From Meridianimarinicoccus sp. MJW13 (lineage in GTDB: Bacteria; Pseudomonadota; Alphaproteobacteria; Rhodobacterales; Rhodobacteraceae), in assembly GCF_014901205.1 (NCBI RefSeq), contig NZ_JACNMU010000005.1, positions 124,001 to 188,000 of the forward strand: DNA of 64,000 nucleotides. The letters run 5' to 3'. Positions within the stretch are counted from its first letter, which is position 1. Each line of letters opens with the position of its first letter. The translations under genes were made by a program, and so were the position numbers. Positions 1-64,000 of this stretch are shown in pieces. The notes under the pieces are model-generated. The model was not told where the DNA came from and searched no databases. It worked only from the letters and a program-made list of their open reading frames with translations.

Positions 1-2
1 GG

Positions 3-449
3 GCCTTCCGCACCGCGCCGGACCTTGCCTTCCTGATGAGCCGCGAGACGCTGGAAACCCGCAAGCTGTCGCGCGCGGCCATCGAAACCCTGGCGATCAT
101 CGCCTACCACCAGCCGGTCACCCGCGCCGAGATCGAGGAAATCCGCGGCGTCGGCGTCAGCCGCGGCACCATCGACCAGTTGCTCGAGATGGAATGGATC
201 CGGCTCGGCCGCCGCCGCATGACCCCGGGCCGGCCGGTGACCTTCGTGGTCACGGAAACCTTCCTCGATCACTTCAGCCTGGAATGCGCACGCGACCTGC
301 CCGGCCTCAAGGAATTGCGCGCCGCCGGCCTGCTCGACAACCGCCCGCCGCCGGGCGCGGACCTGCCTGATCAAGACACCGGCGACACCGATCAATCCGA
401 ATTGTTCGAAAGCGGGAACGATGACTCTCCGGGCCCCGAGGCGCCCTGA
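3..449 (+). CDS. scpB: Segregation and condensation protein B, 3' part
   Basis: ScpB is the winged-helix subunit that binds ScpA in the SMC condensin, which compacts and separates the chromosome in the cytoplasm. Only the last 148 codons are visible and the frame is open to the left edge, so the start is outside the window. The signature ETLAIIAYHQPVTRAEIE followed by IRGVGVSRGTI is the conserved second winged-helix region of ScpB. The last 35 or so residues form an acidic, Asp/Glu/Pro-rich tail, as is common in the family. The gene ends at a TGA and is followed by two copies of a terminator-like hairpin. The family call is firm; the length of the full protein is unknown. Confidence 0.93.
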   Translation, partial: AFRTAPDLAFLMSRETLETRKLSRAAIETLAIIAYHQPVTRAEIEEIRGVGVSRGTIDQLLEMEWIRLGRRRMTPGRPVTFVVTETFLDHFSLECARDLPGLKELRAAGLLDNRPPPGADLPDQDTGDTDQSELFESGNDDSPGPEAP

Positions 450-517
450 CGGCTGGCAGAAACGCGCCCACGACCGGACGCGGGGTCGGCTGAGGCTCTG
501 CCCATTCGCGCCTGAAC

Positions 518-535
518 CGCTCCCCCGGAGCGTTT
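518..535 (+). terminator. Hairpin terminator copy 1 after scpB
   Basis: A 6-bp perfect stem CGCTCC/GGAGCG with a 3-nt loop is followed by TTT. It lies 69 nt past the scpB stop. The T run is short, so termination strength is uncertain. Confidence 0.45.
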
Positions 536-572
536 CCGAGACGGCTGAGGCTCCGCCCATTCGCGCCTGAAC

Positions 573-590
573 CGCTCCCCCGGAGCGTTT
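573..590 (+). terminator. Hairpin terminator copy 2 after scpB
   Basis: This is the same CGCTCC/GGAGCG stem and TTT, 55 nt downstream of copy 1, inside the second unit of the tandem repeat. Confidence 0.45.
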
Positions 591-605
591 CCGAGACGGC
601 GCTCA

Positions 606-637
606 TTCTTCTTGGCGAAAATACTCCCGCCGGAGGC
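606..637. repeat. Interspersed 32-nt intergenic element, copy 1
   Basis: It begins TTCTTCTTGGC and ends CGCCGGAGGC, with an AAAATACTC core. A second copy at 34344-34375 matches at 28 of 32 positions. Both sit just outside coding sequence, here 14 nt past the 3' end of aroA. The part CTCC-cgcc-GGAG can fold. I recall similar sequences between genes in other Rhodobacteraceae, but no search was done. Confidence 0.6.
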
Positions 638-651
638 ATGAAATCCGCGCG

Positions 652-2007
652 TCAGCGCGCCGCTTCATCCTCCAACCGCGCGCCCAACTCCCGCATCAGG
701 GGCACGAAGATCGGGAAGGACGTTGCGATGGGCCCAGCGTCATCCACCGTCACCGGCTTCTGCGCGGCCATGCCAAGGCACAGGAAGGACATGGCAATCC
801 GGTGGTCCAGCCGCGCGGCCGCCGTGGCCCCGCCCGGTACCCCGCCCGCACCCATGCCGTGCACGATGAAGGTGTCCTCATCTTCCTCGATGGTCACGCC
901 ACAGGCTTCCAGACCGCGCGCCATGGCGTCGATCCGGTCGCTTTCCTTGACCCGCAGTTCCTTTACCCCGCGCATGACGGTCTTGCCCGTGGACAGCGCC
1001 GCCACCACCGACAGGATCGGGTATTCATCGATCATCGACGGGGCGCGCTCGGGCGGCACCTCGATGCCCTGCATGCTGTCCGAGAATCTGGCGCGCAGAT
1101 CGGCTACCGGCTCGCCGCCCTCGGTGCGTTCGTTCTCATAGGTCAGATCCGCGCCCATCTCGCGCAGGGTGGCGAACAGCCCGGCCCGCGTCGGGTTCAG
1201 CCCGATATTGGGGATCAGCACGTCCGAGCCTTCGGTGATCAGCGCCGCACAGACCGGGAAGGCCGCCGAGGAGGGATCGCGCGGCACCACGATGGTCTGC
1301 GGTTTCAACTCTGGCTGGCCGGTCAGGGTGATGACCCGGCCCTCGTCGGTGTCCTCGGTCGTCACCACCGCCCCGAACCCCGCCAGCATCCGCTCGGAAT
1401 GATCGCGGGTGGCTTCCTTTTCGATCACCACGGTCTGGCCCGGCGCATTCAGGCCGGCCAGCAGAACCGCCGATTTGACCTGTGCCGAAGGCATCGGCGT
1501 GACATAGCGCACCGGCACCGGGGCGGCAGCCCCGACGATGGTCATCGGTAGACGCCCGCCCTTGCGGCCATGGCTTTGTGCCCCGAAAAGGGCGATGGGA
1601 TCGGTGATCCGCCCCATGGGACGGCTGCGCAGCGAGGCATCGCCGGTGAAGGTGGCCGAGATCGGCGTGGTCGCCATGCAGCCCATGATCAGCCGCACCC
1701 CGGTGCCGGAGTTGCCGCAATCGATCACATCCTCGGGTTCGGAAAACCCACCAACGCCGACGCCATGCACCCGCCAGGTGCCATCGGCATCGCGGGCCAC
1801 ATCGGCGCCGAAAGCGCGCATGGCCTTGGCGGTGTCCAGCACGTCCTGCCCTTCCAGCAGACCGGTCACGCAGGTTTCGCCCACGGCCATGGCCCCAAGG
1901 ATCAGCGACCGATGCGAGATCGACTTGTCACCCGGGACATGTGCGGTTCCGGTCAGTGGGCCCGCGCGGTGCGCGGTCATCGGGGCGGCGGGTCCATGGG
2001 ACGACAT
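652..2007 (-). CDS. aroA: 3-phosphoshikimate 1-carboxyvinyltransferase (EPSP synthase, class II type)
   Basis: This enzyme joins shikimate-3-phosphate and phosphoenolpyruvate to give EPSP, the sixth step of chorismate and aromatic amino acid synthesis. The protein has 451 residues, usual for the family. All four motifs used to define class II enzymes are present: GDKS at 26-29, SAQVK at 174-178, RDHSE at 201-205 and NPTR at 271-274. The loop at 98-103 reads GNSGTG, with Gly101 where the Agrobacterium CP4 enzyme has Ala. The start has a good ribosome site (GAGGAG, 6 nt before ATG). A second in-frame ATG lies at codon 10. The gene is last in a leftward series but 99 nt from trmB, so it may have its own promoter. 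Confidence 0.96.
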
Positions 2008-2106
2008 CGGGGGCTCCTCTTGAATGGGTCGGCCATCTGTTAGCGGCCTGCTGCGGCAAGGTCCATGGGGGCGCTAACGATTGGGCAGACGGCGGTCCCG
2101 CTGCGG

Positions 2107-2823
2107 TCAGATCTTGCGGAAGGTCAGGTAATGCGGCGTGCGCCCCTCGCGCAGCGCCTTTTGTTCATAGCGGGTCGAAATCCAGTCGTCCCAGGGCGCG
2201 CGCCAATCCTCGGGGCCTTCGGCCAGCCATTCGAAATCGGGCCGCGCCATCAGTTGTTCCAGCGCCTGCCGCACATAGTCGGGAATGTCGGTGGCGATGC
2301 GGAAGATGGCACCGGGCTTCAGCACCCGCGCCAGCGGATCCAGATGCTCGGGCGTCACGAACCGGCGGCGGTGGTGGCGCTTTTTCGGCCAGGGATCGGG
2401 GTACAGTAGGAAGGCGCGCGAGATGCTGGCCTCGGGCAGAACATCGAACATGTCGCGCACGTCGCCCGGATGCACCTTCAGGTTCTCGACCCCGGCGCGG
2501 CGGATCTTGCCCAGCAGCATCGCGACGCCGTTGATATAGGGCTCGCAACCGATGATGCCGACATCGGGGTTTTGGGCCGCCTGATGCACCATGTGCTCGC
2601 CGCCGCCGAAACCGATCTCCAGCCAGACCGGTTTGCCGCCGAACATGGCGTCCAGATCCAGTGGCACGCGTTCGGGGTTGGCGTCCCAGTCCACCTTGCC
2701 CGGCGAAAGCGCCACGAGGTCTTCGTTCAGATAGCCTTTCTGGCTATCCCGCAGGCCCTTGCCACGACGGCGGCCATAAAAATTGCGCCACGGGGCGCCG
2801 GAGGGAGAATTGCTGTCGGTCAT
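2107..2823 (-). CDS. trmB: tRNA (guanine-N7-)-methyltransferase
   Basis: TrmB is a cytoplasmic SAM-dependent enzyme that makes m7G46 in the variable loop of tRNA. The 238-residue protein has the SAM-binding LEIGFGGGEH at about 68-77, the acidic CEP that ends strand 2, and the family hallmark FLLYPDPWPKKRHHRRRF. The N-terminus NFYGRRRGK is basic, as is usual for tRNA binding. The gene follows lnt by 33 nt on the same strand, so the two are probably co-transcribed. Confidence 0.95.
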   Translation of the reverse strand: MTDSNSPSGAPWRNFYGRRRGKGLRDSQKGYLNEDLVALSPGKVDWDANPERVPLDLDAMFGGKPVWLEIGFGGGEHMVHQAAQNPDVGIIGCEPYINGVAMLLGKIRRAGVENLKVHPGDVRDMFDVLPEASISRAFLLYPDPWPKKRHHRRRFVTPEHLDPLARVLKPGAIFRIATDIPDYVRQALEQLMARPDFEWLAEGPEDWRAPWDDWISTRYEQKALREGRTPHYLTFRKI

Positions 2824-2856
2824 GGGCCGGGGATGTGCGCGGCTGGCAACGAAAGG

Positions 2857-4374
2857 TCAAGCCCCTCGCACGCGGCGCAGCCCCAGACCGGCGATCAGGA
2901 CCAGGGCCGCGATCAGCACCGGCCAGTTCCCGGTGCGGGAATAGAGCGTCGGCGGCAGCGGCGCGGGCAGCGCCACATCGATCACCCCGGCCACCCCCAG
3001 CGGAATCTCGGCCAGCATCCGGCCTGCCGGACCGATCACCGCCGATATGCCGGTGTTGGCGGCGCGTACCAGCGGCACGCCCTGTTCCACTGCCCGCATC
3101 CGCGCCTGCGCCAGATGCTGCTGCGGGCCCGCGAACTCGCCAAACCAGGCGTCATTGGTGAGTTGCACGATCCAGTCGGCGCGGGGGCCGGGCGCGAAGC
3201 CGTGGCGCGGGAAGATGGCTTCATAGCAGATCAGCGGCAGCACCCGGCCCAGCCCCTGCCCGCGCAGGTCCAACACCTGCGGGCCCGGACCAGAGGTAAA
3301 ACCGCCCAGCATGTCGGTGGCCAGCCCCGCCAGCCCCAGACGGGCCGCCAGCGCGCCGCCGGGAAAATACTCGCCAAAGGGCACCAGATGGAACTTGTCG
3401 TAAACCGCAAGAGGCTTGCCATCGCCATCCAGCACCCCGACCGCATTGCGCAGTTCAGATCCTTCGAACCGCTGCGCGCCCACCAGCGTCACCGCCCCAC
3501 CTGCCGCGCGGGCGATCTGGGCATTGCCCTCGGTCTCGCCGCCCCAGAGGTAGGGAAGCGTCACCTCGGGCCAGACCACCACATCCGGGGTCAGCGTGCC
3601 GGGCTGGCCGGTCAACTCCAGCTTGCGTCGCCAGAACACCGGGATCATGTCGGGCTGCCATTTCTGGTGTTGGGGCGCGTTGGGCTGCACCACCCGCACC
3701 ACCGGGCCTTCGGGCGCCACGGGTGACTCAGCGGGCAAGCTGGCCGTCCCGCCGACCCAGACCGCCAGCAGCAGCACCGGGCCCGCGGCCCCGCGCCAGC
3801 GTCCGGCCCCTTGCCCGAACAGCAGCACCGCAATGCCGCCTGCGGCCAGAACAGTCAGTGCCACAAGGGCGTAGGGCCCGCCCCAGGCCGCGCCCATGCG
3901 CACCGGCGTGTCGATCCAGAAGCTGGCCACCATGCCCCAGGGAAAGCCGGTGAACAGCACCGCGCGGATCATCTCGGCCAGCGGCAGGGTGGCGGCCAGT
4001 GCCAGCACCCGCAGGCCCAGCCCTGCCCCGCGCCCCAACCAGACCGCAGCCGCCATCGCCACACCCCAGAACAACGCCATGCCGCCGGCCAGCAGCACCA
4101 GCGCGAAGGGCGCCATCCAGCCGTGGCGGGCGATGTCCACAAGGAACGGCTCGACGATCCAATGCAGGGTGGCCAGGAAATAGCCCAACGCCAGTCCCCA
4201 ACCGCGCCAGAACCCGGCGCGCGGGGTCGGCGCGGGCAAGGCCAGCCCCAGCCCCACGGCCAGCACCAGCAGCGCCACCAGCGGCCAGCCGAAGGGCGCC
4301 TGCCCCAGCGCCGCCGCCGCCCCGCAGAGCGTCAGTGCCAGCCAGAGCCTGCGGCCCGAAAGCTCAGCCCGCAT
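2857..4374 (-). CDS. lnt: Apolipoprotein N-acyltransferase
   Basis: Lnt adds the third acyl chain to the N-terminal cysteine of lipoproteins in the inner membrane. The N-terminal half (about residues 8-210) is a run of hydrophobic segments. The C-terminal half is a nitrilase-like domain carrying the Glu-Lys-Cys triad in VVWPEVTLP, VYDKFHLVPFGEYFP and LICYEAIFP. I chose the ATG at 4374 (505 residues), which begins [11 protein letters not shown]. The frame stays open to 4437, but the extra residues are polar and unlike Lnt N-termini. The chosen start overlaps the end of corC by 11 nt, which suggests translational coupling. Confidence 0.95.
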   Translation of the reverse strand: MRAELSGRRLWLALTLCGAAAALGQAPFGWPLVALLVLAVGLGLALPAPTPRAGFWRGWGLALGYFLATLHWIVEPFLVDIARHGWMAPFALVLLAGGMALFWGVAMAAAVWLGRGAGLGLRVLALAATLPLAEMIRAVLFTGFPWGMVASFWIDTPVRMGAAWGGPYALVALTVLAAGGIAVLLFGQGAGRWRGAAGPVLLLAVWVGGTASLPAESPVAPEGPVVRVVQPNAPQHQKWQPDMIPVFWRRKLELTGQPGTLTPDVVVWPEVTLPYLWGGETEGNAQIARAAGGAVTLVGAQRFEGSELRNAVGVLDGDGKPLAVYDKFHLVPFGEYFPGGALAARLGLAGLATDMLGGFTSGPGPQVLDLRGQGLGRVLPLICYEAIFPRHGFAPGPRADWIVQLTNDAWFGEFAGPQQHLAQARMRAVEQGVPLVRAANTGISAVIGPAGRMLAEIPLGVAGVIDVALPAPLPPTLYSRTGNWPVLIAALVLIAGLGLRRVRGA

Positions 4375-5242
4375 CCGGTTTGCTGTTGGGTGTGCGAATG
4401 CGCAACCGCTTGATCCGGCGCGGGTCGGCATCGACAACCTCGATCTCGACCCCGGCGGGATGCTTCAGAACTTCGCCCCGTGCCGGCACCCGGCCCATGA
4501 GCAGGAAAACGACGCCGCCCAGGGTATCGATATCCTCGTCCACACCCGGCATGTGCAGATCAACGCCGATGGCCTCCGAGAACTCGTCCAGCGGGGCCCG
4601 CGCCAATGCGACGAAGGTGCCCGGCGCCTCTTCGGTCCAGGGCTGAACTTCTTCTTCGTCGTGCTCGTCCTCGATCTCGCCGATGACCTGTTCGATCAGG
4701 TCCTCCAGCGTCACCAGCCCATCGGTGCCGCCGTATTCGTCGATCACCAGCGCCATATGGGTGCGCTGGGTCTGCATTTTCTGCAGCAGCACGCCGATGG
4801 GCATCGAGGGCGGCGCATAGATCAGCGGACGCACCAGATCGCGCAGGTCAAACCCGTTGTTGTCGTGATCGAAGCCGTGCTTCAGCGCCACGTCTTTCAG
4901 GTGCACCATGCCAATGGGGCTGTCGAGCGTGCCGTCATAGACCGGCAGCCGCGAATAGCCGCTGGTTCGGAACAGGTCCACCAGATCGGTGAGCGGGCAT
5001 TCCATCGTCACGGCGGTGATCTCGGCTTTGGGCACCGCCACATCCGAGATCTGCATGCCCCGCAAGTTGGACAGGCCGGGCCGTTCCTTCTGATCGCCTG
5101 CGTCGATGGCGTGGCCGTTTTTCACGTGAGGGTCCGAGGCCCGGTCGGCGCGACTGAACACGCGCCCCAGAAGGCCCCATCGGCTGGTTTGGTCGTCTTG
5201 CGAGTCGGCCGTCTCCGGACTGGACCCGTCTCCGTCGTTCAT
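4364..5242 (-). CDS. corC: CorC/HlyC-type CBS-domain protein
   Basis: The 292-residue soluble protein has an N-terminal linker, a pair of CBS domains (about 65-190; the second contains [20 protein letters not shown]) and a C-terminal CorC_HlyC domain ending in [11 protein letters not shown]. Members are linked to magnesium and cobalt efflux and envelope stress, and are often called hemolysins without proof. No membrane-spanning DUF21 part is present, so this is the short YbeX type. It starts 4 nt after ybeY ends and overlaps lnt, within the conserved phoH-ybeY-corC-lnt order. The start at 5242 (MNDGDGSS) is preferred over an open extension into ybeY. Confidence 0.9.
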
Positions 5243-5246
5243 TGTC

Positions 5247-5798
5247 TCATCCGTTTTGATCAGGGAATCCACCCTGCTCGGCATATGGGTCTGCGATCCC
5301 AAGCTTCGCAAGTATCGTGGTCTCGAGCCCTTCCATCAAGGCTGCATCTGCATCGGTTTCATGATCGTACCCCAAAAGATGCAGGATGCCATGCACGAGA
5401 AGGTGTGTGACGTGATCGTCGGCACTGCGGCCGACGGCTTCGGCCTCGCGCAGGCAGGTTTCCAGGGCGATGGCCACATCGCCCAATTCGATCGGCTCAT
5501 CGGGAAACAATCCCTGTGGCGGTTGCGGTGCGCCGCCCGGCACATCGGCGGCGCGTTCGTCCGAGGGCCACGACAACACGTTGGTGGGTGCGGGCTTGCC
5601 GCGAAACTCGGCATTCAGATCGGCGATACGGGCGTCGTCGCAACCCAGCAGGCTGATCTCGAACCCTGCCGGGTCATGGCCCAGATGCGACAGCACGGCG
5701 CGCACCGCCGCATTGGCGCGGGCGTCGAGATCGAGGGCGCTCCAGCCGTCAGCGTCGAGGGTGGTTTCAACCGGTTTTTCTGGCATCCGCAGCGTCAT
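5247..5798 (-). CDS. ybeY: Endoribonuclease / rRNA maturation factor YbeY
   Basis: YbeY is a zinc-dependent single-strand endoribonuclease needed for 16S rRNA 3'-end processing and ribosome quality control. The metal motif H-x3-H-x5-G-x-D-H reads HLLVHGILHLLGYDH at about residues 132-146 of the 183-residue product. The start at 5798 (MTLRMPEKP) sits behind a short GAGG; an ATG four codons later (5786) is possible. The 5' end overlaps phoH by 32 nt at this start and the 3' end lies 4 nt before corC, so the genes are one transcription unit. Confidence 0.94.
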   Translation of the reverse strand: MTLRMPEKPVETTLDADGWSALDLDARANAAVRAVLSHLGHDPAGFEISLLGCDDARIADLNAEFRGKPAPTNVLSWPSDERAADVPGGAPQPPQGLFPDEPIELGDVAIALETCLREAEAVGRSADDHVTHLLVHGILHLLGYDHETDADAALMEGLETTILAKLGIADPYAEQGGFPDQNG

Positions 5799-6789
5799 AG
5801 GCCTCGATGATCCGGGCCACAAGCGGGTGGCGGACCACATCCTTGGCGGTGAAGTAGTTGAACGAGATTCCCTTGACGCCGCTGAGCAGGCTTTCGGCAT
5901 CGCGCAGCCCGCTTTTTACCCCGCGCGGCAGATCGACCTGGCTGCGGTCGCCGGTGACCACCATGCGCGACCCTTCGCCCAGACGGGTCAGGAACATCTT
6001 CATCTGCATGGTGGTGGCGTTCTGCGCCTCGTCCAGCACCACGAAGGCATTGGACAGGGTGCGGCCGCGCATGAAGGCCAGCGGCGCGATCTCGATCTTC
6101 TTTTCCTCGATCAGCTTGGTGACCTGCTTGCCGGGCAGAAAATCGTTCAGCGCGTCATACAGCGGCTGCATGAAGGGATCGACCTTGTCCTTCATGTCGC
6201 CGGGCAGATGGCCCAGCTTTTCGCCGGCCTCGACCGCCGGGCGGCTGAGCACGATCCGGTCCACATGACCGCCGATGAACATCGACACGCCCACCGCCAC
6301 GGCCAGATAGGTCTTGCCGGTGCCCGCCGGGCCGATGCCGAAAGCAAGTTCGTTGTCGAACAAGGACTTGACGTAGGCTTTCTGGGCGTCTGTGCGCGGC
6401 TCGACGGTCTTCTTGCGGGTCTTGATCTCGACCTCTTCGCGGCGGAACATCTCAAGCTGATCGCCGTCGCCCTCTTCGGGCGGCACCGGCGTGTTGGTCA
6501 TTCGCAATTCGCCGTCGATGTCGCCGGGGCCGACGGTTCGGCCCGATTCCAGACGGTGATAGAGTGCGCCAAGAACCTCGATCCCGCGCGACTGCGCGTC
6601 CTTGGGACCATACAGAGCAAGCTGGTTGCCACGTCGGAGGATCTGAACACCCAGGGCGGTTTCGATCTGGGTGAGGTTGCGATCATATTCGCCGCAAAGA
6701 TCAATGAGCAGACGGTTGTCCTGAAACTCGACCTGGACCTCGGGAACTTCCGCCCCTTCCGTGGGCGGGGTCAGCATGCTGGTGGTCAA
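5767..6789 (-). CDS. phoH: PhoH-family ATPase (YbeZ type)
   Basis: This is a cytoplasmic P-loop NTPase that usually works with YbeY in RNA metabolism. An N-terminal KH-like segment (NLTQIETALGVQILRRGN) is followed by the PhoH domain with Walker A FGIGPAGTGKTYLA and the Walker B region NAFVVLDEAQNAT. I place the start at the TTG at 6787-6789, because AAGGAG lies 6 nt before it. The next ATG (6777) has no site at a normal distance. The predicted product has 340 residues. It is first in the phoH-ybeY-corC-lnt unit, 243 nt after miaB. Confidence 0.92.
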   Translation of the reverse strand: MTTSMLTPPTEGAEVPEVQVEFQDNRLLIDLCGEYDRNLTQIETALGVQILRRGNQLALYGPKDAQSRGIEVLGALYHRLESGRTVGPGDIDGELRMTNTPVPPEEGDGDQLEMFRREEVEIKTRKKTVEPRTDAQKAYVKSLFDNELAFGIGPAGTGKTYLAVAVGVSMFIGGHVDRIVLSRPAVEAGEKLGHLPGDMKDKVDPFMQPLYDALNDFLPGKQVTKLIEEKKIEIAPLAFMRGRTLSNAFVVLDEAQNATTMQMKMFLTRLGEGSRMVVTGDRSQVDLPRGVKSGLRDAESLLSGVKGISFNYFTAKDVVRHPLVARIIEAYDAADARKTG

Positions 6790-7032
6790 AGACGTCTCCT
6801 TGCAGGGGGCTTGAGGCCAGCCTGCCAACTCCCCGGCGGCAAGGCAAGCGCGGTGCGCGATTTGTCACGACAACGCCATGGTTTTCCCCACCTCCGGCGC
6901 CAGAGCCCCCTGCGGCGGGCGGCGCGGATGCGGGCGCAGCATTGGCGGCAAACCCGCCGGTTGGCAAGCGTCTGGAAAAGGTATGGCCGGCGTATGGCAG
7001 TGCAGGCGCAGAAACCCGCGCCAGCCGCCCGG

Positions 7033-8358
7033 TCAGATCAACTCGCCCTTCAGCGAGTTCGGCGCGCTTTCGACGATACGGACGCGGGCGACCTTGCCGA
7101 TCAGGTCCGCCGGGGCCAGCGCATGGACCGCGTGCAGATGGTCGGATTTGCCGACAAGCTGGCCGTCCAGACGTCCGGGCTTTTCGAACAGAACGCCGAC
7201 CACTTGCCCGACCATCGCATCCTGCCGGGCTTTCTGCTGCTCGGTCAGCAGCGCCTGAAGCCGTTGCAGGCGGTCCGAGGCGACCTCGGCGGGCACCTGC
7301 CCCTTGCGTTCGGCGGCGGGGGTGCCGGGGCGCGGCGAATACTTGAACGAATAGGCCTGCCCGTAGCCGACGGTGCGGACCAGATCCATCGTGTCCTCGA
7401 AGTCCTGATCGGTCTCGCCGGGGAAGCCGACGATGAAATCGCCCGACAGCAGCAGATCGGGACGCGCGGCGCGGATGCGGTCGATCAGCGCGATATAGTC
7501 CGCCGCCGTATGCTTGCGGTTCATCGCCTTCAGGATGCGGTCCGAGCCGGACTGCACCGGCAGATGCAGATAGGGCATCAGCTTGGGGCAATCGCCATGG
7601 GCGGCGATCAGGTCGTCTTCCATGTCGTTGGGATGCGAGGTGGTGAAGCGGATACGCTCCAGCCCGTCGATCTCGGCCAGGCGGCGGATCAGCCGGGCCA
7701 GCCCCCATTCGCCGCCATCCGGCCCCGGCCCGTGGTAGGCGTTGACGTTCTGGCCCAGCAGGGTGATCTCGGCCACGCCGCGCGCCACCAGATCCTCGGC
7801 CTCGGCGATCAGGCGGGATGCCGGGCGGGACACCTCGGCGCCGCGCGTATAGGGCACCACGCAGAAGGCACAGAACTTGTCGCAGCCTTCCTGCACGGTC
7901 AGGAAGGCGGTCGCTCCGCGCTTGGCCTTGGGGCGGTCCGCCAGCTTGTCGAACTTGTCTTCCTCGGGGAAATCGGTGTCCAGCGCCGCCTCGCCCTTGC
8001 GGGCGCGGGCTTCCAGATCCGGCAGGCGGTGATAGCTTTGCGGGCCGACCACCAGATCAACCGAGGGCTGACGGCGCAGGATCTCGGCCCCCTCGGCCTG
8101 GGCGACGCACCCGGCGACGCCGATCTTCAGATCCGGGTTGTCGACCTTGAGCGCCTTCAGCCGGCCCAGTTCGGAATAGACCTTCTCGGCGGCCTTTTCG
8201 CGGATGTGGCAGGTGTTGAGCAGGATCATGTCCGCATCGTCGGGCGTGTCGGTGGTGACATAACCCGAGGGGCCAAGGGCCTCGGCCATACGCTCGCTGT
8301 CATAGACGTTCATCTGACAGCCGTAGGTCTTGATGAAAAGCTTCCGGGGGTCGGACAT
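7033..8358 (-). CDS. miaB: tRNA-2-methylthio-N6-dimethylallyladenosine synthase
   Basis: MiaB is a radical SAM methylthiotransferase that converts i6A37 to ms2i6A37 in tRNA. Three parts are visible: an N-terminal UPF0004 domain beginning with [16 protein letters not shown], the radical SAM core with [16 protein letters not shown] (CxxxCxxC), and a C-terminal TRAM domain ending near SLKGELI. The product has 441 residues. The frame stays open well upstream, but [17 protein letters not shown] is the family N-terminus, so ATG 8358 is the start. The gene lies at the head of the leftward housekeeping set. Confidence 0.96.
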
Positions 8359-8435
8359 GGGATGCGGGCCTTTGGCGGGGATGCGGGATTGGCGCGGTGT
8401 AGCGAAAGCCGGCCTGCGACGCAATGACCGGCGGG

Positions 8436-9029
8436 TCAGACCAGGTCGGTGCCGGTGTCGGCAAGGATATACAGGCCTACGCAGATCATGATGAGCGGCG
8501 CCAGCCAGGCGCCATGCCGTTCCAGCGCCGCGCGCAGCCGATCGTGGCCCAGAACCCGGCCCAACACCGCCGCCAGAACCGCCGTGCCCATGGCCATGCC
8601 CACGACGATGGCCAGCCGCAGCGGGCTGGCGGTTTCGGCCAGCAGCGGCGTCAGCGTGGCCAGCGTATCGGTGCTGTTGACCAGCAACAGCGCCACCATG
8701 GAGCCGCCCGCCGCAACCGGCGCCTCGTCTGCGGACGCGCCGCCACGCAGCGCGCGCCATCCGGCAAACAGCCCCAGCCCCAGCGGCACCAGCCCCATCC
8801 AGCGGGAATGATGCGCCGGAAGACCTGCGGCCAGCAGCGACAGGACCCAGGCCGCGGCCAGAACCAGCGCCGCGGCAATCCACAATGCCCGCCGCCCCTG
8901 CCGCGCGCCATCGGCCAGCGTGCCGGCAAGTGCGGTCAGCACGACAATATTGTCCAGATTGGTGCCCAGCGTGATCGCCAGCCCCGCCGCCAGCAGCGTC
9001 ACCATTTCATCCAGAAGGCCGGACATCAT
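8436..9029 (-). CDS. CadD-like multi-pass membrane transporter
   Basis: The 197-residue protein is almost all hydrophobic, with about six membrane segments. It resembles the cadmium-resistance CadD branch of the LysE superfamily, whose members carry an N-terminal motif like [15 protein letters not shown], as seen here at about 22-36. A second motif, [16 protein letters not shown], at mid-length repeats the same pattern and fits the internal duplication of this fold. The substrate cannot be read from sequence; a divalent metal or small amine is possible. It lies between irr and miaB on the same strand, and the iron regulator next door is only suggestive. Confidence 0.7.
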
Positions 9030-9077
9030 CAGCGGCTCGGCCCCGCGCGATGGATCATCGAAGAACCGGGGGGAAGG

Positions 9078-9518
9078 TCAGCCGCGCCGCAGACGGATGA
9101 CCACATCCACCTTGGCGATACGCGCCCCTTCGGGCAGCGTGGGCAGGCGCGTGATCTCCAGCTCTCCGCTGGGGGCATCCGTCAGTTCGGCGGTGTCTTC
9201 CCAGTAGAAATGCGGGTGATCGTCGGTGCGCGTGTCGAAGTAGCTTTTCGAGCCATCGACGGTGATTTCCTGAAGCAGCCCGGCCTCGCAAAAGGCGCGC
9301 AGGGTGTTGTAGACCGTGGCCAGCGCCACACGCTCGCCCCGGCCCAGAACCTCGGCAAACAGGCTTTCGGCGGACACATGGCGGTCCTGCCCGTCGCCGA
9401 CCAGAAGGTCGGCCAGGATCAGGCGCTGCCGCGTCGGGCGCAGCCCGGCGGTCTTGAGCCAGTCGGAAGCCCGTGCAGCCGGGGATGTGGTCGAGGGAAA
9501 TGGCGTCTGTGTCATCAC
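9078..9518 (-). CDS. irr: Fur-family iron response regulator Irr
   Basis: Irr is the alphaproteobacterial Fur relative that acts under low iron and is usually sensitive to heme. The 146-residue protein has a winged helix (RPTRQRLILADLL, then ALATVYNTLRAFCEAGLL) and a dimerisation domain. HPHFYWEDT holds the HxH site linked to heme in Irr proteins. The Bradyrhizobium heme regulatory motif near the N-terminus is absent. The C-terminus lacks the paired CxxC zinc motifs of classical Fur. The gene is divergent from fabA, an arrangement typical of Rhodobacterales, and the spacer holds dyad symmetry. AAAGG precedes the first ATG. Confidence 0.88.
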   Translation of the reverse strand: MMTQTPFPSTTSPAARASDWLKTAGLRPTRQRLILADLLVGDGQDRHVSAESLFAEVLGRGERVALATVYNTLRAFCEAGLLQEITVDGSKSYFDTRTDDHPHFYWEDTAELTDAPSGELEITRLPTLPEGARIAKVDVVIRLRRG

Positions 9519-9535
9519 TGCCTTTATAAAGGGCG

Positions 9536-9564
9536 TTGCGAGTTATTTTCAATTGAAATCGCAA
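9536..9564. promoter_or_regulatory. Dyad-symmetric operator candidate between irr and fabA
   Basis: TTGCGA (9536-9541) and TCGCAA (9559-9564) form an inverted repeat around the perfect 12-bp palindrome TTTCAATTGAAA (9547-9558). The spacer between the divergent genes is only 146 bp, so a regulator here could act on both. On the minus strand TTGAAA and TATAAA, 18 nt apart, resemble a promoter for irr, but the TATAAA ends only 7 nt before the irr ATG. The identity of the regulator is a guess. Confidence 0.4.
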
Positions 9565-9664
9565 ACCTGCGGGGGCCGGCGCTCCGTCGCGCCGCCCTTG
9601 AATCCCGGCGAAAGCAGATGCTAATGGGAACCAACCGATAAAAACGACGAAGGGGCAGGCTTCC

Positions 9665-10177
9665 ATGGCCGACTATCCGACCACGTTTGACAAGGATGCG
9701 CTGATCGCCTGCGCGCGGGGAGAGCTTTTCGGCCCCGGCAACGCGCAACTGCCTGAACCCCCGATGTTGATGATGGACCGCATCACCGATGTGTCCGCGG
9801 GCCGGGGCGAACACGGCAAGGGCCATATCCGCGCCGAGCTGGATATCACCGACGACCTGTGGTTCTTCCCCTGCCATTTCCCCGGCAACCCGGTGATGCC
9901 CGGCTGCCTGATGCTGGACGGGCTGTGGCAGTTGACCGGCTTCAACCTGGGCTGGCGCGGCTGGCAGGGCCAGGGCTTTGCCCTGGGGGCCGGAGAGGTG
10001 AAACTGTCGGGCATGATCCGTCCCGATCGCACGCTGGTCACCTATGAGGTGGATTTCACCCGCGTCATCGACCGCCGCCTGAAAATGGGTGTGGCGGATG
10101 GCCGGGTTCTGGCCGATGGTGAACTGGTCTGTGCCGTCACCAACATGAAAGTGGGCCTGGCCGCCGCCGAAGGCTGA
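9665..10177 (+). CDS. fabA: 3-hydroxydecanoyl-ACP dehydratase/isomerase
   Basis: FabA dehydrates 3-hydroxyacyl-ACP and isomerises trans-2-decenoyl-ACP to the cis-3 form, the branch point to unsaturated fatty acids. The 170-residue protein has the active-site histidine in [15 protein letters not shown] (His71) and the aspartate in LMLDGLWQL (Asp85), the FabA rather than FabZ arrangement. The gene starts the fabA-fabB-fabI operon, 35 nt before fabB. Iron control through the neighbouring irr is possible but not shown by sequence. Confidence 0.96.
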
Positions 10178-10212
10178 GCCACCCGCCCACAACCGACCAC
10201 AAGGAGACCGCC

Positions 10213-11439
10213 ATGCGCCGCGTCGTCATCACCGGGATCGGGATCATCTCGCCCATCGGCAACACCGTGGAAGAGGTCAAGGACAGCCTGTACCACGGCA
10301 AATCCGGCATCCGCAAAGAAGAGGTCTATGCCGAACACGGGTTCCGCAGCCAGGTTGCGGGCATCCCGCAGATCGACCTGACCGAAGCCATCGACAAGCG
10401 CCAGCTGCGCTTCATGGGGCCGACCGCCGCCTATGCCTTTCTGGCGATGCAGCAGGCCATCGCCGACAGCGGCCTGACCGACGAACAGGTCAGCAACGAG
10501 CGCGCCGGCCTGGTGGCCGGGTCTGGCGGGCCCTCCACGTCGAACTTCTTCTCGGCCCACAAGACCGTGATCGAAAAGGGCGCGCCCAAGCGGATGGGGC
10601 CGTTCATGGTCACCCGCTGCATGTCGTCCACCGTGTCGGCGTGCCTGGCGACGCCGTTCAAGATCAAGGGCGTGAACTATTCCATCACCTCGGCCTGCTC
10701 GACCTCGGCCCATTGCATCGGCAACGGTGCAGAGCTGATCCAGATGGGCAAGCAGGACGTGGTCTTTGCCGGCGGCGGCGAGGAAGTCGACTGGACCCTG
10801 TCGTGCCTGTTCGACGCCATGGGCGCCATGTCGTCGAAGTACAATGACACCCCCGAAACCGCCTCGCGCCCCTTCGATGCCACCCGCGACGGCTTCGTCA
10901 TCGGCGGCGGCGGCGGCATGGTGGTTCTGGAAGAACTGGAGCACGCCAAGGCGCGCGGCGCCAAGATCTATGCCGAGATCACCGGCTATGGCGCCACCTC
11001 GGATGGCCACGACATGGTGGCCCCGTCCGGCGAGGGCGGCGAACGGTCGATGCGGCAGGCGCTGGCCACCGTCGGCGATCGCAAGATCGACTACATCAAC
11101 GCCCATGGCACCTCGACCCCCGCGGGCGATGTGACCGAGGTGGAAGCGGTGCGCCGGGTCTTTGGCGAAGGCAACACCCCGCCCATCGCCTCGACCAAGT
11201 CGCTGACCGGCCATTCGCTGGGCGCGACCGGCGTGCATGAGGCGATCTACAGCCTGATCATGATGGAGAACAACTTCATCGCAGCCTCGGCCAATGTGAC
11301 CGAACTGGACCCTGCCCTGAAACCCGAAGAGATCGTGACCGAGCGGCGCGACAACGTCGACCTGGACACGGTTCTGTCCAACAGCTTCGGTTTCGGTGGC
11401 ACCAACGCAACTCTCATCATGAGCAAATATCACGGGTAA
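10213..11439 (+). CDS. fabB: 3-oxoacyl-ACP synthase I
   Basis: FabB is the condensing enzyme that elongates the cis-3-decenoyl-ACP made by FabA. The 408-residue thiolase-fold protein shows the Cys-His-His triad at Cys162 ([11 protein letters not shown]), His298 ([11 protein letters not shown]) and His334 ([12 protein letters not shown]). AAGGAG lies 7 nt before the ATG. The gene sits between fabA and fabI (7 nt to fabI), so the three enzymes are made together. Confidence 0.97.
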
Positions 11440-11446
11440 CGCGATC

Positions 11447-12235
11447 ATGGCGGATCTGATGACCGGAAAGCGCGGCCTCATCCTGGGGGTTGCCAACGAA
11501 CGTTCCATCGCCTGGGGCATTGCCCGGGCCATGGCCGCCGAGGGCGCGGAACTGGCTTTCACCTATCAGGGCGAGGCCTTTGGAAAACGCGTGGCGCCGC
11601 TGGCCGAGTCGGTGGGATCCGACTTTCTGGTCGATGTGGATGTGACCGACGACGCGTCGATGGATCGCTGTTTCGAGCAGTTGTCGGCGCGCTGGGATCG
11701 GCTGGATTTCCTGGTTCATGCGGTGGCGTTTTCGGACAAGGCCGAGTTGAACGGCCGGTTTTCCGACACCTCGCGTGCCAACTTCCTGAACTCCCTGAAC
11801 ATCTCGTGCTATTCGCTGATCGAACTGGCGCGGCGCGCCAAGCCGATGATGACCGACGGCGGCACCATCCTGACCCTGACCTACCAGGGGTCGAACCGGG
11901 TGACGCCGTTCTACAACGTGATGGGCGTGGCCAAGGCGGCGCTGGAAAGCTCGGTGCGCTATCTGGCCAATGACCTGGGCCCGGACGGGATTCGCGTCAA
12001 CGCGGTGTCGCCCGGCCCGATGAAAACCCTGGCCGGCGCCGCCATCGGCGGGGCACGCAAGACCTATCGCAACACCGAGATGAACGCGCCGCTGCGCGGC
12101 AACGCAACGCTGGAGGCCGTGGGCGGCACCGCGGTCTACCTGGCGTCGGATTACGGCGCCTGCACCACCGGCGAGATCGTCCGCGTTGATGGCGGCTTCC
12201 ACGTTCTGGGCATGGCGCAGCCGGAAAACCTGTAG
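11447..12235 (+). CDS. fabI: Enoyl-ACP reductase (NADH), FabI type
   Basis: FabI reduces trans-2-enoyl-ACP in the last step of each fatty acid elongation cycle. The 262-residue short-chain dehydrogenase has the FabI nucleotide motif GLILGVANERSIAWGIA. The catalytic residues Tyr146, Tyr156 and Lys163 lie in YQGSNRVTPFYNVMGVAK, giving the Y-x6-K spacing special to FabI. No strong ribosome site precedes the ATG, which lies 7 nt after fabB, so translation is probably coupled. A terminator follows 26 nt after the stop. FabI proteins of this class are the usual triclosan target. Confidence 0.96.
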   Translation: MADLMTGKRGLILGVANERSIAWGIARAMAAEGAELAFTYQGEAFGKRVAPLAESVGSDFLVDVDVTDDASMDRCFEQLSARWDRLDFLVHAVAFSDKAELNGRFSDTSRANFLNSLNISCYSLIELARRAKPMMTDGGTILTLTYQGSNRVTPFYNVMGVAKAALESSVRYLANDLGPDGIRVNAVSPGPMKTLAGAAIGGARKTYRNTEMNAPLRGNATLEAVGGTAVYLASDYGACTTGEIVRVDGGFHVLGMAQPENL

Positions 12236-12261
12236 GACCACGGACCAGGGCTCACAGACCG

Positions 12262-12286
12262 GACCCGGCCATCGCGCCGGGTCTTT
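12262..12286 (+). terminator. Rho-independent terminator of the fabA-fabB-fabI operon
   Basis: A perfect 8-bp stem GACCCGGC/GCCGGGTC closes a 6-nt loop and is followed by TTT and then a pyrimidine-rich stretch. It begins 26 nt after the fabI stop. Confidence 0.8.
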
Positions 12287-12471
12287 CCGTTCTTGCCCCG
12301 ACGTTCAGGGCGGGCCAAATCCCGGCACCGGCACCGCCTGAAACTTCATCATATGGGCATGTGCACGCCCGTTTTACGGCATTGTGAACGCGCCGACCCC
12401 GAACAATGCTGCAAGCGCGTTGTGTGCACGCCCCCGAATCTGGCAGACTGGTCCTGTCAAGCGGAGGTGGC

Positions 12472-12537
12472 ATGTCCCATTGCTCCTCCCTGGTCCACCG
12501 CCACGCTCCGCTCGACACCCCCTCTGAAAACACATAG
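12472..12537 (+). CDS. Possible 21-residue leader peptide
   Basis: The frame ATG to TAG encodes MSHCSSLVHRHAPLDTPSENT. GGAGGT lies 3 nt before the ATG, somewhat close. The first codons include GCTCCTCCCTGG, which is complementary to a purine-rich Shine-Dalgarno sequence and could pair with the GGAGGTGG just upstream. It could be a leader peptide, part of a small RNA, or chance. Nothing like it is known to me. Confidence 0.25.
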   Translation: MSHCSSLVHRHAPLDTPSENT

Positions 12538-12600
12538 ATGTCAGTGCCTTGGCGCAACCTGTTGCCGTTGGATGACAGTGAGGCTTTCCCGACTGGAAAT

Positions 12601-12665
12601 CTTAACGGTAACCATTAGTCTAAATTGACATTGATTTTGTAATTATATTACTCTGTAATTATTGA
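12601..12665 (+). promoter_or_regulatory. AT-rich promoter-like island before the microprotein genes
   Basis: This stretch is strongly AT-rich in an otherwise GC-rich window. TTGACA at 12625-12630 is a perfect -35 element, with TTACTC or TACTCT at 17-18 nt as weak -10 candidates. TGTAATTAT occurs twice as a direct repeat, at 12638-12646 and 12654-12662, 16 bp apart, overlapping the likely -10 region. This layout suits an activator or repressor that binds direct half-sites. The first microprotein gene starts 30 bp beyond the island. Confidence 0.5.
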
Positions 12666-12694
12666 ATGGGACAAAAGGATCAAGGAAGGTTCCA

Positions 12695-12805
12695 ATGCCA
12701 ACGCCCGTCACACAGCCTGACCCGCAACGACCGACAACTTCGCAGGCACCCTCTGCGCCCGTGCAAAACCCGCCGGTTCAATTTCGTGACTGGGCGTCAA
12801 TCTGA
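12695..12805 (+). CDS. 36-residue microprotein A, DWAxI C-terminus
   Basis: I do not recognise a family. The frame runs from ATG to TGA with AGGAAGG 5 nt upstream of the ATG. The N-terminal 28 residues are rich in Pro, Thr and Gln (it begins MPTPVTQPDPQ). The end is VQFRDWASI. The second microprotein, 136 bp downstream, ends FVFTDWAMI: Phe, Asp, Trp, Ala and Ile are shared at equal distance from the stop. The shared Phe and Ala use different codons (TTT/TTC and GCG/GCC). No signal peptide or membrane segment is seen. The motif suggests a short C-terminal docking or recognition tail; this is inference. Confidence 0.6.
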   Translation: MPTPVTQPDPQRPTTSQAPSAPVQNPPVQFRDWASI

Positions 12806-12860
12806 ACCTTTTTCGCCCCGTGCCCCTTGGAGTGGCGTCTGCTCTGCTTATCTCAGGCGC

Positions 12861-12890
12861 GGCCTGACCCGAGGCCGGGGAACATCCCCG
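12861..12890 (+). other. Two small hairpins between the microprotein genes
   Basis: GGCCT (12861-12865) pairs with AGGCC (12872-12876). CGGGGA (12876-12881) pairs with TCCCCG (12885-12890) over a 3-nt loop. No T run follows, so this is not a standard terminator; it could stabilise the mRNA or mark a processing site. Confidence 0.4.
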
Positions 12891-12941
12891 CGTCGTCGGC
12901 GTTGAGGCTTCAGTGACCGTGAGTGATCGAAAGGACACGAC

Positions 12942-13043
12942 ATGAAAAAGACAGCCGCGCCGACCCGCCCGACCCCTGCGCAGAAACCCGGCCAGGAAAG
13001 CCGGCGCCCCGGTTTTGTCTTCACCGACTGGGCCATGATCTGA
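12942..13043 (+). CDS. 33-residue microprotein B, DWAxI C-terminus
   Basis: The frame runs from ATG to TGA with AAAGGAC 7 nt before the ATG. The N-terminus is basic and Pro/Thr-rich (MKKTAAPTRPTPAQKPG). The end is GFVFTDWAMI, matching microprotein A at five of the last seven residues. Sequence after both stops is also alike (both enter a TTT-containing pyrimidine run), so the two genes may come from an old tandem duplication that diverged except for the tail. A TfoX C-terminal-domain gene starts 53 nt downstream on the same strand and may be in the same transcript. The function is unknown. Confidence 0.6.
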   Translation: MKKTAAPTRPTPAQKPGQESRRPGFVFTDWAMI

Positions 13044-13096
13044 CCCTTTCCCTTGTGGGCGCGTCCGGGCTATGCCCTGCGTAAAAGGACGCGCTC

Positions 13097-13474
13097 ATGC
13101 CCACCCCGATTGACCAGATCCGCAATCTTGGTCCGGCCATGGCCGAGGCTTTTGCCAAGGTGGGCATCCAGTCCGCCGAGGACCTGCATGAACTGGGCCC
13201 AGACGCCGCCTATGGCCGTCTGCTGGCCCAGGGCCACCGCCCCCATTTCATTGCCTATTATGCCATGGTGATGGGCCTGCAGGGCCGCCCGTGGAACGAT
13301 TGCCAGGGCGCCGAGAAAACCGCCCTGCGCGCGCGATTCGACGCCTTGAAAGCGGCGGCCAGCGCGCCCCCCGCACAGCAAAAGGGCCACGCCCGGATGG
13401 ACGCGGCCCTTGCCGAAATCGGGGTGATCAGGCGGACCGATCAGCCGACCAGTTCAAGACCCGAGAAGAAATAG
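13097..13474 (+). CDS. Stand-alone TfoX/Sxy C-terminal-domain protein
   Basis: The 125-residue protein matches the helix-hairpin-helix-like C-terminal domain of TfoX/Sxy. [17 protein letters not shown], then [18 protein letters not shown] and an aromatic [13 protein letters not shown] follow the order expected for that domain. The N-terminal TfoX domain is absent. In gamma-proteobacteria full TfoX activates competence with CRP; single C-domain proteins are common in alphaproteobacteria and have no settled role. AAAGGACG precedes the ATG. It begins MPTPIDQ, echoing MPTPVTQ of microprotein A. Its 3' end overlaps the convergent ndk by 34 bp. Confidence 0.8.
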
Positions 13475-13863
13475 GCGATTTCCTCGGCCGCGGTTTCCGG
13501 CGCGTCGGAACCGTGGACCGAGTTCTCGCCGACCGATTCCGCGAATTCGGCGCGGATGGTGCCGGGGGCGGCATCGGCGGGGTTGGTGGCGCCCATGACT
13601 TCGCGGTTCTTGGCAATGGCGCTTTCCCCTTCCAGCACCTGCACGACCACCGGCTCGGAGGCCATGAACTCGCACAGTTCGTCATAGAACGGGCGTTCGG
13701 CGTGTACCGAATAGAACTGGCCGGCCTGCGCCTTGGTCAGGTGAATGCGCTTCTGCGCGACGATGCGCAGGCCCGCGTCTTCGAACTTGGCGTTGATCTT
13801 GCCGGTCAGGTTGCGCTTGGTGGCATCGGGTTTGATGATCGACAGGGTGCGTTCGGTCGCCAT
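13441..13863 (-). CDS. ndk: Nucleoside diphosphate kinase
   Basis: Ndk moves the gamma phosphate between nucleoside triphosphates and diphosphates in the cytoplasm through a phosphohistidine. The 140-residue product begins [18 protein letters not shown], the family N-terminus, and holds the active-site histidine in [18 protein letters not shown] lies upstream of ATG 13863; the 32 further open codons upstream are not part of the family. It converges on the TfoX_C gene with overlapping 3' ends. Confidence 0.97.
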
Positions 13864-14051
13864 GTTGGAAAATCCTTCAGAAGATTGGATCGTGCCGGAC
13901 GCCGTGTCCGGACGAAATCGCGCGTCTGCTAACACGCGCGCGGGCGGTTGAAAAGTCACCTGTTGTGATGGCGACGGCGGGCTTTCATTGTGCGGTCGGA
14001 TTCCGGGCCGGAGCAGAGTTTGGGCCAGAGTCCGCCGGAACCGCCGAGTGT

Positions 14052-14077
14052 TGCATATTTTCTTGCAAAATCATGCA
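14052..14077. promoter_or_regulatory. Imperfect inverted repeat before the LysR gene
   Basis: TGCAT at 14052 and ATGCA at 14073 flank TTTT and AAAA blocks, giving two near-mirror arms about 10 nt long in an AT-rich stretch 43 bp before the lysR ATG. LysR-type regulators often bind such T-N-A dyads next to their own gene. It lies in the 256-bp spacer shared with the divergent ndk. Confidence 0.35.
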
Positions 14078-14119
14078 GTCAGACGCAGTTTGTTGTTTAA
14101 ATTGCAACAGTTTGGCAGA

Positions 14120-15037
14120 ATGACCCGCGGATATCTCGATCAACGCCTGTTTCTGAGGGTCATCGAACTTGGCTCCCTGCGCGCAGTTGCGCGGGAGGCG
14201 GATCTGGAGGCTTCTTCGGTCTCGCGGCGGCTGACACGGCTGGAAACCCGGCTGGGCGTGCGCCTGCTGGAACGCGGCACCGGGGCGACCGAACCGACCG
14301 AGGCCGGCCGGCAGTATTACGAGGCGCTGCGCCGCCTGCTGGCCCAGATCGACATGCTGGAAGCCGGCATCGCCCGGCAGCCCGAGCGCCTGAAGGGGCT
14401 GTTGCGGGTGGCGGCGCCGGCCGATTTCGGCCGTGCCCATGTGGCGGCCTGGCTGCTGTCGTTCCGCGCCCGGCATCCGGGGCTTGAGATCGACCTGGTG
14501 CTGGGCGATCCGACACCGGCCCCGGACCAGACCGGCGCCGATCTGGTGCTGACCTGCGATCCGGTGGCGCGGCGGCTGGGGCTGGGGCGACAGAAACTGG
14601 CCCAATGTCGGCAAATGCTGGTCGCCGCCCCCGGCTATCTGTCGCGCCACGGCACCCCGCGCGAGGCCGCCGATCTGGCGGGCCACCAGCATGTGTTCCG
14701 CCACCGCAGCGAGATGACCGCGCAGCTGCGCCTGACCGGGCGTGACGGGCGCCGCCATTCGGTCCGCCGCAACGGCGCGCTCAGCCTGGGTGCCCTGTCC
14801 ACGGCGGTCGAGGCCGCTTGCAGCGGCGAAGGCGTGCTGTTCGGGCCGGAATGGGCGCTGGCCCCGGCGCTGGATCGCGGCCAACTGGTGCCGGTGCTGG
14901 CGGATCATCGTTTCGATCTGGCACCGCTGACCGCGCTGTGGTCCGAGGCCGAGATCCTGCCCGGCCGCATCCCCGGCTTCGTCGCTCATGCCCTGGGCGA
15001 GGTGCGCCATGTGCCCGGAACCGAGGATTGGGGCTGA
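14120..15037 (+). CDS. LysR-family transcriptional regulator
   Basis: The 305-residue protein has an N-terminal winged helix-turn-helix (LFLRVIELGSLRAVAREADLE and then SVSRRLTRLETRLGVRLLER) and a LysR effector-binding domain starting near residue 88 (GLLRVAAPADFGRAHVAAWL). It belongs to the large CrgA-like branch by the look of its N-terminus. The start MTRGYLDQRLF at 14120 matches the family; the frame is open further upstream but enters AT-rich sequence with a possible operator. Its target is unknown: the neighbours are divergent ndk and a downstream ABC-F gene with its own role. Confidence 0.88.
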   Translation: MTRGYLDQRLFLRVIELGSLRAVAREADLEASSVSRRLTRLETRLGVRLLERGTGATEPTEAGRQYYEALRRLLAQIDMLEAGIARQPERLKGLLRVAAPADFGRAHVAAWLLSFRARHPGLEIDLVLGDPTPAPDQTGADLVLTCDPVARRLGLGRQKLAQCRQMLVAAPGYLSRHGTPREAADLAGHQHVFRHRSEMTAQLRLTGRDGRRHSVRRNGALSLGALSTAVEAACSGEGVLFGPEWALAPALDRGQLVPVLADHRFDLAPLTALWSEAEILPGRIPGFVAHALGEVRHVPGTEDWG

Positions 15038-15079
15038 TCCCCCCTTTTGCCGCGCCGTCCGGGGTGATAACCGCCCCTC

Positions 15080-16942
15080 ATGTTGCGCATCGAAGATATC
15101 TCGTATTCCGTCGAAGGCCGTCCCCTGCTTGAAGGGGCCAGCGCCGTCATACCCACTGGCCACAAGGTTGGCCTTGTCGGCCGGAACGGCACCGGCAAGA
15201 CCACGCTGTTCCGACTGATCCGCGGCGAACTGGTGCTGGAAGGCGGGCGCATCAGCCTGCCCGAGCGCGCCCGCATCGGCGGCGTCGCCCAAGAGGTGCC
15301 GTCTTCCGAAACCTCGCTGCTGGACACGGTGCTGGCCGCCGATACCGAGCGCGCCGCCCTGCTGGCCGAGGCCGAGACCGCCAGCGATCCGACCCGCATC
15401 GCCGACATCCAGACCCGGCTGGCCGATATCGACGCCTGGTCAGCCGAAGGCCGCGCCTCGGCCATCCTCAAGGGGTTGGGCTTTGACGATGCCGAACAGC
15501 GGATGCCGTGTTCGGCCTTTTCGGGCGGCTGGCGGATGCGGGTGGCGCTGGCGGCGGTGCTGTTCTCCCAACCCGACCTGTTGCTGCTGGACGAACCGAC
15601 CAACTATCTGGACCTGGAAGGCGCGGTCTGGCTGGAAAGCTATCTGGCGCGTTATCCCCATTCGGTCATCATCATCAGCCACGACCGCGGGCTGCTGAAC
15701 CGGGCCGTGGGCGCGATCCTGCACCTGGAAAACCGCAAGCTGACCTTCTACCAGGGTCCCTATGACCAGTTCGTGCGCCAGCGCGCCGAACAGCGCGCGG
15801 TGCTGGCGGCCCAATCCAAGAAACAGGACGCACGGCGCGCCCATCTGCAAGCCTTCGTGGATCGCTTCAAGGCCAAGGCCAGCAAGGCCAAACAGGCGCA
15901 AAGCCGGGTCAAGATGCTGGAGAAGATGACGCCCATCGCCTCGCCCGAGGAAGCCAAAAGCCGGGCGTTCTCCTTCCCCGCCCCCGAAGAACTGTCGCCG
16001 CCGATCATCAACATGGAAGGCACCGAGGTCGGCTATGGCGACACACCGGTGCTGCGCAAACTGTCGCTGCGCATCGACCAGGATGATCGCATCGCGCTGC
16101 TGGGCAAGAACGGTCAGGGCAAGTCGACGCTGGCCAAGCTGCTGTCGGACCGCCTGCCGGCCATGTCGGGGCGCATCGTGCGGGCGTCGAAGCTGCGCAT
16201 CGGCTATTTCGCGCAACACCAGCTGGACGAGCTGGAGATCGACGAAACCCCGCTGGACCACCTGCGCCGCGAGCGTCCCGGCAGCCCGCCGGCGAAGCTG
16301 CGGGCACAACTGGCGGGGTTCGGGCTGGGCGCGGATCAGGCCGACACGGCGGTCGCCCGGCTGTCGGGCGGTCAGAAGGCGCGGCTATCGCTGCTGCTGG
16401 CGACGCTGGATGCGCCGCATATGCTGATCCTCGACGAACCGACCAACCACCTGGACATGGAAAGCCGCGAGGCGCTGGTCGAAGCGCTGGCCGCCTATTC
16501 CGGCGCGGTGATCCTTGTCAGCCATGACATGCATCTGCTCAGTCTGGTGGCCGATCGCCTGTGGCTGGTCAAGGATGGCCGCGTGACGCCCTATGAGGAC
16601 GACCTGGAAGCCTATCGCAAGATGCTGCTGGCGGGCGAACCCAAGCCCGAGTCCAGGGCCAGGGCCGCTGCGGCAGCGAAACCGGCGCCGAAGAAACCGT
16701 CGCGCGACCGCATCCTTGCGTTGCGGGCCGAGGTCCGCAAATGCGAGGAGCGTCTGGGCAAGCTGAACGCGATGCGTGACCGGCTGGCCGGCAAGCTGGC
16801 CGACCCGGAACTGTACGACGCGCCGCGCATCAACGAAGCCGAGGTCTGGCAAAAGAAATACGCCGAGGTGATGGAGGCGCTGGACCGCGCCGAAAGCCTG
16901 TGGCTGGATGCACAGGACAAACTGGAAAAGGCCGGAGGCTGA
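15080..16942 (+). CDS. ABC-F family ATPase (Uup/YheS-like)
   Basis: ABC-F proteins lack membrane domains and act on ribosomes or nucleic acid. The 620-residue protein has two ATPase domains. The first has Walker A GLVGRNGTGKTT, signature FSGGWRMRVALA and Walker B LLLLDEPTNYLD. The second has LLGKNGQGKST, LSGGQKARLSLLL and LILDEPTNHLD. A charged linker (about 235-300) follows domain 1, and a Lys/Arg/Glu-rich C-terminal coiled coil starts near residue 525. The C-terminal coiled coil favours Uup or YheS over EttA. ATG 15080 follows lysR by 42 nt. Confidence 0.9.
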   Translation: MLRIEDISYSVEGRPLLEGASAVIPTGHKVGLVGRNGTGKTTLFRLIRGELVLEGGRISLPERARIGGVAQEVPSSETSLLDTVLAADTERAALLAEAETASDPTRIADIQTRLADIDAWSAEGRASAILKGLGFDDAEQRMPCSAFSGGWRMRVALAAVLFSQPDLLLLDEPTNYLDLEGAVWLESYLARYPHSVIIISHDRGLLNRAVGAILHLENRKLTFYQGPYDQFVRQRAEQRAVLAAQSKKQDARRAHLQAFVDRFKAKASKAKQAQSRVKMLEKMTPIASPEEAKSRAFSFPAPEELSPPIINMEGTEVGYGDTPVLRKLSLRIDQDDRIALLGKNGQGKSTLAKLLSDRLPAMSGRIVRASKLRIGYFAQHQLDELEIDETPLDHLRRERPGSPPAKLRAQLAGFGLGADQADTAVARLSGGQKARLSLLLATLDAPHMLILDEPTNHLDMESREALVEALAAYSGAVILVSHDMHLLSLVADRLWLVKDGRVTPYEDDLEAYRKMLLAGEPKPESRARAAAAAKPAPKKPSRDRILALRAEVRKCEERLGKLNAMRDRLAGKLADPELYDAPRINEAEVWQKKYAEVMEALDRAESLWLDAQDKLEKAGG

Positions 16943-16981
16943 CCCGGCGCGCCCAGCCTTGCCACAACGCCGGAGGACCGG

Positions 16982-17605
16982 ATGGATCTTGCCTTTGCGC
17001 TCAGTACTTTCGTGACGCTGTTTCTGGTCATCGACCCGATCGGCATGTCGCCCCTGTTTCTGGCGCTGACCAGTGGCATGGACAAGGCGCGCCGCCGCAG
17101 CATCGCTTTCCGCGCCTGCGCCATCGCCTTCGTGGTGCTGACGATCTTCGGCCTGTTCGGCAACGCGGTGCTGGAAGGGCTGGGCATTTCACTGGCCGCC
17201 TTCCGGATCTCGGGCGGGCTGATGCTGTTCCTGATTGCCGTGGACATGCTGTTCGAACGCCGGACCGAACGTCGCGAGGGACGCACCACCGATGCCGATC
17301 ACGATCCGTCGGTGTTTCCGCTGGCCACGCCGCTGATTGCCGGGCCCGGCTCGATGGCGGCGATGGTCCTGCTGACCGGCAGCGGCACACCGGGCTGGCT
17401 GGGCATTCTCGAGGTTCATCTGGTGCTGGCCGCCGTCATCGGGCTGGTGCTGCTGCTGTTCCTGATCTCGGGTGTGATCGAGCATATCCTGGGCCGCACC
17501 GGCATTCTGGTGGTCACCCGCCTGCTGGGGATGCTGCTGGCCGCACTGGCGGTGCAATTCGTGCTGGACGGGCTGCGCGACCTCGGGGTGCTGAGCCTGA
17601 CGTGA
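16982..17605 (+). CDS. MarC-family (UPF0056) membrane protein
   Basis: The 207-residue protein has about six membrane segments. The N-terminus FVTLFLVIDPIGMSPLFLAL and the central VFPLATPLIAGPGSMAAMVLL are hallmarks of MarC proteins; their old link to multidrug resistance was withdrawn and the role is unsettled. GGAGGACCGG precedes the ATG, a good ribosome site. It follows the ABC-F gene by 39 nt, so they may share a transcript. Confidence 0.9.
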   Translation: MDLAFALSTFVTLFLVIDPIGMSPLFLALTSGMDKARRRSIAFRACAIAFVVLTIFGLFGNAVLEGLGISLAAFRISGGLMLFLIAVDMLFERRTERREGRTTDADHDPSVFPLATPLIAGPGSMAAMVLLTGSGTPGWLGILEVHLVLAAVIGLVLLLFLISGVIEHILGRTGILVVTRLLGMLLAALAVQFVLDGLRDLGVLSLT

Positions 17606-17653
17606 CTTCGGCCCCGGCAGTACCTATCTGAAAAGGCAGGCTTGGAGGCGCAT

Positions 17654-18235
17654 ATGGGTTCTGACCAGATCGGATCGCTGATCTATCTCATTCTTCTGGG
17701 GTTGCTGGTGGGCAGCTATGTGCTGGTGGCGAACCGGCGCAACCTGGGACAGATGACCCGGCACGCGGTGCTTTGGGGGCTGATTTTTCTGGGCATCGCC
17801 GTGGGGGCCGGGCTGTGGCAGGACATCCGGCAGGGCAGCGCCCTGCAGCAAAGCGTACAGGCCGAGGGCGAGACCATCACCCTGAACCGGCTACGCGACG
17901 GGCATTTCCACATGGCGCTGAAGATCAACGGCGCGCCGGTCAACTTCCTGGTGGACACCGGCGCCACCGAGATCGTGCTGAGCCTTGAGGATGCCGAGAA
18001 GGTCGGGATCGACACCGGCAAGCTGGCCTTCCTGGGGCGCGCCCGCACCGCCAACGGCCAGATCGAAACCGCGCGGGTCTGGCTGGACCGGGTCGAATTG
18101 GCCGGACAGGTGGAAACCAAGGTGCCCGCACAGGTCAGCCGGGGCGAGATGCCGGGCTCGCTTCTGGGCATGTCCTATCTGTCGCGGTTCGAGCAGATCA
18201 CCATCAACGGCGACCGCATGGTGCTGACCCGCTGA
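17654..18235 (+). CDS. Membrane-anchored retropepsin-like aspartic protease (TIGR02281 type)
   Basis: The 193-residue protein has two N-terminal membrane segments (about 6-26 and 38-57) followed by a single retropepsin-like domain. The active-site motif VNFLVDTGATEIVLS is clear, and GSLLGMSYLSRFEQITING forms the second conserved loop. Such clan AA proteases are frequent in alphaproteobacteria and dimerise to form one active site; substrates are unknown. ATG 17654 has GGAGG 6 nt upstream, which is better than a TTG 12 nt earlier. It converges on holC. Confidence 0.85.
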   Translation: MGSDQIGSLIYLILLGLLVGSYVLVANRRNLGQMTRHAVLWGLIFLGIAVGAGLWQDIRQGSALQQSVQAEGETITLNRLRDGHFHMALKINGAPVNFLVDTGATEIVLSLEDAEKVGIDTGKLAFLGRARTANGQIETARVWLDRVELAGQVETKVPAQVSRGEMPGSLLGMSYLSRFEQITINGDRMVLTR

Positions 18236-18254
18236 CGGCCCCCTGCCCGCGCGC

Positions 18255-18707
18255 TCAGCGCTTGCGTTCCCAGCGGCCGCTTTCCTCGCTCCAGTATTCG
18301 GCCTCGGCCCCGGCGGCGGTCAGCGCCTTCCATTGTCCACGAGCATGGCCAAGCGCATCGGCATCGCCGCCATCGAACAGGATAAACGCCCGATCCAGCA
18401 CGGCGGCCTCCCCCTCCCCTACCGGGGCGCCCTCGATGCTCATCAGGCAGCGGGTGGTGGGCGATAGGGTTTCGGACAGGGTCAGCAGCACCGGTTGCAG
18501 ATCGTCCTGCGGCCCGCCCGCGATGCCATGCGGCAGAAAGGCGGCCTCATCTCCCAGCCAGAGCTTCTGATCCAGCCAGTCGAGCTTTTCGGCGCTGCGC
18601 CCGCGCACCTCGACCCGCAGCCCGGCGCCGATGGCGCGTTCCAGCAGACGGGCCAGCGCGTTTTCGACCGGGCTTTTGGTCAGGTGGTAGAAGCGCACGA
18701 CGCCCAT
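18255..18707 (-). CDS. holC: DNA polymerase III subunit chi
   Basis: HolC links the clamp loader to single-strand DNA binding protein at the replication fork. The 150-residue product begins MGVVRFYHLTKSPVENALARLLERA, the family N-terminus, and has the conserved LDWLDQKLWLGDEAAFLPHG and the late FILFDGGDADAL. Its ATG overlaps the pepA stop by one base (TGATG), so the two are translated in tandem; pepA-holC is a common order in proteobacteria. Confidence 0.93.
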   Translation of the reverse strand: MGVVRFYHLTKSPVENALARLLERAIGAGLRVEVRGRSAEKLDWLDQKLWLGDEAAFLPHGIAGGPQDDLQPVLLTLSETLSPTTRCLMSIEGAPVGEGEAAVLDRAFILFDGGDADALGHARGQWKALTAAGAEAEYWSEESGRWERKR

Positions 18708-20176
18708 CAGTCTTCCAGCATGTCCTGCACCAGCCGGTCCAGCGCCAGAACGCCCCAGCCGCTGGCACCCTTGGGGGCAAAGGCGGTGGCCTCGGGGGTG
18801 CGTGCGACCCCGGCAATGTCCAGATGCACCCAAGGCGTGCCGTCCTTGATGAACCGTTGCAGGAACTGCGCGGCGGTGATCGATCCCGCCGGACGGCCGC
18901 CGACGTTCTTCATGTCGGCGATCTGGGATTTCAGCTGCTTGTCATAGGCCGGGTCCAGCGGCATCCGCCAGGCGCCCTCGCCCTCGGCCTCGGCGGCTTT
19001 CAGGAAGGCGCCCGCCAGCGCGTCGTCATTGGCAAACACCCCAGCCCTGGCATGGCCCAGCCCGATGATGACCGCCCCGGTCAGGGTGGCCAGATCAATC
19101 ACGCCGCGCGGCTCGAACCGCTGCTGCGCGTACCACAGCACATCGGCCAGAACGAGCCGCCCCTCGGCATCGGTGTTGATGACTTCGACCGTGTCGCCCT
19201 TCATCGAGGTGATGACATCGCCGGGACGGATGGCCTTGCCGTCGGGCATGTTCTCGACCAGCCCGACCAGACCCACCACATTGGCGCGCGCCTTGCGCAG
19301 GGCCAGGGTGCGCATCACACCCGCCACGACGCCCGCGCCGCCCATGTCGGCGGTCATCTCTTCCATACCGCCGGCAGGCTTGATGCTGATGCCGCCGGTG
19401 TCGAAGACCACGCCTTTGCCGACCAGCGCCAGCGGCGGTTCGCCCTCGGCACCGCCGTTCCAGCGCATCACCACCACCTTGGACGGGCTTTCCGAGCCCT
19501 GCCCCACCGCCAGCAGGGTGCGCATCCCCAGCTTTTCCAGCTCGGGTTCTTCCAGAATCTCCACGTCCAGCCCGATCTCCTGCATGGCGGCAAGGCGGGC
19601 GGCGAAATCGTCGGTGGTCAGGATGTTGGCGGGCGCGTTGATCAGGTCGCGGGTGAAGAACACGCCCTCGGCGCGGGCGGCCATGTCGCGGGCGGCGGCG
19701 GCCACAGCCTCGGGGCGTGTGACCATCACCGAAACCCCGCCTTCGACCGGCGCGGCCTCGGACTTGTGATCGGTGAAGGCATAGGTGCGCAGCGCCAGCC
19801 CGAAGGACAGATCTGCGGCGCGCGGATGAGCGCCGGCCAGCACCAGCAGCGGCTTGCCATCCTTGGCCCCGGCAATGGTGGCCCCGGCCTTGCGCACCGA
19901 CAGCGCATCGGCCTTGCGGTCCAGCTTGATCACCTGCACCGCCGTGGCGGCCATATTGGCGGGAAAGCCCATCTCCAACGCCTGCCCGGCCTTCAGATCG
20001 GCAAAGCCCGCACTTTCCACCGCGCGCAGCAAGGCCCCGCGGGTCAGCTTGTTGACCCGGCGCGCGGCCGGATCCAGTTTGGCCTCGGCGCCCACCAGAA
20101 CGACGACACGGCCTTCGGCCTGGGCGATCCTGTCCAGATCAAGCTCTTCGAACCGGATGGCGACGGGGGTGGTCAT
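18707..20176 (-). CDS. pepA: Leucyl aminopeptidase
   Basis: PepA is a cytoplasmic M17 two-metal aminopeptidase that removes N-terminal residues from peptides. The 489-residue protein has the metal and substrate residues in VGKGVVFDTGGISIKPA, the MTADMGGAGVVAGVM segment and the family signature NTDAEGRLVLADVLWYA. In some bacteria PepA also binds DNA. It is divergent from lptF and overlaps holC by one base. Confidence 0.96.
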   Translation of the reverse strand: MTTPVAIRFEELDLDRIAQAEGRVVVLVGAEAKLDPAARRVNKLTRGALLRAVESAGFADLKAGQALEMGFPANMAATAVQVIKLDRKADALSVRKAGATIAGAKDGKPLLVLAGAHPRAADLSFGLALRTYAFTDHKSEAAPVEGGVSVMVTRPEAVAAAARDMAARAEGVFFTRDLINAPANILTTDDFAARLAAMQEIGLDVEILEEPELEKLGMRTLLAVGQGSESPSKVVVMRWNGGAEGEPPLALVGKGVVFDTGGISIKPAGGMEEMTADMGGAGVVAGVMRTLALRKARANVVGLVGLVENMPDGKAIRPGDVITSMKGDTVEVINTDAEGRLVLADVLWYAQQRFEPRGVIDLATLTGAVIIGLGHARAGVFANDDALAGAFLKAAEAEGEGAWRMPLDPAYDKQLKSQIADMKNVGGRPAGSITAAQFLQRFIKDGTPWVHLDIAGVARTPEATAFAPKGASGWGVLALDRLVQDMLED

Positions 20177-20301
20177 GGGGCAATCTCCAGCGTTGTCTGC
20201 CCCTTTTCAGTAATCGTGCCGCGCCGCGATGGCCAGAGACCAGTTTTCCATTGCGGCGGGATCGGTTAAGACCGGGGTCACGAACACGGAAAGGGTGGTG
20301 A

Positions 20302-21426
20302 GTGGGGCGTTTCGACCGGTATATCCTGTCCCAGCTGATGCGGGTCTTCGGCTTCTTTGCACTGGTGCTGGTCGGGATCTATTGGGTCAACCGCGCGGTG
20401 ATCCTGCTGGACCGCTATCTGGCCGAAGGCCAGGGCGGCGGGCTTGTGCTGCAACTGACGCTGCTCAGCGTGCCCGGCATCATGCTGATCGTGCTGCCGG
20501 TGGCGGGCTTCGTGGCCGCCGCCTATACCACCAACCGTCTGCATGCGGACAGCGAGTTGGTGGTGGTGCAGGCGACCGGCTATTCCGCCTTCCGGCTGGT
20601 GCGGCCGTTTGCGATGTTCGGGGTGATCGTGCTGCTGCTGATGTCCCTGCTGGCGCATCTGGTGGTGCCCGCCGCCGCCCGCGAGCTGAACCGTCTGGAG
20701 GCCCAGTTGGCCGATGCGATCTCGTCGAGGCTGCTGGTGCCCGGCACCTTCCAGAGCCCGACACGCGGCGTCACCGTCTATGTCCGCGACATCTCGCAGG
20801 ATGGCACGCTGGAGGGGCTGCTGGTCACCGATCGCCGCGAGCCGGTGCGCGAGACCACCTACAGCGCTCATCAGGCCCTGCTGGTCCGGCACGAAGACGG
20901 ACCACGGCTGGTAATGTTCGACGGCATGGCCCAGACCCTGACCCACAGCACCGGACGGCTGGCCACCACGGTGTTCGACGATTTCACCGTCGCCATCGGC
21001 GATCTGGCCACCACCCCTGCGCAGCGGCGGCTGGATCAGCGGCAACTGTCGACCCTGACCCTGCTGAACCCCACCCCCGAGATCGAGGAACGGACCCGCC
21101 GCAGCGCCGCCTACCTGCAACGCGAGGCGCATCTGCGGATCACCCAGGCGCTGCTGTCGGCCACCGCCGCCGTGGTGGGCTTCGCGGCCCTGATGCTGGG
21201 CGGCTTCAGCCGCTTCGGCCTGTGGCGGCAGGTGGCCTTTGCCATCGTGCTGGTGGTGCTGGTCAAGCTGGTGGACAATGCCGCCATCGACGTGGCCAAG
21301 ACCGATCCGTCGAAATGGCCGCTGGTCTATGTGCCCTGCCTGATGGCGGCGGCGCTGTGCCTGCTGCTGCTGGCAGTGGCCGACAGCACCCTGGGCGCAC
21401 GGCTGCGACGGCGGGGGCGCGCATGA
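20302..21426 (+). CDS. lptF: LPS export ABC transporter permease LptF
   Basis: LptF and LptG form the inner-membrane part of the LptB2FG exporter that lifts lipopolysaccharide to the outer membrane. The 374-residue protein begins GRFDRYILSQLMRVFGFFAL, has about three membrane segments, a periplasmic beta-jellyroll region (about 130-260) and three more segments. The start is GTG. Its stop overlaps the lptG start by four bases (ATGA). It heads the lptF-lptG-lptD-surA-pdxA-rsmA operon. Confidence 0.93.
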   Translation: MGRFDRYILSQLMRVFGFFALVLVGIYWVNRAVILLDRYLAEGQGGGLVLQLTLLSVPGIMLIVLPVAGFVAAAYTTNRLHADSELVVVQATGYSAFRLVRPFAMFGVIVLLLMSLLAHLVVPAAARELNRLEAQLADAISSRLLVPGTFQSPTRGVTVYVRDISQDGTLEGLLVTDRREPVRETTYSAHQALLVRHEDGPRLVMFDGMAQTLTHSTGRLATTVFDDFTVAIGDLATTPAQRRLDQRQLSTLTLLNPTPEIEERTRRSAAYLQREAHLRITQALLSATAAVVGFAALMLGGFSRFGLWRQVAFAIVLVVLVKLVDNAAIDVAKTDPSKWPLVYVPCLMAAALCLLLLAVADSTLGARLRRRGRA

Positions 21427-22517
21427 TCCTGCACCTGTATTTCGCCCGCAAGTTCCTGACCACCTTCGCGGTGATCCTGGGCGGGTTCACCCTGTTCATG
21501 TGGCTGGTGGAACTGCTGGAGCATATCCGCCGCTTCGACACCGGCGAGGTCAGTTTCGGGATGCTGGCCTATATGGCGCTGCTGCATCTGCCCGAGGTGC
21601 TGTACCAGATCCTGTCGCTGATCGTGCTGCTGACGGCTGTGACCATGTTCATCTCGCTGGCGCGCACGTCGGAACTGGTCATCACCCGCGCCACCGGGCG
21701 CTCGGCGATCCGCAGCCTTGTGGCCCCGGCACTGGCGGCGATGCTGCTGGGCTGCGTGGTGGTGGCCATCGGCAACCCGGTGGTGGCCACGATTTCAAAG
21801 GAATACAACGAAACCGAGAACCGCATCCGCGGCTCGGAACGGGTCGTCTCGGTCAGCCGCGAAGGCCTGTGGCTGCGCCAGGGCCGCCCCGGCGAACAGG
21901 TCGCCATCCATGCCGAAAGCGCCAACATGGACGGCACCAAGCTGTTTGGCGTGTCCTTCTTCAGCTTCGACGGCGAGGATCGGCCGCTGTACCGGATCGA
22001 CGCGGCCTCGGCGGAACTGGGCAATGGCGCGTGGGTGCTGATGCAGGCCAAGCGCTGGGATTTCGACACCGAGGGCAATCCCGAGGCCAGGGCCCAGATC
22101 ATCCAGGCGACCACGGTGCCTACCGATCTGACCCGCAACCAGATCCGCGACAGCTTCGGCACCCCCTCGGCGATCCCGATCTGGGAATTGCCCGAATTCA
22201 TCGCCCGGCTGGACTCCGCCGGGTTCTCGGCACGGTCGCACCGGGTGTGGTTCCAGGCGGAACTGTCCAAACCGATCAGCTTTCTGGCGATGGTTCTGGT
22301 GGGGGCCATGTTCACCTTGCGCCACACGCGTTTCGGTCGCACCGGGCTGATGGTCCTGGCCGCGGTGCTGTGTGGCTTCGGGGTCCATTTCGTCGGCAAT
22401 CTGGCGCAGGTCATGGGCGACAGTGGACAGTTGCCGGTAATGGTGGCCATCTGGGCCCCACCCGCCGCCGCCATCTGCATGGCGCTGGCCACATTGCTGC
22501 ATTTCGAGGACGGTTGA
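21423..22517 (+). CDS. lptG: LPS export ABC transporter permease LptG
   Basis: LptG is the partner of LptF in the inner membrane. The 364-residue protein starts MILHLYFARKFLTTFAVILG, has three N-terminal membrane segments, a periplasmic domain (about 110-260) and three C-terminal segments with KPISFLAMVLVGAMFTLR. The reading frame is open far upstream into lptF, but the ATGA overlap and the family N-terminus fix the start at 21423. Confidence 0.94.
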   Translation: MILHLYFARKFLTTFAVILGGFTLFMWLVELLEHIRRFDTGEVSFGMLAYMALLHLPEVLYQILSLIVLLTAVTMFISLARTSELVITRATGRSAIRSLVAPALAAMLLGCVVVAIGNPVVATISKEYNETENRIRGSERVVSVSREGLWLRQGRPGEQVAIHAESANMDGTKLFGVSFFSFDGEDRPLYRIDAASAELGNGAWVLMQAKRWDFDTEGNPEARAQIIQATTVPTDLTRNQIRDSFGTPSAIPIWELPEFIARLDSAGFSARSHRVWFQAELSKPISFLAMVLVGAMFTLRHTRFGRTGLMVLAAVLCGFGVHFVGNLAQVMGDSGQLPVMVAIWAPPAAAICMALATLLHFEDG

Positions 22518-22522
22518 GCATC

Positions 22523-24688
22523 GTGTCGCGACGCCCCCTTCTACCTGCCCTGCTGACCCTGCTGGTCGTGACCCTGACCGGTCTGGTGCTGGCCGCGCCT
22601 GCCTGGGCGCAGCAGGACGCAGCGGAGGCCCCGGTACTGACCGCGCTGGCCGCCGACCTGGTGCGGATCGAAGGCGAGGATGTGCTGGTGGCCACCGGCA
22701 ACGTCGAGATCTTCCACGGCGACACCCAGTTGCGCGCCGACAGCCTGCGCTATGACCGGGCCAAGGATCGGATTTTCGTCTCCGGTCCGATCACCATCAT
22801 CGATCCCGACGGCACCATCCTTCTGGCCGATCAGGCCGAACTGCAAGCCGATCTGGAAACCGGCCTGCTTAGTGGCGTGCGCCTGATCCTGGACCGGCAA
22901 TTGCAGATCACCGGTGCGGAAATGGCCCGTCGCCAGGGCCGCTATTCCGATCTGCGGCAGGTGGCGGCCTCAAGCTGCGAAACCTGCGAGGATGGCCGCG
23001 CCCCGCTGTGGGAAATCCGTGCCAAGCGTGTCGTCCATGATGAAGAACTGAAACAGATCTACTTCTATCACGCGCGCTTTCGCATCTGGGGCGTGCCGGT
23101 GTTCTACCTGCCCACCCTGCGCGTGCCCGATGGCACCGAAGACCGGGTGTCGGGCTTCCTGACCCCGTCGTTCTATTCGACGACGGAATTCGGCAACGGC
23201 ATCAAGCTGCCGTATTTCTATGTCATCAACGAGCATTCCGACCTGAAGCTGACACCCTATGTCGCCACCGACCATACCACGACGCTGGAGGCGCGGTACC
23301 GGCAGGCGTTTGCCAAGGGGAACATCACCGTCGAAGGTGCGGTTTCGCAGGATTCCATCGAGCCGGGAGAGACCCGTGGCTATCTGTTCGTCAACGGGGC
23401 GTTCCGGGTGCCCTATGACTTCTCGCTGAATTTCGATCTTGAGACGACGTCGGACGACCCCTATTTGCGCGACTACGGCTATTCCGCGAAGGACCGCCTG
23501 GACAGCGCTATCTCGCTGCTGCGCACCCGCGAGGACGAGCGGATCTGGGCCAATATCACCCACTACCAGTCGCTGCGCGCCGACACGACCAACGAGGATG
23601 AATACGAACCCGTGCTTTCGGGCGATCTGCGTTGGAACCGCCGCTATCAGCCCGCATCCTTCGGTGGGTGGCTGGACTCGGATCTGATCGGCCATTTTCA
23701 CGTGCGTGATTCAGATCAGAACATCATCGGCCGCGACATGGCGCAGTTGCGCGGCCGGGTCGACTGGGCGCGGGATTGGACCGGGTGGAACGGGTTGCGG
23801 ATGCAGGCGCGCACCCGGCTCAACGCCGAGGCCAAGCAGATCACCAACGACGATCGCTACCCCACCTTTCAGACCGCGCTGATCCCCGAAGCCGCCGTGA
23901 CCCTGTCGTGGCCGATGATCAGCCCGACCAATGACGGCGTGTCCTACATGCTGGAACCGGTCGCCCAGTTCGCCTGGTCCGATGCGGGCCAGATCAGGTC
24001 GCCCAACGACGACAGCCGGGCGGTGACGCTGGACACGGGCAACCTGTTCCGCCTGAACCGCTTTCCGGGGCTGGATCGTTACGAGGACGGCGGCCGGGTC
24101 AACCTGGCCCTGCGCTGGAGCCGCCAGTCCACCGAAGGCCTGACGCTGGCACTGACCGGCGGGCGTATCTATCGCTATGACGACTGGGACATCTTCCCCG
24201 ACGGATCGGGGCTGAGCGGGCCACGCTCGGACTGGCTGGCGCAAGTGGACATCGATTTTGCGAACAACCTGGCGCTGCGCACCCTGACGCTGCTGGACAA
24301 CGACTTTGAACCGGCGCTGTCGCAAACCCGGCTGTCGTTGGCCTATGGCGACCTTGATCTCAGTTCCAGCTACATCTGGCAGCGCGAAGATCGCAGCAGC
24401 GACCAGACCAAGGATCTGAACGAAATCGCCGCCAATCTCGACTACCAGATCAACGAAAGATGGTCGAGCGAACTGGTCATCCGGCGGGACTATACCGCGA
24501 AACGGACAAACTTTGCCGAGCTTGGCCTGGCCTATGAAAACGAATGCGTCAGGGTTGATCTTTTCGCCCGCCGCAGATTTAGAGCAACCACAGATGTCGA
24601 ACCCACGCTCAGCTACGGCCTGTCCGTCAGCCTGCCCGGGTTCGGCAGCAACGAGACCGCTGCGCGCCGCCGCCGCTGCACCAGTTGA
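22523..24688 (+). CDS. lptD: LPS-assembly protein LptD
   Basis: LptD is the outer-membrane barrel that, with LptE, inserts LPS in the outer leaflet. The 721-residue precursor has a signal peptide (cleavage near PAWAQQ), an OstA/LptA-like jellyroll (TALAADLVRIEGEDVLVATG and on, about 38-130), then the barrel of aromatic-rich strands. Four cysteines lie in two pairs: SSCETC after the jellyroll and two near the C-terminus (ENECVRV and RRRCTS), as in disulfide-matured LptD. GTG 22523 is the chosen start; a TTG three codons earlier is possible. It follows lptG closely. Confidence 0.93.
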   Translation: MSRRPLLPALLTLLVVTLTGLVLAAPAWAQQDAAEAPVLTALAADLVRIEGEDVLVATGNVEIFHGDTQLRADSLRYDRAKDRIFVSGPITIIDPDGTILLADQAELQADLETGLLSGVRLILDRQLQITGAEMARRQGRYSDLRQVAASSCETCEDGRAPLWEIRAKRVVHDEELKQIYFYHARFRIWGVPVFYLPTLRVPDGTEDRVSGFLTPSFYSTTEFGNGIKLPYFYVINEHSDLKLTPYVATDHTTTLEARYRQAFAKGNITVEGAVSQDSIEPGETRGYLFVNGAFRVPYDFSLNFDLETTSDDPYLRDYGYSAKDRLDSAISLLRTREDERIWANITHYQSLRADTTNEDEYEPVLSGDLRWNRRYQPASFGGWLDSDLIGHFHVRDSDQNIIGRDMAQLRGRVDWARDWTGWNGLRMQARTRLNAEAKQITNDDRYPTFQTALIPEAAVTLSWPMISPTNDGVSYMLEPVAQFAWSDAGQIRSPNDDSRAVTLDTGNLFRLNRFPGLDRYEDGGRVNLALRWSRQSTEGLTLALTGGRIYRYDDWDIFPDGSGLSGPRSDWLAQVDIDFANNLALRTLTLLDNDFEPALSQTRLSLAYGDLDLSSSYIWQREDRSSDQTKDLNEIAANLDYQINERWSSELVIRRDYTAKRTNFAELGLAYENECVRVDLFARRRFRATTDVEPTLSYGLSVSLPGFGSNETAARRRRCTS

Positions 24689-24701
24689 GGACCACAGACC
24701 C

Positions 24702-25898
24702 ATGGCCATCCTGCCCCTGCTGCGCCGATCGATCCTGGCTGCTTCCCTTGCCCTCGCGCCCGTCGCGGCCGCGGCGCAATCGCCGTTCGACACGGTGGCG
24801 CGGGTCAACGATGGCGTGGTGACCCGGTTCGAGGTCGAGCAGCGCGAGTTGTTCCTGAACGTTCTCAGCATTCTGGCCGCGGATCGCGAGGTCGCGCTGG
24901 AGTCGCTGATCGAGGATCGTCTGAAGCTGGACGCCGCCGCCACCGCCGGGATTCTGCCGACCACCGACGAGCTGGAATTCGCGATGGAGAATTTTGCGGG
25001 CCGCGCTAATGTCAGCAAGGAAGAATTCGTCGCCGCGATTGCCGATGTGGGCATTCAGGAGCAGACCTTCCGCGACTATGTGCGCGCCCTGCTGGCCTGG
25101 GGCGACGTGGTGCGTGAACGGTTCGCCAGCCGCGCCCGCCCGACCGAGGAAGAAGTCGACCGCGCCATGGCGCTTGGCACCGGGGATCGCTCGACCCAGG
25201 TCAAGCTGGCCGAGATCGTGCTGCCGATGAACCCTCAGGTGGCCGAGATCAACGAAGTGCGCGCCGAGGCCTTCCAGAAGATGACCAGCTTTTCGCAGTT
25301 CTCGAACGCGGCGCGGCAGTATTCGGTGTCGCCGTCGCGGGTCAATGGCGGCGAGATGCCCTGGCGGCCACTGTCGGAACTGCCGCCGCAGATCGCGCCG
25401 CTGTTTCTGTCCATGCAACCCGGTGAGGTGACCGAACCGCTGATGACCAATGGCGGACTGGTGCTGTTCCAGTTCCGCGCGCTGCAGGACGCGCGGCCGT
25501 CGCTGACTGGCAATGTGACACTGGATTTCATCCGGGTCGCCCTGCCCCTCGGCACCAGCCCGACCGCCGAGATCGCCCGGATCCGGCCCGAGGTCGATCG
25601 TTGCGAAGATTTGTACGGGGTGTACTTCAACGGCCCGCCCGAGCAGTTGCAACGCACCACCGAAGCGCGCGCCAAGGTTCCGGGCGACATCACCCGTACG
25701 CTGGATATTCTGGACGAGGGCGAAATGGCGCCGCTGGGCAGCGGCATCGTGATGCTCTGTGCCCGCACCGGCATTCCGAACGAGGACCTGAGCCGCGAGG
25801 ACGTGCAGGTGCAACTGCTGGCGCGGCGCCTGGACAGCTATGGCGAAAGCTACCTTGAAGAGCTGCGCGCCGACGCGTTCATCGAGATCGTGCGATAA
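24702..25898 (+). CDS. surA: Periplasmic SurA-type peptidylprolyl isomerase
   Basis: SurA escorts outer-membrane proteins such as LptD across the periplasm. The 398-residue precursor has a signal peptide (cleavage near AAAAQS), a SurA N-terminal helical domain that starts DTVARVNDGVVTRFEVEQRE, and a rotamase domain (about 160-270; FSQFSNAARQYSVSPSRVNGGEMPW). The second parvulin domain is degenerate. The gene follows lptD by 13 nt and its TAA overlaps the pdxA ATG by one base. Confidence 0.92.
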   Translation: MAILPLLRRSILAASLALAPVAAAAQSPFDTVARVNDGVVTRFEVEQRELFLNVLSILAADREVALESLIEDRLKLDAAATAGILPTTDELEFAMENFAGRANVSKEEFVAAIADVGIQEQTFRDYVRALLAWGDVVRERFASRARPTEEEVDRAMALGTGDRSTQVKLAEIVLPMNPQVAEINEVRAEAFQKMTSFSQFSNAARQYSVSPSRVNGGEMPWRPLSELPPQIAPLFLSMQPGEVTEPLMTNGGLVLFQFRALQDARPSLTGNVTLDFIRVALPLGTSPTAEIARIRPEVDRCEDLYGVYFNGPPEQLQRTTEARAKVPGDITRTLDILDEGEMAPLGSGIVMLCARTGIPNEDLSREDVQVQLLARRLDSYGESYLEELRADAFIEIVR

Positions 25899-26875
25899 TG
25901 CTGCCGGTGGCGCTGACCTGCGGAGAACCGGCGGGGGTCGGCCCCGAGATCGCCGCCAAGGCCTGGGATGCCCTGCGCACCCGGTTGCCGTTCTTCTACA
26001 TCGGCGATCCCCGGCATCTGCCCTCGGGCACGCCGGTGACCGAGATCGCCGATCCGATGGAGGCCCTCACCGCCTGCAAGCGCGCGCTGCCGGTGCTGAC
26101 CCATCGCTTTCCCGAACATGCCCATCCCGGCGTGCCCTCGCCCGCCAACGCGGCGCAGGTGATCGAGGTGATCGCGCGCGGCGTCGACCTGGTGCAGCGT
26201 GGCAGTGCGGCGGCGCTGTGCACCGCACCGATCCACAAGAAGGCGCTGAAGGATGGCGCCGGGTTCGCCTATCCCGGCCATACCGAATACCTGGCCGCGC
26301 TGGCCGGGGTGGAACGGGTCGTCATGATGCTGGCCTGCGAGGGGCTGCGGGTGGTTCCCACCACCATCCACATCGCCCTTGGCGACGTGCCCCGCACCCT
26401 GACCGCGGACCTGTTGCGCGACACCCTGCGCCTGACCCATCGCGCCCTGCAAAGCGACTTTGGCATCCAGGCACCGCGCATCGCCGTGGCCGGGCTGAAC
26501 CCCCATGCGGGCGAAGGCGGGGCCATGGGTCACGAAGAAATCACGATCATCTCGCCGGTGCTGGAGGCGCTGCGCGCCGAGGGGCTGGATCTGAAGGGTC
26601 CGGCCTCGGCCGACACGATGTTCCATGCGGCCGCGCGGCGGAACTATGACGTGGCGGTGGCCATGTACCACGATCAGGCGCTGATCCCGATCAAGACCAT
26701 CGGTTTCGACACCGGCGTCAACATCACGCTCGGGCTGCCGTTCATCCGCACCTCGCCCGACCATGGCACCGCCTTTGACATCGCCGGTCAGGGGCAGGCC
26801 GATCCCACCAGCCTGATCGAGGCGCTGATCCAGGCCGACCGCATGGCCCGCTTCCGTGCCCAGGCCACCGCATGA
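25898..26875 (+). CDS. pdxA: 4-hydroxythreonine-4-phosphate dehydrogenase
   Basis: PdxA oxidises 4-phosphohydroxy-L-threonine in the DXP-dependent route to pyridoxal phosphate. The 325-residue protein starts [19 protein letters not shown], the family N-terminus. Metal-binding histidines lie in [25 protein letters not shown] and [17 protein letters not shown]. It overlaps surA by one base and rsmA by four, the conserved surA-pdxA-rsmA order. Confidence 0.96.
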
Positions 26876-27714
26876 GCGCCATCGACACCCTGCCGCCCCT
26901 GCGCGAGGTCATCGCAAACCACGGGTTGAGCGCGCGCAAGTCGCTGGGCCAGAACTTCCTGCTGGATCTGAACCTGACCGCCAAGATCGCCCGCAAGGCC
27001 GGTGATCTGACTGGCTGTGACGTGCTGGAGATCGGCCCCGGCCCCGGAGGACTGACGCGGGGCCTTCTGGCCGAAGGCGCGCGCAAGGTCGTCGCCGTCG
27101 AGAAGGATCGCCGTTGCCTGCTCGCCTTGCAGGAGATTGCCGATGCCTACCCCGGCCGGTTGGAGATCATCGAGGGTGACGCGCTGGAGGTGGACCTGTC
27201 GGGCCATCTGACCGGCCCGGTGCGGGTCGCCGCCAACCTGCCCTATAACGTCGGCACCGAGTTACTGGTGCGCTGGCTGACCCCGGACAGCTGGCCGCCT
27301 TTCTGGGAAAGCCTGACCCTGATGTTCCAGCGCGAGGTGGCGCAGCGAATCGTGGCCAAGCCCGGCTCGAAAACCTACGGGCGGCTGGCCTTGCTGGCGC
27401 AATGGCGCTGCGATGCGAAAATCGTGCTGGACCTGCCGCCGCAGGCCTTCACGCCGCCGCCCAAGGTCAGCTCGGCGGTGGTGCATCTGACCCGTCTGGA
27501 CGCGCCGCGGTTCGAGGCCAACCCAAAGACCCTGTCGCATGTGGTGGCCACGGCCTTCAACCAGCGCCGCAAGATGCTGCGCGCGGCCCTCAAGGGGATG
27601 GCCCCGGATATCGAAGATCAGCTGCGCGCTGCCGGACTGGACCCCACCGCACGGGCCGAGGAAATCTCGCTGGAAGGGTTCTGCGCGCTGGCCCGGCAGT
27701 TGGACGGCAGCTAG
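26872..27714 (+). CDS. rsmA: 16S rRNA (adenine1518-N6/adenine1519-N6)-dimethyltransferase
   Basis: RsmA (KsgA) dimethylates two adenines in helix 45 of 16S rRNA, a late step of 30S assembly. The 280-residue protein has the SAM motif [17 protein letters not shown] after [10 protein letters not shown], and the catalytic [15 protein letters not shown]-terminal helical domain follows with [16 protein letters not shown]. It ends the lpt-surA-pdxA operon and converges on the DUF4167 gene. Confidence 0.97.
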
Positions 27715-27740
27715 AGTCCCCACGCCCTACGCACATGCAA

Positions 27741-27768
27741 AAGGCCACGCAGCGGACTGCATGGCCTT
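27741..27768 (-). terminator. Terminator between rsmA and the DUF4167 gene
   Basis: AAGGCCA (27741-27747) pairs with TGGCCTT (27762-27768). An inner GCAG/CTGC extends the stem over a CGGA loop. Read leftward the hairpin ends in a TTTT run, so it fits best as the DUF4167 terminator; it may also slow rightward transcripts from rsmA. Confidence 0.7.
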
Positions 27769-27803
27769 GAAAACGTTGTGGCAAGTTCGCGGCGATCGCG
27801 GGC

Positions 27804-28550
27804 CTATTCGGCGGCTTTCGGCGGCTCTTCGGTCGCGGCGGCGGGGGCTGAATTGCCGTTGTCCGCGTCGGTTGCAGCACCATCGTTGGGCGCGGCATCA
27901 CTGGCGGCGGACTCGGGGGCGACGGCGTCGCCGGGGGCGGCGTCTTTGGGATCCTTGGCCTTGGGCTTGCGGGCGCGGCGGGGCTTCGGCTTGGGCTTGG
28001 CCGGAGCGCTTTCGGGCGTCTCCACCAGGCCGCTGTCCTGGCTGTCGGCGGGCGCCAGATCCAGCACATCGTTGCTGGTGGTCTTCTGCGGCTCGGGTGC
28101 GACGGCGACGTTGTCGCTGTTGGTATTGTTGGTATTGGTATTGTTGCTGTTGTTGTCCTGCGCGGCAGCGTCCCGCGACCTGTCGCCGGTGTCGTCGCCA
28201 CGATTGTCGCCCTGCGCGGGCTGCTGATTCTGGCGCGGCTCGTCCCGGTCGCGCTGGCGATCACGGTTCTGCTGTTCCTGCTGCTCGCGCTTGGCATCGG
28301 CTTCGCGCTGCGCCTCGCCCACAAGGCGGGTATAATGCTCGGCGTGCTGCTGGAAGTTCTCGGTGGCCACGCGATCGTTGCTCAACTGCGCGTCGCGGGC
28401 CAGCTGGTTGTATTTCTCGATGATCTGTTGCGGCGTGCCACGGACCTTGCCCTCGGGGCCAGAGCTGTCGAAAACGCGATTGACAATATTGCCGACCGAC
28501 GACCGGTTGCGGTTCGACTTCGACCGCGATCGTGACTTGGAAGATCTCAT
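27804..28550 (-). CDS. DUF4167 protein with long disordered tail
   Basis: The 248-residue protein starts with a Ser/Arg/Lys-rich basic tract (RSSKSRSRSKSNRNRSS), then the conserved DUF4167 core (SGPEGKVRGTPQQIIEKYNQLARDAQ and on, about 30-82). The rest is low-complexity: a Gln/Arg/Asp section, an Asn/Thr run near 131-147 and a Lys/Pro/Ala-rich tail. The family is found in alphaproteobacteria; the basic N-terminus suggests RNA or ribosome contact but the role is unproven. A short AT-richer leader of about 200 bp precedes it. Confidence 0.85.
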   Translation of the reverse strand: MRSSKSRSRSKSNRNRSSVGNIVNRVFDSSGPEGKVRGTPQQIIEKYNQLARDAQLSNDRVATENFQQHAEHYTRLVGEAQREADAKREQQEQQNRDRQRDRDEPRQNQQPAQGDNRGDDTGDRSRDAAAQDNNSNNTNTNNTNSDNVAVAPEPQKTTSNDVLDLAPADSQDSGLVETPESAPAKPKPKPRRARKPKAKDPKDAAPGDAVAPESAASDAAPNDGAATDADNGNSAPAAATEEPPKAAE

Positions 28551-28753
28551 ACGTAGTTTTCTCGGCCTTAGTTTCTGCCTTCAGCGCGGCGAGGCAATTC
28601 TGCCCGGTCTCGATACAGCGCTGTCTATTTTACGGCTTAGCGTCGGGGGAACAGCCTTCGTTGGCGCTCCAAGCATCCGACTTCTCGGTGTAAACCATGC
28701 ACGGCGGGGCAAGACAAGCAAAAATTGGGCACAAGGTGAACCCTTTGGCGGCC

Positions 28754-29584
28754 TCAACCGCACGACAGGGTCATGACCCGGCCCCGGCCGTCAAGGTCCG
28801 GCAGGCAGGCCACGCGGGCAAATCCGGCGTCGCGGGCTATCCGGCCCACGTCGTCTTCCTGCCCCACCCCGATCTCAAGCAGGACGCGCCCGCCCTCGGC
28901 CAGCAGCGCGGGCACCCCCGGCAGGATGCGGCGATAGGCGTCCAGCCCGTCACCGCCCGGCGTCAGCGCACCGCGCGGTTCCCAATCGCGCACTTCCGGC
29001 GACAGGGTCGCGTGGTCGGCTTCGGTGATATAAGGCGGGTTCGATACGATCAGGTCGAAGGGGCCGGCCACGCCGGTCAGCCAGTCGCCCTTGCGCAGGT
29101 CGGCGCGGTCCCGCACGCCCAATGCACGCGCGTTGCGCGCCGCCACCGCCAGCGCGGCCTCGGAGGCGTCAATGCCCAGCCCCGTTGCCTTGGGCCATTC
29201 CGCCAGAAGGGTCAACAGGATACAGCCGCTGCCGGTGCCCAGATCCAACAGGCGCGCGGCGGGCCGGTCCAGGGCCGCCAGCACCAGCGCCTCGGTCTCG
29301 GGGCGCGGATCCAGCACATCGGGGGTGACGTGGAAATCGCGCCCGAAGAAAGCCCGGGTGCCGGTGATCTGTGACACAGGCTGGCGGGTCGCGCGTGCGG
29401 CAATGGCGGCCTCGAATCGGGTCTGCGCCGTCTCGGGCAGCGGATCGTGCAGCAGCAGGGTCAGGCGGCCCGGCGGCACCTGCATCGCATGGGCCAGAAG
29501 GCGGCGGGCATCGCCCATGGGGGCCACTATCCCCGCCGCTTTCAGACGCGGCAGAGCGGCCTGCAGCGCCTGGGCGCCGGTCAT
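28754..29584 (-). CDS. prmC: Peptide chain release factor N5-glutamine methyltransferase
   Basis: PrmC (HemK) methylates the glutamine of the GGQ motif in release factors, which raises their activity. The 276-residue protein has an N-terminal helical domain, the SAM motif [16 protein letters not shown] and the catalytic [13 protein letters not shown]. It overlaps prfA, its substrate gene, by four bases (ATGA), the usual prfA-prmC pair. Confidence 0.96.
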
Positions 29585-30636
29585 GCCTGCATATCCGCCA
29601 GTTGCGCGGCCTGCGCATCGGATATCAGCGCGTCGATGAAGTCATCCAGATCGCCGGCCAGCACCTGATCCAGCTTGTAAAGCGTCAGGTTGATGCGGTG
29701 ATCGCTGACCCGCCCTTGCGGAAAATTATAGGTGCGGATGCGTTCCGAACGGTCGCCCGACCCCACCTGCCCCTTGCGATCCGCCGCGCGTTCATCGGCC
29801 AGCCGCTGGCGTTCTTCATCATAAAGACGCGTCTTCAGCACCTGCATGGCGATGGCGCGGTTCTGATGCTGCGACTTCTCGGAACTGGTGACGACGATTC
29901 CGGTGGGCACATGGGTGATCCGCACCGCCGAATCGGTGGTGTTCACGTGCTGGCCACCGGCGCCGCTGGCGCGCATGGTGTCGATGCGCAAATCGCCGGG
30001 ATCTATGTGGATGTCCACATCCTCGGCTTCCGGCAGCACCGCCACGGTCGCTGCCGATGTATGCACCCGCCCCCCGGATTCAGTCGTTGGCACCCGCTGC
30101 ACCCGGTGCACGCCGCTTTCGAACTTCATCCGGGCAAACACCCCGGCGCCGTCGATGCGGGCGACAACCTTGGATATGCCGCCCAATTCGGTGCCGGTTT
30201 CTTCCAGGATTTCAAAGCGCCAGCCGCGCGCCTCGGCATAGCGCTGGTACATGCGCAGCAAATCGCCCGCGAACAGCGCCGCCTCGTCGCCGCCGGTACC
30301 AGGGCGGATCTCGATCAGGGCGGCGCGTTCGTCGGCGGCATCCTTGGGCAACAGCGCCAGTTGCAGCGCGTGTTCGACCTCGGGCAATTGCGCGGTCAGC
30401 TCGGGCAGTTCGTCCTCGGCCAGCTCCTTCAGCTCGGGATCGTCCAGCATCGATTCCGCCTCGGCGATGTCCTTGCGCAATTGGCGATAGCGGTGGATCT
30501 GGGTCACCACCGGGCGCAGGTCGGAATATTCCTTGGCCAGCGCGGCGATATCCTCGCCCGCCGTGCCGTCGGCCATTCTGGCTTCGAGGTATTCGAACCG
30601 GGCCGTGATCTGCTCTAGCTTGTCTTCAGGTACCAT
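29581..30636 (-). CDS. prfA: Peptide chain release factor 1
   Basis: RF1 reads UAA and UAG stops and triggers peptide release. The 351-residue protein has the codon-reading P-x-T in [16 protein letters not shown] and the GGQ motif in [17 protein letters not shown]. The C-terminus [19 protein letters not shown] is typical. ATG 30636 ([10 protein letters not shown]) is preferred; an in-frame TTG eight codons upstream is possible. The UGA-heavy stop usage of the neighbours means RF2 must also be encoded elsewhere. Confidence 0.96.
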
Positions 30637-30669
30637 GCCTGTGGCATCTGTCCGACCCAAGCCATCGGG

Positions 30670-31143
30670 TCAAGAGGGATTGGGCAGAGACCGGGACTGC
30701 AAGGCCTGCATCCAGGCGGTGACCCGCGCCGCGTTGATCCCCAGATCATCGCGGCCGAACCTCTGGCGTGAGAATAGGACAAGCCGCGTGCCCTCGCCTT
30801 CACGTATCGCCCGCACCGAAATATAGTCGGGAAACCCCCAGAGGGCCGAGCGGGCAACAAAGGTCACGCGGTCCGGGCTTTCGGCCAGAACCCGCACGCG
30901 TGGTGTCTGCAACGCCACTTCGGTCAGGGCTGCAAGCGCCTGATCCGGTGCAGCGGCCACCACCACACCCGGCTGATCGCCATCGCCCGGACGATACAGA
31001 ACATGTGCCTTGTCCTGAGGACGCGTCACCGTCAGCGGGTCCACATGCCAGACCGCCGGATCCGACGGCGCCAGCCGGACATAGAGCATCGCCGCGGCGA
31101 CCAGCATCGCCAATCCGATTGCAATCCAAACCATCACGCGCAT
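30670..31143 (-). CDS. DUF1499 protein with N-terminal membrane anchor
   Basis: The 157-residue protein has one N-terminal hydrophobic segment (VMVWIAIGLAMLVAAAMLYV), so it is anchored in or exported through the inner membrane. The rest matches DUF1499: VTFVARSALWGFPDYISVRA and the late SRQRFGRDDLGINAARV. No enzyme activity is known for the family. ATG 31143 has AGGAAAG upstream; a longer open frame to 31410 overlaps the divergent mazG and is rejected. It lies 33 nt before prfA on the same strand. Confidence 0.82.
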   Translation of the reverse strand: MRVMVWIAIGLAMLVAAAMLYVRLAPSDPAVWHVDPLTVTRPQDKAHVLYRPGDGDQPGVVVAAAPDQALAALTEVALQTPRVRVLAESPDRVTFVARSALWGFPDYISVRAIREGEGTRLVLFSRQRFGRDDLGINAARVTAWMQALQSRSLPNPS

Positions 31144-31288
31144 CTGCCTGCTTTCCTGATCCTGACATTCAGGTAGGCCTTGCGCCGCCCTGCGCAACCC
31201 CGTCCCATTCCGGCGCGGATCGGGCAACCGGCTGGACAAGCCCGCCCGGCTCTGCCCATCTGCGGCAACCCCTGCCGTGGAGATCCCG

Positions 31289-32113
31289 ATGACCGACGAC
31301 CTGATCCATGACCCCAAGGGCGGCATGCCCCGCCTGCTGGAAATCATGCGCCGCCTGCGCGACCCCGACAGCGGCTGCCCCTGGGACATCGAGCAGACCT
31401 TCGACACCATCGCCCCCTATACCATCGAGGAAGCCTATGAGGTCGCCGACGCCATCGAACGCGGCGCCATGGGCGAGTTGAAGGGCGAATTGGGCGATCT
31501 GCTGTTGCAAGTGGTCTATCACGCCGAGATCGGCACCGAGGCCGGGCATTTCGATTTCGACGCCATTGCCAACGGCATCTCGGACAAGATGGTGGACCGC
31601 CACCCCCATGTGTTCGGCGATGAAAGCCGCGACAAGTCGGCGGAACAACAGACGCTGGACTGGGAAACCCAGAAGGCGCGCGAACGGGCGTCCCGACAAC
31701 GCGCCGGTGTGCTGGCCGATGTGGCCCTGGGACTGCCGGCGGCGATGCGGGCGCAAAAGCTGCAGAACCGTGCCGCCCGCGTCGGTTTCGACTGGCCCGA
31801 CACCAGCATGGTTCTGGACAAGCTGGCCGAGGAAAGCCGCGAGTTGGTCGAAGCCCGCGACACCCTGGGGGCCGCCGAGATTACCGAGGAATTCGGCGAC
31901 CTGCTGTTCGTGGTTATCAACCTGGGCCGACATCTGGGCGTGGACACTGAAACGGCCCTGCGCGCCGCCAACGCCAAGTTTACCCGCCGATTCGAAGCCA
32001 TCGAGGCCGCGCTGGCCGCGCAGGGCCGCGCCCCCGAGGACTCCTCGCTGGAGGAAATGGACGCCATCTGGAACGCGACCAAGGCCGCGGAAAAGGCCGC
32101 GCGCCAGGGCTGA
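31289..32113 (+). CDS. mazG: Nucleoside triphosphate pyrophosphohydrolase MazG
   Basis: MazG hydrolyses NTPs to NMP and pyrophosphate, which cleans the nucleotide pool and can lower ppGpp. The 274-residue protein has two all-alpha MazG domains. The first holds CPWDIEQTFDTIAPYTIEE then EAYEVADAIE and GDLLLQVVYH; the second holds KLAEESRELVEARD and EEFGDLLFVVINL. GGAG lies 6 nt before ATG 31289; a GTG four codons earlier overlaps that site. It is divergent from the DUF1499 gene. Confidence 0.94.
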   Translation: MTDDLIHDPKGGMPRLLEIMRRLRDPDSGCPWDIEQTFDTIAPYTIEEAYEVADAIERGAMGELKGELGDLLLQVVYHAEIGTEAGHFDFDAIANGISDKMVDRHPHVFGDESRDKSAEQQTLDWETQKARERASRQRAGVLADVALGLPAAMRAQKLQNRAARVGFDWPDTSMVLDKLAEESRELVEARDTLGAAEITEEFGDLLFVVINLGRHLGVDTETALRAANAKFTRRFEAIEAALAAQGRAPEDSSLEEMDAIWNATKAAEKAARQG

Positions 32114-32157
32114 GCGCCCGGCAATCGCCCCGGCACAGATCCGCGGCGCGACATTCC

Positions 32158-32170
32158 GACTTTTTTTGTC
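32158..32170 (+). promoter_or_regulatory. GAC-N7-GTC operator, upstream site for fbpA
   Basis: GACTTTTTTTGTC is an inverted repeat (GAC/GTC) around a T7 tract. It resembles the iron-Rhodo-box predicted before iron uptake genes in Rhodobacterales and tied to iron-responsive repression. It lies 108 bp before the fbpA ATG, upstream of the likely promoter. Confidence 0.6.
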
Positions 32171-32182
32171 AGTTATCCCGAT

Positions 32183-32202
32183 CGGGGCCTTGACCGGCCC
32201 CG
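32183..32202. other. GC-rich hairpin between mazG and fbpA
   Basis: CGGGGCC and GGCCCCG form a perfect 7-bp stem over a 6-nt loop, with only a weak T-rich run after it. It could end mazG transcripts, but its loop also holds the TTGACC of the likely fbpA promoter. Confidence 0.4.
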
Positions 32203-32218
32203 CAAGTTTCGATTTATC
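32190..32218 (+). promoter_or_regulatory. Sigma-70-like promoter for fbpA
   Basis: TTGACC (32190-32195) and TTTATC (32213-32218) are 17 nt apart. A start of transcription near 32225 would place the second GAC-N7-GTC site just downstream, a good place for repression. Confidence 0.4.
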
Positions 32219-32230
32219 TCCGCCAAACAC

Positions 32231-32243
32231 GACAAAAACAGTC
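32231..32243 (+). promoter_or_regulatory. GAC-N7-GTC operator, downstream site for fbpA
   Basis: GACAAAAACAGTC has the same GAC/GTC spacing as the site at 32158 but with the A-rich strand on top, so it is the same motif in the opposite orientation, 73 bp away. It lies 22 bp before the fbpA ATG. Confidence 0.6.
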
Positions 32244-32265
32244 AAGCTAAAACCGGAGTTTCCTG

Positions 32266-33279
32266 ATGCTGACCCGTCTGAACCATGGCCTGAGCGCCGC
32301 CTTTCTGGTCGTTGCCGCAGTTCCCGCCTTCGCGGATGAGGTCAACGTGTATTCCTACCGCCAGCCCGAACTGGTGGAACCGCTGTTCGACGCCTTCACC
32401 GAGGAAACCGGCATCTCCGTCAATTCGGTGTTCCTCAGCAAGGGTCTGGTCGAGCGTCTGAAATCCGAAGGCGACCGCTCCCCCGCCGACCTGGTGCTGA
32501 CCACCGACATCTCGCGCCTGTCGCAACTGGTGGAAGAAGGCGTCACCCAGCCGGTCGAAAACGCCACGCTCGAGGCCCAGATCCCGGCGCTGTTCCGTGA
32601 TCCCGGCAACCAGTGGTTTGGCCTGACCAGCCGCGCGCGGGTCGTCTATGCCTCGAAAGACCGTGTCGCCGATGGCGAGGTGACCACCTATGAAGACCTG
32701 GCCTCGGACAAATGGGAAGGCCGCATCTGCACCCGTTCGGGCACCAACGCCTATAACGTCGCACTGACGGCGGCGGTGCTGGCGCATCACGGCGAAGACG
32801 GGGCCACCGAATGGCTGGAAGGGGTCAAATCCAACCTGGCCCGCAAGCCCCAGGGCAATGACCGCGCACAGGTCAAGGCAATCTGGGCCGGCGAATGTGA
32901 CATCGCCATCGGCAACACCTACTACATGGGCCTGATGCTGAAGGACGACGAACAGAAGGCCTGGGCCGACAGCGTGCGCATCGTCTTCCCCACCTTCGAG
33001 GACGGCGGCACCCATGTGAACGTCTCGGGCATGGCAATGACCAAATCCGCGCCCAACCGCGAGAATGCCATCAAGCTGATGGAATTCCTGTCCTCGACCG
33101 CAGGCCAGGAACTCTATTCCGAGATCAACAACGAATATCCTGTCGACCCGAGCGTTCCGTCCTCGGAGTTGGTCTCCTCGTGGGGCAGCTTCACCGCCGA
33201 TGACGTGAACCTCATGGATCTCGCCAAACTGCGCCCGGCCGCCCTGCGCCTGACCGAAACCGTCGATTTCGACGGCTGA
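32266..33279 (+). CDS. fbpA: Periplasmic Fe(3+)-binding protein of an ABC transporter
   Basis: FbpA-type proteins carry ferric iron across the periplasm to an FbpBC transporter. The 337-residue precursor has a signal peptide (cleavage near PAFADE) and then VNVYSYRQPELVEPLFDAFT, the typical opening. The paired tyrosines that bind iron are in IGNTYYMGLML, and Tyr residues earlier (VNVYSYR) fit as further ligands. No permease or ATPase gene is adjacent, so those parts are encoded elsewhere. Two GAC-N7-GTC sites and a terminator show it is a single iron-regulated unit. Confidence 0.93.
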   Translation: MLTRLNHGLSAAFLVVAAVPAFADEVNVYSYRQPELVEPLFDAFTEETGISVNSVFLSKGLVERLKSEGDRSPADLVLTTDISRLSQLVEEGVTQPVENATLEAQIPALFRDPGNQWFGLTSRARVVYASKDRVADGEVTTYEDLASDKWEGRICTRSGTNAYNVALTAAVLAHHGEDGATEWLEGVKSNLARKPQGNDRAQVKAIWAGECDIAIGNTYYMGLMLKDDEQKAWADSVRIVFPTFEDGGTHVNVSGMAMTKSAPNRENAIKLMEFLSSTAGQELYSEINNEYPVDPSVPSSELVSSWGSFTADDVNLMDLAKLRPAALRLTETVDFDG

Positions 33280-33301
33280 TCGCGGACCTGACCCGCGATA
33301 T

Positions 33302-33336
33302 GCCCCGGCGTCCCCACCGCCGGGGCTTTTCTTTTT
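33302..33336 (+). terminator. Strong rho-independent terminator of fbpA
   Basis: GCCCCGGCG pairs with CGCCGGGGC over a 7-nt loop, a 9-bp perfect stem. It is followed by TTTTCTTTTT. It begins 23 nt after the fbpA stop. Confidence 0.92.
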
Positions 33337-33361
33337 CTCCCAACCTGACAAGACTGCGCAC

Positions 33362-34321
33362 ATGAGCACAGACAACGCCCCCACCCCGCGCAAGATCATC
33401 ATCGACACCGATCCCGGACAGGACGATGCCGTCGCCATCCTGCTGGCACTGGCGTCGCCGGAAGAGATCGATCTGCTTGGCATCACCACCGTGGCCGGCA
33501 ATGTGCCGCTGGCACTGACCTCGAAGAACGCCCGCATCATCTGCGAACTGGTCGGGCGCAGCGACGTGAAGATCTATGCCGGGGCCGAGGCACCACTCGA
33601 ACGCCTCCTGCGCACGGCAGAACATGTCCACGGCGACACCGGGCTGAACGGCCCTGCCCTGCCCGATCCGGTGATGCCGCTGCAGGACACCTCCGCGGTG
33701 GATTTCATTGTCGACACGCTGCGGCGCGAACCCGCGGGCAGCGTCACCCTGTGCCCCCTCGGCCCGCTCACCAACATCGCCATGGCGCTGCAACAGGCGC
33801 CCGACATCGCCCCCCGCATTGCCGGGATCGTGCTGATGGGCGGCGCCTATTTCGAGGTCGGCAACATCACCCCGGCGGCGGAATTCAACATCTACGTCGA
33901 TCCCGAAGCGGCGCAGATCGTCTTTTCGTCCGGCGTGCCGCTCACGGTGATGCCGCTGGATGTGACCCACAAGGCGCTGACCACCGAACCGCGGGTCGAG
34001 GCCTTCCGCAACATGGGCACCCCGGTGGGCCGCGCCGTGGCCGAATGGACCGATTTCTTCGAACGCTTCGACATGGAGAAATACGACAGCCCCGGTGCCC
34101 CCCTGCACGACCCTTGCGTCATCGCCTGGCTGATCCGGCCCGAACTCTTTTCAGGACGCTTCATCAATGTCGAGATCGAGACCCAAAGCGCGTTGACCCG
34201 TGGCATGACCGTCGCCGACTGGTGGGGCGTCACCGACCGGGCGCCCAACGCCCTGTTCATCGGAGATGTGGATGCCGACGGCTTCTTCAAACTGCTGATC
34301 GACCGCATCGCGCGGCTCTAG
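33362..34321 (+). CDS. Nucleoside hydrolase
   Basis: These calcium enzymes split ribonucleosides into base and ribose for salvage. The 319-residue protein has the hallmark IIIDTDPGQDDAVAILLAL near the N-terminus, plus GITTVAGNV, GPLTNIAMAL and VLMGGAYFEVGNITPAAEFN, all calcium or ribose contacts. The late conserved HDPCVIAWLI is also present. It is closest to inosine-uridine preferring enzymes, but base preference cannot be read. It has no adjacent transporter. Confidence 0.92.
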   Translation: MSTDNAPTPRKIIIDTDPGQDDAVAILLALASPEEIDLLGITTVAGNVPLALTSKNARIICELVGRSDVKIYAGAEAPLERLLRTAEHVHGDTGLNGPALPDPVMPLQDTSAVDFIVDTLRREPAGSVTLCPLGPLTNIAMALQQAPDIAPRIAGIVLMGGAYFEVGNITPAAEFNIYVDPEAAQIVFSSGVPLTVMPLDVTHKALTTEPRVEAFRNMGTPVGRAVAEWTDFFERFDMEKYDSPGAPLHDPCVIAWLIRPELFSGRFINVEIETQSALTRGMTVADWWGVTDRAPNALFIGDVDADGFFKLLIDRIARL

Positions 34322-34343
34322 GCGCACATTTCCGGGGCCCAAC

Positions 34344-34375
34344 TTCTTCTTGGCCTAAATACTCTCGCCGAAGGC
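34344..34375. repeat. Interspersed 32-nt intergenic element, copy 2
   Basis: It matches the element at 606-637 at 28 of 32 positions, beginning TTCTTCTTGGC. It lies 22 nt after the nucleoside hydrolase stop, again directly behind the 3' end of a gene. Confidence 0.6.
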
Positions 34376-34452
34376 GTCCCGCCCCCTGCCAAAGGCGCAT
34401 GGCATCCGGGGGCCGCAGAACCTATATCTTCTGTATCCCTTAGAGGCTCGCC

Positions 34453-35898
34453 ATGACGCTCCAGATCCCATTCGACAACAGCTACGCCCGCCTGCCGGAC
34501 CGATTCTATGTCCGGCAACCCGCCGATCCGGTGACCCGTCCCGGCCTGATCGTGATCAACGCCGCCCTTGCGGCGGATCTGGGGATCGAGGCCGAAGCCC
34601 TGGCCAGCGAGGCGGGTCTCGCCGTTCTCGCTGGCAACGCCGTGCCCGAGGGTGCGGCTCCGCTGGCGCAGGCCTATGCCGGGCACCAGTTCGGCGGCTG
34701 GTCGCCGCAACTGGGCGATGGCCGGGCGCTGCTGCTGGGCGAGGTTCTGGACCGAAACGGCAACCGCCGCGACATCCAGCTCAAGGGTTCGGGCCGCACG
34801 CCGTTTTCGCGCATGGGCGATGGCCGCGCCTGGCTTGGCCCGGTGCTGCGCGAATACGTGGTCTCGGAAACGATGCACGCCATGGGCATCCCCAGCACCC
34901 GCGCGCTGGCCGCCGTCACCACCGGCGACCGGGTGTTCCGCGAAGGCGGCGCAATGCCCGGCGCGGTGCTGACCCGCGTGGCCGCCAGCCATATCCGCGT
35001 CGGCACCTTCCAGTATTTCGCCGCTCGTGGCGATGAGGAGGCCGTGCGGCTGTTGGCCGACCACGCGCGGACCCGCCACTACCCGCAGGCCGAAACCGCG
35101 CTGGACCTGCTGAACGCGGTGATCGACGCGCAGGCCCGGCTGATCGCGAAATGGCTGGGCGTGGGCTTCATCCACGGGGTGATGAATACCGACAACATGA
35201 CGATCTCGGGCGAGACCATCGACTATGGCCCCTGCGCCTTCATGGATCGGTTCGAGTCCGGCAAGGTCTTCAGTTCCATCGACCAGTTCGGCCGCTATGC
35301 CTACAACCGCCAGCCCGACATCGCGGTGTGGAACATCGCGCAGCTGGCCACCTGCCTACTGCCGCTGATCGACCCGGATCAGGATCGCGCGGTCGAGATC
35401 GCCACAAAGGCCGTGCACCGCTTCCCGGAGGTGTTCGCGCAGGAATGGCTGGCGGTGTTCCGTGCCAAGCTGGGGCTGACCGCCGATCCCGACGACGGGG
35501 ATCTGGCCGAGGCTGACAGCCATCTGATCAACGACCTGCTGTCCACGATGGAAACCGGGCGCGCCGATTTCACCAACACCTTCGCCGGTCTGGCCACCGG
35601 CACCGCCGAGCAGGCCTTTGCCGACCCCGCCCCGCTGGCCCCGTGGCAAGCGCGCCATACCGCCCGGCTGGCGCAGCAGGGCGGTGCCGACACCGCGGCG
35701 ATGGGTGCCGCCAACCCGCAGGTCATTCCGCGCAACCATATGATCGAGGCGATGATCTCCAGTGGCGTCGAGGGCGACCTCGCCCCCTTTCGCGCCCTGC
35801 TGGAAACCGTCACCCGGCCCTTTGACGCCGCACCCGAAAGCTTCACCCGCCCGCCCGAACCGGACGAGGAAGTGCGCCAGACCTTCTGCGGCACCTGA
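34453..35898 (+). CDS. selO: SelO/YdiU-family protein AMPylator
   Basis: SelO is a pseudokinase-fold enzyme that transfers AMP from ATP to Ser, Thr or Tyr of target proteins, linked to redox balance. The 481-residue protein has the family segments [43 protein letters not shown] and [19 protein letters not shown]. Cys479 sits in the C-terminal CGT, where eukaryotic SelO has selenocysteine; Cys261 in GPCAFMD fits its disulfide partner in the E. coli enzyme. GAGG lies before the ATG. The gene is followed by fur. Confidence 0.94.
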
Positions 35899-36009
35899 GC
35901 GGGGGTCCAGCGCACGTCTTCGCCTGAGCGCCGGTGCCGCAGGTTTAGAGGTGGAGACGGCGGCACAAATCCCGTAAGTCAGTGCCCATCGAAGCCACGA
36001 GACGACGCG

Positions 36010-36426
36010 ATGACCGACACCATCACAGCCCGCTGCGAAGAAAAGGGCCTGCGCATGACCGAGCAGCGCCGGACCATTGCCATGGTTCTGGAGCGGACCT
36101 CGGATCACCCCGATGTGGAAGAGCTCTACACCCGCGCCTCGGCGGTGGATCCGCGCATTTCGATCGCCACGGTCTATCGCACGGTCAAACTGTTCGAGGA
36201 GGCCGGCATCCTCGAAAAGCATGAATTCGGCGATGGCCGGGCGCGCTATGAAAGTGCCGACCGCGATCACCACGATCACCTGATCGACATGAACTCGGGC
36301 GAGGTCATCGAATTCGTCGATGCCGAGATCGAGGAGCTTCAGGAACGCATTGCCGCCAAGCTGGGCTACGAGTTGAAGGGCCATCGGCTGGAACTGTACG
36401 GCGTGCCCAAAAAGCGCCCCGGCTGA
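36010..36426 (+). CDS. fur: Fur-family metalloregulator (Fur/Mur)
   Basis: The 138-residue protein has a winged helix (RMTEQRRTIAMVLERT and SIATVYRTVKLFEEAGILEKHEF) and a metal-binding dimer domain with DHHDHLIDMNSGEVIEF. The C-terminal CxxC pairs are absent. In alphaproteobacteria this branch often senses manganese (Mur) while Irr and an Rrf2-type regulator handle iron, so manganese control is likely here. It is distinct from the Irr gene at 9078. Confidence 0.9.
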   Translation: MTDTITARCEEKGLRMTEQRRTIAMVLERTSDHPDVEELYTRASAVDPRISIATVYRTVKLFEEAGILEKHEFGDGRARYESADRDHHDHLIDMNSGEVIEFVDAEIEELQERIAAKLGYELKGHRLELYGVPKKRPG

Positions 36427-36551
36427 GCGGTCCGCCGCCGTCCCCCGATCCGGTGGCTTGCAGCGCCGTCGCCTTTCGGCGATGTCGGACAGGCATTCGG
36501 CGCGCGCGGCAAGGGTCGCGATGGCGCCGCTCCTAACAACATGTGACGGCA

Positions 36552-37445
36552 ATGGAAAACATCCGCGGCATCGTGCTGATGGTCGCCTCGATGGCGGGCT
36601 TCGCGCTGGAAGACATGTTCGTCAAATCGGTGGCGGACGGGCTGCCGGTCAGCCAGATCCTGATCCTGCTGGGATTCGCGGGCGCCCTGATCTTCGGCAT
36701 CTGGGCCAAACTGCGCGGCGAGCGTCTTCTGCCGCCGGAAATCAAGAACCCCCTGATGATCCTGCGCAACCTTGGCGAGATGATCGGCACCGTGATGTTC
36801 GTAAATGCCATCGTGCTGATCCCGCTGGCCACGGCCTCGGCCATCCTGCAGGCCACGCCGCTGGCGGTGACGCTGGGCGCGGCGCTGTTCATGGGGGCCG
36901 AGGTCGGCTGGCGGCGCTGGTCGGCAATCCTTGTGGGATTCGCCGGGGTGCTGATGGTGGTCCGCCCCGGTCTGGCCGGGTTCGATCCGGCGTCGTTGCT
37001 GGCCGTTGGCGCGGTCTTCTGCCTTGCGGCGCGGGATCTGGCCACGCGCGCGGCCCCGGCGCATCTGTCCTCGCCGGTGTTGTCCTGCTGGGGCTTTGTC
37101 GCCGCCGGTGTGGCCGGTCTGGTGCTGATCCCGGTGTCAGGCGCGCCGCGCTGGCCTGCGCCGGATCACTGGCTGATGCTGGGCGGCGCCCTGGGCTGCG
37201 GTGTCGCGGCGTATTACGCCATCACGCTGGCGATGCGGGTGGGCGATGTGGCGGTTGTGACCCCGTTTCGCTATTCCCGCCTGATCTTCGCGGTCATCAT
37301 CGGGATGCTGGTTTTCGGCGAACGGCCTGACCTGTGGACGCTGATCGGATCGGCCGTGATCATCGGGTCGGGGCTGTACACCTTGATGCGGGAACAGATG
37401 CGCCGCCGGGCCGCGCAGCGGGCGTTGGCTGGGCGGACGCCTTGA
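36552..37445 (+). CDS. EamA-family (DMT) transporter
   Basis: The 297-residue protein has ten hydrophobic segments in two EamA repeats (about 5-135 and 145-285), the drug/metabolite exporter fold. The second repeat ends with LIGSAVIIGSGLYTLMREQ. The substrate is unknown. I use ATG 36552; a GTG three codons upstream is equally open. It follows fur by 125 nt on the same strand. Confidence 0.85.
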   Translation: MENIRGIVLMVASMAGFALEDMFVKSVADGLPVSQILILLGFAGALIFGIWAKLRGERLLPPEIKNPLMILRNLGEMIGTVMFVNAIVLIPLATASAILQATPLAVTLGAALFMGAEVGWRRWSAILVGFAGVLMVVRPGLAGFDPASLLAVGAVFCLAARDLATRAAPAHLSSPVLSCWGFVAAGVAGLVLIPVSGAPRWPAPDHWLMLGGALGCGVAAYYAITLAMRVGDVAVVTPFRYSRLIFAVIIGMLVFGERPDLWTLIGSAVIIGSGLYTLMREQMRRRAAQRALAGRTP

Positions 37446-37470
37446 TTGCGCTAACATGCCCCACAACTGA

Positions 37471-38817
<1,347 letters not shown>

Positions 38818-38839
38818 TCCTTGCCGACATGGCACCACG

Positions 38840-38864
38840 AAGGGGGCCGCAATGGCCCCCTTTT
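38840..38864 (+). terminator. Rho-independent terminator of eno
   Basis: AAGGGGGCC and GGCCCCCTT form a 9-bp stem over a 5-nt loop (GCAAT), with a TTTT run. It begins 23 nt after the eno stop and also faces the convergent PRC-barrel gene. Confidence 0.9.
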
Positions 38865-38911
38865 GCATGTGTGGGAAAGGCAGGTTGGCAGACAGGCAGC
38901 GGGACGGGCGG

Positions 38912-39343
38912 TTATTCGAACCAGCCCTTTTCAACCTCGGGCAGACCCATCAGCGACTCTTCGGTGTGGCGTGTGACCAGCGCATAGTCGTCATCGCCAT
39001 CCACCAGCGGAACGATGCGCACATTTTCCATCGGCAGCAGCACATGCTTGTCGCCGATGCCCAGGAAGCCGCCCACATCTGCGACGATGCCGACCATCTG
39101 GCCGCTGGAGTTCAGAACGATATCCTCGATCTCGCCAATGGCCTTCCAGCTTTGGACCGCAGCGTCGATGGGGCCATCGTCCTTCCACGGCACATCCGAC
39201 AGGTCGGTGTAGATATTGCCGCCGGTGATGTCATCGGCGACGATCATCGTCGACGGGTCGATTTCCATGGTCGATTTGGTGTCGGCAACGACCGGCAGGG
39301 CAAAAGCAGCAAGGGCCAGGGCGGAAACGGTAAACTTTTTCAT
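38912..39343 (-). CDS. Exported PRC-barrel-domain protein
   Basis: The 143-residue precursor has a signal peptide (MKKFTVSALALAAFALPVVA, cleavage near VADT). It then has a PRC-barrel-like domain: VADDITGGNIY, GEIEDIVLNSSGQMVGIVADVGG and FLGIGDKHVLLPMENVRI. Such periplasmic single-domain proteins are frequent in alphaproteobacteria and often stress-induced; the role is unknown. AAGGAG lies 7 nt before ATG 39343. Upstream there is a stress-sigma-like promoter (39375-39400) and an A/T block. Confidence 0.85.
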   Translation of the reverse strand: MKKFTVSALALAAFALPVVADTKSTMEIDPSTMIVADDITGGNIYTDLSDVPWKDDGPIDAAVQSWKAIGEIEDIVLNSSGQMVGIVADVGGFLGIGDKHVLLPMENVRIVPLVDGDDDYALVTRHTEESLMGLPEVEKGWFE

Positions 39344-39374
39344 CGTGTACTCCTTTCGCTTTGTACAGGCTGAC

Positions 39375-39400
39375 AACGGAAGACACCGGCAAAAGGTTCC
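39375..39400 (-). promoter_or_regulatory. Possible stress-sigma promoter of the PRC-barrel gene
   Basis: Read leftward, GGAAC and CGTT are 17 nt apart, which fits the EcfG-type consensus GGAAC-N16/17-CGTT. It lies about 31 nt before the ATG. Many Rhodobacterales lack EcfG, so the match may be fortuitous. Confidence 0.3.
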
Positions 39401-39534
39401 GAAAAAATTCTTTTTTGTTTTCAAGGGGCCGCAGGGGATACTGTTGACCAAGGGTCAGGCTTGGCCAAGATATCGGGGGCACGGGACCGGGCGGCAACGC
39501 CGTGATGTGTCCGGCCAGCTAGGGAAAATATCGC

Positions 39535-39987
39535 ATGGATCAGATGACCGCCGACCAGATCATCGCCGCGTTGAACCTGTCGCCGCATCCCGAAGGCGGT
39601 TGGTATGCCGAAACCTGGCGTGCGGCCAGCGGGCCGGGTCAGAGGCCGACCGGAACGGCGATCTATTTTCTTCTGAAAGCGAGCGAGCGCAGCCATTGGC
39701 ACCGGGTGGATGCAACAGAGATCTGGCACCACTACGCGGGCGCGCCGCTGACCCTGCACCTGGCGGAATCCGAGGCTGGCCCGGCGACCGCGCAGACCCT
39801 GGGCCCCGATCTGGGCGCCGGGCACAGGCCGCAGGGGATCGTGCCGCCGCACTGGTGGCAGGCGGCGGAAAGCCAAGGCGGTTGGACGCTGGTGGGATGC
39901 ACCGTTTCGCCGGGGTTCGATTTCGCCGGATTCGAACTGGCACCTGCGGGCTTCGACATTCCGCGCGGGGCCGCAAGTGACGTTTGA
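39535..39987 (+). CDS. DUF985 cupin-fold protein
   Basis: The 150-residue protein matches the cupin_5/DUF985 family: LSPHPEGGWYAETWR, TAIYFLLKASERSHWHRVDATEIWHHYAGAP and VPPHWWQAAES hold the conserved metal-site histidines. Function is unassigned; some relatives resemble sugar-nucleotide epimerases. Its last 11 bases overlap the GNAT gene. AGGGA lies before the ATG. Confidence 0.85.
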   Translation: MDQMTADQIIAALNLSPHPEGGWYAETWRAASGPGQRPTGTAIYFLLKASERSHWHRVDATEIWHHYAGAPLTLHLAESEAGPATAQTLGPDLGAGHRPQGIVPPHWWQAAESQGGWTLVGCTVSPGFDFAGFELAPAGFDIPRGAASDV

Positions 39988-40528
39988 GATCACCCCTGCC
40001 GACTGGTCCGGGTTCCAGACCGTGATGGGCCCCAAGGGCGGTTGCGGCGGCTGCTGGTGCCGATTGTGGCGGGTGCCGAAGAAAGTCCATGACGCCGACA
40101 AGGGCGACGGCAACCGCGACGCCATGCGCGCCCTCTTCGACAGCGGCGCGGTGCCGGGTCTGCTGGCCATGGACGGAGCAACGCCGGTGGGCTGGATTTC
40201 GGTCGCCCCCCGGACGGAGTTTCCCGGGCTCAAGGCCTCGCGGATCCTGCAGCCGGTGGACGATCTGCCGGTGTGGAGCGTGTCGTGTTTTCTGGTCATG
40301 CCGCCCTATCGGCGGCAGGGGCTGTCCGTACACCTGCTGCAGGCCGCCTGCGCCTTCGCGTCTGAACGCGGTGCCCCGGCGATCGAGGGCTATCCCATCG
40401 ACGGGAAAGACAAATACCCGCCGGTCTATGGCTGGACGGGGTTCGCCGGCGCCTATCGCAGCGCCGGCTTTACCGAAATCGCGCGCCGGTCTCGGACGCG
40501 GCCCATCATGCGCAAGTCGTTGGACTGA
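39977..40528 (+). CDS. GNAT-family N-acetyltransferase
   Basis: The 183-residue protein has the acetyl-CoA motif VSCFLVMPPYRRQGLSVHLLQAAC near the middle and PVYGWTGFAGAYRSAGF near the end. An unusual cysteine-rich stretch GGCGGCWCRLW lies at about 21-31. The start is GTG inside the end of the DUF985 gene, so translation is coupled. The substrate is unknown. It converges on pgi with a 3-bp gap. Confidence 0.85.
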   Translation: MTFEITPADWSGFQTVMGPKGGCGGCWCRLWRVPKKVHDADKGDGNRDAMRALFDSGAVPGLLAMDGATPVGWISVAPRTEFPGLKASRILQPVDDLPVWSVSCFLVMPPYRRQGLSVHLLQAACAFASERGAPAIEGYPIDGKDKYPPVYGWTGFAGAYRSAGFTEIARRSRTRPIMRKSLD

Positions 40529-40531
40529 GCC

Positions 40532-42136
40532 TCAGGCCCCGCGCACATACTCTACAAGCTGGGTGGTGGAGCCGTCCTTGCCTTCGGTGGTGGCATGGCC
40601 TTCCAGCACCGGTTGCAGGGCGTTGGCCAGTTCCTTGCCCAGTTCCACACCCCATTGATCGAAGCTGTTGATCCCCAGGATCACCCCTTCGACATACACC
40701 CGGTGTTCATAGAGCGCGATGATCTGGCCCAGCACCTCGGGGGTGAGTTGCGGGTAGATCAGCGTTGTCGAGGGCCGGTTGCCCGGGAACACCCGGTGCC
40801 GGGCCTGGCGGTCAAGCTCGGCCCCTTGCAGACCGGCGGCGGCCATCATGGCGCGTGCTTCCTCCAGCGTCCGGCCGCGCAGCAGGGCTTCGGACTGGGC
40901 CAGGCAGTTGGCCACCAGCAGGGTCTGGTGATGCGCCAGATCGGGCTCATGCCCCTTGGCGCCCAGGATGAACTCGCAAGGCACAACGGCGGTGCCCTGG
41001 TGGATCAACTGATAGAAGGCGTGCTGGCCGTTGGTGCCGGGTTCGCCCCAGACGACGGGGCCGGAGACCCGCGTCAGGTCCTGCCCGTCCATGCTGACCC
41101 GCTTGCCGTTGCTCTCCATCTCAAGCTGCTGAAGATAGGCCGGCAGGCGCGACAGGCGCTGATCGTAGGGCAGCACGGCGCGGCTGCCGTGACCGCAGAC
41201 CTGGTGGTGCCACAGCCCCACCAGCGCCAGCAGCACCGGCATGTTGGCGTTCAAAGGTGCTTCGCGGAAATGGGTGTCCATCGCCGCCCCGCCGGCCAGA
41301 AAGCGGCGGAAGTTCGACGGGCCGATGCCCAGCATCAGGGCCAGCCCCACCGGCCCCCACATGGAATAGCGCCCGCCGACCCAATCGGCGAAACCGAATA
41401 CCCGCTCGGGCGGGATGCCGAAAGCGGCGGTACGCTCGGCCGAGGTGGAGACCGCGCAGAACTGTGCCGCCGGGTCGCTGACGGTTTCGGCCATCCAGCG
41501 GCGCGCGGTTTCGGCGTTGGTCATGGTCTCGATGGTGGTGAAGGTCTTGGAGGCGACGATCACCAGCGTGGTGGCGGGGTTCAGCCCGGCCAGCGTTTCG
41601 GTAATCTGGGCGCCATCCACGTTCGACACGAAGTGCAGCCGCGGACCGTCAGAATAGGGGCTGAGCGCGATGGCCGCCATGGCCGGTCCCAGATCCGAGC
41701 CGCCGATACCGATGTTGACCACATCGGTGATCGGCCCGCCCTGCCCCAGCATCACGCCGTTGCGCACATCCTCGGCAAAGGCGTCCATCCGCGCCAGCGT
41801 GGTGCGAATTTCCGGCATGATATCGGCGCCATCGACCATCAGGGCGCCATCGAGATTGCGCAGCGCCGTGTGCAACACCGCGCGGCCCTCGGTCTCGTTG
41901 ATCTTTGCGCCGGCGAACATGGCATCGCGGCGGGCCTCGATCTCGGCCTCTTGTGCCAGGTCCAGCAGCAGGCCGCGCGCGGTGGCGTCGATGTTGGTCT
42001 TGGAATAGTCGAACAGAAGATTGCCCAGGCGGACGGAATACTCCGCTGCCCGGCCATTGCCGTCAAACAGCGACAGGATCGGCCGGGATTCGGTTGCGGC
42101 ACGATGCTGTGCCAGTGCGTTCCAGTTATACGACAT
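40532..42136 (-). CDS. pgi: Glucose-6-phosphate isomerase
   Basis: Pgi interconverts glucose-6-phosphate and fructose-6-phosphate. The 534-residue protein shows [24 protein letters not shown], the SIS-domain signature [14 protein letters not shown] and the late [13 protein letters not shown]. It ends the zwf-pgl-pgi operon, 6 nt after pgl. Confidence 0.98.
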
Positions 42137-42142
42137 GACTTG

Positions 42143-42817
42143 TTACTCCGCCCAATGGACCGAAGCGGCCCCAAGAATGACAGATACCGGTGCCTGCATC
42201 GGATCATCAAGCGCCACGGCCTTTTCCAGCGCGTCGCGTTTGTCGCGCCCGGTAATCAGCACATGAACCGCCAGTGCCGATTTCAGCGCCGGTGCGGTCA
42301 GGGTAACGCGTGGCTCGGGCGCACCGGGGGCGGTCACCGCCATCAGCGCAGGCGCGTCATCGTCCAGGGCCGCGGCAAGCTGGTCCGAGCCGGGAAACAG
42401 CGAAGCGGTGTGCATGTCTGCGCCCATCCCCAGCAACAGCACCGAAATGGGCAGCAGCGGCGCGATGCGATCCGCCGCCTTGGCAACACCGGCGTCGGAC
42501 AGGTCGCTGCCGTCGTAATAGCCGATGAACCGGGCCTTTGCCGCCTTGTCCTGCAACAGCCGTTCGCGGATCAGCCGGGCGTTGGAGCGGTCCGAGGTTT
42601 CCGGCACCCAGCGTTCGTCGGTCAGCAACACCTGCACGCGGCTCCAGTCCAGGTCCGCCGCACTGAGCGCGTCGAAGGCCGGACCCGGCGTGGTGCCGCC
42701 GGGCACCGCGAAGGTCACGGTGTCATGGGTCATCAGCGCGGTATTCAGATCGCCGGCCAGCTTGTGGGCCAGCTCGATCATCAGAAATTCCCGATCGGGA
42801 TAGTCTTCCAGGTTCAT
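42143..42817 (-). CDS. pgl: 6-phosphogluconolactonase
   Basis: Pgl hydrolyses 6-phosphogluconolactone made by Zwf. The 224-residue protein has the family segments AVPGGTTPGPAFDALS and VQVLLTDERWVPETSDRSNA, and LLLGMGADMHTASLFPG. ATG 42817 overlaps the zwf stop by four bases (ATGA) and has GGAGGGAG upstream. Confidence 0.95.
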   Translation of the reverse strand: MNLEDYPDREFLMIELAHKLAGDLNTALMTHDTVTFAVPGGTTPGPAFDALSAADLDWSRVQVLLTDERWVPETSDRSNARLIRERLLQDKAAKARFIGYYDGSDLSDAGVAKAADRIAPLLPISVLLLGMGADMHTASLFPGSDQLAAALDDDAPALMAVTAPGAPEPRVTLTAPALKSALAVHVLITGRDKRDALEKAVALDDPMQAPVSVILGAASVHWAE

Positions 42818-44268
42818 CCCCTCAGCTCCCTCCATCTGCGCCCGTCACGGTGGATCAGTTCCAGCGCGCTTTCGGGACCGGCGCTGCCGGAATCATAACC
42901 GTCGGGCTGCTGATCCCCGTTTTCCCAGGCTTCGATGATCGGATCGGACCAGGCCCAGGCCGCCTCGACCTCGTCGCCGCGCATGAACAGGGTCTGGTTG
43001 CCCCGGATCACATCCATGATCAGCCGTTCGTAGGCGTCCGGGATGTCCTTCAGCTTGACGCCCAGGATTTCAGAGAACGTCATGTCGAGGGGCACATCCA
43101 CCAGGCGCATGCCGCCCGGCCCCGGTTCCTTGATGGTCAGGCGCAGGTCGATGCCTTCGTTGGGCTGCAGGCGGATCGACATCTCGTTTGCCGCACTGCC
43201 GCTGTTCGGCCCGAAGATCGAATGCGGGGTTTCCTTGAACCGGATGACGATTTCCGAGGTGCGGTTGCGCAGGCGTTTGCCGGTGCGCATGTAGAACGGC
43301 GTGCCTTGCCAGCGCCAGTTCGAGATCTGCACCTTCATCGCCACGAAGCTTTCGGTGATGCTGTCGGGATCCTCCACGTCTTCCAGATAACCGGTCAGAT
43401 CCTTGCCGGCGCGATACTGGCCGCGCACCACGTCCGTAGGCGGCACCGGGTCCAGCGCCCGGATCACCTTCAGCTTCTCGTCGCGGACCGCGTCGGGCTC
43501 AAACCGCGACGGCGGCTCCATCGCGATCAGGCACAAAAGCTGCATCAGGTGGTTCTGGACCATGTCGCGCATGGCCCCGGATTTGTCATAATAGCTGCCC
43601 CGCCCGCCAACACCGACGGTTTCGGCCACAGTGATCTGAACGTGGTCGATAAACTGGGCGTTCCACAGCGGTTCGAACAGGATGTTGGCAAAGCGCACGG
43701 CCATCAGGTTCTGCACCGTTTCCTTACCGAGATAATGGTCGATCCGGTAAATCTGACCTTCGTCGAAATAGGTCGCCAGCGCGGCGTTCAGCGCCTTGGC
43801 AGACTTCAGATCGCGGCCAAAGGGCTTTTCCACCACGATACGGCTGTCCTCATCGGCAAGGCCCTTGGTTTTCAGCCGTTCCGCGATATCCCCGAACAGC
43901 GACGGTGCAACCGAGAAATAGAAGGCCCGCACCACGCCGTCGCGCAACAGCCCGCGCAATTCCGCCCAGCCGTCATCGCCGGTGGCATCGACGGTGACGA
44001 ATTCCAGGTGCCGCAGGAAGCCTTCGATCACATCATCGGGCTTGGATTCCAGATCGGCGAACTCCAACAGGGCTTCGCGCACCACTTGTCGATAGGCGGT
44101 CACATCCATTTGGGATCGCGCGGCCCCGATCAGCTTGGCATCCTCGGGCATCTGTCCCGAGGCAAAGCGGCGAAACAGACCTGGCAGGATCTTGCGGCGC
44201 GCCAGATCGCCTGTGGCGCCGAAAATCACCAGGTCGAAGCTGTCGACCGGTATCGTGCGAGAAACCAT
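42814..44268 (-). CDS. zwf: Glucose-6-phosphate 1-dehydrogenase
   Basis: Zwf oxidises glucose-6-phosphate with NADP or NAD, the entry to the oxidative pentose phosphate and Entner-Doudoroff routes. The 484-residue protein has the nucleotide motif VIFGATGDLARRKILPGL, the active-site RIDHYLGKETVQNL and the VEKPFGRDL loop. ATG 44268 (MVSRTIPVDS) has AAAGGG upstream. It is the first gene of the leftward operon and is divergent from the radical SAM gene. Confidence 0.97.
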   Translation of the reverse strand: MVSRTIPVDSFDLVIFGATGDLARRKILPGLFRRFASGQMPEDAKLIGAARSQMDVTAYRQVVREALLEFADLESKPDDVIEGFLRHLEFVTVDATGDDGWAELRGLLRDGVVRAFYFSVAPSLFGDIAERLKTKGLADEDSRIVVEKPFGRDLKSAKALNAALATYFDEGQIYRIDHYLGKETVQNLMAVRFANILFEPLWNAQFIDHVQITVAETVGVGGRGSYYDKSGAMRDMVQNHLMQLLCLIAMEPPSRFEPDAVRDEKLKVIRALDPVPPTDVVRGQYRAGKDLTGYLEDVEDPDSITESFVAMKVQISNWRWQGTPFYMRTGKRLRNRTSEIVIRFKETPHSIFGPNSGSAANEMSIRLQPNEGIDLRLTIKEPGPGGMRLVDVPLDMTFSEILGVKLKDIPDAYERLIMDVIRGNQTLFMRGDEVEAAWAWSDPIIEAWENGDQQPDGYDSGSAGPESALELIHRDGRRWRELRG

Positions 44269-44463
44269 GGTACCCTTTCCCTCCCTGGAAAGCCCTTGTC
44301 GGGCAGCAGAGCATCCGCGCCCTGATAGCGCAAACATTTCCATTCCAGCGGTTACTAGCAGAACCTGAGATTATCACAAGCGTGTCACTCTATCGCTGCA
44401 ATGCTTCCCATATGACTGACACAGCAATACAACGGTCATTCGAAAAAGTCGTGGGGCGAGTGG

Positions 44464-45411
44464 ATGAAAGACGTTGCAGCGCAGGTACCGGGTAAGTTCT
44501 CCGATCCGTTCGTCACGGCGAAAGGCGAAACGCGCGCTTCGGTGGCGCTGCGCGATCCGCAGACGCTGTGGTTCAACACCGGCACCCTGTGCAACATCGA
44601 ATGCGTGAACTGCTACATCGACAGCTCTCCCACCAATGATCAACTGGTCTATCTGACCGCCGAAGAGGTCGCGGAATACCTTGACCAGATCGCCACGCGC
44701 GGCTGGCCGGTGCGCGAGATCGGCTTTACCGGCGGTGAGCCGTTCATGAACCCGCAGATGATCGCCATGGCCGAGGATGCCCTTGGTCGCGGCTTTTCCG
44801 TACTGATCCTGACCAATGCCATGCGCCCGATGATGCGCCCGACGGTCCGGGCCGGTCTGACACGGCTGCAAGAGACGTTTGGCAACAAGCTGACCCTGCG
44901 CATCTCGCTTGACCACTGGTCGCCCGCGCACCACGACGAGGAACGCGGCACGGGCAGTTTCGACAAGACCCTTGAGGGCATGATCTGGCTGCGCGAGCAA
45001 GGCATCGCGATGGATGTGGCCGGGCGCACCATGTGGGGCGAGGCCGAAGCCGAAGCACGGGACGGCTTTGCCCGGCTGTTCGATGCCCATGGTTTCGACA
45101 TCGACGCCACTGACCCCGGACGCCTGATCCTGTTTCCCGAGATGGACGCCAGCGTCGATGTGCCCGAGATCACGACCGACTGCTGGGACATCCTTGGCAA
45201 AAGCCCCGACGACGTGATGTGCGCCTCAAGCCGGATGGTGGTGCGCCGCAAGGGGTCGGATCATGCCACGGTGCTGGCCTGCACGCTGCTGGCCTATGAT
45301 CCAGAGTTTGAATTGGGCCGCACGCTGGAAGAGGCCGAACAGCCGGTGCAATTGAACCACCCCCATTGCGCGAAATTCTGCGTGCTGGGCGGCGCCAGCT
45401 GCTCGGCCTGA
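44464..45411 (+). CDS. Radical SAM protein of unknown function
   Basis: The 315-residue protein has CxxxCxxC in TLCNIECVNCYIDSS (Cys43, Cys47, Cys50) for the 4Fe-4S cluster, and GFTGGEPFMNP for SAM binding. The C-terminus HCAKFCVLGGASCSA has three cysteines (302, 306, 313) that could bind a second cluster or serve as a metal site. I do not recognise a named subfamily: it is not MoaA, NifB or a nucleotide reductase activase by its motifs. It stands alone between zwf (divergent) and the Gfo/Idh gene (convergent), so context gives no substrate. Confidence 0.85.
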   Translation: MKDVAAQVPGKFSDPFVTAKGETRASVALRDPQTLWFNTGTLCNIECVNCYIDSSPTNDQLVYLTAEEVAEYLDQIATRGWPVREIGFTGGEPFMNPQMIAMAEDALGRGFSVLILTNAMRPMMRPTVRAGLTRLQETFGNKLTLRISLDHWSPAHHDEERGTGSFDKTLEGMIWLREQGIAMDVAGRTMWGEAEAEARDGFARLFDAHGFDIDATDPGRLILFPEMDASVDVPEITTDCWDILGKSPDDVMCASSRMVVRRKGSDHATVLACTLLAYDPEFELGRTLEEAEQPVQLNHPHCAKFCVLGGASCSA

Positions 45412-45454
45412 TCCCGCAGCCGACACGGCCACAGGACCGGCCAGCCAAAATGCC

Positions 45455-46450
45455 TCAGGCGTCGATCTGGGCCACCATGCGTTCCAGACGCTCCATCGCA
45501 CGCACGCCATCGGCAATCTCCGGCACATCGCGCGCCTCGCCGCGCAGGACCGCCGCCGCATCGCGCAGCAACGCGGCATAACCCTTGTGATCCTCGTTCG
45601 CCGCGGCCGTGAAATTCGGCGTCCATGACAGGGTATCGCAGGCCGGGTTCAGGGTGGCACCGGGATCTTCGGCCTTGAAGGGCGGATCGCGGTAGAGGGC
45701 GACATTGATGATATTGTCCACGTGCAGGCGGGCGTGATCGCCGATGATCCGCAATTCCTCCATCGGGGTGCCGCGCGACTGGACCGTGCCCATCACCACA
45801 TTGCCGATCACCCCGGCGCCGGTGGTGAAGTTGAGGTGCAGCAGCAGTTTTCCGGGCTGGGGAGAAACGCTGCGCACCTGCATGTCGCCAAAGTCTTCGC
45901 CTATGAACCACGGGATCAGATCCATGTAGTGCACGCAGTGATGCAGATAGAAGCCGGTGTAATCCGGCGCGCCCTCGAAATAGGTGGGCGCGGTCATATA
46001 GGTGCCGCCAAGGCCCAGAATCGCGCCGAATTCACCGCCTTGCAAGACGTTACGGGCGATGCGGTTTCCGGTGGAATAGCGTTTCATGAACCCCACGATC
46101 ACCGGTTTTCCGGCCGCTTCGGCGGCACGGGCCACAGCGCGCGCGCCCTGGGCGGTGGCGGCGGGCGGCTTTTCCATGAACACCGGCAGCCCGGCCTCCA
46201 GCGCGGCGATGGCCGCGGCCTGATGCAGGTCGGGGCCGACCGCCATGCCGATGGCATCCAGACCGGGCGTGGCGATCAGGTCGCGATAACCGCTGTGACA
46301 GGCGGTGACCCCGTATTCCAGGGCCGTGCGGCGCAGCGCCGCCGCGTCGCGATCACAAAGGGCGGCGATGCGAATGTCGTTGCGCCCCAGTTGCGGCAGC
46401 AGCATCTGCCGTGCGTGACGGCCGCACCCGATCCAGCCGATATTGATCAT
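45455..46450 (-). CDS. Gfo/Idh/MocA-family oxidoreductase
   Basis: The 331-residue protein has an N-terminal Rossmann fold ([20 protein letters not shown]) and the family EKP motif in [10 protein letters not shown], with a C-terminal alpha/beta domain ([17 protein letters not shown] and on). Family members oxidise or reduce sugars and inositols with NAD(P). It overlaps the TIM-barrel gene by four bases and is last in the sugar-uptake operon, so it probably acts on the imported compound. Confidence 0.9.
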
Positions 46451-47334
46451 TGGTCCACCCCTGCCAGTGTGAGCGCATGTCGGATCACCCCCAGCCCGGC
46501 GCGCAGCTTGGCGCTTTCATCCTCGCGCGGGGCGCGCCAATGGGCGATGGGCAGGGCGACGCGGTCATCGGCACGGCGGAACGGCTCCAGCGAGATCGGC
46601 CCGGAATAGCCCACCTGGTGCAGCGCCCGCATGATGGCCGGCCAGTCCATGTGGCCGGTGCCGGGATGGCCGCGATGGTTCTCGTTGGCCTGAAAATGCA
46701 CGATGTGACCCCCGGCCAGCCGGATGGCGTCGGGGATCGAGCGATCCTCGATGTTCATGTGAAAGGTGTCCAGCAGCACGCCCAGCCCCGGATCGTTGAC
46801 GGCCTGCACCACCTCGACGGCTTGCCGGGTGGTGGACAGGATGTCGGTCTCGAACCGGTTCAGCGCCTCGACCGCGAAGGTGATCCCGGCGGCGCGGGCA
46901 ATCGGCGCCACCTGCGCCAGCCCTTCGACCGTGTGGGCAGCACGGGCCGCAATCTCGGCATCTGTGCGCGGCACCGGGGGTCGACCGGCAAAGACCATCG
47001 GTTCGCCATACAGCGGCCCGCCGACGATGGACACGCCCAGTTCCGCCGCCACCTCGACACAGTGCTTCAGGTAGTCCAGCCCGCCCTGCCGCTGCGCCGG
47101 ATCGTCGGAAGCGATGGAACGTTGCGGCGTCACCCGTGCGGCCAGTACAAGAAACACGCCCGCCTCGGCTGCGGCGGCCTTCACATCGGCCAGAGGCAAC
47201 GCATCCTCCGGCTCGGGCACCAGCAGTTCGATGAAGTCGAAGCCAAGCCCGGCGGCCGTCTTGAAATAGTGCAGGTCGCGGCCGGTGAACGGACGCGTGA
47301 ACTGCATGGAGATGATGCCGATGGGATTGTCCAA
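46447..47334 (-). CDS. Sugar phosphate isomerase/epimerase-like TIM barrel
   Basis: The 295-residue AP-endonuclease-2-fold protein resembles D-tagatose/D-psicose 3-epimerases and IolE-type enzymes. Metal and substrate residues are in [46 protein letters not shown] and ISLEPFRR. The likely start is TTG 47334, with AAAGGA 7 nt upstream; the first internal ATG is 47307 (codon 10). It follows the second permease by 14 nt. Confidence 0.87.
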
Positions 47335-47348
47335 AGCCTTGTCCTTTC

Positions 47349-48182
47349 CTAGCCCTTGACCGCGCCCTGCGTCAGCCCCGAGATCAGGCGCTTCTGTACC
47401 AGCAGGAACAGCACCGTGGCGGGCATGGCCCCGACGATGCCGCCTGCGGTCAGCAAGCCCCATTGCACTTCGTATTCGCCGATCAGCGTCTGCACCGCGA
47501 CGGTGATGGTGCGCACGTTGCGCCCGCCCAGCGTGAGCGCATAAAGGTATTCGTTCCACGAGGTGATGAAGATGTAGATGCCGGTGGCGATGATCCCCGG
47601 CAGACACAGCGGCAGCACCACCCGCACCAGCGCCTGCATCCGGGTACAGCCGTCGGTCATCGCGGCTTCGTCCAGCGATCGCGGGATGCCGTTCATGTAG
47701 CTGACCATCATCCAGATCGAGAACGGGATCGCGATGGTGGAATTGGCGATGATCAGCGCCAGATGCGTGTCCAGCAGCCCCAGCACCCGCATCAGCACGA
47801 ACAGCGGCAAGATCAGCAACACCAGCGGAAACATGTTGATCAGCAGGAATTGCAGCATCAGCAGCCGCTTGCCCGGAAAGTTGAAGCGCGAGAACGCATA
47901 GGCGGCGGTGACGCTCAGCGACAGGCCAACCAGAACGGTGCCGCTGGCCACGATCAGGCTGTCCAGCAGGTTGTCACCGAAGCCGACCGTATTGAACAGG
48001 CGGGTGTAATTCTCGATGGTGGCATTCCAGATCGACGGGCCTTCTGTGAACAGGGTGCTTTCGCGGCTGATCGAGGTCAGGAACATCCACAGGTACGGGC
48101 CCAGCGTAAAGGTCAGGATCGCCAGCATCGGCAGATCGACGGTCAGCAGGCGCTTGCCCAGCGACGGTTTGTGCAGCGCCAT
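47349..48182 (-). CDS. Carbohydrate ABC transporter permease (MalG type)
   Basis: The 277-residue inner-membrane protein has six membrane segments and the EAA loop [25 protein letters not shown], which contacts the ATPase. It starts ATG 48182, overlapping the stop of the MalF-type gene by one base. It is of the CUT1 class. Confidence 0.92.
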
Positions 48183-49108
48183 CAGGACACCGCCTTTCCG
48201 GTCCGCTTCAGATAGAACACCACGACCACCATCAACAGCAGGGTGAACAGCACCGCGATGGCCGAGCCATAGCCGAAGTCCAGATTGGTGCGCGCCTTCA
48301 CGAAGGCATAGAGCGGCAGCGTGTAGGTGGCATAGCCCGGCCCGCCGCCGGTCATCACGAAGATCACGTCGAAACTGTTGGCGACCCAGATCATCCGCAG
48401 CAGCACGGCGGTCATCATCACCCCCGAGATGCCCGGCAGGGTGATGTAGCGAAACTGGTTCCAGGTGCTGGCGCCATCGATCGACGCCGCCTCGTAATAG
48501 CTGCGCGGGATGGATTGCAGCCCGGCCAGGATCATCACCGCGAAGAAGGGAAAGCCCTGCCAGGTCAGGGTCAGGATGATCGCCGCCAGCGCGGTATCGG
48601 GATCGGCCAGCCACGGGATGGCGCGCTGGATCAGGCCCAGCCGCAGTAGGAACTCGTTGGCGATGCCGTAGTTGCTGTCATAGATCCAGACCCACATCAG
48701 CGCGATCACCACCGAGGGCAACGCCCAGGGAATGATGATCAGCGCACGCGCGACGGGCCGCCACGGGAACGGCTGGTTCAGCAACAGCGCGGTGACCAGT
48801 CCCAGCAGCAATTGCGCGGGGATGGTGGTGGTCATCCAGATGATGGTGTGGCGCAGCGAAATCCAGAACACCTCGTCCTGAAGGGCGGCCTTGAAGTTGC
48901 CCAAGCCCACCCATTCGAAGTCATTGGGACGGAACAGGACATAGTCATGCAGGCTCATCCAGGCGGTCTGCACCATCGGAAAGAACACGATCGCAAGGGT
49001 GACGATCACCGCAGGCGACAGCATGGCATAGGGCAGGATCCGCCGCGACAGGGCCCGCGCGGGCGGGACATCGGCGTTCTGGACGGGGGGCAAGGATGCG
49101 TCTGTCAT
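48182..49108 (-). CDS. Carbohydrate ABC transporter permease (MalF type)
   Basis: The 308-residue protein has six to seven membrane segments and an EAA loop (PRSYYEAASIDGASTWNQF and on). It lies 69 nt after the binding-protein gene in the same operon and pairs with the MalG-type permease. Confidence 0.92.
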   Translation of the reverse strand: MTDASLPPVQNADVPPARALSRRILPYAMLSPAVIVTLAIVFFPMVQTAWMSLHDYVLFRPNDFEWVGLGNFKAALQDEVFWISLRHTIIWMTTTIPAQLLLGLVTALLLNQPFPWRPVARALIIIPWALPSVVIALMWVWIYDSNYGIANEFLLRLGLIQRAIPWLADPDTALAAIILTLTWQGFPFFAVMILAGLQSIPRSYYEAASIDGASTWNQFRYITLPGISGVMMTAVLLRMIWVANSFDVIFVMTGGGPGYATYTLPLYAFVKARTNLDFGYGSAIAVLFTLLLMVVVVFYLKRTGKAVS

Positions 49109-49177
49109 GACCTGCGGCGTTCGGGAAAGGAAGACAAGCGGCCGGGGCGCGACAGGCGCCCCGGCCAGGGGAGGACC

Positions 49178-50392
49178 CTATTTGCCGAAAAGCTCGGCAA
49201 TCTCGGCATTCATCTCGGCGGGTGTGATGTCCCCGATCAGCACCCGTTGCATCGAGGTCGGCCAGACCGTGTTCACGAAGTCCGCCGTAGCCGAGCTGTT
49301 GGGCAACATCTGCGCGAACGGCAGACTGTCGACGGTGGCTTGCACGAAGCGCTGCGGATGCAGCGACCAGCTTTGGCTGTCGGCCTTGACCACGGGAAGC
49401 TGCCCGGTGGCCGCGTTGAACATGGAATTGTTGCCTGCCGAGGACAGGAAGCTGATCCATTTCCAGGCGGCCTCCTTGTCTTCGGCGTTGGCCAGGACGG
49501 CGGTGCTTTCGTCCCCGAAGGCGGTCCAGCGTCCGCCGCCGCATTCCGGCACCGGCGCGGCCGACACCTTGTCGCCCAGGGCTTCGACCATGCCGTTGGC
49601 CGAGCCGATGTGATGGATCGTCATGGCCGTCTTGCCGGCCTTGAAGCCACCAATGATCTCCTGAAAGCCGTCGTTGGGCGCGGATGGCGGGAAGGCCTCG
49701 TCGGTCTGGAACAGGTCGGCTACGAATTGCGTGCCAGCCACCCCCGCTTCGGAGGTCAGCCCATCGGTCAGGCTGACGCCCTCGCGACCCAACGTGAAGC
49801 TGGCCCAATGGTCGTGCCCGCCCTTGGCACCGCGAAACCCGAAGCCATAGACATCGATCTGGCCATCGCCGTCGGTGTCGCGGGTCAGCGCCTTGGCCGC
49901 ATCGCGGAATTCCTCGCAGGTGGTGGGCACCGCCAGCCCCAGTTCCTCGAACATGTCGGGGCGGTAATACAGGTACAGCACCACGTATTGCACCGGCAGG
50001 TAGTACTGCTTGCCATCCGGTCCCTTGGCCAGCTCCAGCAGGTTGTCCAGAAGCTGGTCCCGCCCGTCCCAGCTTGCCAGTTCGTCGTCGATCGGAGCCA
50101 GCGCGCCCATTTCCACCAGTCGGGGCTGGGCGAAGGCCTTGACCATGGCCGCATCGGGCGCGTTGCCGCCGATGATCGCCGTGTACAACTGGTCGTAATA
50201 GCTGTTCCATGGCACGTTGTCGGCTTCGATCTTGATGCCGGGATTGGCCTCTTCAAAGGCTGCGATCAGCGCATCCATCGGGTTGTCGGCATTGTCGAAG
50301 TGATACCAGAACCGAACCGTGCTGTCGGCCTGCGCCAGACCGGCCACCAGCGCCAGTGCCGAGGCAAACCCCAGTGTTTTCGCGAGTTTCAT
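49178..50392 (-). CDS. Extracellular sugar-binding protein of the ABC transporter
   Basis: The 404-residue precursor has a signal peptide (cleavage near GLAQADS) and then STVRFWYHFDNADNP, the usual opening of family 1 solute-binding proteins. NDGFQEIIGGFKAGKTAMTI and PVPECGGGRWTAFGDES are typical inner regions. GGGAGGAC lies upstream. The ligand is not known; an oligosaccharide or glycerol phosphate-like compound would suit CUT1. Confidence 0.92.
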   Translation of the reverse strand: MKLAKTLGFASALALVAGLAQADSTVRFWYHFDNADNPMDALIAAFEEANPGIKIEADNVPWNSYYDQLYTAIIGGNAPDAAMVKAFAQPRLVEMGALAPIDDELASWDGRDQLLDNLLELAKGPDGKQYYLPVQYVVLYLYYRPDMFEELGLAVPTTCEEFRDAAKALTRDTDGDGQIDVYGFGFRGAKGGHDHWASFTLGREGVSLTDGLTSEAGVAGTQFVADLFQTDEAFPPSAPNDGFQEIIGGFKAGKTAMTIHHIGSANGMVEALGDKVSAAPVPECGGGRWTAFGDESTAVLANAEDKEAAWKWISFLSSAGNNSMFNAATGQLPVVKADSQSWSLHPQRFVQATVDSLPFAQMLPNSSATADFVNTVWPTSMQRVLIGDITPAEMNAEIAELFGK

Positions 50393-50422
50393 TCGAAGTC
50401 CTCCCTTGCTAGTCCGCCCTTC

Positions 50423-51331
50423 TCAGGCGGTGATGTCCTGAAAGATCTGCCCGGCGCGGTCGAAAGCGCCCCGCGCTTCCGGCAGCGCCTGCCCCATCTG
50501 CATGAAGCCGTGCACAACGCCATCGATCCGGTCATATCGATCGTCCCGCCCCAGCCCGCGCAGGCGGGCAACCAACTGTTCGGTGTCCGACAGCAGCGGG
50601 TCGAGTTCGGCGGCATTGAGATAAAGCGACGGCAGCGCGGCCAGTTGCGCATCGCTTGCCCGCAGCGGGGCGACACAGGCATCGGCGCGCATATCGGGAT
50701 CGGCGTACCAGTTCCAATAGCGATTCATCTTGTCCCGCGTCAGGCCCGGCCCTTCGCCATGCGCGACATAGCTTTCGGTATCGAAATCCGCGTCGTAGAC
50801 GCCGTAGAACAGCAAGGCCGCGACGGGCAGATACTCTGCCGCGTCGATCATGCGCAGCATCGCCGCGAAGGCCAGGTTCGCGCCGGCACTGTCGCCGCAA
50901 ATGCCCCAGACACGCGCGCTGTCTCGCCCCCGCCAGGCCGCCAGAACATCCTCAAGACCCGCCGGATAGGGGTTTTCCGGGGCCAGCCGGTAGTCCACCG
51001 TCAGAACCGGGCAGGCACAGGCCAGCGCCAGACGCCGGGCCGCGCCTTCGTGCGTGATCGGCGAGCAGAACGCCCATCCACCGCCATGCACATGCAGCAG
51101 CGCATGGGTGCCCTTGTCATTGGCGGGCACCACCCAGCGCGCCGGCAGACCCGCATGAAGCACATTGCGCGCCTCGGCCATTTCGGGCAGCGGATCGTTC
51201 CAGCGCAGGTTGCACAGGGCGGCCATCGTGCGCCCGTGCTGCGGCGCCATCCGGGTCGGATCGCCAAGGTCCGCATCCTCGCGGGCCAGGCGGTCAAGCA
51301 CCCGCCGCATCGAGGGGCTGGGCTGGGTCAT
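50423..51331 (-). CDS. Alpha/beta hydrolase of the HSL esterase family
   Basis: The 302-residue protein has the oxyanion-hole motif HVHGGGWAFCS and the nucleophile motif GICGDSAGANLAF of hormone-sensitive lipase-type esterases; the acid and histidine are near DPLLS and VVHGFMQMG. It overlaps gntR by four bases and lies 30 nt before the binding-protein gene. In this place it probably removes an ester group from the imported sugar or opens a lactone. Confidence 0.88.
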   Translation of the reverse strand: MTQPSPSMRRVLDRLAREDADLGDPTRMAPQHGRTMAALCNLRWNDPLPEMAEARNVLHAGLPARWVVPANDKGTHALLHVHGGGWAFCSPITHEGAARRLALACACPVLTVDYRLAPENPYPAGLEDVLAAWRGRDSARVWGICGDSAGANLAFAAMLRMIDAAEYLPVAALLFYGVYDADFDTESYVAHGEGPGLTRDKMNRYWNWYADPDMRADACVAPLRASDAQLAALPSLYLNAAELDPLLSDTEQLVARLRGLGRDDRYDRIDGVVHGFMQMGQALPEARGAFDRAGQIFQDITA

Positions 51332-52029
51332 GTGGACACTCCCTGCAGGGTCAGGTCGGGACCGAAATCCACGATGGTCAGGATATGATGCGACAGCAGC
51401 CGGTGCAGTGCGGGCGCATCCCGCGCTGCCAGCGCCTCGATGATCGGCACATGGCGTTCGGCGGTTTCCTCCAGCGCGCGGTTGGGCTGGGACCGCTGGA
51501 TCTTGTAACGGTGGTTGTGGATCAGGCAGCGGGTCAGGATCGGCGTCACCAGCGGCAGATCGGCGGTTTCGAACAGGCGCAGGTGAAAGGCCCGGTCATA
51601 GACCGAAAGCAGGTATTCATCCGCATCCCGCGCGGCATTGCGCATGGCATTCAGCAGATTGCGCAGATCGGCCAGCAATGGTTCGTCGGTGCGCGCGACA
51701 ACGCGGTCCAGCGTGCTGCATTCCACCTCGTGCCGGATCCTCAGCAGTGCGGCGGCATCGTCGGCATTGCAGGGCGCCACATGAGTGCCGCGATTGGGTT
51801 GGCGGATCACCAGCCCCTCCTCGTGCAACTGCATCAGCGCCTCGCGCACCGTGCTTTGGCTGCATTGAAACCGCTGCGCCAGATCCAGCTCGGTCAGGGC
51901 CTTTCCGGGCGCCAGATCGCCCAGCACGATGTCCTTTTGCAGCGCCACGAACAGCGCATGGCTGCGGCGGCTGGACTGGCGCGGCACCAGCGTCGGGACC
52001 GCGGATGTGTCAAAGCTTTCGATGGCCAT
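51328..52029 (-). CDS. GntR-family regulator (FCD type)
   Basis: The 233-residue protein has an N-terminal winged helix (LTELDLAQRFQCSQSTVREALMQLHEEGLV) and a helical FCD effector domain (LRIRHEVECSTLDRVVAR and on). It heads the leftward sugar operon and is divergent from the ABC ATPase gene. Two identical palindromes in the spacer are its likely operators, so it probably controls both sides and is released by the sugar or a breakdown product. Confidence 0.9.
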   Translation of the reverse strand: MAIESFDTSAVPTLVPRQSSRRSHALFVALQKDIVLGDLAPGKALTELDLAQRFQCSQSTVREALMQLHEEGLVIRQPNRGTHVAPCNADDAAALLRIRHEVECSTLDRVVARTDEPLLADLRNLLNAMRNAARDADEYLLSVYDRAFHLRLFETADLPLVTPILTRCLIHNHRYKIQRSQPNRALEETAERHVPIIEALAARDAPALHRLLSHHILTIVDFGPDLTLQGVST

Positions 52030-52080
52030 GGCCTGCGTGCGCTCCCCGTCGCCCGGTCAACGGGCTTGTTCGTGCATCTC

Positions 52081-52110
52081 ATTATCGATAACATCCTTAT
52101 TATCGATAAC
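52081..52110. promoter_or_regulatory. Twin GntR operator sites
   Basis: ATTATCGATAAC occurs twice, at 52081-52092 and 52099-52110, with an 18-bp period. Each holds the perfect 10-bp palindrome TTATCGATAA. The spacer between gntR and the ATPase gene is 121 bp, so both promoters are likely covered. Confidence 0.75.
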
Positions 52111-52150
52111 GCAAGGTTGCAGTTGGCTTGCACCCGGAAGGAGACAGCAC

Positions 52151-53242
<1,092 letters not shown>

Positions 53243-53258
53243 CCCCTGCCCGTTCGGA

Positions 53259-53855
53259 TCAGCCGTCCAACTCGGTGTCCAGTTCGGCATCCCAGTACAG
53301 GAAGTCCATCCAGGTGTGATGCAGATGGTTGGGCGGGAATTTTCGGCCCAGGTTGCGCAATTCCATCGCAGTGGGCGCGCGCACCGGCTTGCGCAGGGAA
53401 AAGCCCACTTGTTTGAGTGTCTTGGAGCCCTTGCGAAGGTTGCACCGCCCGCAGGCCGCAACCACGTTTTCCCAGCTTGTGATGCCACCACGGGCGCGTG
53501 GGATCACGTGATCGAAGGTCAGGTCGCCCTTGTCGCCGCAGTACTGGCATGAAAATTCATCCCTCAGAAACAAATTAAAGCGCGTGAAGGCCACGCGCTT
53601 TTGAGGTTTGACGAAATCTCTGAGGACAACAACCGAAGGGATCTTGATCTCGGTCGTGGGGCTTCGGACCACCGTGTCGTATTCGGCAATGATGTCCACC
53701 CGATCCAGGTAAGCCGCCTTCACCGCCTCCTGCCAGGGCCACAGCGACAGCGGGTAATAGGACAGCGGACGGTAGTCCGCGTTCAGCACAAGCGCCGGGT
53801 GGTGCTTGAGGTTCTGAGGTTCCCGAACGAAGTTGGTCCTGAATTCCACGTTCAT
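53259..53855 (-). CDS. HNH endonuclease-domain protein
   Basis: The 198-residue protein has an HNH core: CQYCGDKGDLTFDHVIPRA then GGITSWENVVAACGRCNLRKG, with paired CxxC zinc knuckles. The first 90 residues form a conserved domain (LNADYRPLSYYPLSLWPWQEA). Such stand-alone genes are common in alphaproteobacteria and cyanobacteria, and are usually not part of phages or restriction systems. Its role is unknown, and there is no methylase partner nearby. Confidence 0.88.
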   Translation of the reverse strand: MNVEFRTNFVREPQNLKHHPALVLNADYRPLSYYPLSLWPWQEAVKAAYLDRVDIIAEYDTVVRSPTTEIKIPSVVVLRDFVKPQKRVAFTRFNLFLRDEFSCQYCGDKGDLTFDHVIPRARGGITSWENVVAACGRCNLRKGSKTLKQVGFSLRKPVRAPTAMELRNLGRKFPPNHLHHTWMDFLYWDAELDTELDG

Positions 53856-54006
53856 CTGTGCGCTGATCCCTAGCCTGACCGGCGGGACGGCGCCAACGCC
53901 CCTTCGGCACCATGACTATATATGGCGTTCGCCATCCGACAACCCCCGCTAGATGCTGTAGAGGTCGCTTTCGGGATAGAGGGTCGCTGTAACGCGAATG
54001 TGACGC

Positions 54007-54681
54007 CTATTCAGGCAGTTCCAGACCCAGTTGCTTGCGGATGAAGGACAGCGACACGCCCAGACCGTCAGGCGAAATCCCGTGGCCGGTGCCTTTCATG
54101 ACATGGGCGTAGACTTCGAATCCCGCGGCCGTCAGCGCATTTGCGGCTTCGGGCAGGGATTGTGGCGGCACCACGTCGTCCTGATCGCCGTGCAGCAGCA
54201 GCACCGGCGGGCGGCTCACCACCTCGGCGGCCAGCATTTCAGGCTCGACCAGGCGGCCCGAGAACCCCACGACGCCGGCCAGTTCTTCGGTTCGCCGGGG
54301 GGCCACATGCAGGCTCATCATCGTGCCTTGCGAAAAGCCCACAAGGATCATGCGGTTGGCCGGCAGGCCTTCGTCGACCAGCACCTGGTCGAGAAAGGCG
54401 TTCAGATCCTCGATGGCGCGGCCCATGCCCTGCATCGCCGCTTCCTCGCTGGAGCCGTCGATCCAGGGGATCGGGAACCACTGGAAGCCCGCCGGATTCA
54501 TCGGGCAGACCTCGGGCGCGTTGGGCGCCAGGAACACGGCGTTGGGCAGATGCTGCGCCAGCGGCTCGGACAGGCCCAGCAGATCGTTTCCGTCGGCGCC
54601 ATAGCCGTGCAGGAACACCACGATCGAATCGGCTGTGCCCGATGCCGCGTCCTTGCGGCCAAATTCCAGTACCCGTGTCAT
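54007..54681 (-). CDS. Alpha/beta hydrolase (phospholipase/carboxylesterase type)
   Basis: The 224-residue protein resembles small carboxylesterases of the YpfH type: VFLHGYGADGNDL holds the oxyanion hole, VGFSQGTMMSLH the nucleophile, LLHGDQDDVVP the acid and TGHGISPDGL the histidine. ATG 54681 overlaps the glycosylase stop by four bases. Substrate unknown. Confidence 0.88.
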   Translation of the reverse strand: MTRVLEFGRKDAASGTADSIVVFLHGYGADGNDLLGLSEPLAQHLPNAVFLAPNAPEVCPMNPAGFQWFPIPWIDGSSEEAAMQGMGRAIEDLNAFLDQVLVDEGLPANRMILVGFSQGTMMSLHVAPRRTEELAGVVGFSGRLVEPEMLAAEVVSRPPVLLLHGDQDDVVPPQSLPEAANALTAAGFEVYAHVMKGTGHGISPDGLGVSLSFIRKQLGLELPE

Positions 54682-55307
54682 CTGATCCCCTCGCGATCCT
54701 TTGCCACCCGGTAGTAGGCCCACAGAAGCCGGGCGGCAACCGACCGCCATGGCGTCCAGGGCGCGGCCATCTCGCGCAGGGCCTTTTCGCTGGGGCGATC
54801 CTCCAGACCGAACAGCAGGCGCGCGCTTTCCTGCAGCGCCAGATCCCCCGGTGCAAAGACATCCGCCCGGCCCAGCGAGAACATGGCGTAGATCTCGGCG
54901 GTCCAGCGGCCGATGCCCGGCACCTCGACCAGCGTGGCGATCACCTCATCACAGGGGCAGTCGCGCAGGGCGGCATAGCGGATGCGCGCCTCGGCCAGCG
55001 CCCTGGCATAGCGGATCTTCTGGCGCGACAGCCCGCAGGCCCTCAAGTCTTCCTCGCTGGCCCAGAGGATCTTGCGCGGCCCGGTCAATCGCGCCGCCTT
55101 CAACCGGCCCCAGATCGCATCCGCCGCCGCGACCGAGACCTGCTGGCTGACGATGGCGCCCAGCAGCGCCTCGAACCCGTCCTTGCGGCGGCGCAGCGGC
55201 AACGGGCCGGTCAGGGCCAGCGCGTCGGCAAAGCGCGGTTCGATCCGGGCCAGATGCGCGGCGCCTTCTGCCACGCAAGCGGGCGTCATGATGATACGTT
55301 CGTCCAT
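54678..55307 (-). CDS. DNA-3-methyladenine glycosylase (AlkA-like)
   Basis: The protein removes alkylated purines in base-excision repair. The 209-residue product has the helix-hairpin-helix LVEVPGIGRWTAEIYAMF and the catalytic aspartate in ADVFAPGDLALQ, the HhH-GPD arrangement without the iron-sulfur cluster. AGGGAG lies 6 nt before ATG 55307. It overlaps the cobK end by 22 bases. Confidence 0.9.
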   Translation of the reverse strand: MDERIIMTPACVAEGAAHLARIEPRFADALALTGPLPLRRRKDGFEALLGAIVSQQVSVAAADAIWGRLKAARLTGPRKILWASEEDLRACGLSRQKIRYARALAEARIRYAALRDCPCDEVIATLVEVPGIGRWTAEIYAMFSLGRADVFAPGDLALQESARLLFGLEDRPSEKALREMAAPWTPWRSVAARLLWAYYRVAKDREGIR

Positions 55308-56044
55308 GTCTGCTCCCTGATCCAATCCAATGCCTGCGTGACCGAGGCCAGCACCCGGCCTTCTGGCTGCGGCGGGCGCGCGACCATGACGACCGGCAGG
55401 CCCAACGCGCGGGCCGCTTCCAGTTTGGCCCGGCCTGCCGCCCCTCCTGCGTTCTTGGTCACCAGCAGGTCGACCCGGAACCTGCGGAAAAGCGCGATCT
55501 CGGCGTCACGGGTGAAGGGCGGGCGTCCGACCACGTAGTCACCCCGCGGCCAGGGGAAGGGCGCGGGGGACAGATCGATGCGGCGGCAGATGACTTGATG
55601 CCGGTCCATCCCGGTATAGGCGTCCAGATGCTCTGGCCCCGTCGCCATGAACACCCGCGCACCCTCGGGCACCTGCGCGGCGACCTCGGCTTCGCTGGCC
55701 ACCTCGGTCCAGCGGTCACCCGGTCCGGCCTGCCATGCAGGGCGCAGAACCCGCGCATGGGCGACGCCGTGCTGGCGGCACAGGCGCGCGGTGCGGGCCG
55801 CGATCCGGTGCGCGAAGGGATGGGTGGCATCCAGCACCGCCTGCACCCGGTGCCGCGCCAGATAATCGGCAAACCCCGCATCCCCACCAAACCCCCCGAC
55901 CCGTGTCGGCAGCCCAAGGTCCGCAGGGCGCGCAGTGGTTCCTGCCAGCGAGGCGGTCGCCGCGATCTCAGGCATCCCGGCCAGTGCGCGGGCGACCTGC
56001 CGAGCCTCGGTGGTACCGGCCAGCAGCAGCAAGCGCAGGCTCAT
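55286..56044 (-). CDS. cobK: Precorrin-6A reductase
   Basis: CobK reduces the corrin ring of precorrin-6A with NADPH in cobalamin synthesis. The 252-residue protein starts RLLLLAGTTEARQVARALA and has VLDATHPFAHRIAARTA and LVTKNAGGAAGRAKLEAARALGLPVVMV, all family segments. It overlaps cbiD by four bases. Confidence 0.95.
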   Translation of the reverse strand: MSLRLLLLAGTTEARQVARALAGMPEIAATASLAGTTARPADLGLPTRVGGFGGDAGFADYLARHRVQAVLDATHPFAHRIAARTARLCRQHGVAHARVLRPAWQAGPGDRWTEVASEAEVAAQVPEGARVFMATGPEHLDAYTGMDRHQVICRRIDLSPAPFPWPRGDYVVGRPPFTRDAEIALFRRFRVDLLVTKNAGGAAGRAKLEAARALGLPVVMVARPPQPEGRVLASVTQALDWIREQTWTNVSS

Positions 56045-57108
56045 GTCGCCCCGGCCCGACCAAGGATCGTGCCTTTGCGGTCAATCACCACCACATCAGC
56101 CTGCACCGGCGCGTCGCGCAGCAGCGCAAACACGGTGTCCAGCGCCCGGTCGGCCACCACCTGTGCCAGCCCCGGACCGGCAATCTCCAGCGCCTGCAAT
56201 GCGGTATTGGCGGCGGACACATCGGCCAGTCCGGCCTGCTGCGCCCAGCCGTTCAGCACCGCGAAGTCCACCTGGCTGCGGCCCGAATGCAGGTCCCGCG
56301 CCCCCTGCCCCAGCTTGGTCAGCTTGCCGATGCCGCCGCCGATTGTGATGCGCGCCACCGGGTGCCGTGCGAGGTATTTCAACAACCCGCCCGCGAAATC
56401 GCCCATGTCCAGCATGGCGTGATCCGGCAGACCGTACAGGCGCTGCACCGTTGTCTCGCTGGTGGCCCCGGTGCAGCCCGCCACATGGGTCAGCCCATCG
56501 GCTCGCGCCACATCGATGCCGCGATGGATCGAGGCGATCCAGGCCGCGCAGGAAAACGGTCGCACGATGCCCGTGGTGCCCAGCACCGACAGCCCGCCCT
56601 TGATACCCAGCCGCGGGTTCCACGTCTTTTGCGCCAGTTCCGCCCCGCCGGGGATCGAGACGGTCAGTTCCACATCGCCTCGCTGGCCAAAGCGCGCGGC
56701 CTGCTCGGCCACCACGCCCTGCATCATGGTCCGGGGCACCGGGTTGATCGCAGGCTCGCCCACTGCCACCGGCAGGCCGGGCATGGTGACCACGCCAACC
56801 CCCGCACCCGCACGGAAAACCACCCCCGCCCCCGGCGCCAACGCCCGCGCGCGCACGCGGATCACCGCGCCATGGGTCACATCCGGATCGTCGCCCGCGT
56901 CCTTCATGACCCCGCATTCCGCCCAATCCGGCCCCGTCGCGCAGTCCTGTAGGTCGAACAGCGGGGTTTCGCCCTTGGGCAGCACGATCCGCACCGTCGG
57001 CGGAAACGCCCCGCCCCACAGCCGTTCCAGCGCGCCCAGGGTGGCGGCGGTGGCACAGGCGCCCGTGGTCCAGCCACGGCGCAGCGCGGGAGGTGTGCGA
57101 GCGGTCAT
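56041..57108 (-). CDS. cbiD: Cobalt-precorrin-5B C1-methyltransferase
   Basis: CbiD adds the C1 methyl in corrin ring synthesis, best known from the anaerobic path. The 355-residue protein has LRRGWTTGACATAATLGAL near the N-terminus, MVTMPGLPVAVGEPAINPVP-like motifs at mid-length (VVTMPGLPVAVGEPAINPVP) and GCTGATSETTVQRLYGL late. ATG 57108 fits the family start; the open frame beyond it runs antisense to cobA. It pairs with cobK. Confidence 0.93.
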   Translation of the reverse strand: MTARTPPALRRGWTTGACATAATLGALERLWGGAFPPTVRIVLPKGETPLFDLQDCATGPDWAECGVMKDAGDDPDVTHGAVIRVRARALAPGAGVVFRAGAGVGVVTMPGLPVAVGEPAINPVPRTMMQGVVAEQAARFGQRGDVELTVSIPGGAELAQKTWNPRLGIKGGLSVLGTTGIVRPFSCAAWIASIHRGIDVARADGLTHVAGCTGATSETTVQRLYGLPDHAMLDMGDFAGGLLKYLARHPVARITIGGGIGKLTKLGQGARDLHSGRSQVDFAVLNGWAQQAGLADVSAANTALQALEIAGPGLAQVVADRALDTVFALLRDAPVQADVVVIDRKGTILGRAGAT

Positions 57109-57216
57109 GCCAACGTGCCTACAAGAAAGGCAGGCCTGCGCGCAATCGACGGCGTTTCGCAACACCGGGGCCGCGACGGACTTTCCCAGCGGCGCAAGGG
57201 ACGGCATAAGCAGGCC

Positions 57217-58071
57217 ATGACCGACTCGCTTCAATTCCCCGATGGCCCCTGGCCCGAGCTTCTGCCCGGCTGGGTCTGGCTGTGCGGCACGGGTCCGGGC
57301 GATCCGGGCCTGATGACCCTGCATGCAGTGAACGCGCTGCGCCAAGCCGATGTGATCGTCTACGACGCCTTGATGAACCCCGAGATCCTGACCTGGGCGC
57401 GGCCCGAGGCCGAGCGTATCTATGCAGGCAAGCGCGGCGGCAAACCCTCGGCCCAGCAGCGCGACATCTCGCTGCAACTGGTCGAACTGGCCCGCGCAGG
57501 CAAGCGCGTGCTGCGGCTGAAAGGCGGCGACCCCTTCGTTTTCGGGCGCGGCGGGGAAGAGGCGCAGACCCTGATCCAGCACCAGGTGCCGGTGCGCATC
57601 GTGCCCGGCATCACCGCCGGGATCGGCGGGATGGCCTATGCCGGCATCCCGGTGACTCATCGCGATGTGAACCAGACCGTGGCCTTCGTCACCGGCCATG
57701 ACCGGCAGGGGCTGGCCCCCGGGTCGGTCGATTGGCCATCGCTGGCGAAAGCGGCGCAGGTCATCGTGATCTACATGGGCATGAAGCACATCCGCGCCAT
57801 TGCCGACGAGTTGATGGCGGGTGGACGCGCGCCGGACGAACCCGTCGCGGTGATCACCGCCGCCAGCCTGCCCGACCAGCGTGTGCTGGAAACCACCCTT
57901 CAGACCGCCGCGGACGATATTGCCGCTGCCGAGATGACCCCGCCCGCGGTCATCTGCATCGGCCGGTCGGTATTGATGCGGCAGGTGCTGGACTGGCAGG
58001 CACTGGCCGCGGGTGAGACACCCCGCAACCTGGATCCATTGGGACGCGGACGCCCTGCCGAGATGTCGTGA
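57217..58071 (+). CDS. cobA: Uroporphyrinogen-III C-methyltransferase
   Basis: CobA adds methyls at C2 and C7 of uroporphyrinogen III to give precorrin-2, the entry to siroheme and cobalamin. The 284-residue protein has the SAM site VWLCGTGPGDPGLMTLHA, YAGKRGGKPSAQQRDI and LRLKGGDPFVFGRGGEE, then VPGITAGIGG. ATG 57217 is chosen over an open extension. It is divergent from cbiD by 108 bp and overlaps cobB by four bases. Confidence 0.95.
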   Translation: MTDSLQFPDGPWPELLPGWVWLCGTGPGDPGLMTLHAVNALRQADVIVYDALMNPEILTWARPEAERIYAGKRGGKPSAQQRDISLQLVELARAGKRVLRLKGGDPFVFGRGGEEAQTLIQHQVPVRIVPGITAGIGGMAYAGIPVTHRDVNQTVAFVTGHDRQGLAPGSVDWPSLAKAAQVIVIYMGMKHIRAIADELMAGGRAPDEPVAVITAASLPDQRVLETTLQTAADDIAAAEMTPPAVICIGRSVLMRQVLDWQALAAGETPRNLDPLGRGRPAEMS

Positions 58072-59381
58072 CCGGCGGCACCGGCCTGATCCTGGCCGCC
58101 TCCTCCTCGGGCGCGGGCAAGACCACGGTGACGCTGGGCCTGTTGCGGGCACTGTCGCGGCAGGACCTGCCGGTGCGCAGCGCCAAATCCGGCCCCGACT
58201 ACATCGACCCCCGCTTTCACGAAGCCGCCACGGGCCAGCCCTGTGTCAACCTCGATGCCTGGGCGATGTCGCCTGCACGCCTGCGGGCGCTGGCCGCCGG
58301 ACCGGGGCTGCTGTTGATCGAAGGGGCCATGGGGCTGTTTGATGGTGCGCCCCCAGACGGGCGCGGTGCCTGTGCCGATCTGGCCCGGCACCTTGGCCTG
58401 CCGGTGGTGCTGATCGTCGATGCCGGCCGCATGGCACAATCGGTGGCGCCGCTTGTGGCCGGCTTCGCAGGTCATGACCCCGAGGTGCGTCTGGCCGGAA
58501 TTATCCTGAACCGCGTCGGCAGCCCCCGGCACGAATCGCTGTTGCGCCGAGCGCTGGCTCCGCTCGGTCTGCCGGTGCTGGGCGCGCTGCCAAGATTGCC
58601 GGGGCTGGAAACCCCCTCGCGCCACCTTGGGCTGGTGCAGGCGGCGGAACACGGTGATCTGGAAAGCTTCCTCGACCGCGCCGCCGACACCGTGTCCAGC
58701 CATTGCGACCTTGAGGCGCTTGTGGCCCTGTCCGCGCCTTTGCCATCCGCAAGCCCCGCGCCGCGCCTTTCACCGCCAGCGCAGACAATCGCGGTGGCAC
58801 AGGATGTGGCCTTTGCCTTTGCCTATCCGCATCTTCTGGCCGACTGGCGCGCACAAGGGGCCGAGATCCGCCCGTTTTCCCCGCTGGCCGATGACCCTGT
58901 GCCCGAGGCGGGGTTTGTCTTTCTGCCCGGCGGTTACCCCGAACTGCACGCCGGGCGACTGGCGGCCAATACCCGCTTTCTGTCCGGTCTCAGGACCGCG
59001 GCGCAGGCAGGCACACCGATCTATGGCGAATGCGGCGGCTACATGGTGCTGGGCGACGGGCTGATCGATGCCCAGGGTGCGCGTCACGAAATGGCCGGGT
59101 TGCTGCGGCTTGAAACCAGCTTTGCCCACCGCAAGCTGCATCTGGGCTATCGCACGGTACAGGCCTCCCAAGGGCCGATGTCCGGCATCTGGGCCGCGCA
59201 TGAATTTCACTACGCCACCACCGTGAAGGCCGAAGGCGCGCCGCTGTTCACGGCCAGAGATGCCGAAGGCACGCCCCTGCCCGACATGGGGCTGGTGCAG
59301 GGCGCTGTCTGCGGCTCCTTCGCCCATCTGATCGACCGGGCTTTTCCCGCCCCGGCGCAAGGTGTAATCCCCGACGCATGA
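58068..59381 (+). CDS. cobB: Cobyrinate a,c-diamide synthase
   Basis: CobB amidates side chains a and c of (hydrogeno)byrinate with ATP and glutamine. The 437-residue protein has the P-loop ILAASSSGAGKTTVTLGLLRAL, the switch GPDYIDPRFH and a C-terminal triad-type glutaminase domain with nucleophile cysteine in IYGECGGYMVLG and the late ATHEF-like AAHEFHYATTVKAEG. The start is GTG overlapping the cobA stop. Confidence 0.95.
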   Translation: MTGGTGLILAASSSGAGKTTVTLGLLRALSRQDLPVRSAKSGPDYIDPRFHEAATGQPCVNLDAWAMSPARLRALAAGPGLLLIEGAMGLFDGAPPDGRGACADLARHLGLPVVLIVDAGRMAQSVAPLVAGFAGHDPEVRLAGIILNRVGSPRHESLLRRALAPLGLPVLGALPRLPGLETPSRHLGLVQAAEHGDLESFLDRAADTVSSHCDLEALVALSAPLPSASPAPRLSPPAQTIAVAQDVAFAFAYPHLLADWRAQGAEIRPFSPLADDPVPEAGFVFLPGGYPELHAGRLAANTRFLSGLRTAAQAGTPIYGECGGYMVLGDGLIDAQGARHEMAGLLRLETSFAHRKLHLGYRTVQASQGPMSGIWAAHEFHYATTVKAEGAPLFTARDAEGTPLPDMGLVQGAVCGSFAHLIDRAFPAPAQGVIPDA

Positions 59382-60601
59382 GCACCGATATCCCCATCGC
59401 CAGCCCTGATAGCGACCGCCGCGCCAAACGCAACGTGGCGGTTCTGGTGGCCGCACAGGCCATCCTTGGCAGCCAGATGCCGATGATCTTCGTGATCGGC
59501 GGGCTGGCGGGGCAGATGCTGGCCCCCAACGCCTGCCTCGCGACGCTGCCCATTTCGCTGATCGTCTTCGGCTCGATGACCACGGCGCCCTGGCTCAGCC
59601 CGCTGATGCAGCGGATGGGCCGTCGCACGGGTTTCCTGATCGGCGCCATGGGCGGCATGATCGGGGCGCTGATCTGCGTGCTGGCGCTGTCGCAGGGCTC
59701 TTTCGCGCTGTTCCTGCTGGGCTCGTATCTGACCGGGATCTACATGTCGGCGCAGGGGTTCTACCGTTTTGCCGCCGCCGATACCGCCAGCGAGGCGTTC
59801 CGGCCCAAGGCCATCAGCTATGTCATGGCGGGCGGGTTGCTGTCGGCGGTGCTGGGTCCGCAACTGGTGAAGGTGACGACCAATGCCACGGCGATTCCCT
59901 TCATGGGCACCTATGCGCTGGTCATCGGCCTGAACCTTGTCGGCATGGCGCTGTTCTTCCTGCTCGACATTCCCAAGGCACCGCCACGCCGCGCCACCGA
60001 TGCCCCGGCGCGCAGCTGGCTGGAGCTTCTGTCCCAGCCGACCATCGCGGTGGCCGTCATCTGCGCCATGGTTTCCTACGCGCTGATGAACCTGGTGATG
60101 ACCTCGACCCCGCTGGCCGTGGTGGGCTGTGGCTTCACGGAAGGCAATGCCGCCGACATTGTCACCGGCCATGTGCTGGCCATGTTCGCGCCGTCGTTCT
60201 TCACCGGCCACCTGATCGCGCGCTTCGGTGCCACGCGCATCGTTGCCCTGGGTCTCGTGATCCTCGGCATCGCCGGCGTGGTCGCCCTGCAAGGGGTAGA
60301 GTTGGAGAACTTCTTCCTGGCGCTGGTCCTGCTGGGCATCGGCTGGAACTTCGGCTTCATCGGCGCCACCACCATGCTGGCCAGCGCCCATGAACCGCAT
60401 GAACGCGGGCGGGTGCAGGGCATGAACGACGCGCTGGTTTTCGGCGGCGTGGTTCTGGCCTCGCTGGCCTCGGGCGGGTTGATGAACTGCTCGGGCGGCA
60501 CGGCCGAGGCCGGGTGGAGCGCGGTCAACCTGGCCATGGTGCCCTTCCTGACCCTGGCCGGCGGCGCTCTGATCTGGCTGACCCTCAGACCGCAGGACTG
60601 A
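59378..60601 (+). CDS. MFS transporter in the cob cluster
   Basis: The 407-residue protein has twelve hydrophobic segments with a loop between six and six (about 195-215) and an MFS motif in MQRMGRRTGFLIG. It overlaps cobB by four bases (ATGA), so it is made with the cobalamin enzymes. The substrate is unknown; no motif ties it to cobalt or corrinoids. Confidence 0.85.
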   Translation: MSTDIPIASPDSDRRAKRNVAVLVAAQAILGSQMPMIFVIGGLAGQMLAPNACLATLPISLIVFGSMTTAPWLSPLMQRMGRRTGFLIGAMGGMIGALICVLALSQGSFALFLLGSYLTGIYMSAQGFYRFAAADTASEAFRPKAISYVMAGGLLSAVLGPQLVKVTTNATAIPFMGTYALVIGLNLVGMALFFLLDIPKAPPRRATDAPARSWLELLSQPTIAVAVICAMVSYALMNLVMTSTPLAVVGCGFTEGNAADIVTGHVLAMFAPSFFTGHLIARFGATRIVALGLVILGIAGVVALQGVELENFFLALVLLGIGWNFGFIGATTMLASAHEPHERGRVQGMNDALVFGGVVLASLASGGLMNCSGGTAEAGWSAVNLAMVPFLTLAGGALIWLTLRPQD

Positions 60602-60624
60602 CGCCGCACAACCGCTGCAAGGGG

Positions 60625-60643
60625 CCTGCCCCAGACGGGCAGG
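60625..60643. terminator. Hairpin between the convergent MFS and SQS/PSY-like genes
   Basis: CCTGCCC (60625-60631) pairs with GGGCAGG (60637-60643) over a 5-nt loop. No T run follows on either strand, so it is a weak two-way terminator candidate. Confidence 0.3.
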
Positions 60644-60659
60644 ACAGGCCGCGCGGCCG

Positions 60660-61430
60660 CTAGATGCGCCGTGTCATGGAGGCCCGCAGCAGGGCCAGCC
60701 GCCGTGCCGCTTCGCTTTCGGCAAGCTGGCCGTCGGCGACCCGGCCCGGCACCTGTGCGGCCCGACCCAACACCACCGATGCGCGCCACCCGCTGAGCAG
60801 CGCGGACCGGGCCAGTCGATCCACAGCACCAAATCCCTGCCGCGCGCGGACCAGCCAGCCCAGCCCGTCGCGGGCCAGCGCCTGCACGGCCGCGGCACGT
60901 CCATCCGGCAGCGGCACACGGCCACGGGCTTCCAACTCGGGCACCGCCAGCAGCCATGCCGCCAGCCCCGAGGCCTGCCCGGCATCCCGAAACACCGGTT
61001 CCGCCGCGGCCTGCGCCCCCAGCGCCCGGCCCGCGGTCCAGAACAGCGCGCCCGAGGTGTCCTGCAGATACTGGTCAAAAGCCGCGCGATCTTCGAAAGG
61101 GTCGCGCTGCAGGTCCAGCCGTCGCGCCTCGACCAGCGGGATCAGAACCTTTGCCCCGTCTGCATCCAGCACACCGCTCAGGGGGGTGGCGACCTCATGC
61201 TTGCGCACGGTACCGCCCGCCACGATCTCGTCCAGAAGGTCACGCCACCATTGCAAGCGCATCTCGCCGATCATCACCTCGGCGCTGACCCAGGGCGCGC
61301 GGGCGACCTCAAGGTTGAAGGCATAGAGCGGCAGCAGCACCGGGCGCGCCGCCACGGGGGCCGCCAGAACCGCGCGAAACCGGTCGGGATCGCCGCGTTC
61401 CAGCACATCGGCGCAGGCTTGCAGGCTCAT
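60660..61430 (-). CDS. Squalene/phytoene-synthase-family protein, non-catalytic type
   Basis: The 256-residue all-alpha protein has the family segment LLPLYAFNLEVARAPWVS and MIGEMRLQWWRDLLDEI. The two Asp-rich (DxxxD) motifs that bind the prenyl diphosphates are absent: the first region reads LEVARA and the second LAAWLLAVPEL. This is the pattern of the NDUFAF6-like branch, linked to complex I assembly in mitochondria, rather than a carotenoid enzyme. No crt genes are nearby. It follows cimA on the same strand by 15 nt. Confidence 0.8.
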   Translation of the reverse strand: MSLQACADVLERGDPDRFRAVLAAPVAARPVLLPLYAFNLEVARAPWVSAEVMIGEMRLQWWRDLLDEIVAGGTVRKHEVATPLSGVLDADGAKVLIPLVEARRLDLQRDPFEDRAAFDQYLQDTSGALFWTAGRALGAQAAAEPVFRDAGQASGLAAWLLAVPELEARGRVPLPDGRAAAVQALARDGLGWLVRARQGFGAVDRLARSALLSGWRASVVLGRAAQVPGRVADGQLAESEAARRLALLRASMTRRI

Positions 61431-61445
61431 CCCCGGCCCTGCCGA

Positions 61446-63127
61446 TCAGACCGGCGCGGCATCCGGCACCGCCTTGGACGCTGCCGCCACCGCGGCCCCG
61501 TCATGGGCCAGCTTCCAGTTGATCGCGTCCAGCAGCGCATCGAAGGACGCGTCGATGATGTTGGCCGAAACCCCCACCGTCGACCAGCTGTTGCCGCTGC
61601 GATCCACGCTGTCGATGATGACGCGGGTCACGGCCTCGGTGCCTGCGCCGATGATGCGCACGCGGAAATCGACCAGCCGCATGTCCTCGATCGACGACCG
61701 ATAAGGCGACAGGCCCTGCACCAGCGCCGAATAAAGCGCGCTGACCGGCCCGCTGTCGCGGCCAAGGCTGTCGCTGCCGAAGGCGTGCAGGCGCAGCGCC
61801 TCGTCTCCGACCCGCACCTGAACCGAAGCTTCCGAGGAATGCTCGACCCCGCTGTCGGTCCGCCGCCGCGCGATCACCACGCGGTACCAGTCGACGCTGA
61901 AGTAATCCGTCACGCCGCCCAACTCCTGCCGGGCGATCAGCTCGAAACTGGCCTGCGCGGTGTCATAGGAATAGCCCGCCGATTCCTGCTCCTTGATCCG
62001 GTCCAGAATGCGGCCCAGGGCCGGCGTGCCGGGTGCCACGTCGAACCCGGCCTCGGCCAGCCGGCGGCGCAGGTTCGACTGCCCCGCCTGGTTCGACATC
62101 GGGATCACGCGGGCATTGCCGACGGTGCCCGGCTCGACATGTTCATAGGTGGTGGGGTCTTTCAGGATGGCCGAGGCGTGCAGCCCCGCCTTATGGGCAA
62201 AGGCCGACGCCCCCACGTATGGCGCGGATTTCTGCGGCACCCGGTTCAGGATGTCATCCAGCAACCGCGACACCCGTGTCAGGCTTTTCAGCCCGTCAAG
62301 GCTCACCCCGGTGTCAAACCGCGAGCGATAGGGATCCTTCATCAGCAGGGTCGGGATCAGCGACACCAGGTTGGCATTGCCGCAGCGTTCGCCCAGCCCG
62401 TTCAGCGTGCCCTGCACCTGTCGCGCACCGGCGTCGATGGCCGCCAGCGAGTTTGCCACCGCGTTGCCGGTGTCGTCATGGGTGTGAATGCCCAGCCGGT
62501 CGCCGGGAATGCCCGCGTCGATCACCAGCCCGGTGATCCGCCCCACTTCGCCGGGCAGCGAGCCGCCGTTGGTGTCGCACAGCACGATCCAGCGTGCCCC
62601 GGCCTCATAGGCCGCCCGCAGGCAGTTCAGCGCGTATTCCGGGTTGGACTTGTAGCCGTCGAAGAAATGCTCGGCATCGAACAGCGCCTCGCGCCCCTGC
62701 GCCACGATATGCGCGATCGAGCGGCTGATGTTGTCGAGGTTCTCCTCCAACTCGATGCCAAGCGCGGTGGTGACGTGGAAGTCATGGGTCTTGCCCACCA
62801 GACAGACCGCCGGAGTATTGGCGTTCAGAACCCCGGCCAGAACCTCGTCATTCTCGGCCGAGCGTCCCGCCCGCTTGGTCATGCCAAAGGCGGTCAGGGT
62901 GGCGCGGGTCTGCGGCGGGGCGGCGAAGAACTCGCTGTCAGTAGGGTTCGCGCCGGGCCAGCCGCCTTCGATATAGTCGATGCCAAGATCGTCCAGCGCC
63001 TTGGCGATGCGGATCTTCTCGGGGGTCTGGAATTGCACCCCCTGGGTCTGCTGGCCGTCGCGCAGGGTGGTGTCGAACAGGTACAGCCGTTCGCGCGGCG
63101 CGGTCCATGTGCGGTGGGTCGACATGG

Positions 63128-63131
<4 letters not shown>
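61446..63131 (-). CDS. cimA: (R)-citramalate synthase
   Basis: CimA condenses pyruvate and acetyl-CoA to citramalate, a threonine-independent route to 2-oxobutanoate and isoleucine. The 561-residue protein has the LeuA-type barrel: [32 protein letters not shown] and [16 protein letters not shown], then a C-terminal LeuA dimer domain (about 435-545). The first ATG overlaps the cysS stop by four bases; a second ATG lies two codons on. Confidence 0.93.

Positions 63132-64000
<869 letters not shown>

What the first reader, a model, noticed from the sequence alone, without database searches (positions are those of the whole stretch)
12695..13043. Pair of 36- and 33-residue proteins sharing an F-x-D-W-A-x-I tail
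Two tiny frames with good ribosome sites end in VQFRDWASI and FVFTDWAMI. Phe, Asp, Trp, Ala and Ile are shared at the same distance from the stop, while the rest differs. Shared Phe and Ala codons differ only at the third base, which points to selection on the peptide. Both have Pro/Thr-rich N-terminal parts and similar sequence after the stop, as from an old tandem duplication. I know of no described family. A short conserved tail suggests a docking, inhibitor or degradation signal for a shared partner.
Basis: seen in the sequence. Interest (0 to 1): 0.72.

Follow-up and report, generated by a model that had tools for sequence, protein, structure and literature searches.

The report
Small proteins with one shared tail
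Two overlooked tiny bacterial genes belong to a family of short, probably floppy proteins, seen so far only in the Rhodobacter–Roseobacter group, whose last seven residues stay nearly unchanged while the rest drifts, which suggests that the tail is gripped by a still unknown partner.

Summary
Two genes (12695-12805, 36 aa; 12942-13043, 33 aa) end in F-x-D-W-A-x-I-stop; the pattern hits the window twice and none of 100 shuffles. It marks a real small-protein family: a third copy elsewhere in the genome, all 7 sampled genomes of the genus, 102 of 394 family genomes with one reversed-control match. Of 127 matches read in context, 125 are short frames, mostly Pro/Gln-rich. None of 285 other-family Alphaproteobacteria has it with a real stop.
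A search blind to D, A, I and F found the tail upstream of TfoX_C in 17 of 30 loci, widening it to [FILY]xDWAxI-stop. It is not simply a tfoX leader: 15 of 96 tail genomes lack a TfoX_C match, and 26 of 53 loci away from TfoX_C are followed by a convergent gene. Best reading: disordered tethers presenting a C-terminal docking motif in trans. The partner is unknown; CheR is excluded for this genome, TfoX_C unsupported. No match above cut-off in Pfam or NCBIfam, none convincing in PHROGs, none in PDB. The claimed post-stop similarity is not supported.

The parts
12695..12805 (+). small ORF A, 36 aa, Pro/Thr/Gln-rich, C-terminal VQFRDWASI-stop
   Evidence: pattern; first copy of the pair in G001 (L018) has the F, R, D and A codons of FRDWA changed only synonymously
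12782..12805 (+). tail F-x-D-W-A-x-I-stop of ORF A
12942..13043 (+). small ORF B, 33 aa, Pro/Thr/Lys-rich, C-terminal FVFTDWAMI-stop
   Evidence: last 30 nucleotides identical in the second copy of G001
13020..13043 (+). tail F-x-D-W-A-x-I-stop of ORF B
12600..12680 (+). upstream region of ORF A holding GGTAACCATT and TTTTGTAATTATATTA, shared with TfoX-locus copies of the genus; probable promoter or operator (inferred)
   Evidence: seen (L002, L006, L008, L010, L013; partial variants in L009 and L014); GGTAACCA in 7 of 69 TfoX-locus upstream regions against 0.1 expected; no sigma-70 consensus found
13097..13474 (+). TfoX_C-domain gene, recurrent downstream neighbour of the family but not always present
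   Evidence: Pfam PF04994 E=4.1e-17; synteny
13441..13869 (-). ndk (nucleoside diphosphate kinase), convergent, marks the locus in relatives including some that lack TfoX_C
   Evidence: Pfam PF00334 E=1.6e-54

Best explanation
ORFs A and B are members of a real, apparently unnamed family of small cytosolic proteins found so far only in Rhodobacteraceae-type Alphaproteobacteria. Each is a probably disordered Pro/Gln/Ala/Thr-rich tether (whole protein 19-117 aa, median 42) ending in a fixed C-terminal peptide, roughly [V/F/Y/P]-[R/I/V]-[F, or I/L/Y]-[T/R/K/S/D]-D-W-A-[S/M/A]-I-COOH. The tail is most likely a C-terminal short linear motif that docks, free carboxylate included, into a pocket of a shared partner; the alternating pattern would fit a beta-strand added to a sheet. 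The proteins act in trans, as competitor, recruiter or inhibitor of that partner, and paralogues differ in where and when they are made rather than in the tail. Shown: family, tail, taxonomic limit as sampled, several loci, persistence without tfoX. Inferred: translation in vivo, disorder, docking, action in trans. Unknown: the partner.
For: Tail with stop: 102 of 394 family genomes match, one match of the reversed control (of the 102, two are TGG, two are chance frames, four were not read). An earlier set gave 10 of 41 with two control matches. Of 127 matches read, 125 are short frames; 124 have a callable start, 122 ATG, with at least 4 bases of AAGGAGGT upstream in 112 and 3 in 12 (starts were chosen partly by that site). 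Body composition P 18.6%, Q 13.0%, W 0.2%. Protein-level conservation: F TTC91/TTT33, D GAC84/GAT40, A GCC66/GCG48/GCT5/GCA5, stops TGA94/TAA19/TAG11. Less biased test: 17 of the 30 best TfoX_C loci have a frame ending DWAxI-stop upstream, in a listing that asked only for a W in the last 8 residues. Trans action: three copies at two places in this genome; 13 of 74 and 2 of 22 tail genomes have no TfoX_C match; in 26 of 53 loci away from TfoX_C the next called gene is convergent. AlphaFold2 gives no secondary structure, pTM 0.14.
Against: No partner was found. No expression, ribosome-profiling or peptide data were available. Distribution is patchy inside the family (about a quarter of genomes by the strict pattern), so the function is dispensable or the tail diverges beyond the pattern. 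Over half of the copies sit just upstream of TfoX_C (69 of 127), and 16 of the 53 other loci have a same-strand gene within 150 bp, which leaves room for cis roles. In the blind test 13 of 30 TfoX_C loci have no such frame. Mean pLDDT was 73, not the very low value that disorder usually gives.
Confidence: 0.55

Rival explanations
1. Regulatory leader peptide: the nascent tail stalls the ribosome at the stop codon and controls translation or transcription of tfoX_C downstream.
For: 69 of 127 copies lie <400 bp upstream of TfoX_C. In the window the 44 bases 13055-13098 can fold into a hairpin that reaches the tfoX ribosome site (fold of L030, z -1.6). A terminator-like GGCCAGCC/GGCTGGCC hairpin or near variant stands between the two genes in eight loci (L050, L052, L055, L070, L103, L115, L121, L138). 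The tail is conserved right up to the stop.
Against: 15 of 96 tail genomes have no TfoX_C match, in five of them with the small gene kept directly beside ndk (L037, L053, L076, L123, L127). In 26 of 53 loci elsewhere the next called gene is convergent. Folding between the genes is only slightly stronger than resampled sequence and the ribosome site is mostly paired in half of the loci (mean z -0.8, 60 loci). All three stop codons and all four following bases are used.
Confidence: 0.13
2. C-terminal degradation or chaperone signal: the tail is recognised by a protease or its adaptor and the protein is a competitor or timing element.
For: A fixed free C-terminus on a disordered body is what C-terminal degrons look like (established knowledge); several copies in trans.
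Against: Known alphaproteobacterial ClpXP tags end in small residues such as Ala-Ala (recalled), not W-A-x-I; nothing here tests it.
Confidence: 0.13
3. Docking tail for TfoX_C itself, a two-gene competence-like module.
For: Synteny; TfoX_C is somewhat commoner in genomes with the tail (81 of 96 against 56 of 78, Fisher p 0.06; the two groups were searched in part with different queries).
Against: Tail kept in 15 of 96 genomes without a TfoX_C match, one of them (G174) with three copies; no TfoX_C column separates 12 tail-free from 75 tail-bearing loci better than permuted labels (best 0.55, permutation mean 0.61).
Confidence: 0.1
4. Precursor peptide whose conserved C-terminal residues are modified or released (as in PqqA or mycofactocin precursors, recalled).
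For: Short variable body with fixed C-terminal residues.
Against: I saw no maturation gene among the recurrent neighbours (22 largest clusters shown, names by eye); several paralogues per genome.
Confidence: 0.04

Closest known systems
C-terminal tip of single-stranded DNA-binding protein (SSB-Ct, recalled)
   Same: Pro/Gln/Gly-rich disordered tether ending in a short acidic-hydrophobic peptide read together with its free carboxylate
   Different: No OB domain, one Asp rather than several, Trp and terminal Ile instead of I-P-F; here the tail stands alone as a protein
CheR/CheB-docking pentapeptide xWxxF-COOH of chemoreceptors (recalled)
   Same: Trp four residues from a hydrophobic C-terminus, on a flexible linker
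   Different: Terminal Ile, conserved D and F outside or within the pentapeptide, no receptor; the window's genome has no CheR match
Nascent-chain leader peptides that stall at a stop codon, such as TnaC (recalled)
   Same: Tiny frame with Trp and Asp, conserved up to the stop, often upstream of one gene
   Different: Downstream gene missing or convergent in many copies
DUF1127 small proteins of Alphaproteobacteria (PMC12501420, search listing with start of abstract only)
   Same: Often under 50 aa, alphaproteobacterial, several copies per genome, reported to act by protein-protein contact
   Different: No sequence relation: none of 34 aligned members nor 6 further ones matched any Pfam model at E up to 1

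Membership tests
Any Pfam, NCBIfam, PHROGs family | profile match above cut-off | tested here: not met
   Pfam: 0 families for 34 aligned members and 6 others. NCBIfam: one sub-threshold match, E 0.24, 11.7 bits against cut-off 35, for ORF B only. PHROGs: best E 0.033 among 34 members, four families without function. PADLOC not searched.
CheR-docking pentapeptide | host has CheR | tested here: not met
   Window genome 0 CheR; 15 of 25 chosen tail genomes and 18 of 25 chosen tail-free genomes have it
CheR-docking pentapeptide | terminal Phe, xWxxF | tested here: not met
   terminal Ile in both window proteins; in the listing, which left the last residue free, no frame ended in DWAx plus another residue
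tfoX leader peptide | a downstream target gene always in cis | tested here: not met
tfoX leader peptide | conserved alternative RNA structure between leader and gene | tested here: inconclusive
   mean z -0.8 in 60 loci, terminator-like hairpin only in a subset
tfoX leader peptide | ribosome stalling at the stop | not testable with these tools
   needs toeprinting or ribosome profiling
C-terminal degron | tail shortens half-life through a named protease | not testable with these tools
   needs a protein turnover assay
C-terminal docking motif (works like) | fixed C-terminal residues on a variable, disordered tether | tested here: met
   disorder itself is only suggested: AlphaFold2 pTM 0.14, no secondary structure, mean pLDDT 73
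C-terminal docking motif (works like) | bound partner | not testable with these tools
   no partner known

The most novel reading that the evidence does not exclude
Rhodobacteraceae-type bacteria run a private C-terminal peptide code: one hub protein with a pocket for F-x-D-W-A-x-I-COOH, served by several tail-only small proteins made from different loci that compete for or recruit it under different conditions.
Probability: 0.35. Interest if true: 0.8.

Novelty: new variant of a known kind. Interest (0 to 1): 0.62.

Why it matters
A family this small carries almost no alignable sequence outside about seven residues, so the profile libraries tried here miss it. Yet it sits in about a quarter of sampled family genomes, with up to three strict copies each. 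The fixed tail is a ready-made bait: a synthetic peptide and its W-to-A control could name the partner in one pull-down, and the partner would be a regulated hub of a major marine and photosynthetic bacterial group. It also shows that a very short fixed C-terminus together with its stop can be a usable search handle for hidden small-protein families.

Tried and rejected
CheR/CheB docking: considered because DWASI resembles xWxxF; rejected because the window genome and 9 of the 24 other tail genomes tested have no CheR (25 tail genomes chosen out of about a hundred; Fisher p 0.55 against 25 tail-free genomes).

TfoX_C as partner: no covarying position, tail kept without TfoX_C.

Leader peptide with conserved RNA structure: not shared across 60 loci. 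No Rfam family reached its gathering score anywhere in the window.

A universal upstream DNA motif: none found; CGGAGCAG in 12 of 69 TfoX-locus copies and GGTAACCA in 7 of 69 are in subsets only. No sigma-70 consensus promoter between fabI and tfoX.

A fourth copy in the window's genome: a relaxed pattern gave a DWPSI frame on contig C18; it lies out of frame within a 372-aa frame and is taken as chance.

Tandem duplication by similarity after the stops: not supported.

Relaxed search without the Phe: 75 of 129 family genomes matched, with many control matches and TGG ends, so it was used only to point to variant tails, not for counts.

Solved structures: no match to the family profile at E up to 10. 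Viral link: PHROGs only weak.

Literature, listings only and capped: TfoX with Rhodobacter and small protein (1 paper); the letters DWASI anywhere (105 papers, 15 seen, none relevant by title); small proteins with Rhodobacter sphaeroides and ribosome profiling (240 papers, 15 seen); TfoX and roseobacter terms (651 papers, 20 seen, none of these 20 holding TfoX); TfoX with Rhodobacteraceae (1 paper); conserved small proteins with motif terms (3 papers); small ORFs with Rhodobacter or Roseobacter (26 papers, 8 seen). None of those seen appeared to describe this family; unseen rows, supplements and subscription papers could. In PMC3305630 (Ruegeria pomeroyi proteogenomics) I saw passages only; TfoX does not occur in its main text.

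Full report
What was checked. The two frames are exactly as described: ORF A 12695-12805 (36 aa, VQFRDWASI-stop) and ORF B 12942-13043 (33 aa, FVFTDWAMI-stop), both on the + strand between fabI and a TfoX_C-domain gene followed by convergent ndk (fabI named from its Pfam enoyl-ACP reductase match). The degenerate DNA pattern for F-x-D-W-A-x-I-stop occurs twice in the window and never in 100 shuffles.

It is a family. In the window's own 4.0-Mb genome the pattern occurs three times, the reversed control none; the third copy is on another contig. All 7 sampled genomes of the genus have it. Among 41 relatives 10 match, with two control matches. In 394 genomes drawn across the family 102 match, with one control match. 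Of those 102, two (G222, G272) have TGG instead of a stop, two (G363, G370) are chance frames on reading, and four (G276, G379, G408, G256) were not read. I read 127 matches in 122 loci, mostly from that set plus the genus: 125 are short frames and two, L040 and L095, are chance. 124 have a callable start (L111 is cut by a contig end): 122 ATG, 2 GTG, median 42 aa, range 19-117; bodies are rich in Pro, Gln, Ala and Thr. A match of at least four bases to AAGGAGGT precedes 112 starts and three bases precede 12. Starts were chosen partly by that site, so this is not an independent test of translation.

Selection acts on the peptide. Under the fixed residues the codons are mixed: TTC/TTT 91/33, GAC/GAT 84/40, Ala in all four codons, all three stop codons. 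Between ORF A and its counterpart in G001 the F, R, D and A codons of FRDWA all differ and all differences are synonymous. Because the search pattern itself demands the residues, I also tested without it. In the 30 best-scoring TfoX_C loci of the 76 genomes with a match, frames ending in about 420 bases upstream of TfoX_C were listed if they had a Trp in the last 8 residues. Seventeen of 30 loci have one ending D-W-A-x-I-stop, nine with F and eight with I, L or Y in the first position; the other 13 have none, and no frame ended in DWAx with a different last residue. The tail is thus [FILY]-x-D-W-A-x-I-stop. In the strict set, position -2 is S, M or A in 113 of 124 and position -6 is T, R, K, S or D in 109 of 124. 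An alignment of 34 members shows the same (all 34 taken from the strict set).

Where it occurs. In 289 genomes of the class, four belong to the family; none of the other 285 has the tail with a real stop (the three hits there end in TGG). A scan of one genome per species over 84,980 species with the AGC-codon form of the tail gave 62 stretches. Fifty-eight are titled as Rhodobacterales or genera of that order (order checked for Psychromarinibacter and Brevirhabdus; otherwise recalled). One is titled Maritalea mobilis, which the taxonomy puts in Devosiaceae, but it carries the family's TfoX, ndk and ABC-F gene order (L213). Three are others (Holdemania, Bacteroidales, Acidimicrobiaceae) whose frames lack the Pro/Gln-rich body.

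Neighbourhoods. 69 of 127 copies lie within 400 bp upstream of TfoX_C. In six named stretches a Gln-rich copy lies downstream of TfoX_C; five of them (L196, L198, L223, L225, L232) also show a matched copy upstream of it, and L186 only the downstream one. Fourteen of the 55 loci clustered have another ABC-F ATPase gene (EttA-like by recall) on the same strand ending 0.3-3.3 kb upstream. A subfamily starting M-(T)-FCTAH lies elsewhere.

Not simply a leader peptide. Thirteen of 74 tail genomes (11 of the 67 that are at least 90% complete; Pfam profile) and 2 of 22 (protein query) have no TfoX_C match; together 15 of 96. One of these 15, G379, is among the unread. In five (G221, G073, G319, G174, G384) the small gene remains beside ndk, with 70-237 bases between them, no room for TfoX_C (L037, L053, L076, L123, L127). 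Of 53 loci away from TfoX_C, the next gene by my own frame calling is on the opposite strand in 26, on the same strand within 150 bp in 16 and further on in 11; the window genome's own third copy stops 18 bp before a convergent one. RNA between the small gene and TfoX_C is only slightly more folded than resampled sequence (mean z -0.8, 60 loci). Against my reading, the window itself has a hairpin there reaching the tfoX ribosome site, and eight loci have a terminator-like hairpin, so a local cis role at tfoX is not excluded.

Partner. The resemblance of D-W-A-S-I to the chemoreceptor pentapeptide led me to test CheR: absent from the window genome, present in 15 of 25 chosen tail genomes and 18 of 25 without. 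For TfoX_C, no alignment column separates tail-bearing from tail-free loci beyond permutation, and co-occurrence is weak (81 of 96 against 56 of 78, p 0.06). The partner is unknown.

Known families. No Pfam match at E up to 1 for 34 aligned members or 6 others; one NCBIfam match far below cut-off, for ORF B only (E 0.24); no convincing PHROGs match for 34; no PDB match; no Rfam match in the window. AlphaFold2 on ORF B with 34 sequences gives no secondary structure and pTM 0.14; mean pLDDT is 73. Seven capped literature searches showed nothing that appeared to describe it.

Verdict. A real, apparently undescribed small-protein family limited, as far as sampled, to Rhodobacteraceae-type bacteria, best explained as disordered tethers that present a C-terminal docking motif in trans. 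The existence of the family is near certain; the docking mechanism is an inference at about 0.55.

Noticed in passing
L050, L052, L055, L070, L103, L115, L121, L138: A GGCCAGCC-loop-GGCTGGCC hairpin or near variant, mostly followed by T-rich sequence, like an intrinsic terminator, stands between the small gene and TfoX_C; the small proteins at these loci are of the Gln-rich type.
   Followed up: partly
upstream of TfoX-locus copies in other genomes: The 8-mer CGGAGCAG/CTGCTCCG occurs upstream of 12 of 69 TfoX-locus copies against 0.5 expected; its role is unknown.
   Followed up: no
window 12608-12650; L006, L008, L010, L013: GGTAACCATT followed by TTTTGTAATTAnATTA or close variants upstream of the genus's copies, possibly an operator for an unknown regulator.
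   Followed up: partly
L047, L060, L063, L080, L102, L122, L235: A subfamily beginning M-(T)-FCTAH, with a conserved N-terminus as well as the tail; three of them have a GntR-like gene upstream and four an OmpA-like gene (names recalled).
   Followed up: no
window 13055-13098: A long G+C-rich hairpin runs from shortly after the stop of ORF B to the tfoX start and pairs part of its ribosome site (fold of L030, z -1.6).
   Followed up: partly
L028, L029, L087, L116: In some lineages the copy follows an Rrf2/NsrR-like regulator gene (name recalled from sequence), a possible hint to nitric-oxide or iron-sulphur control.
   Followed up: no
window 13441-13474: The TfoX_C gene and ndk overlap tail to tail by 34 bases.
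   Followed up: no
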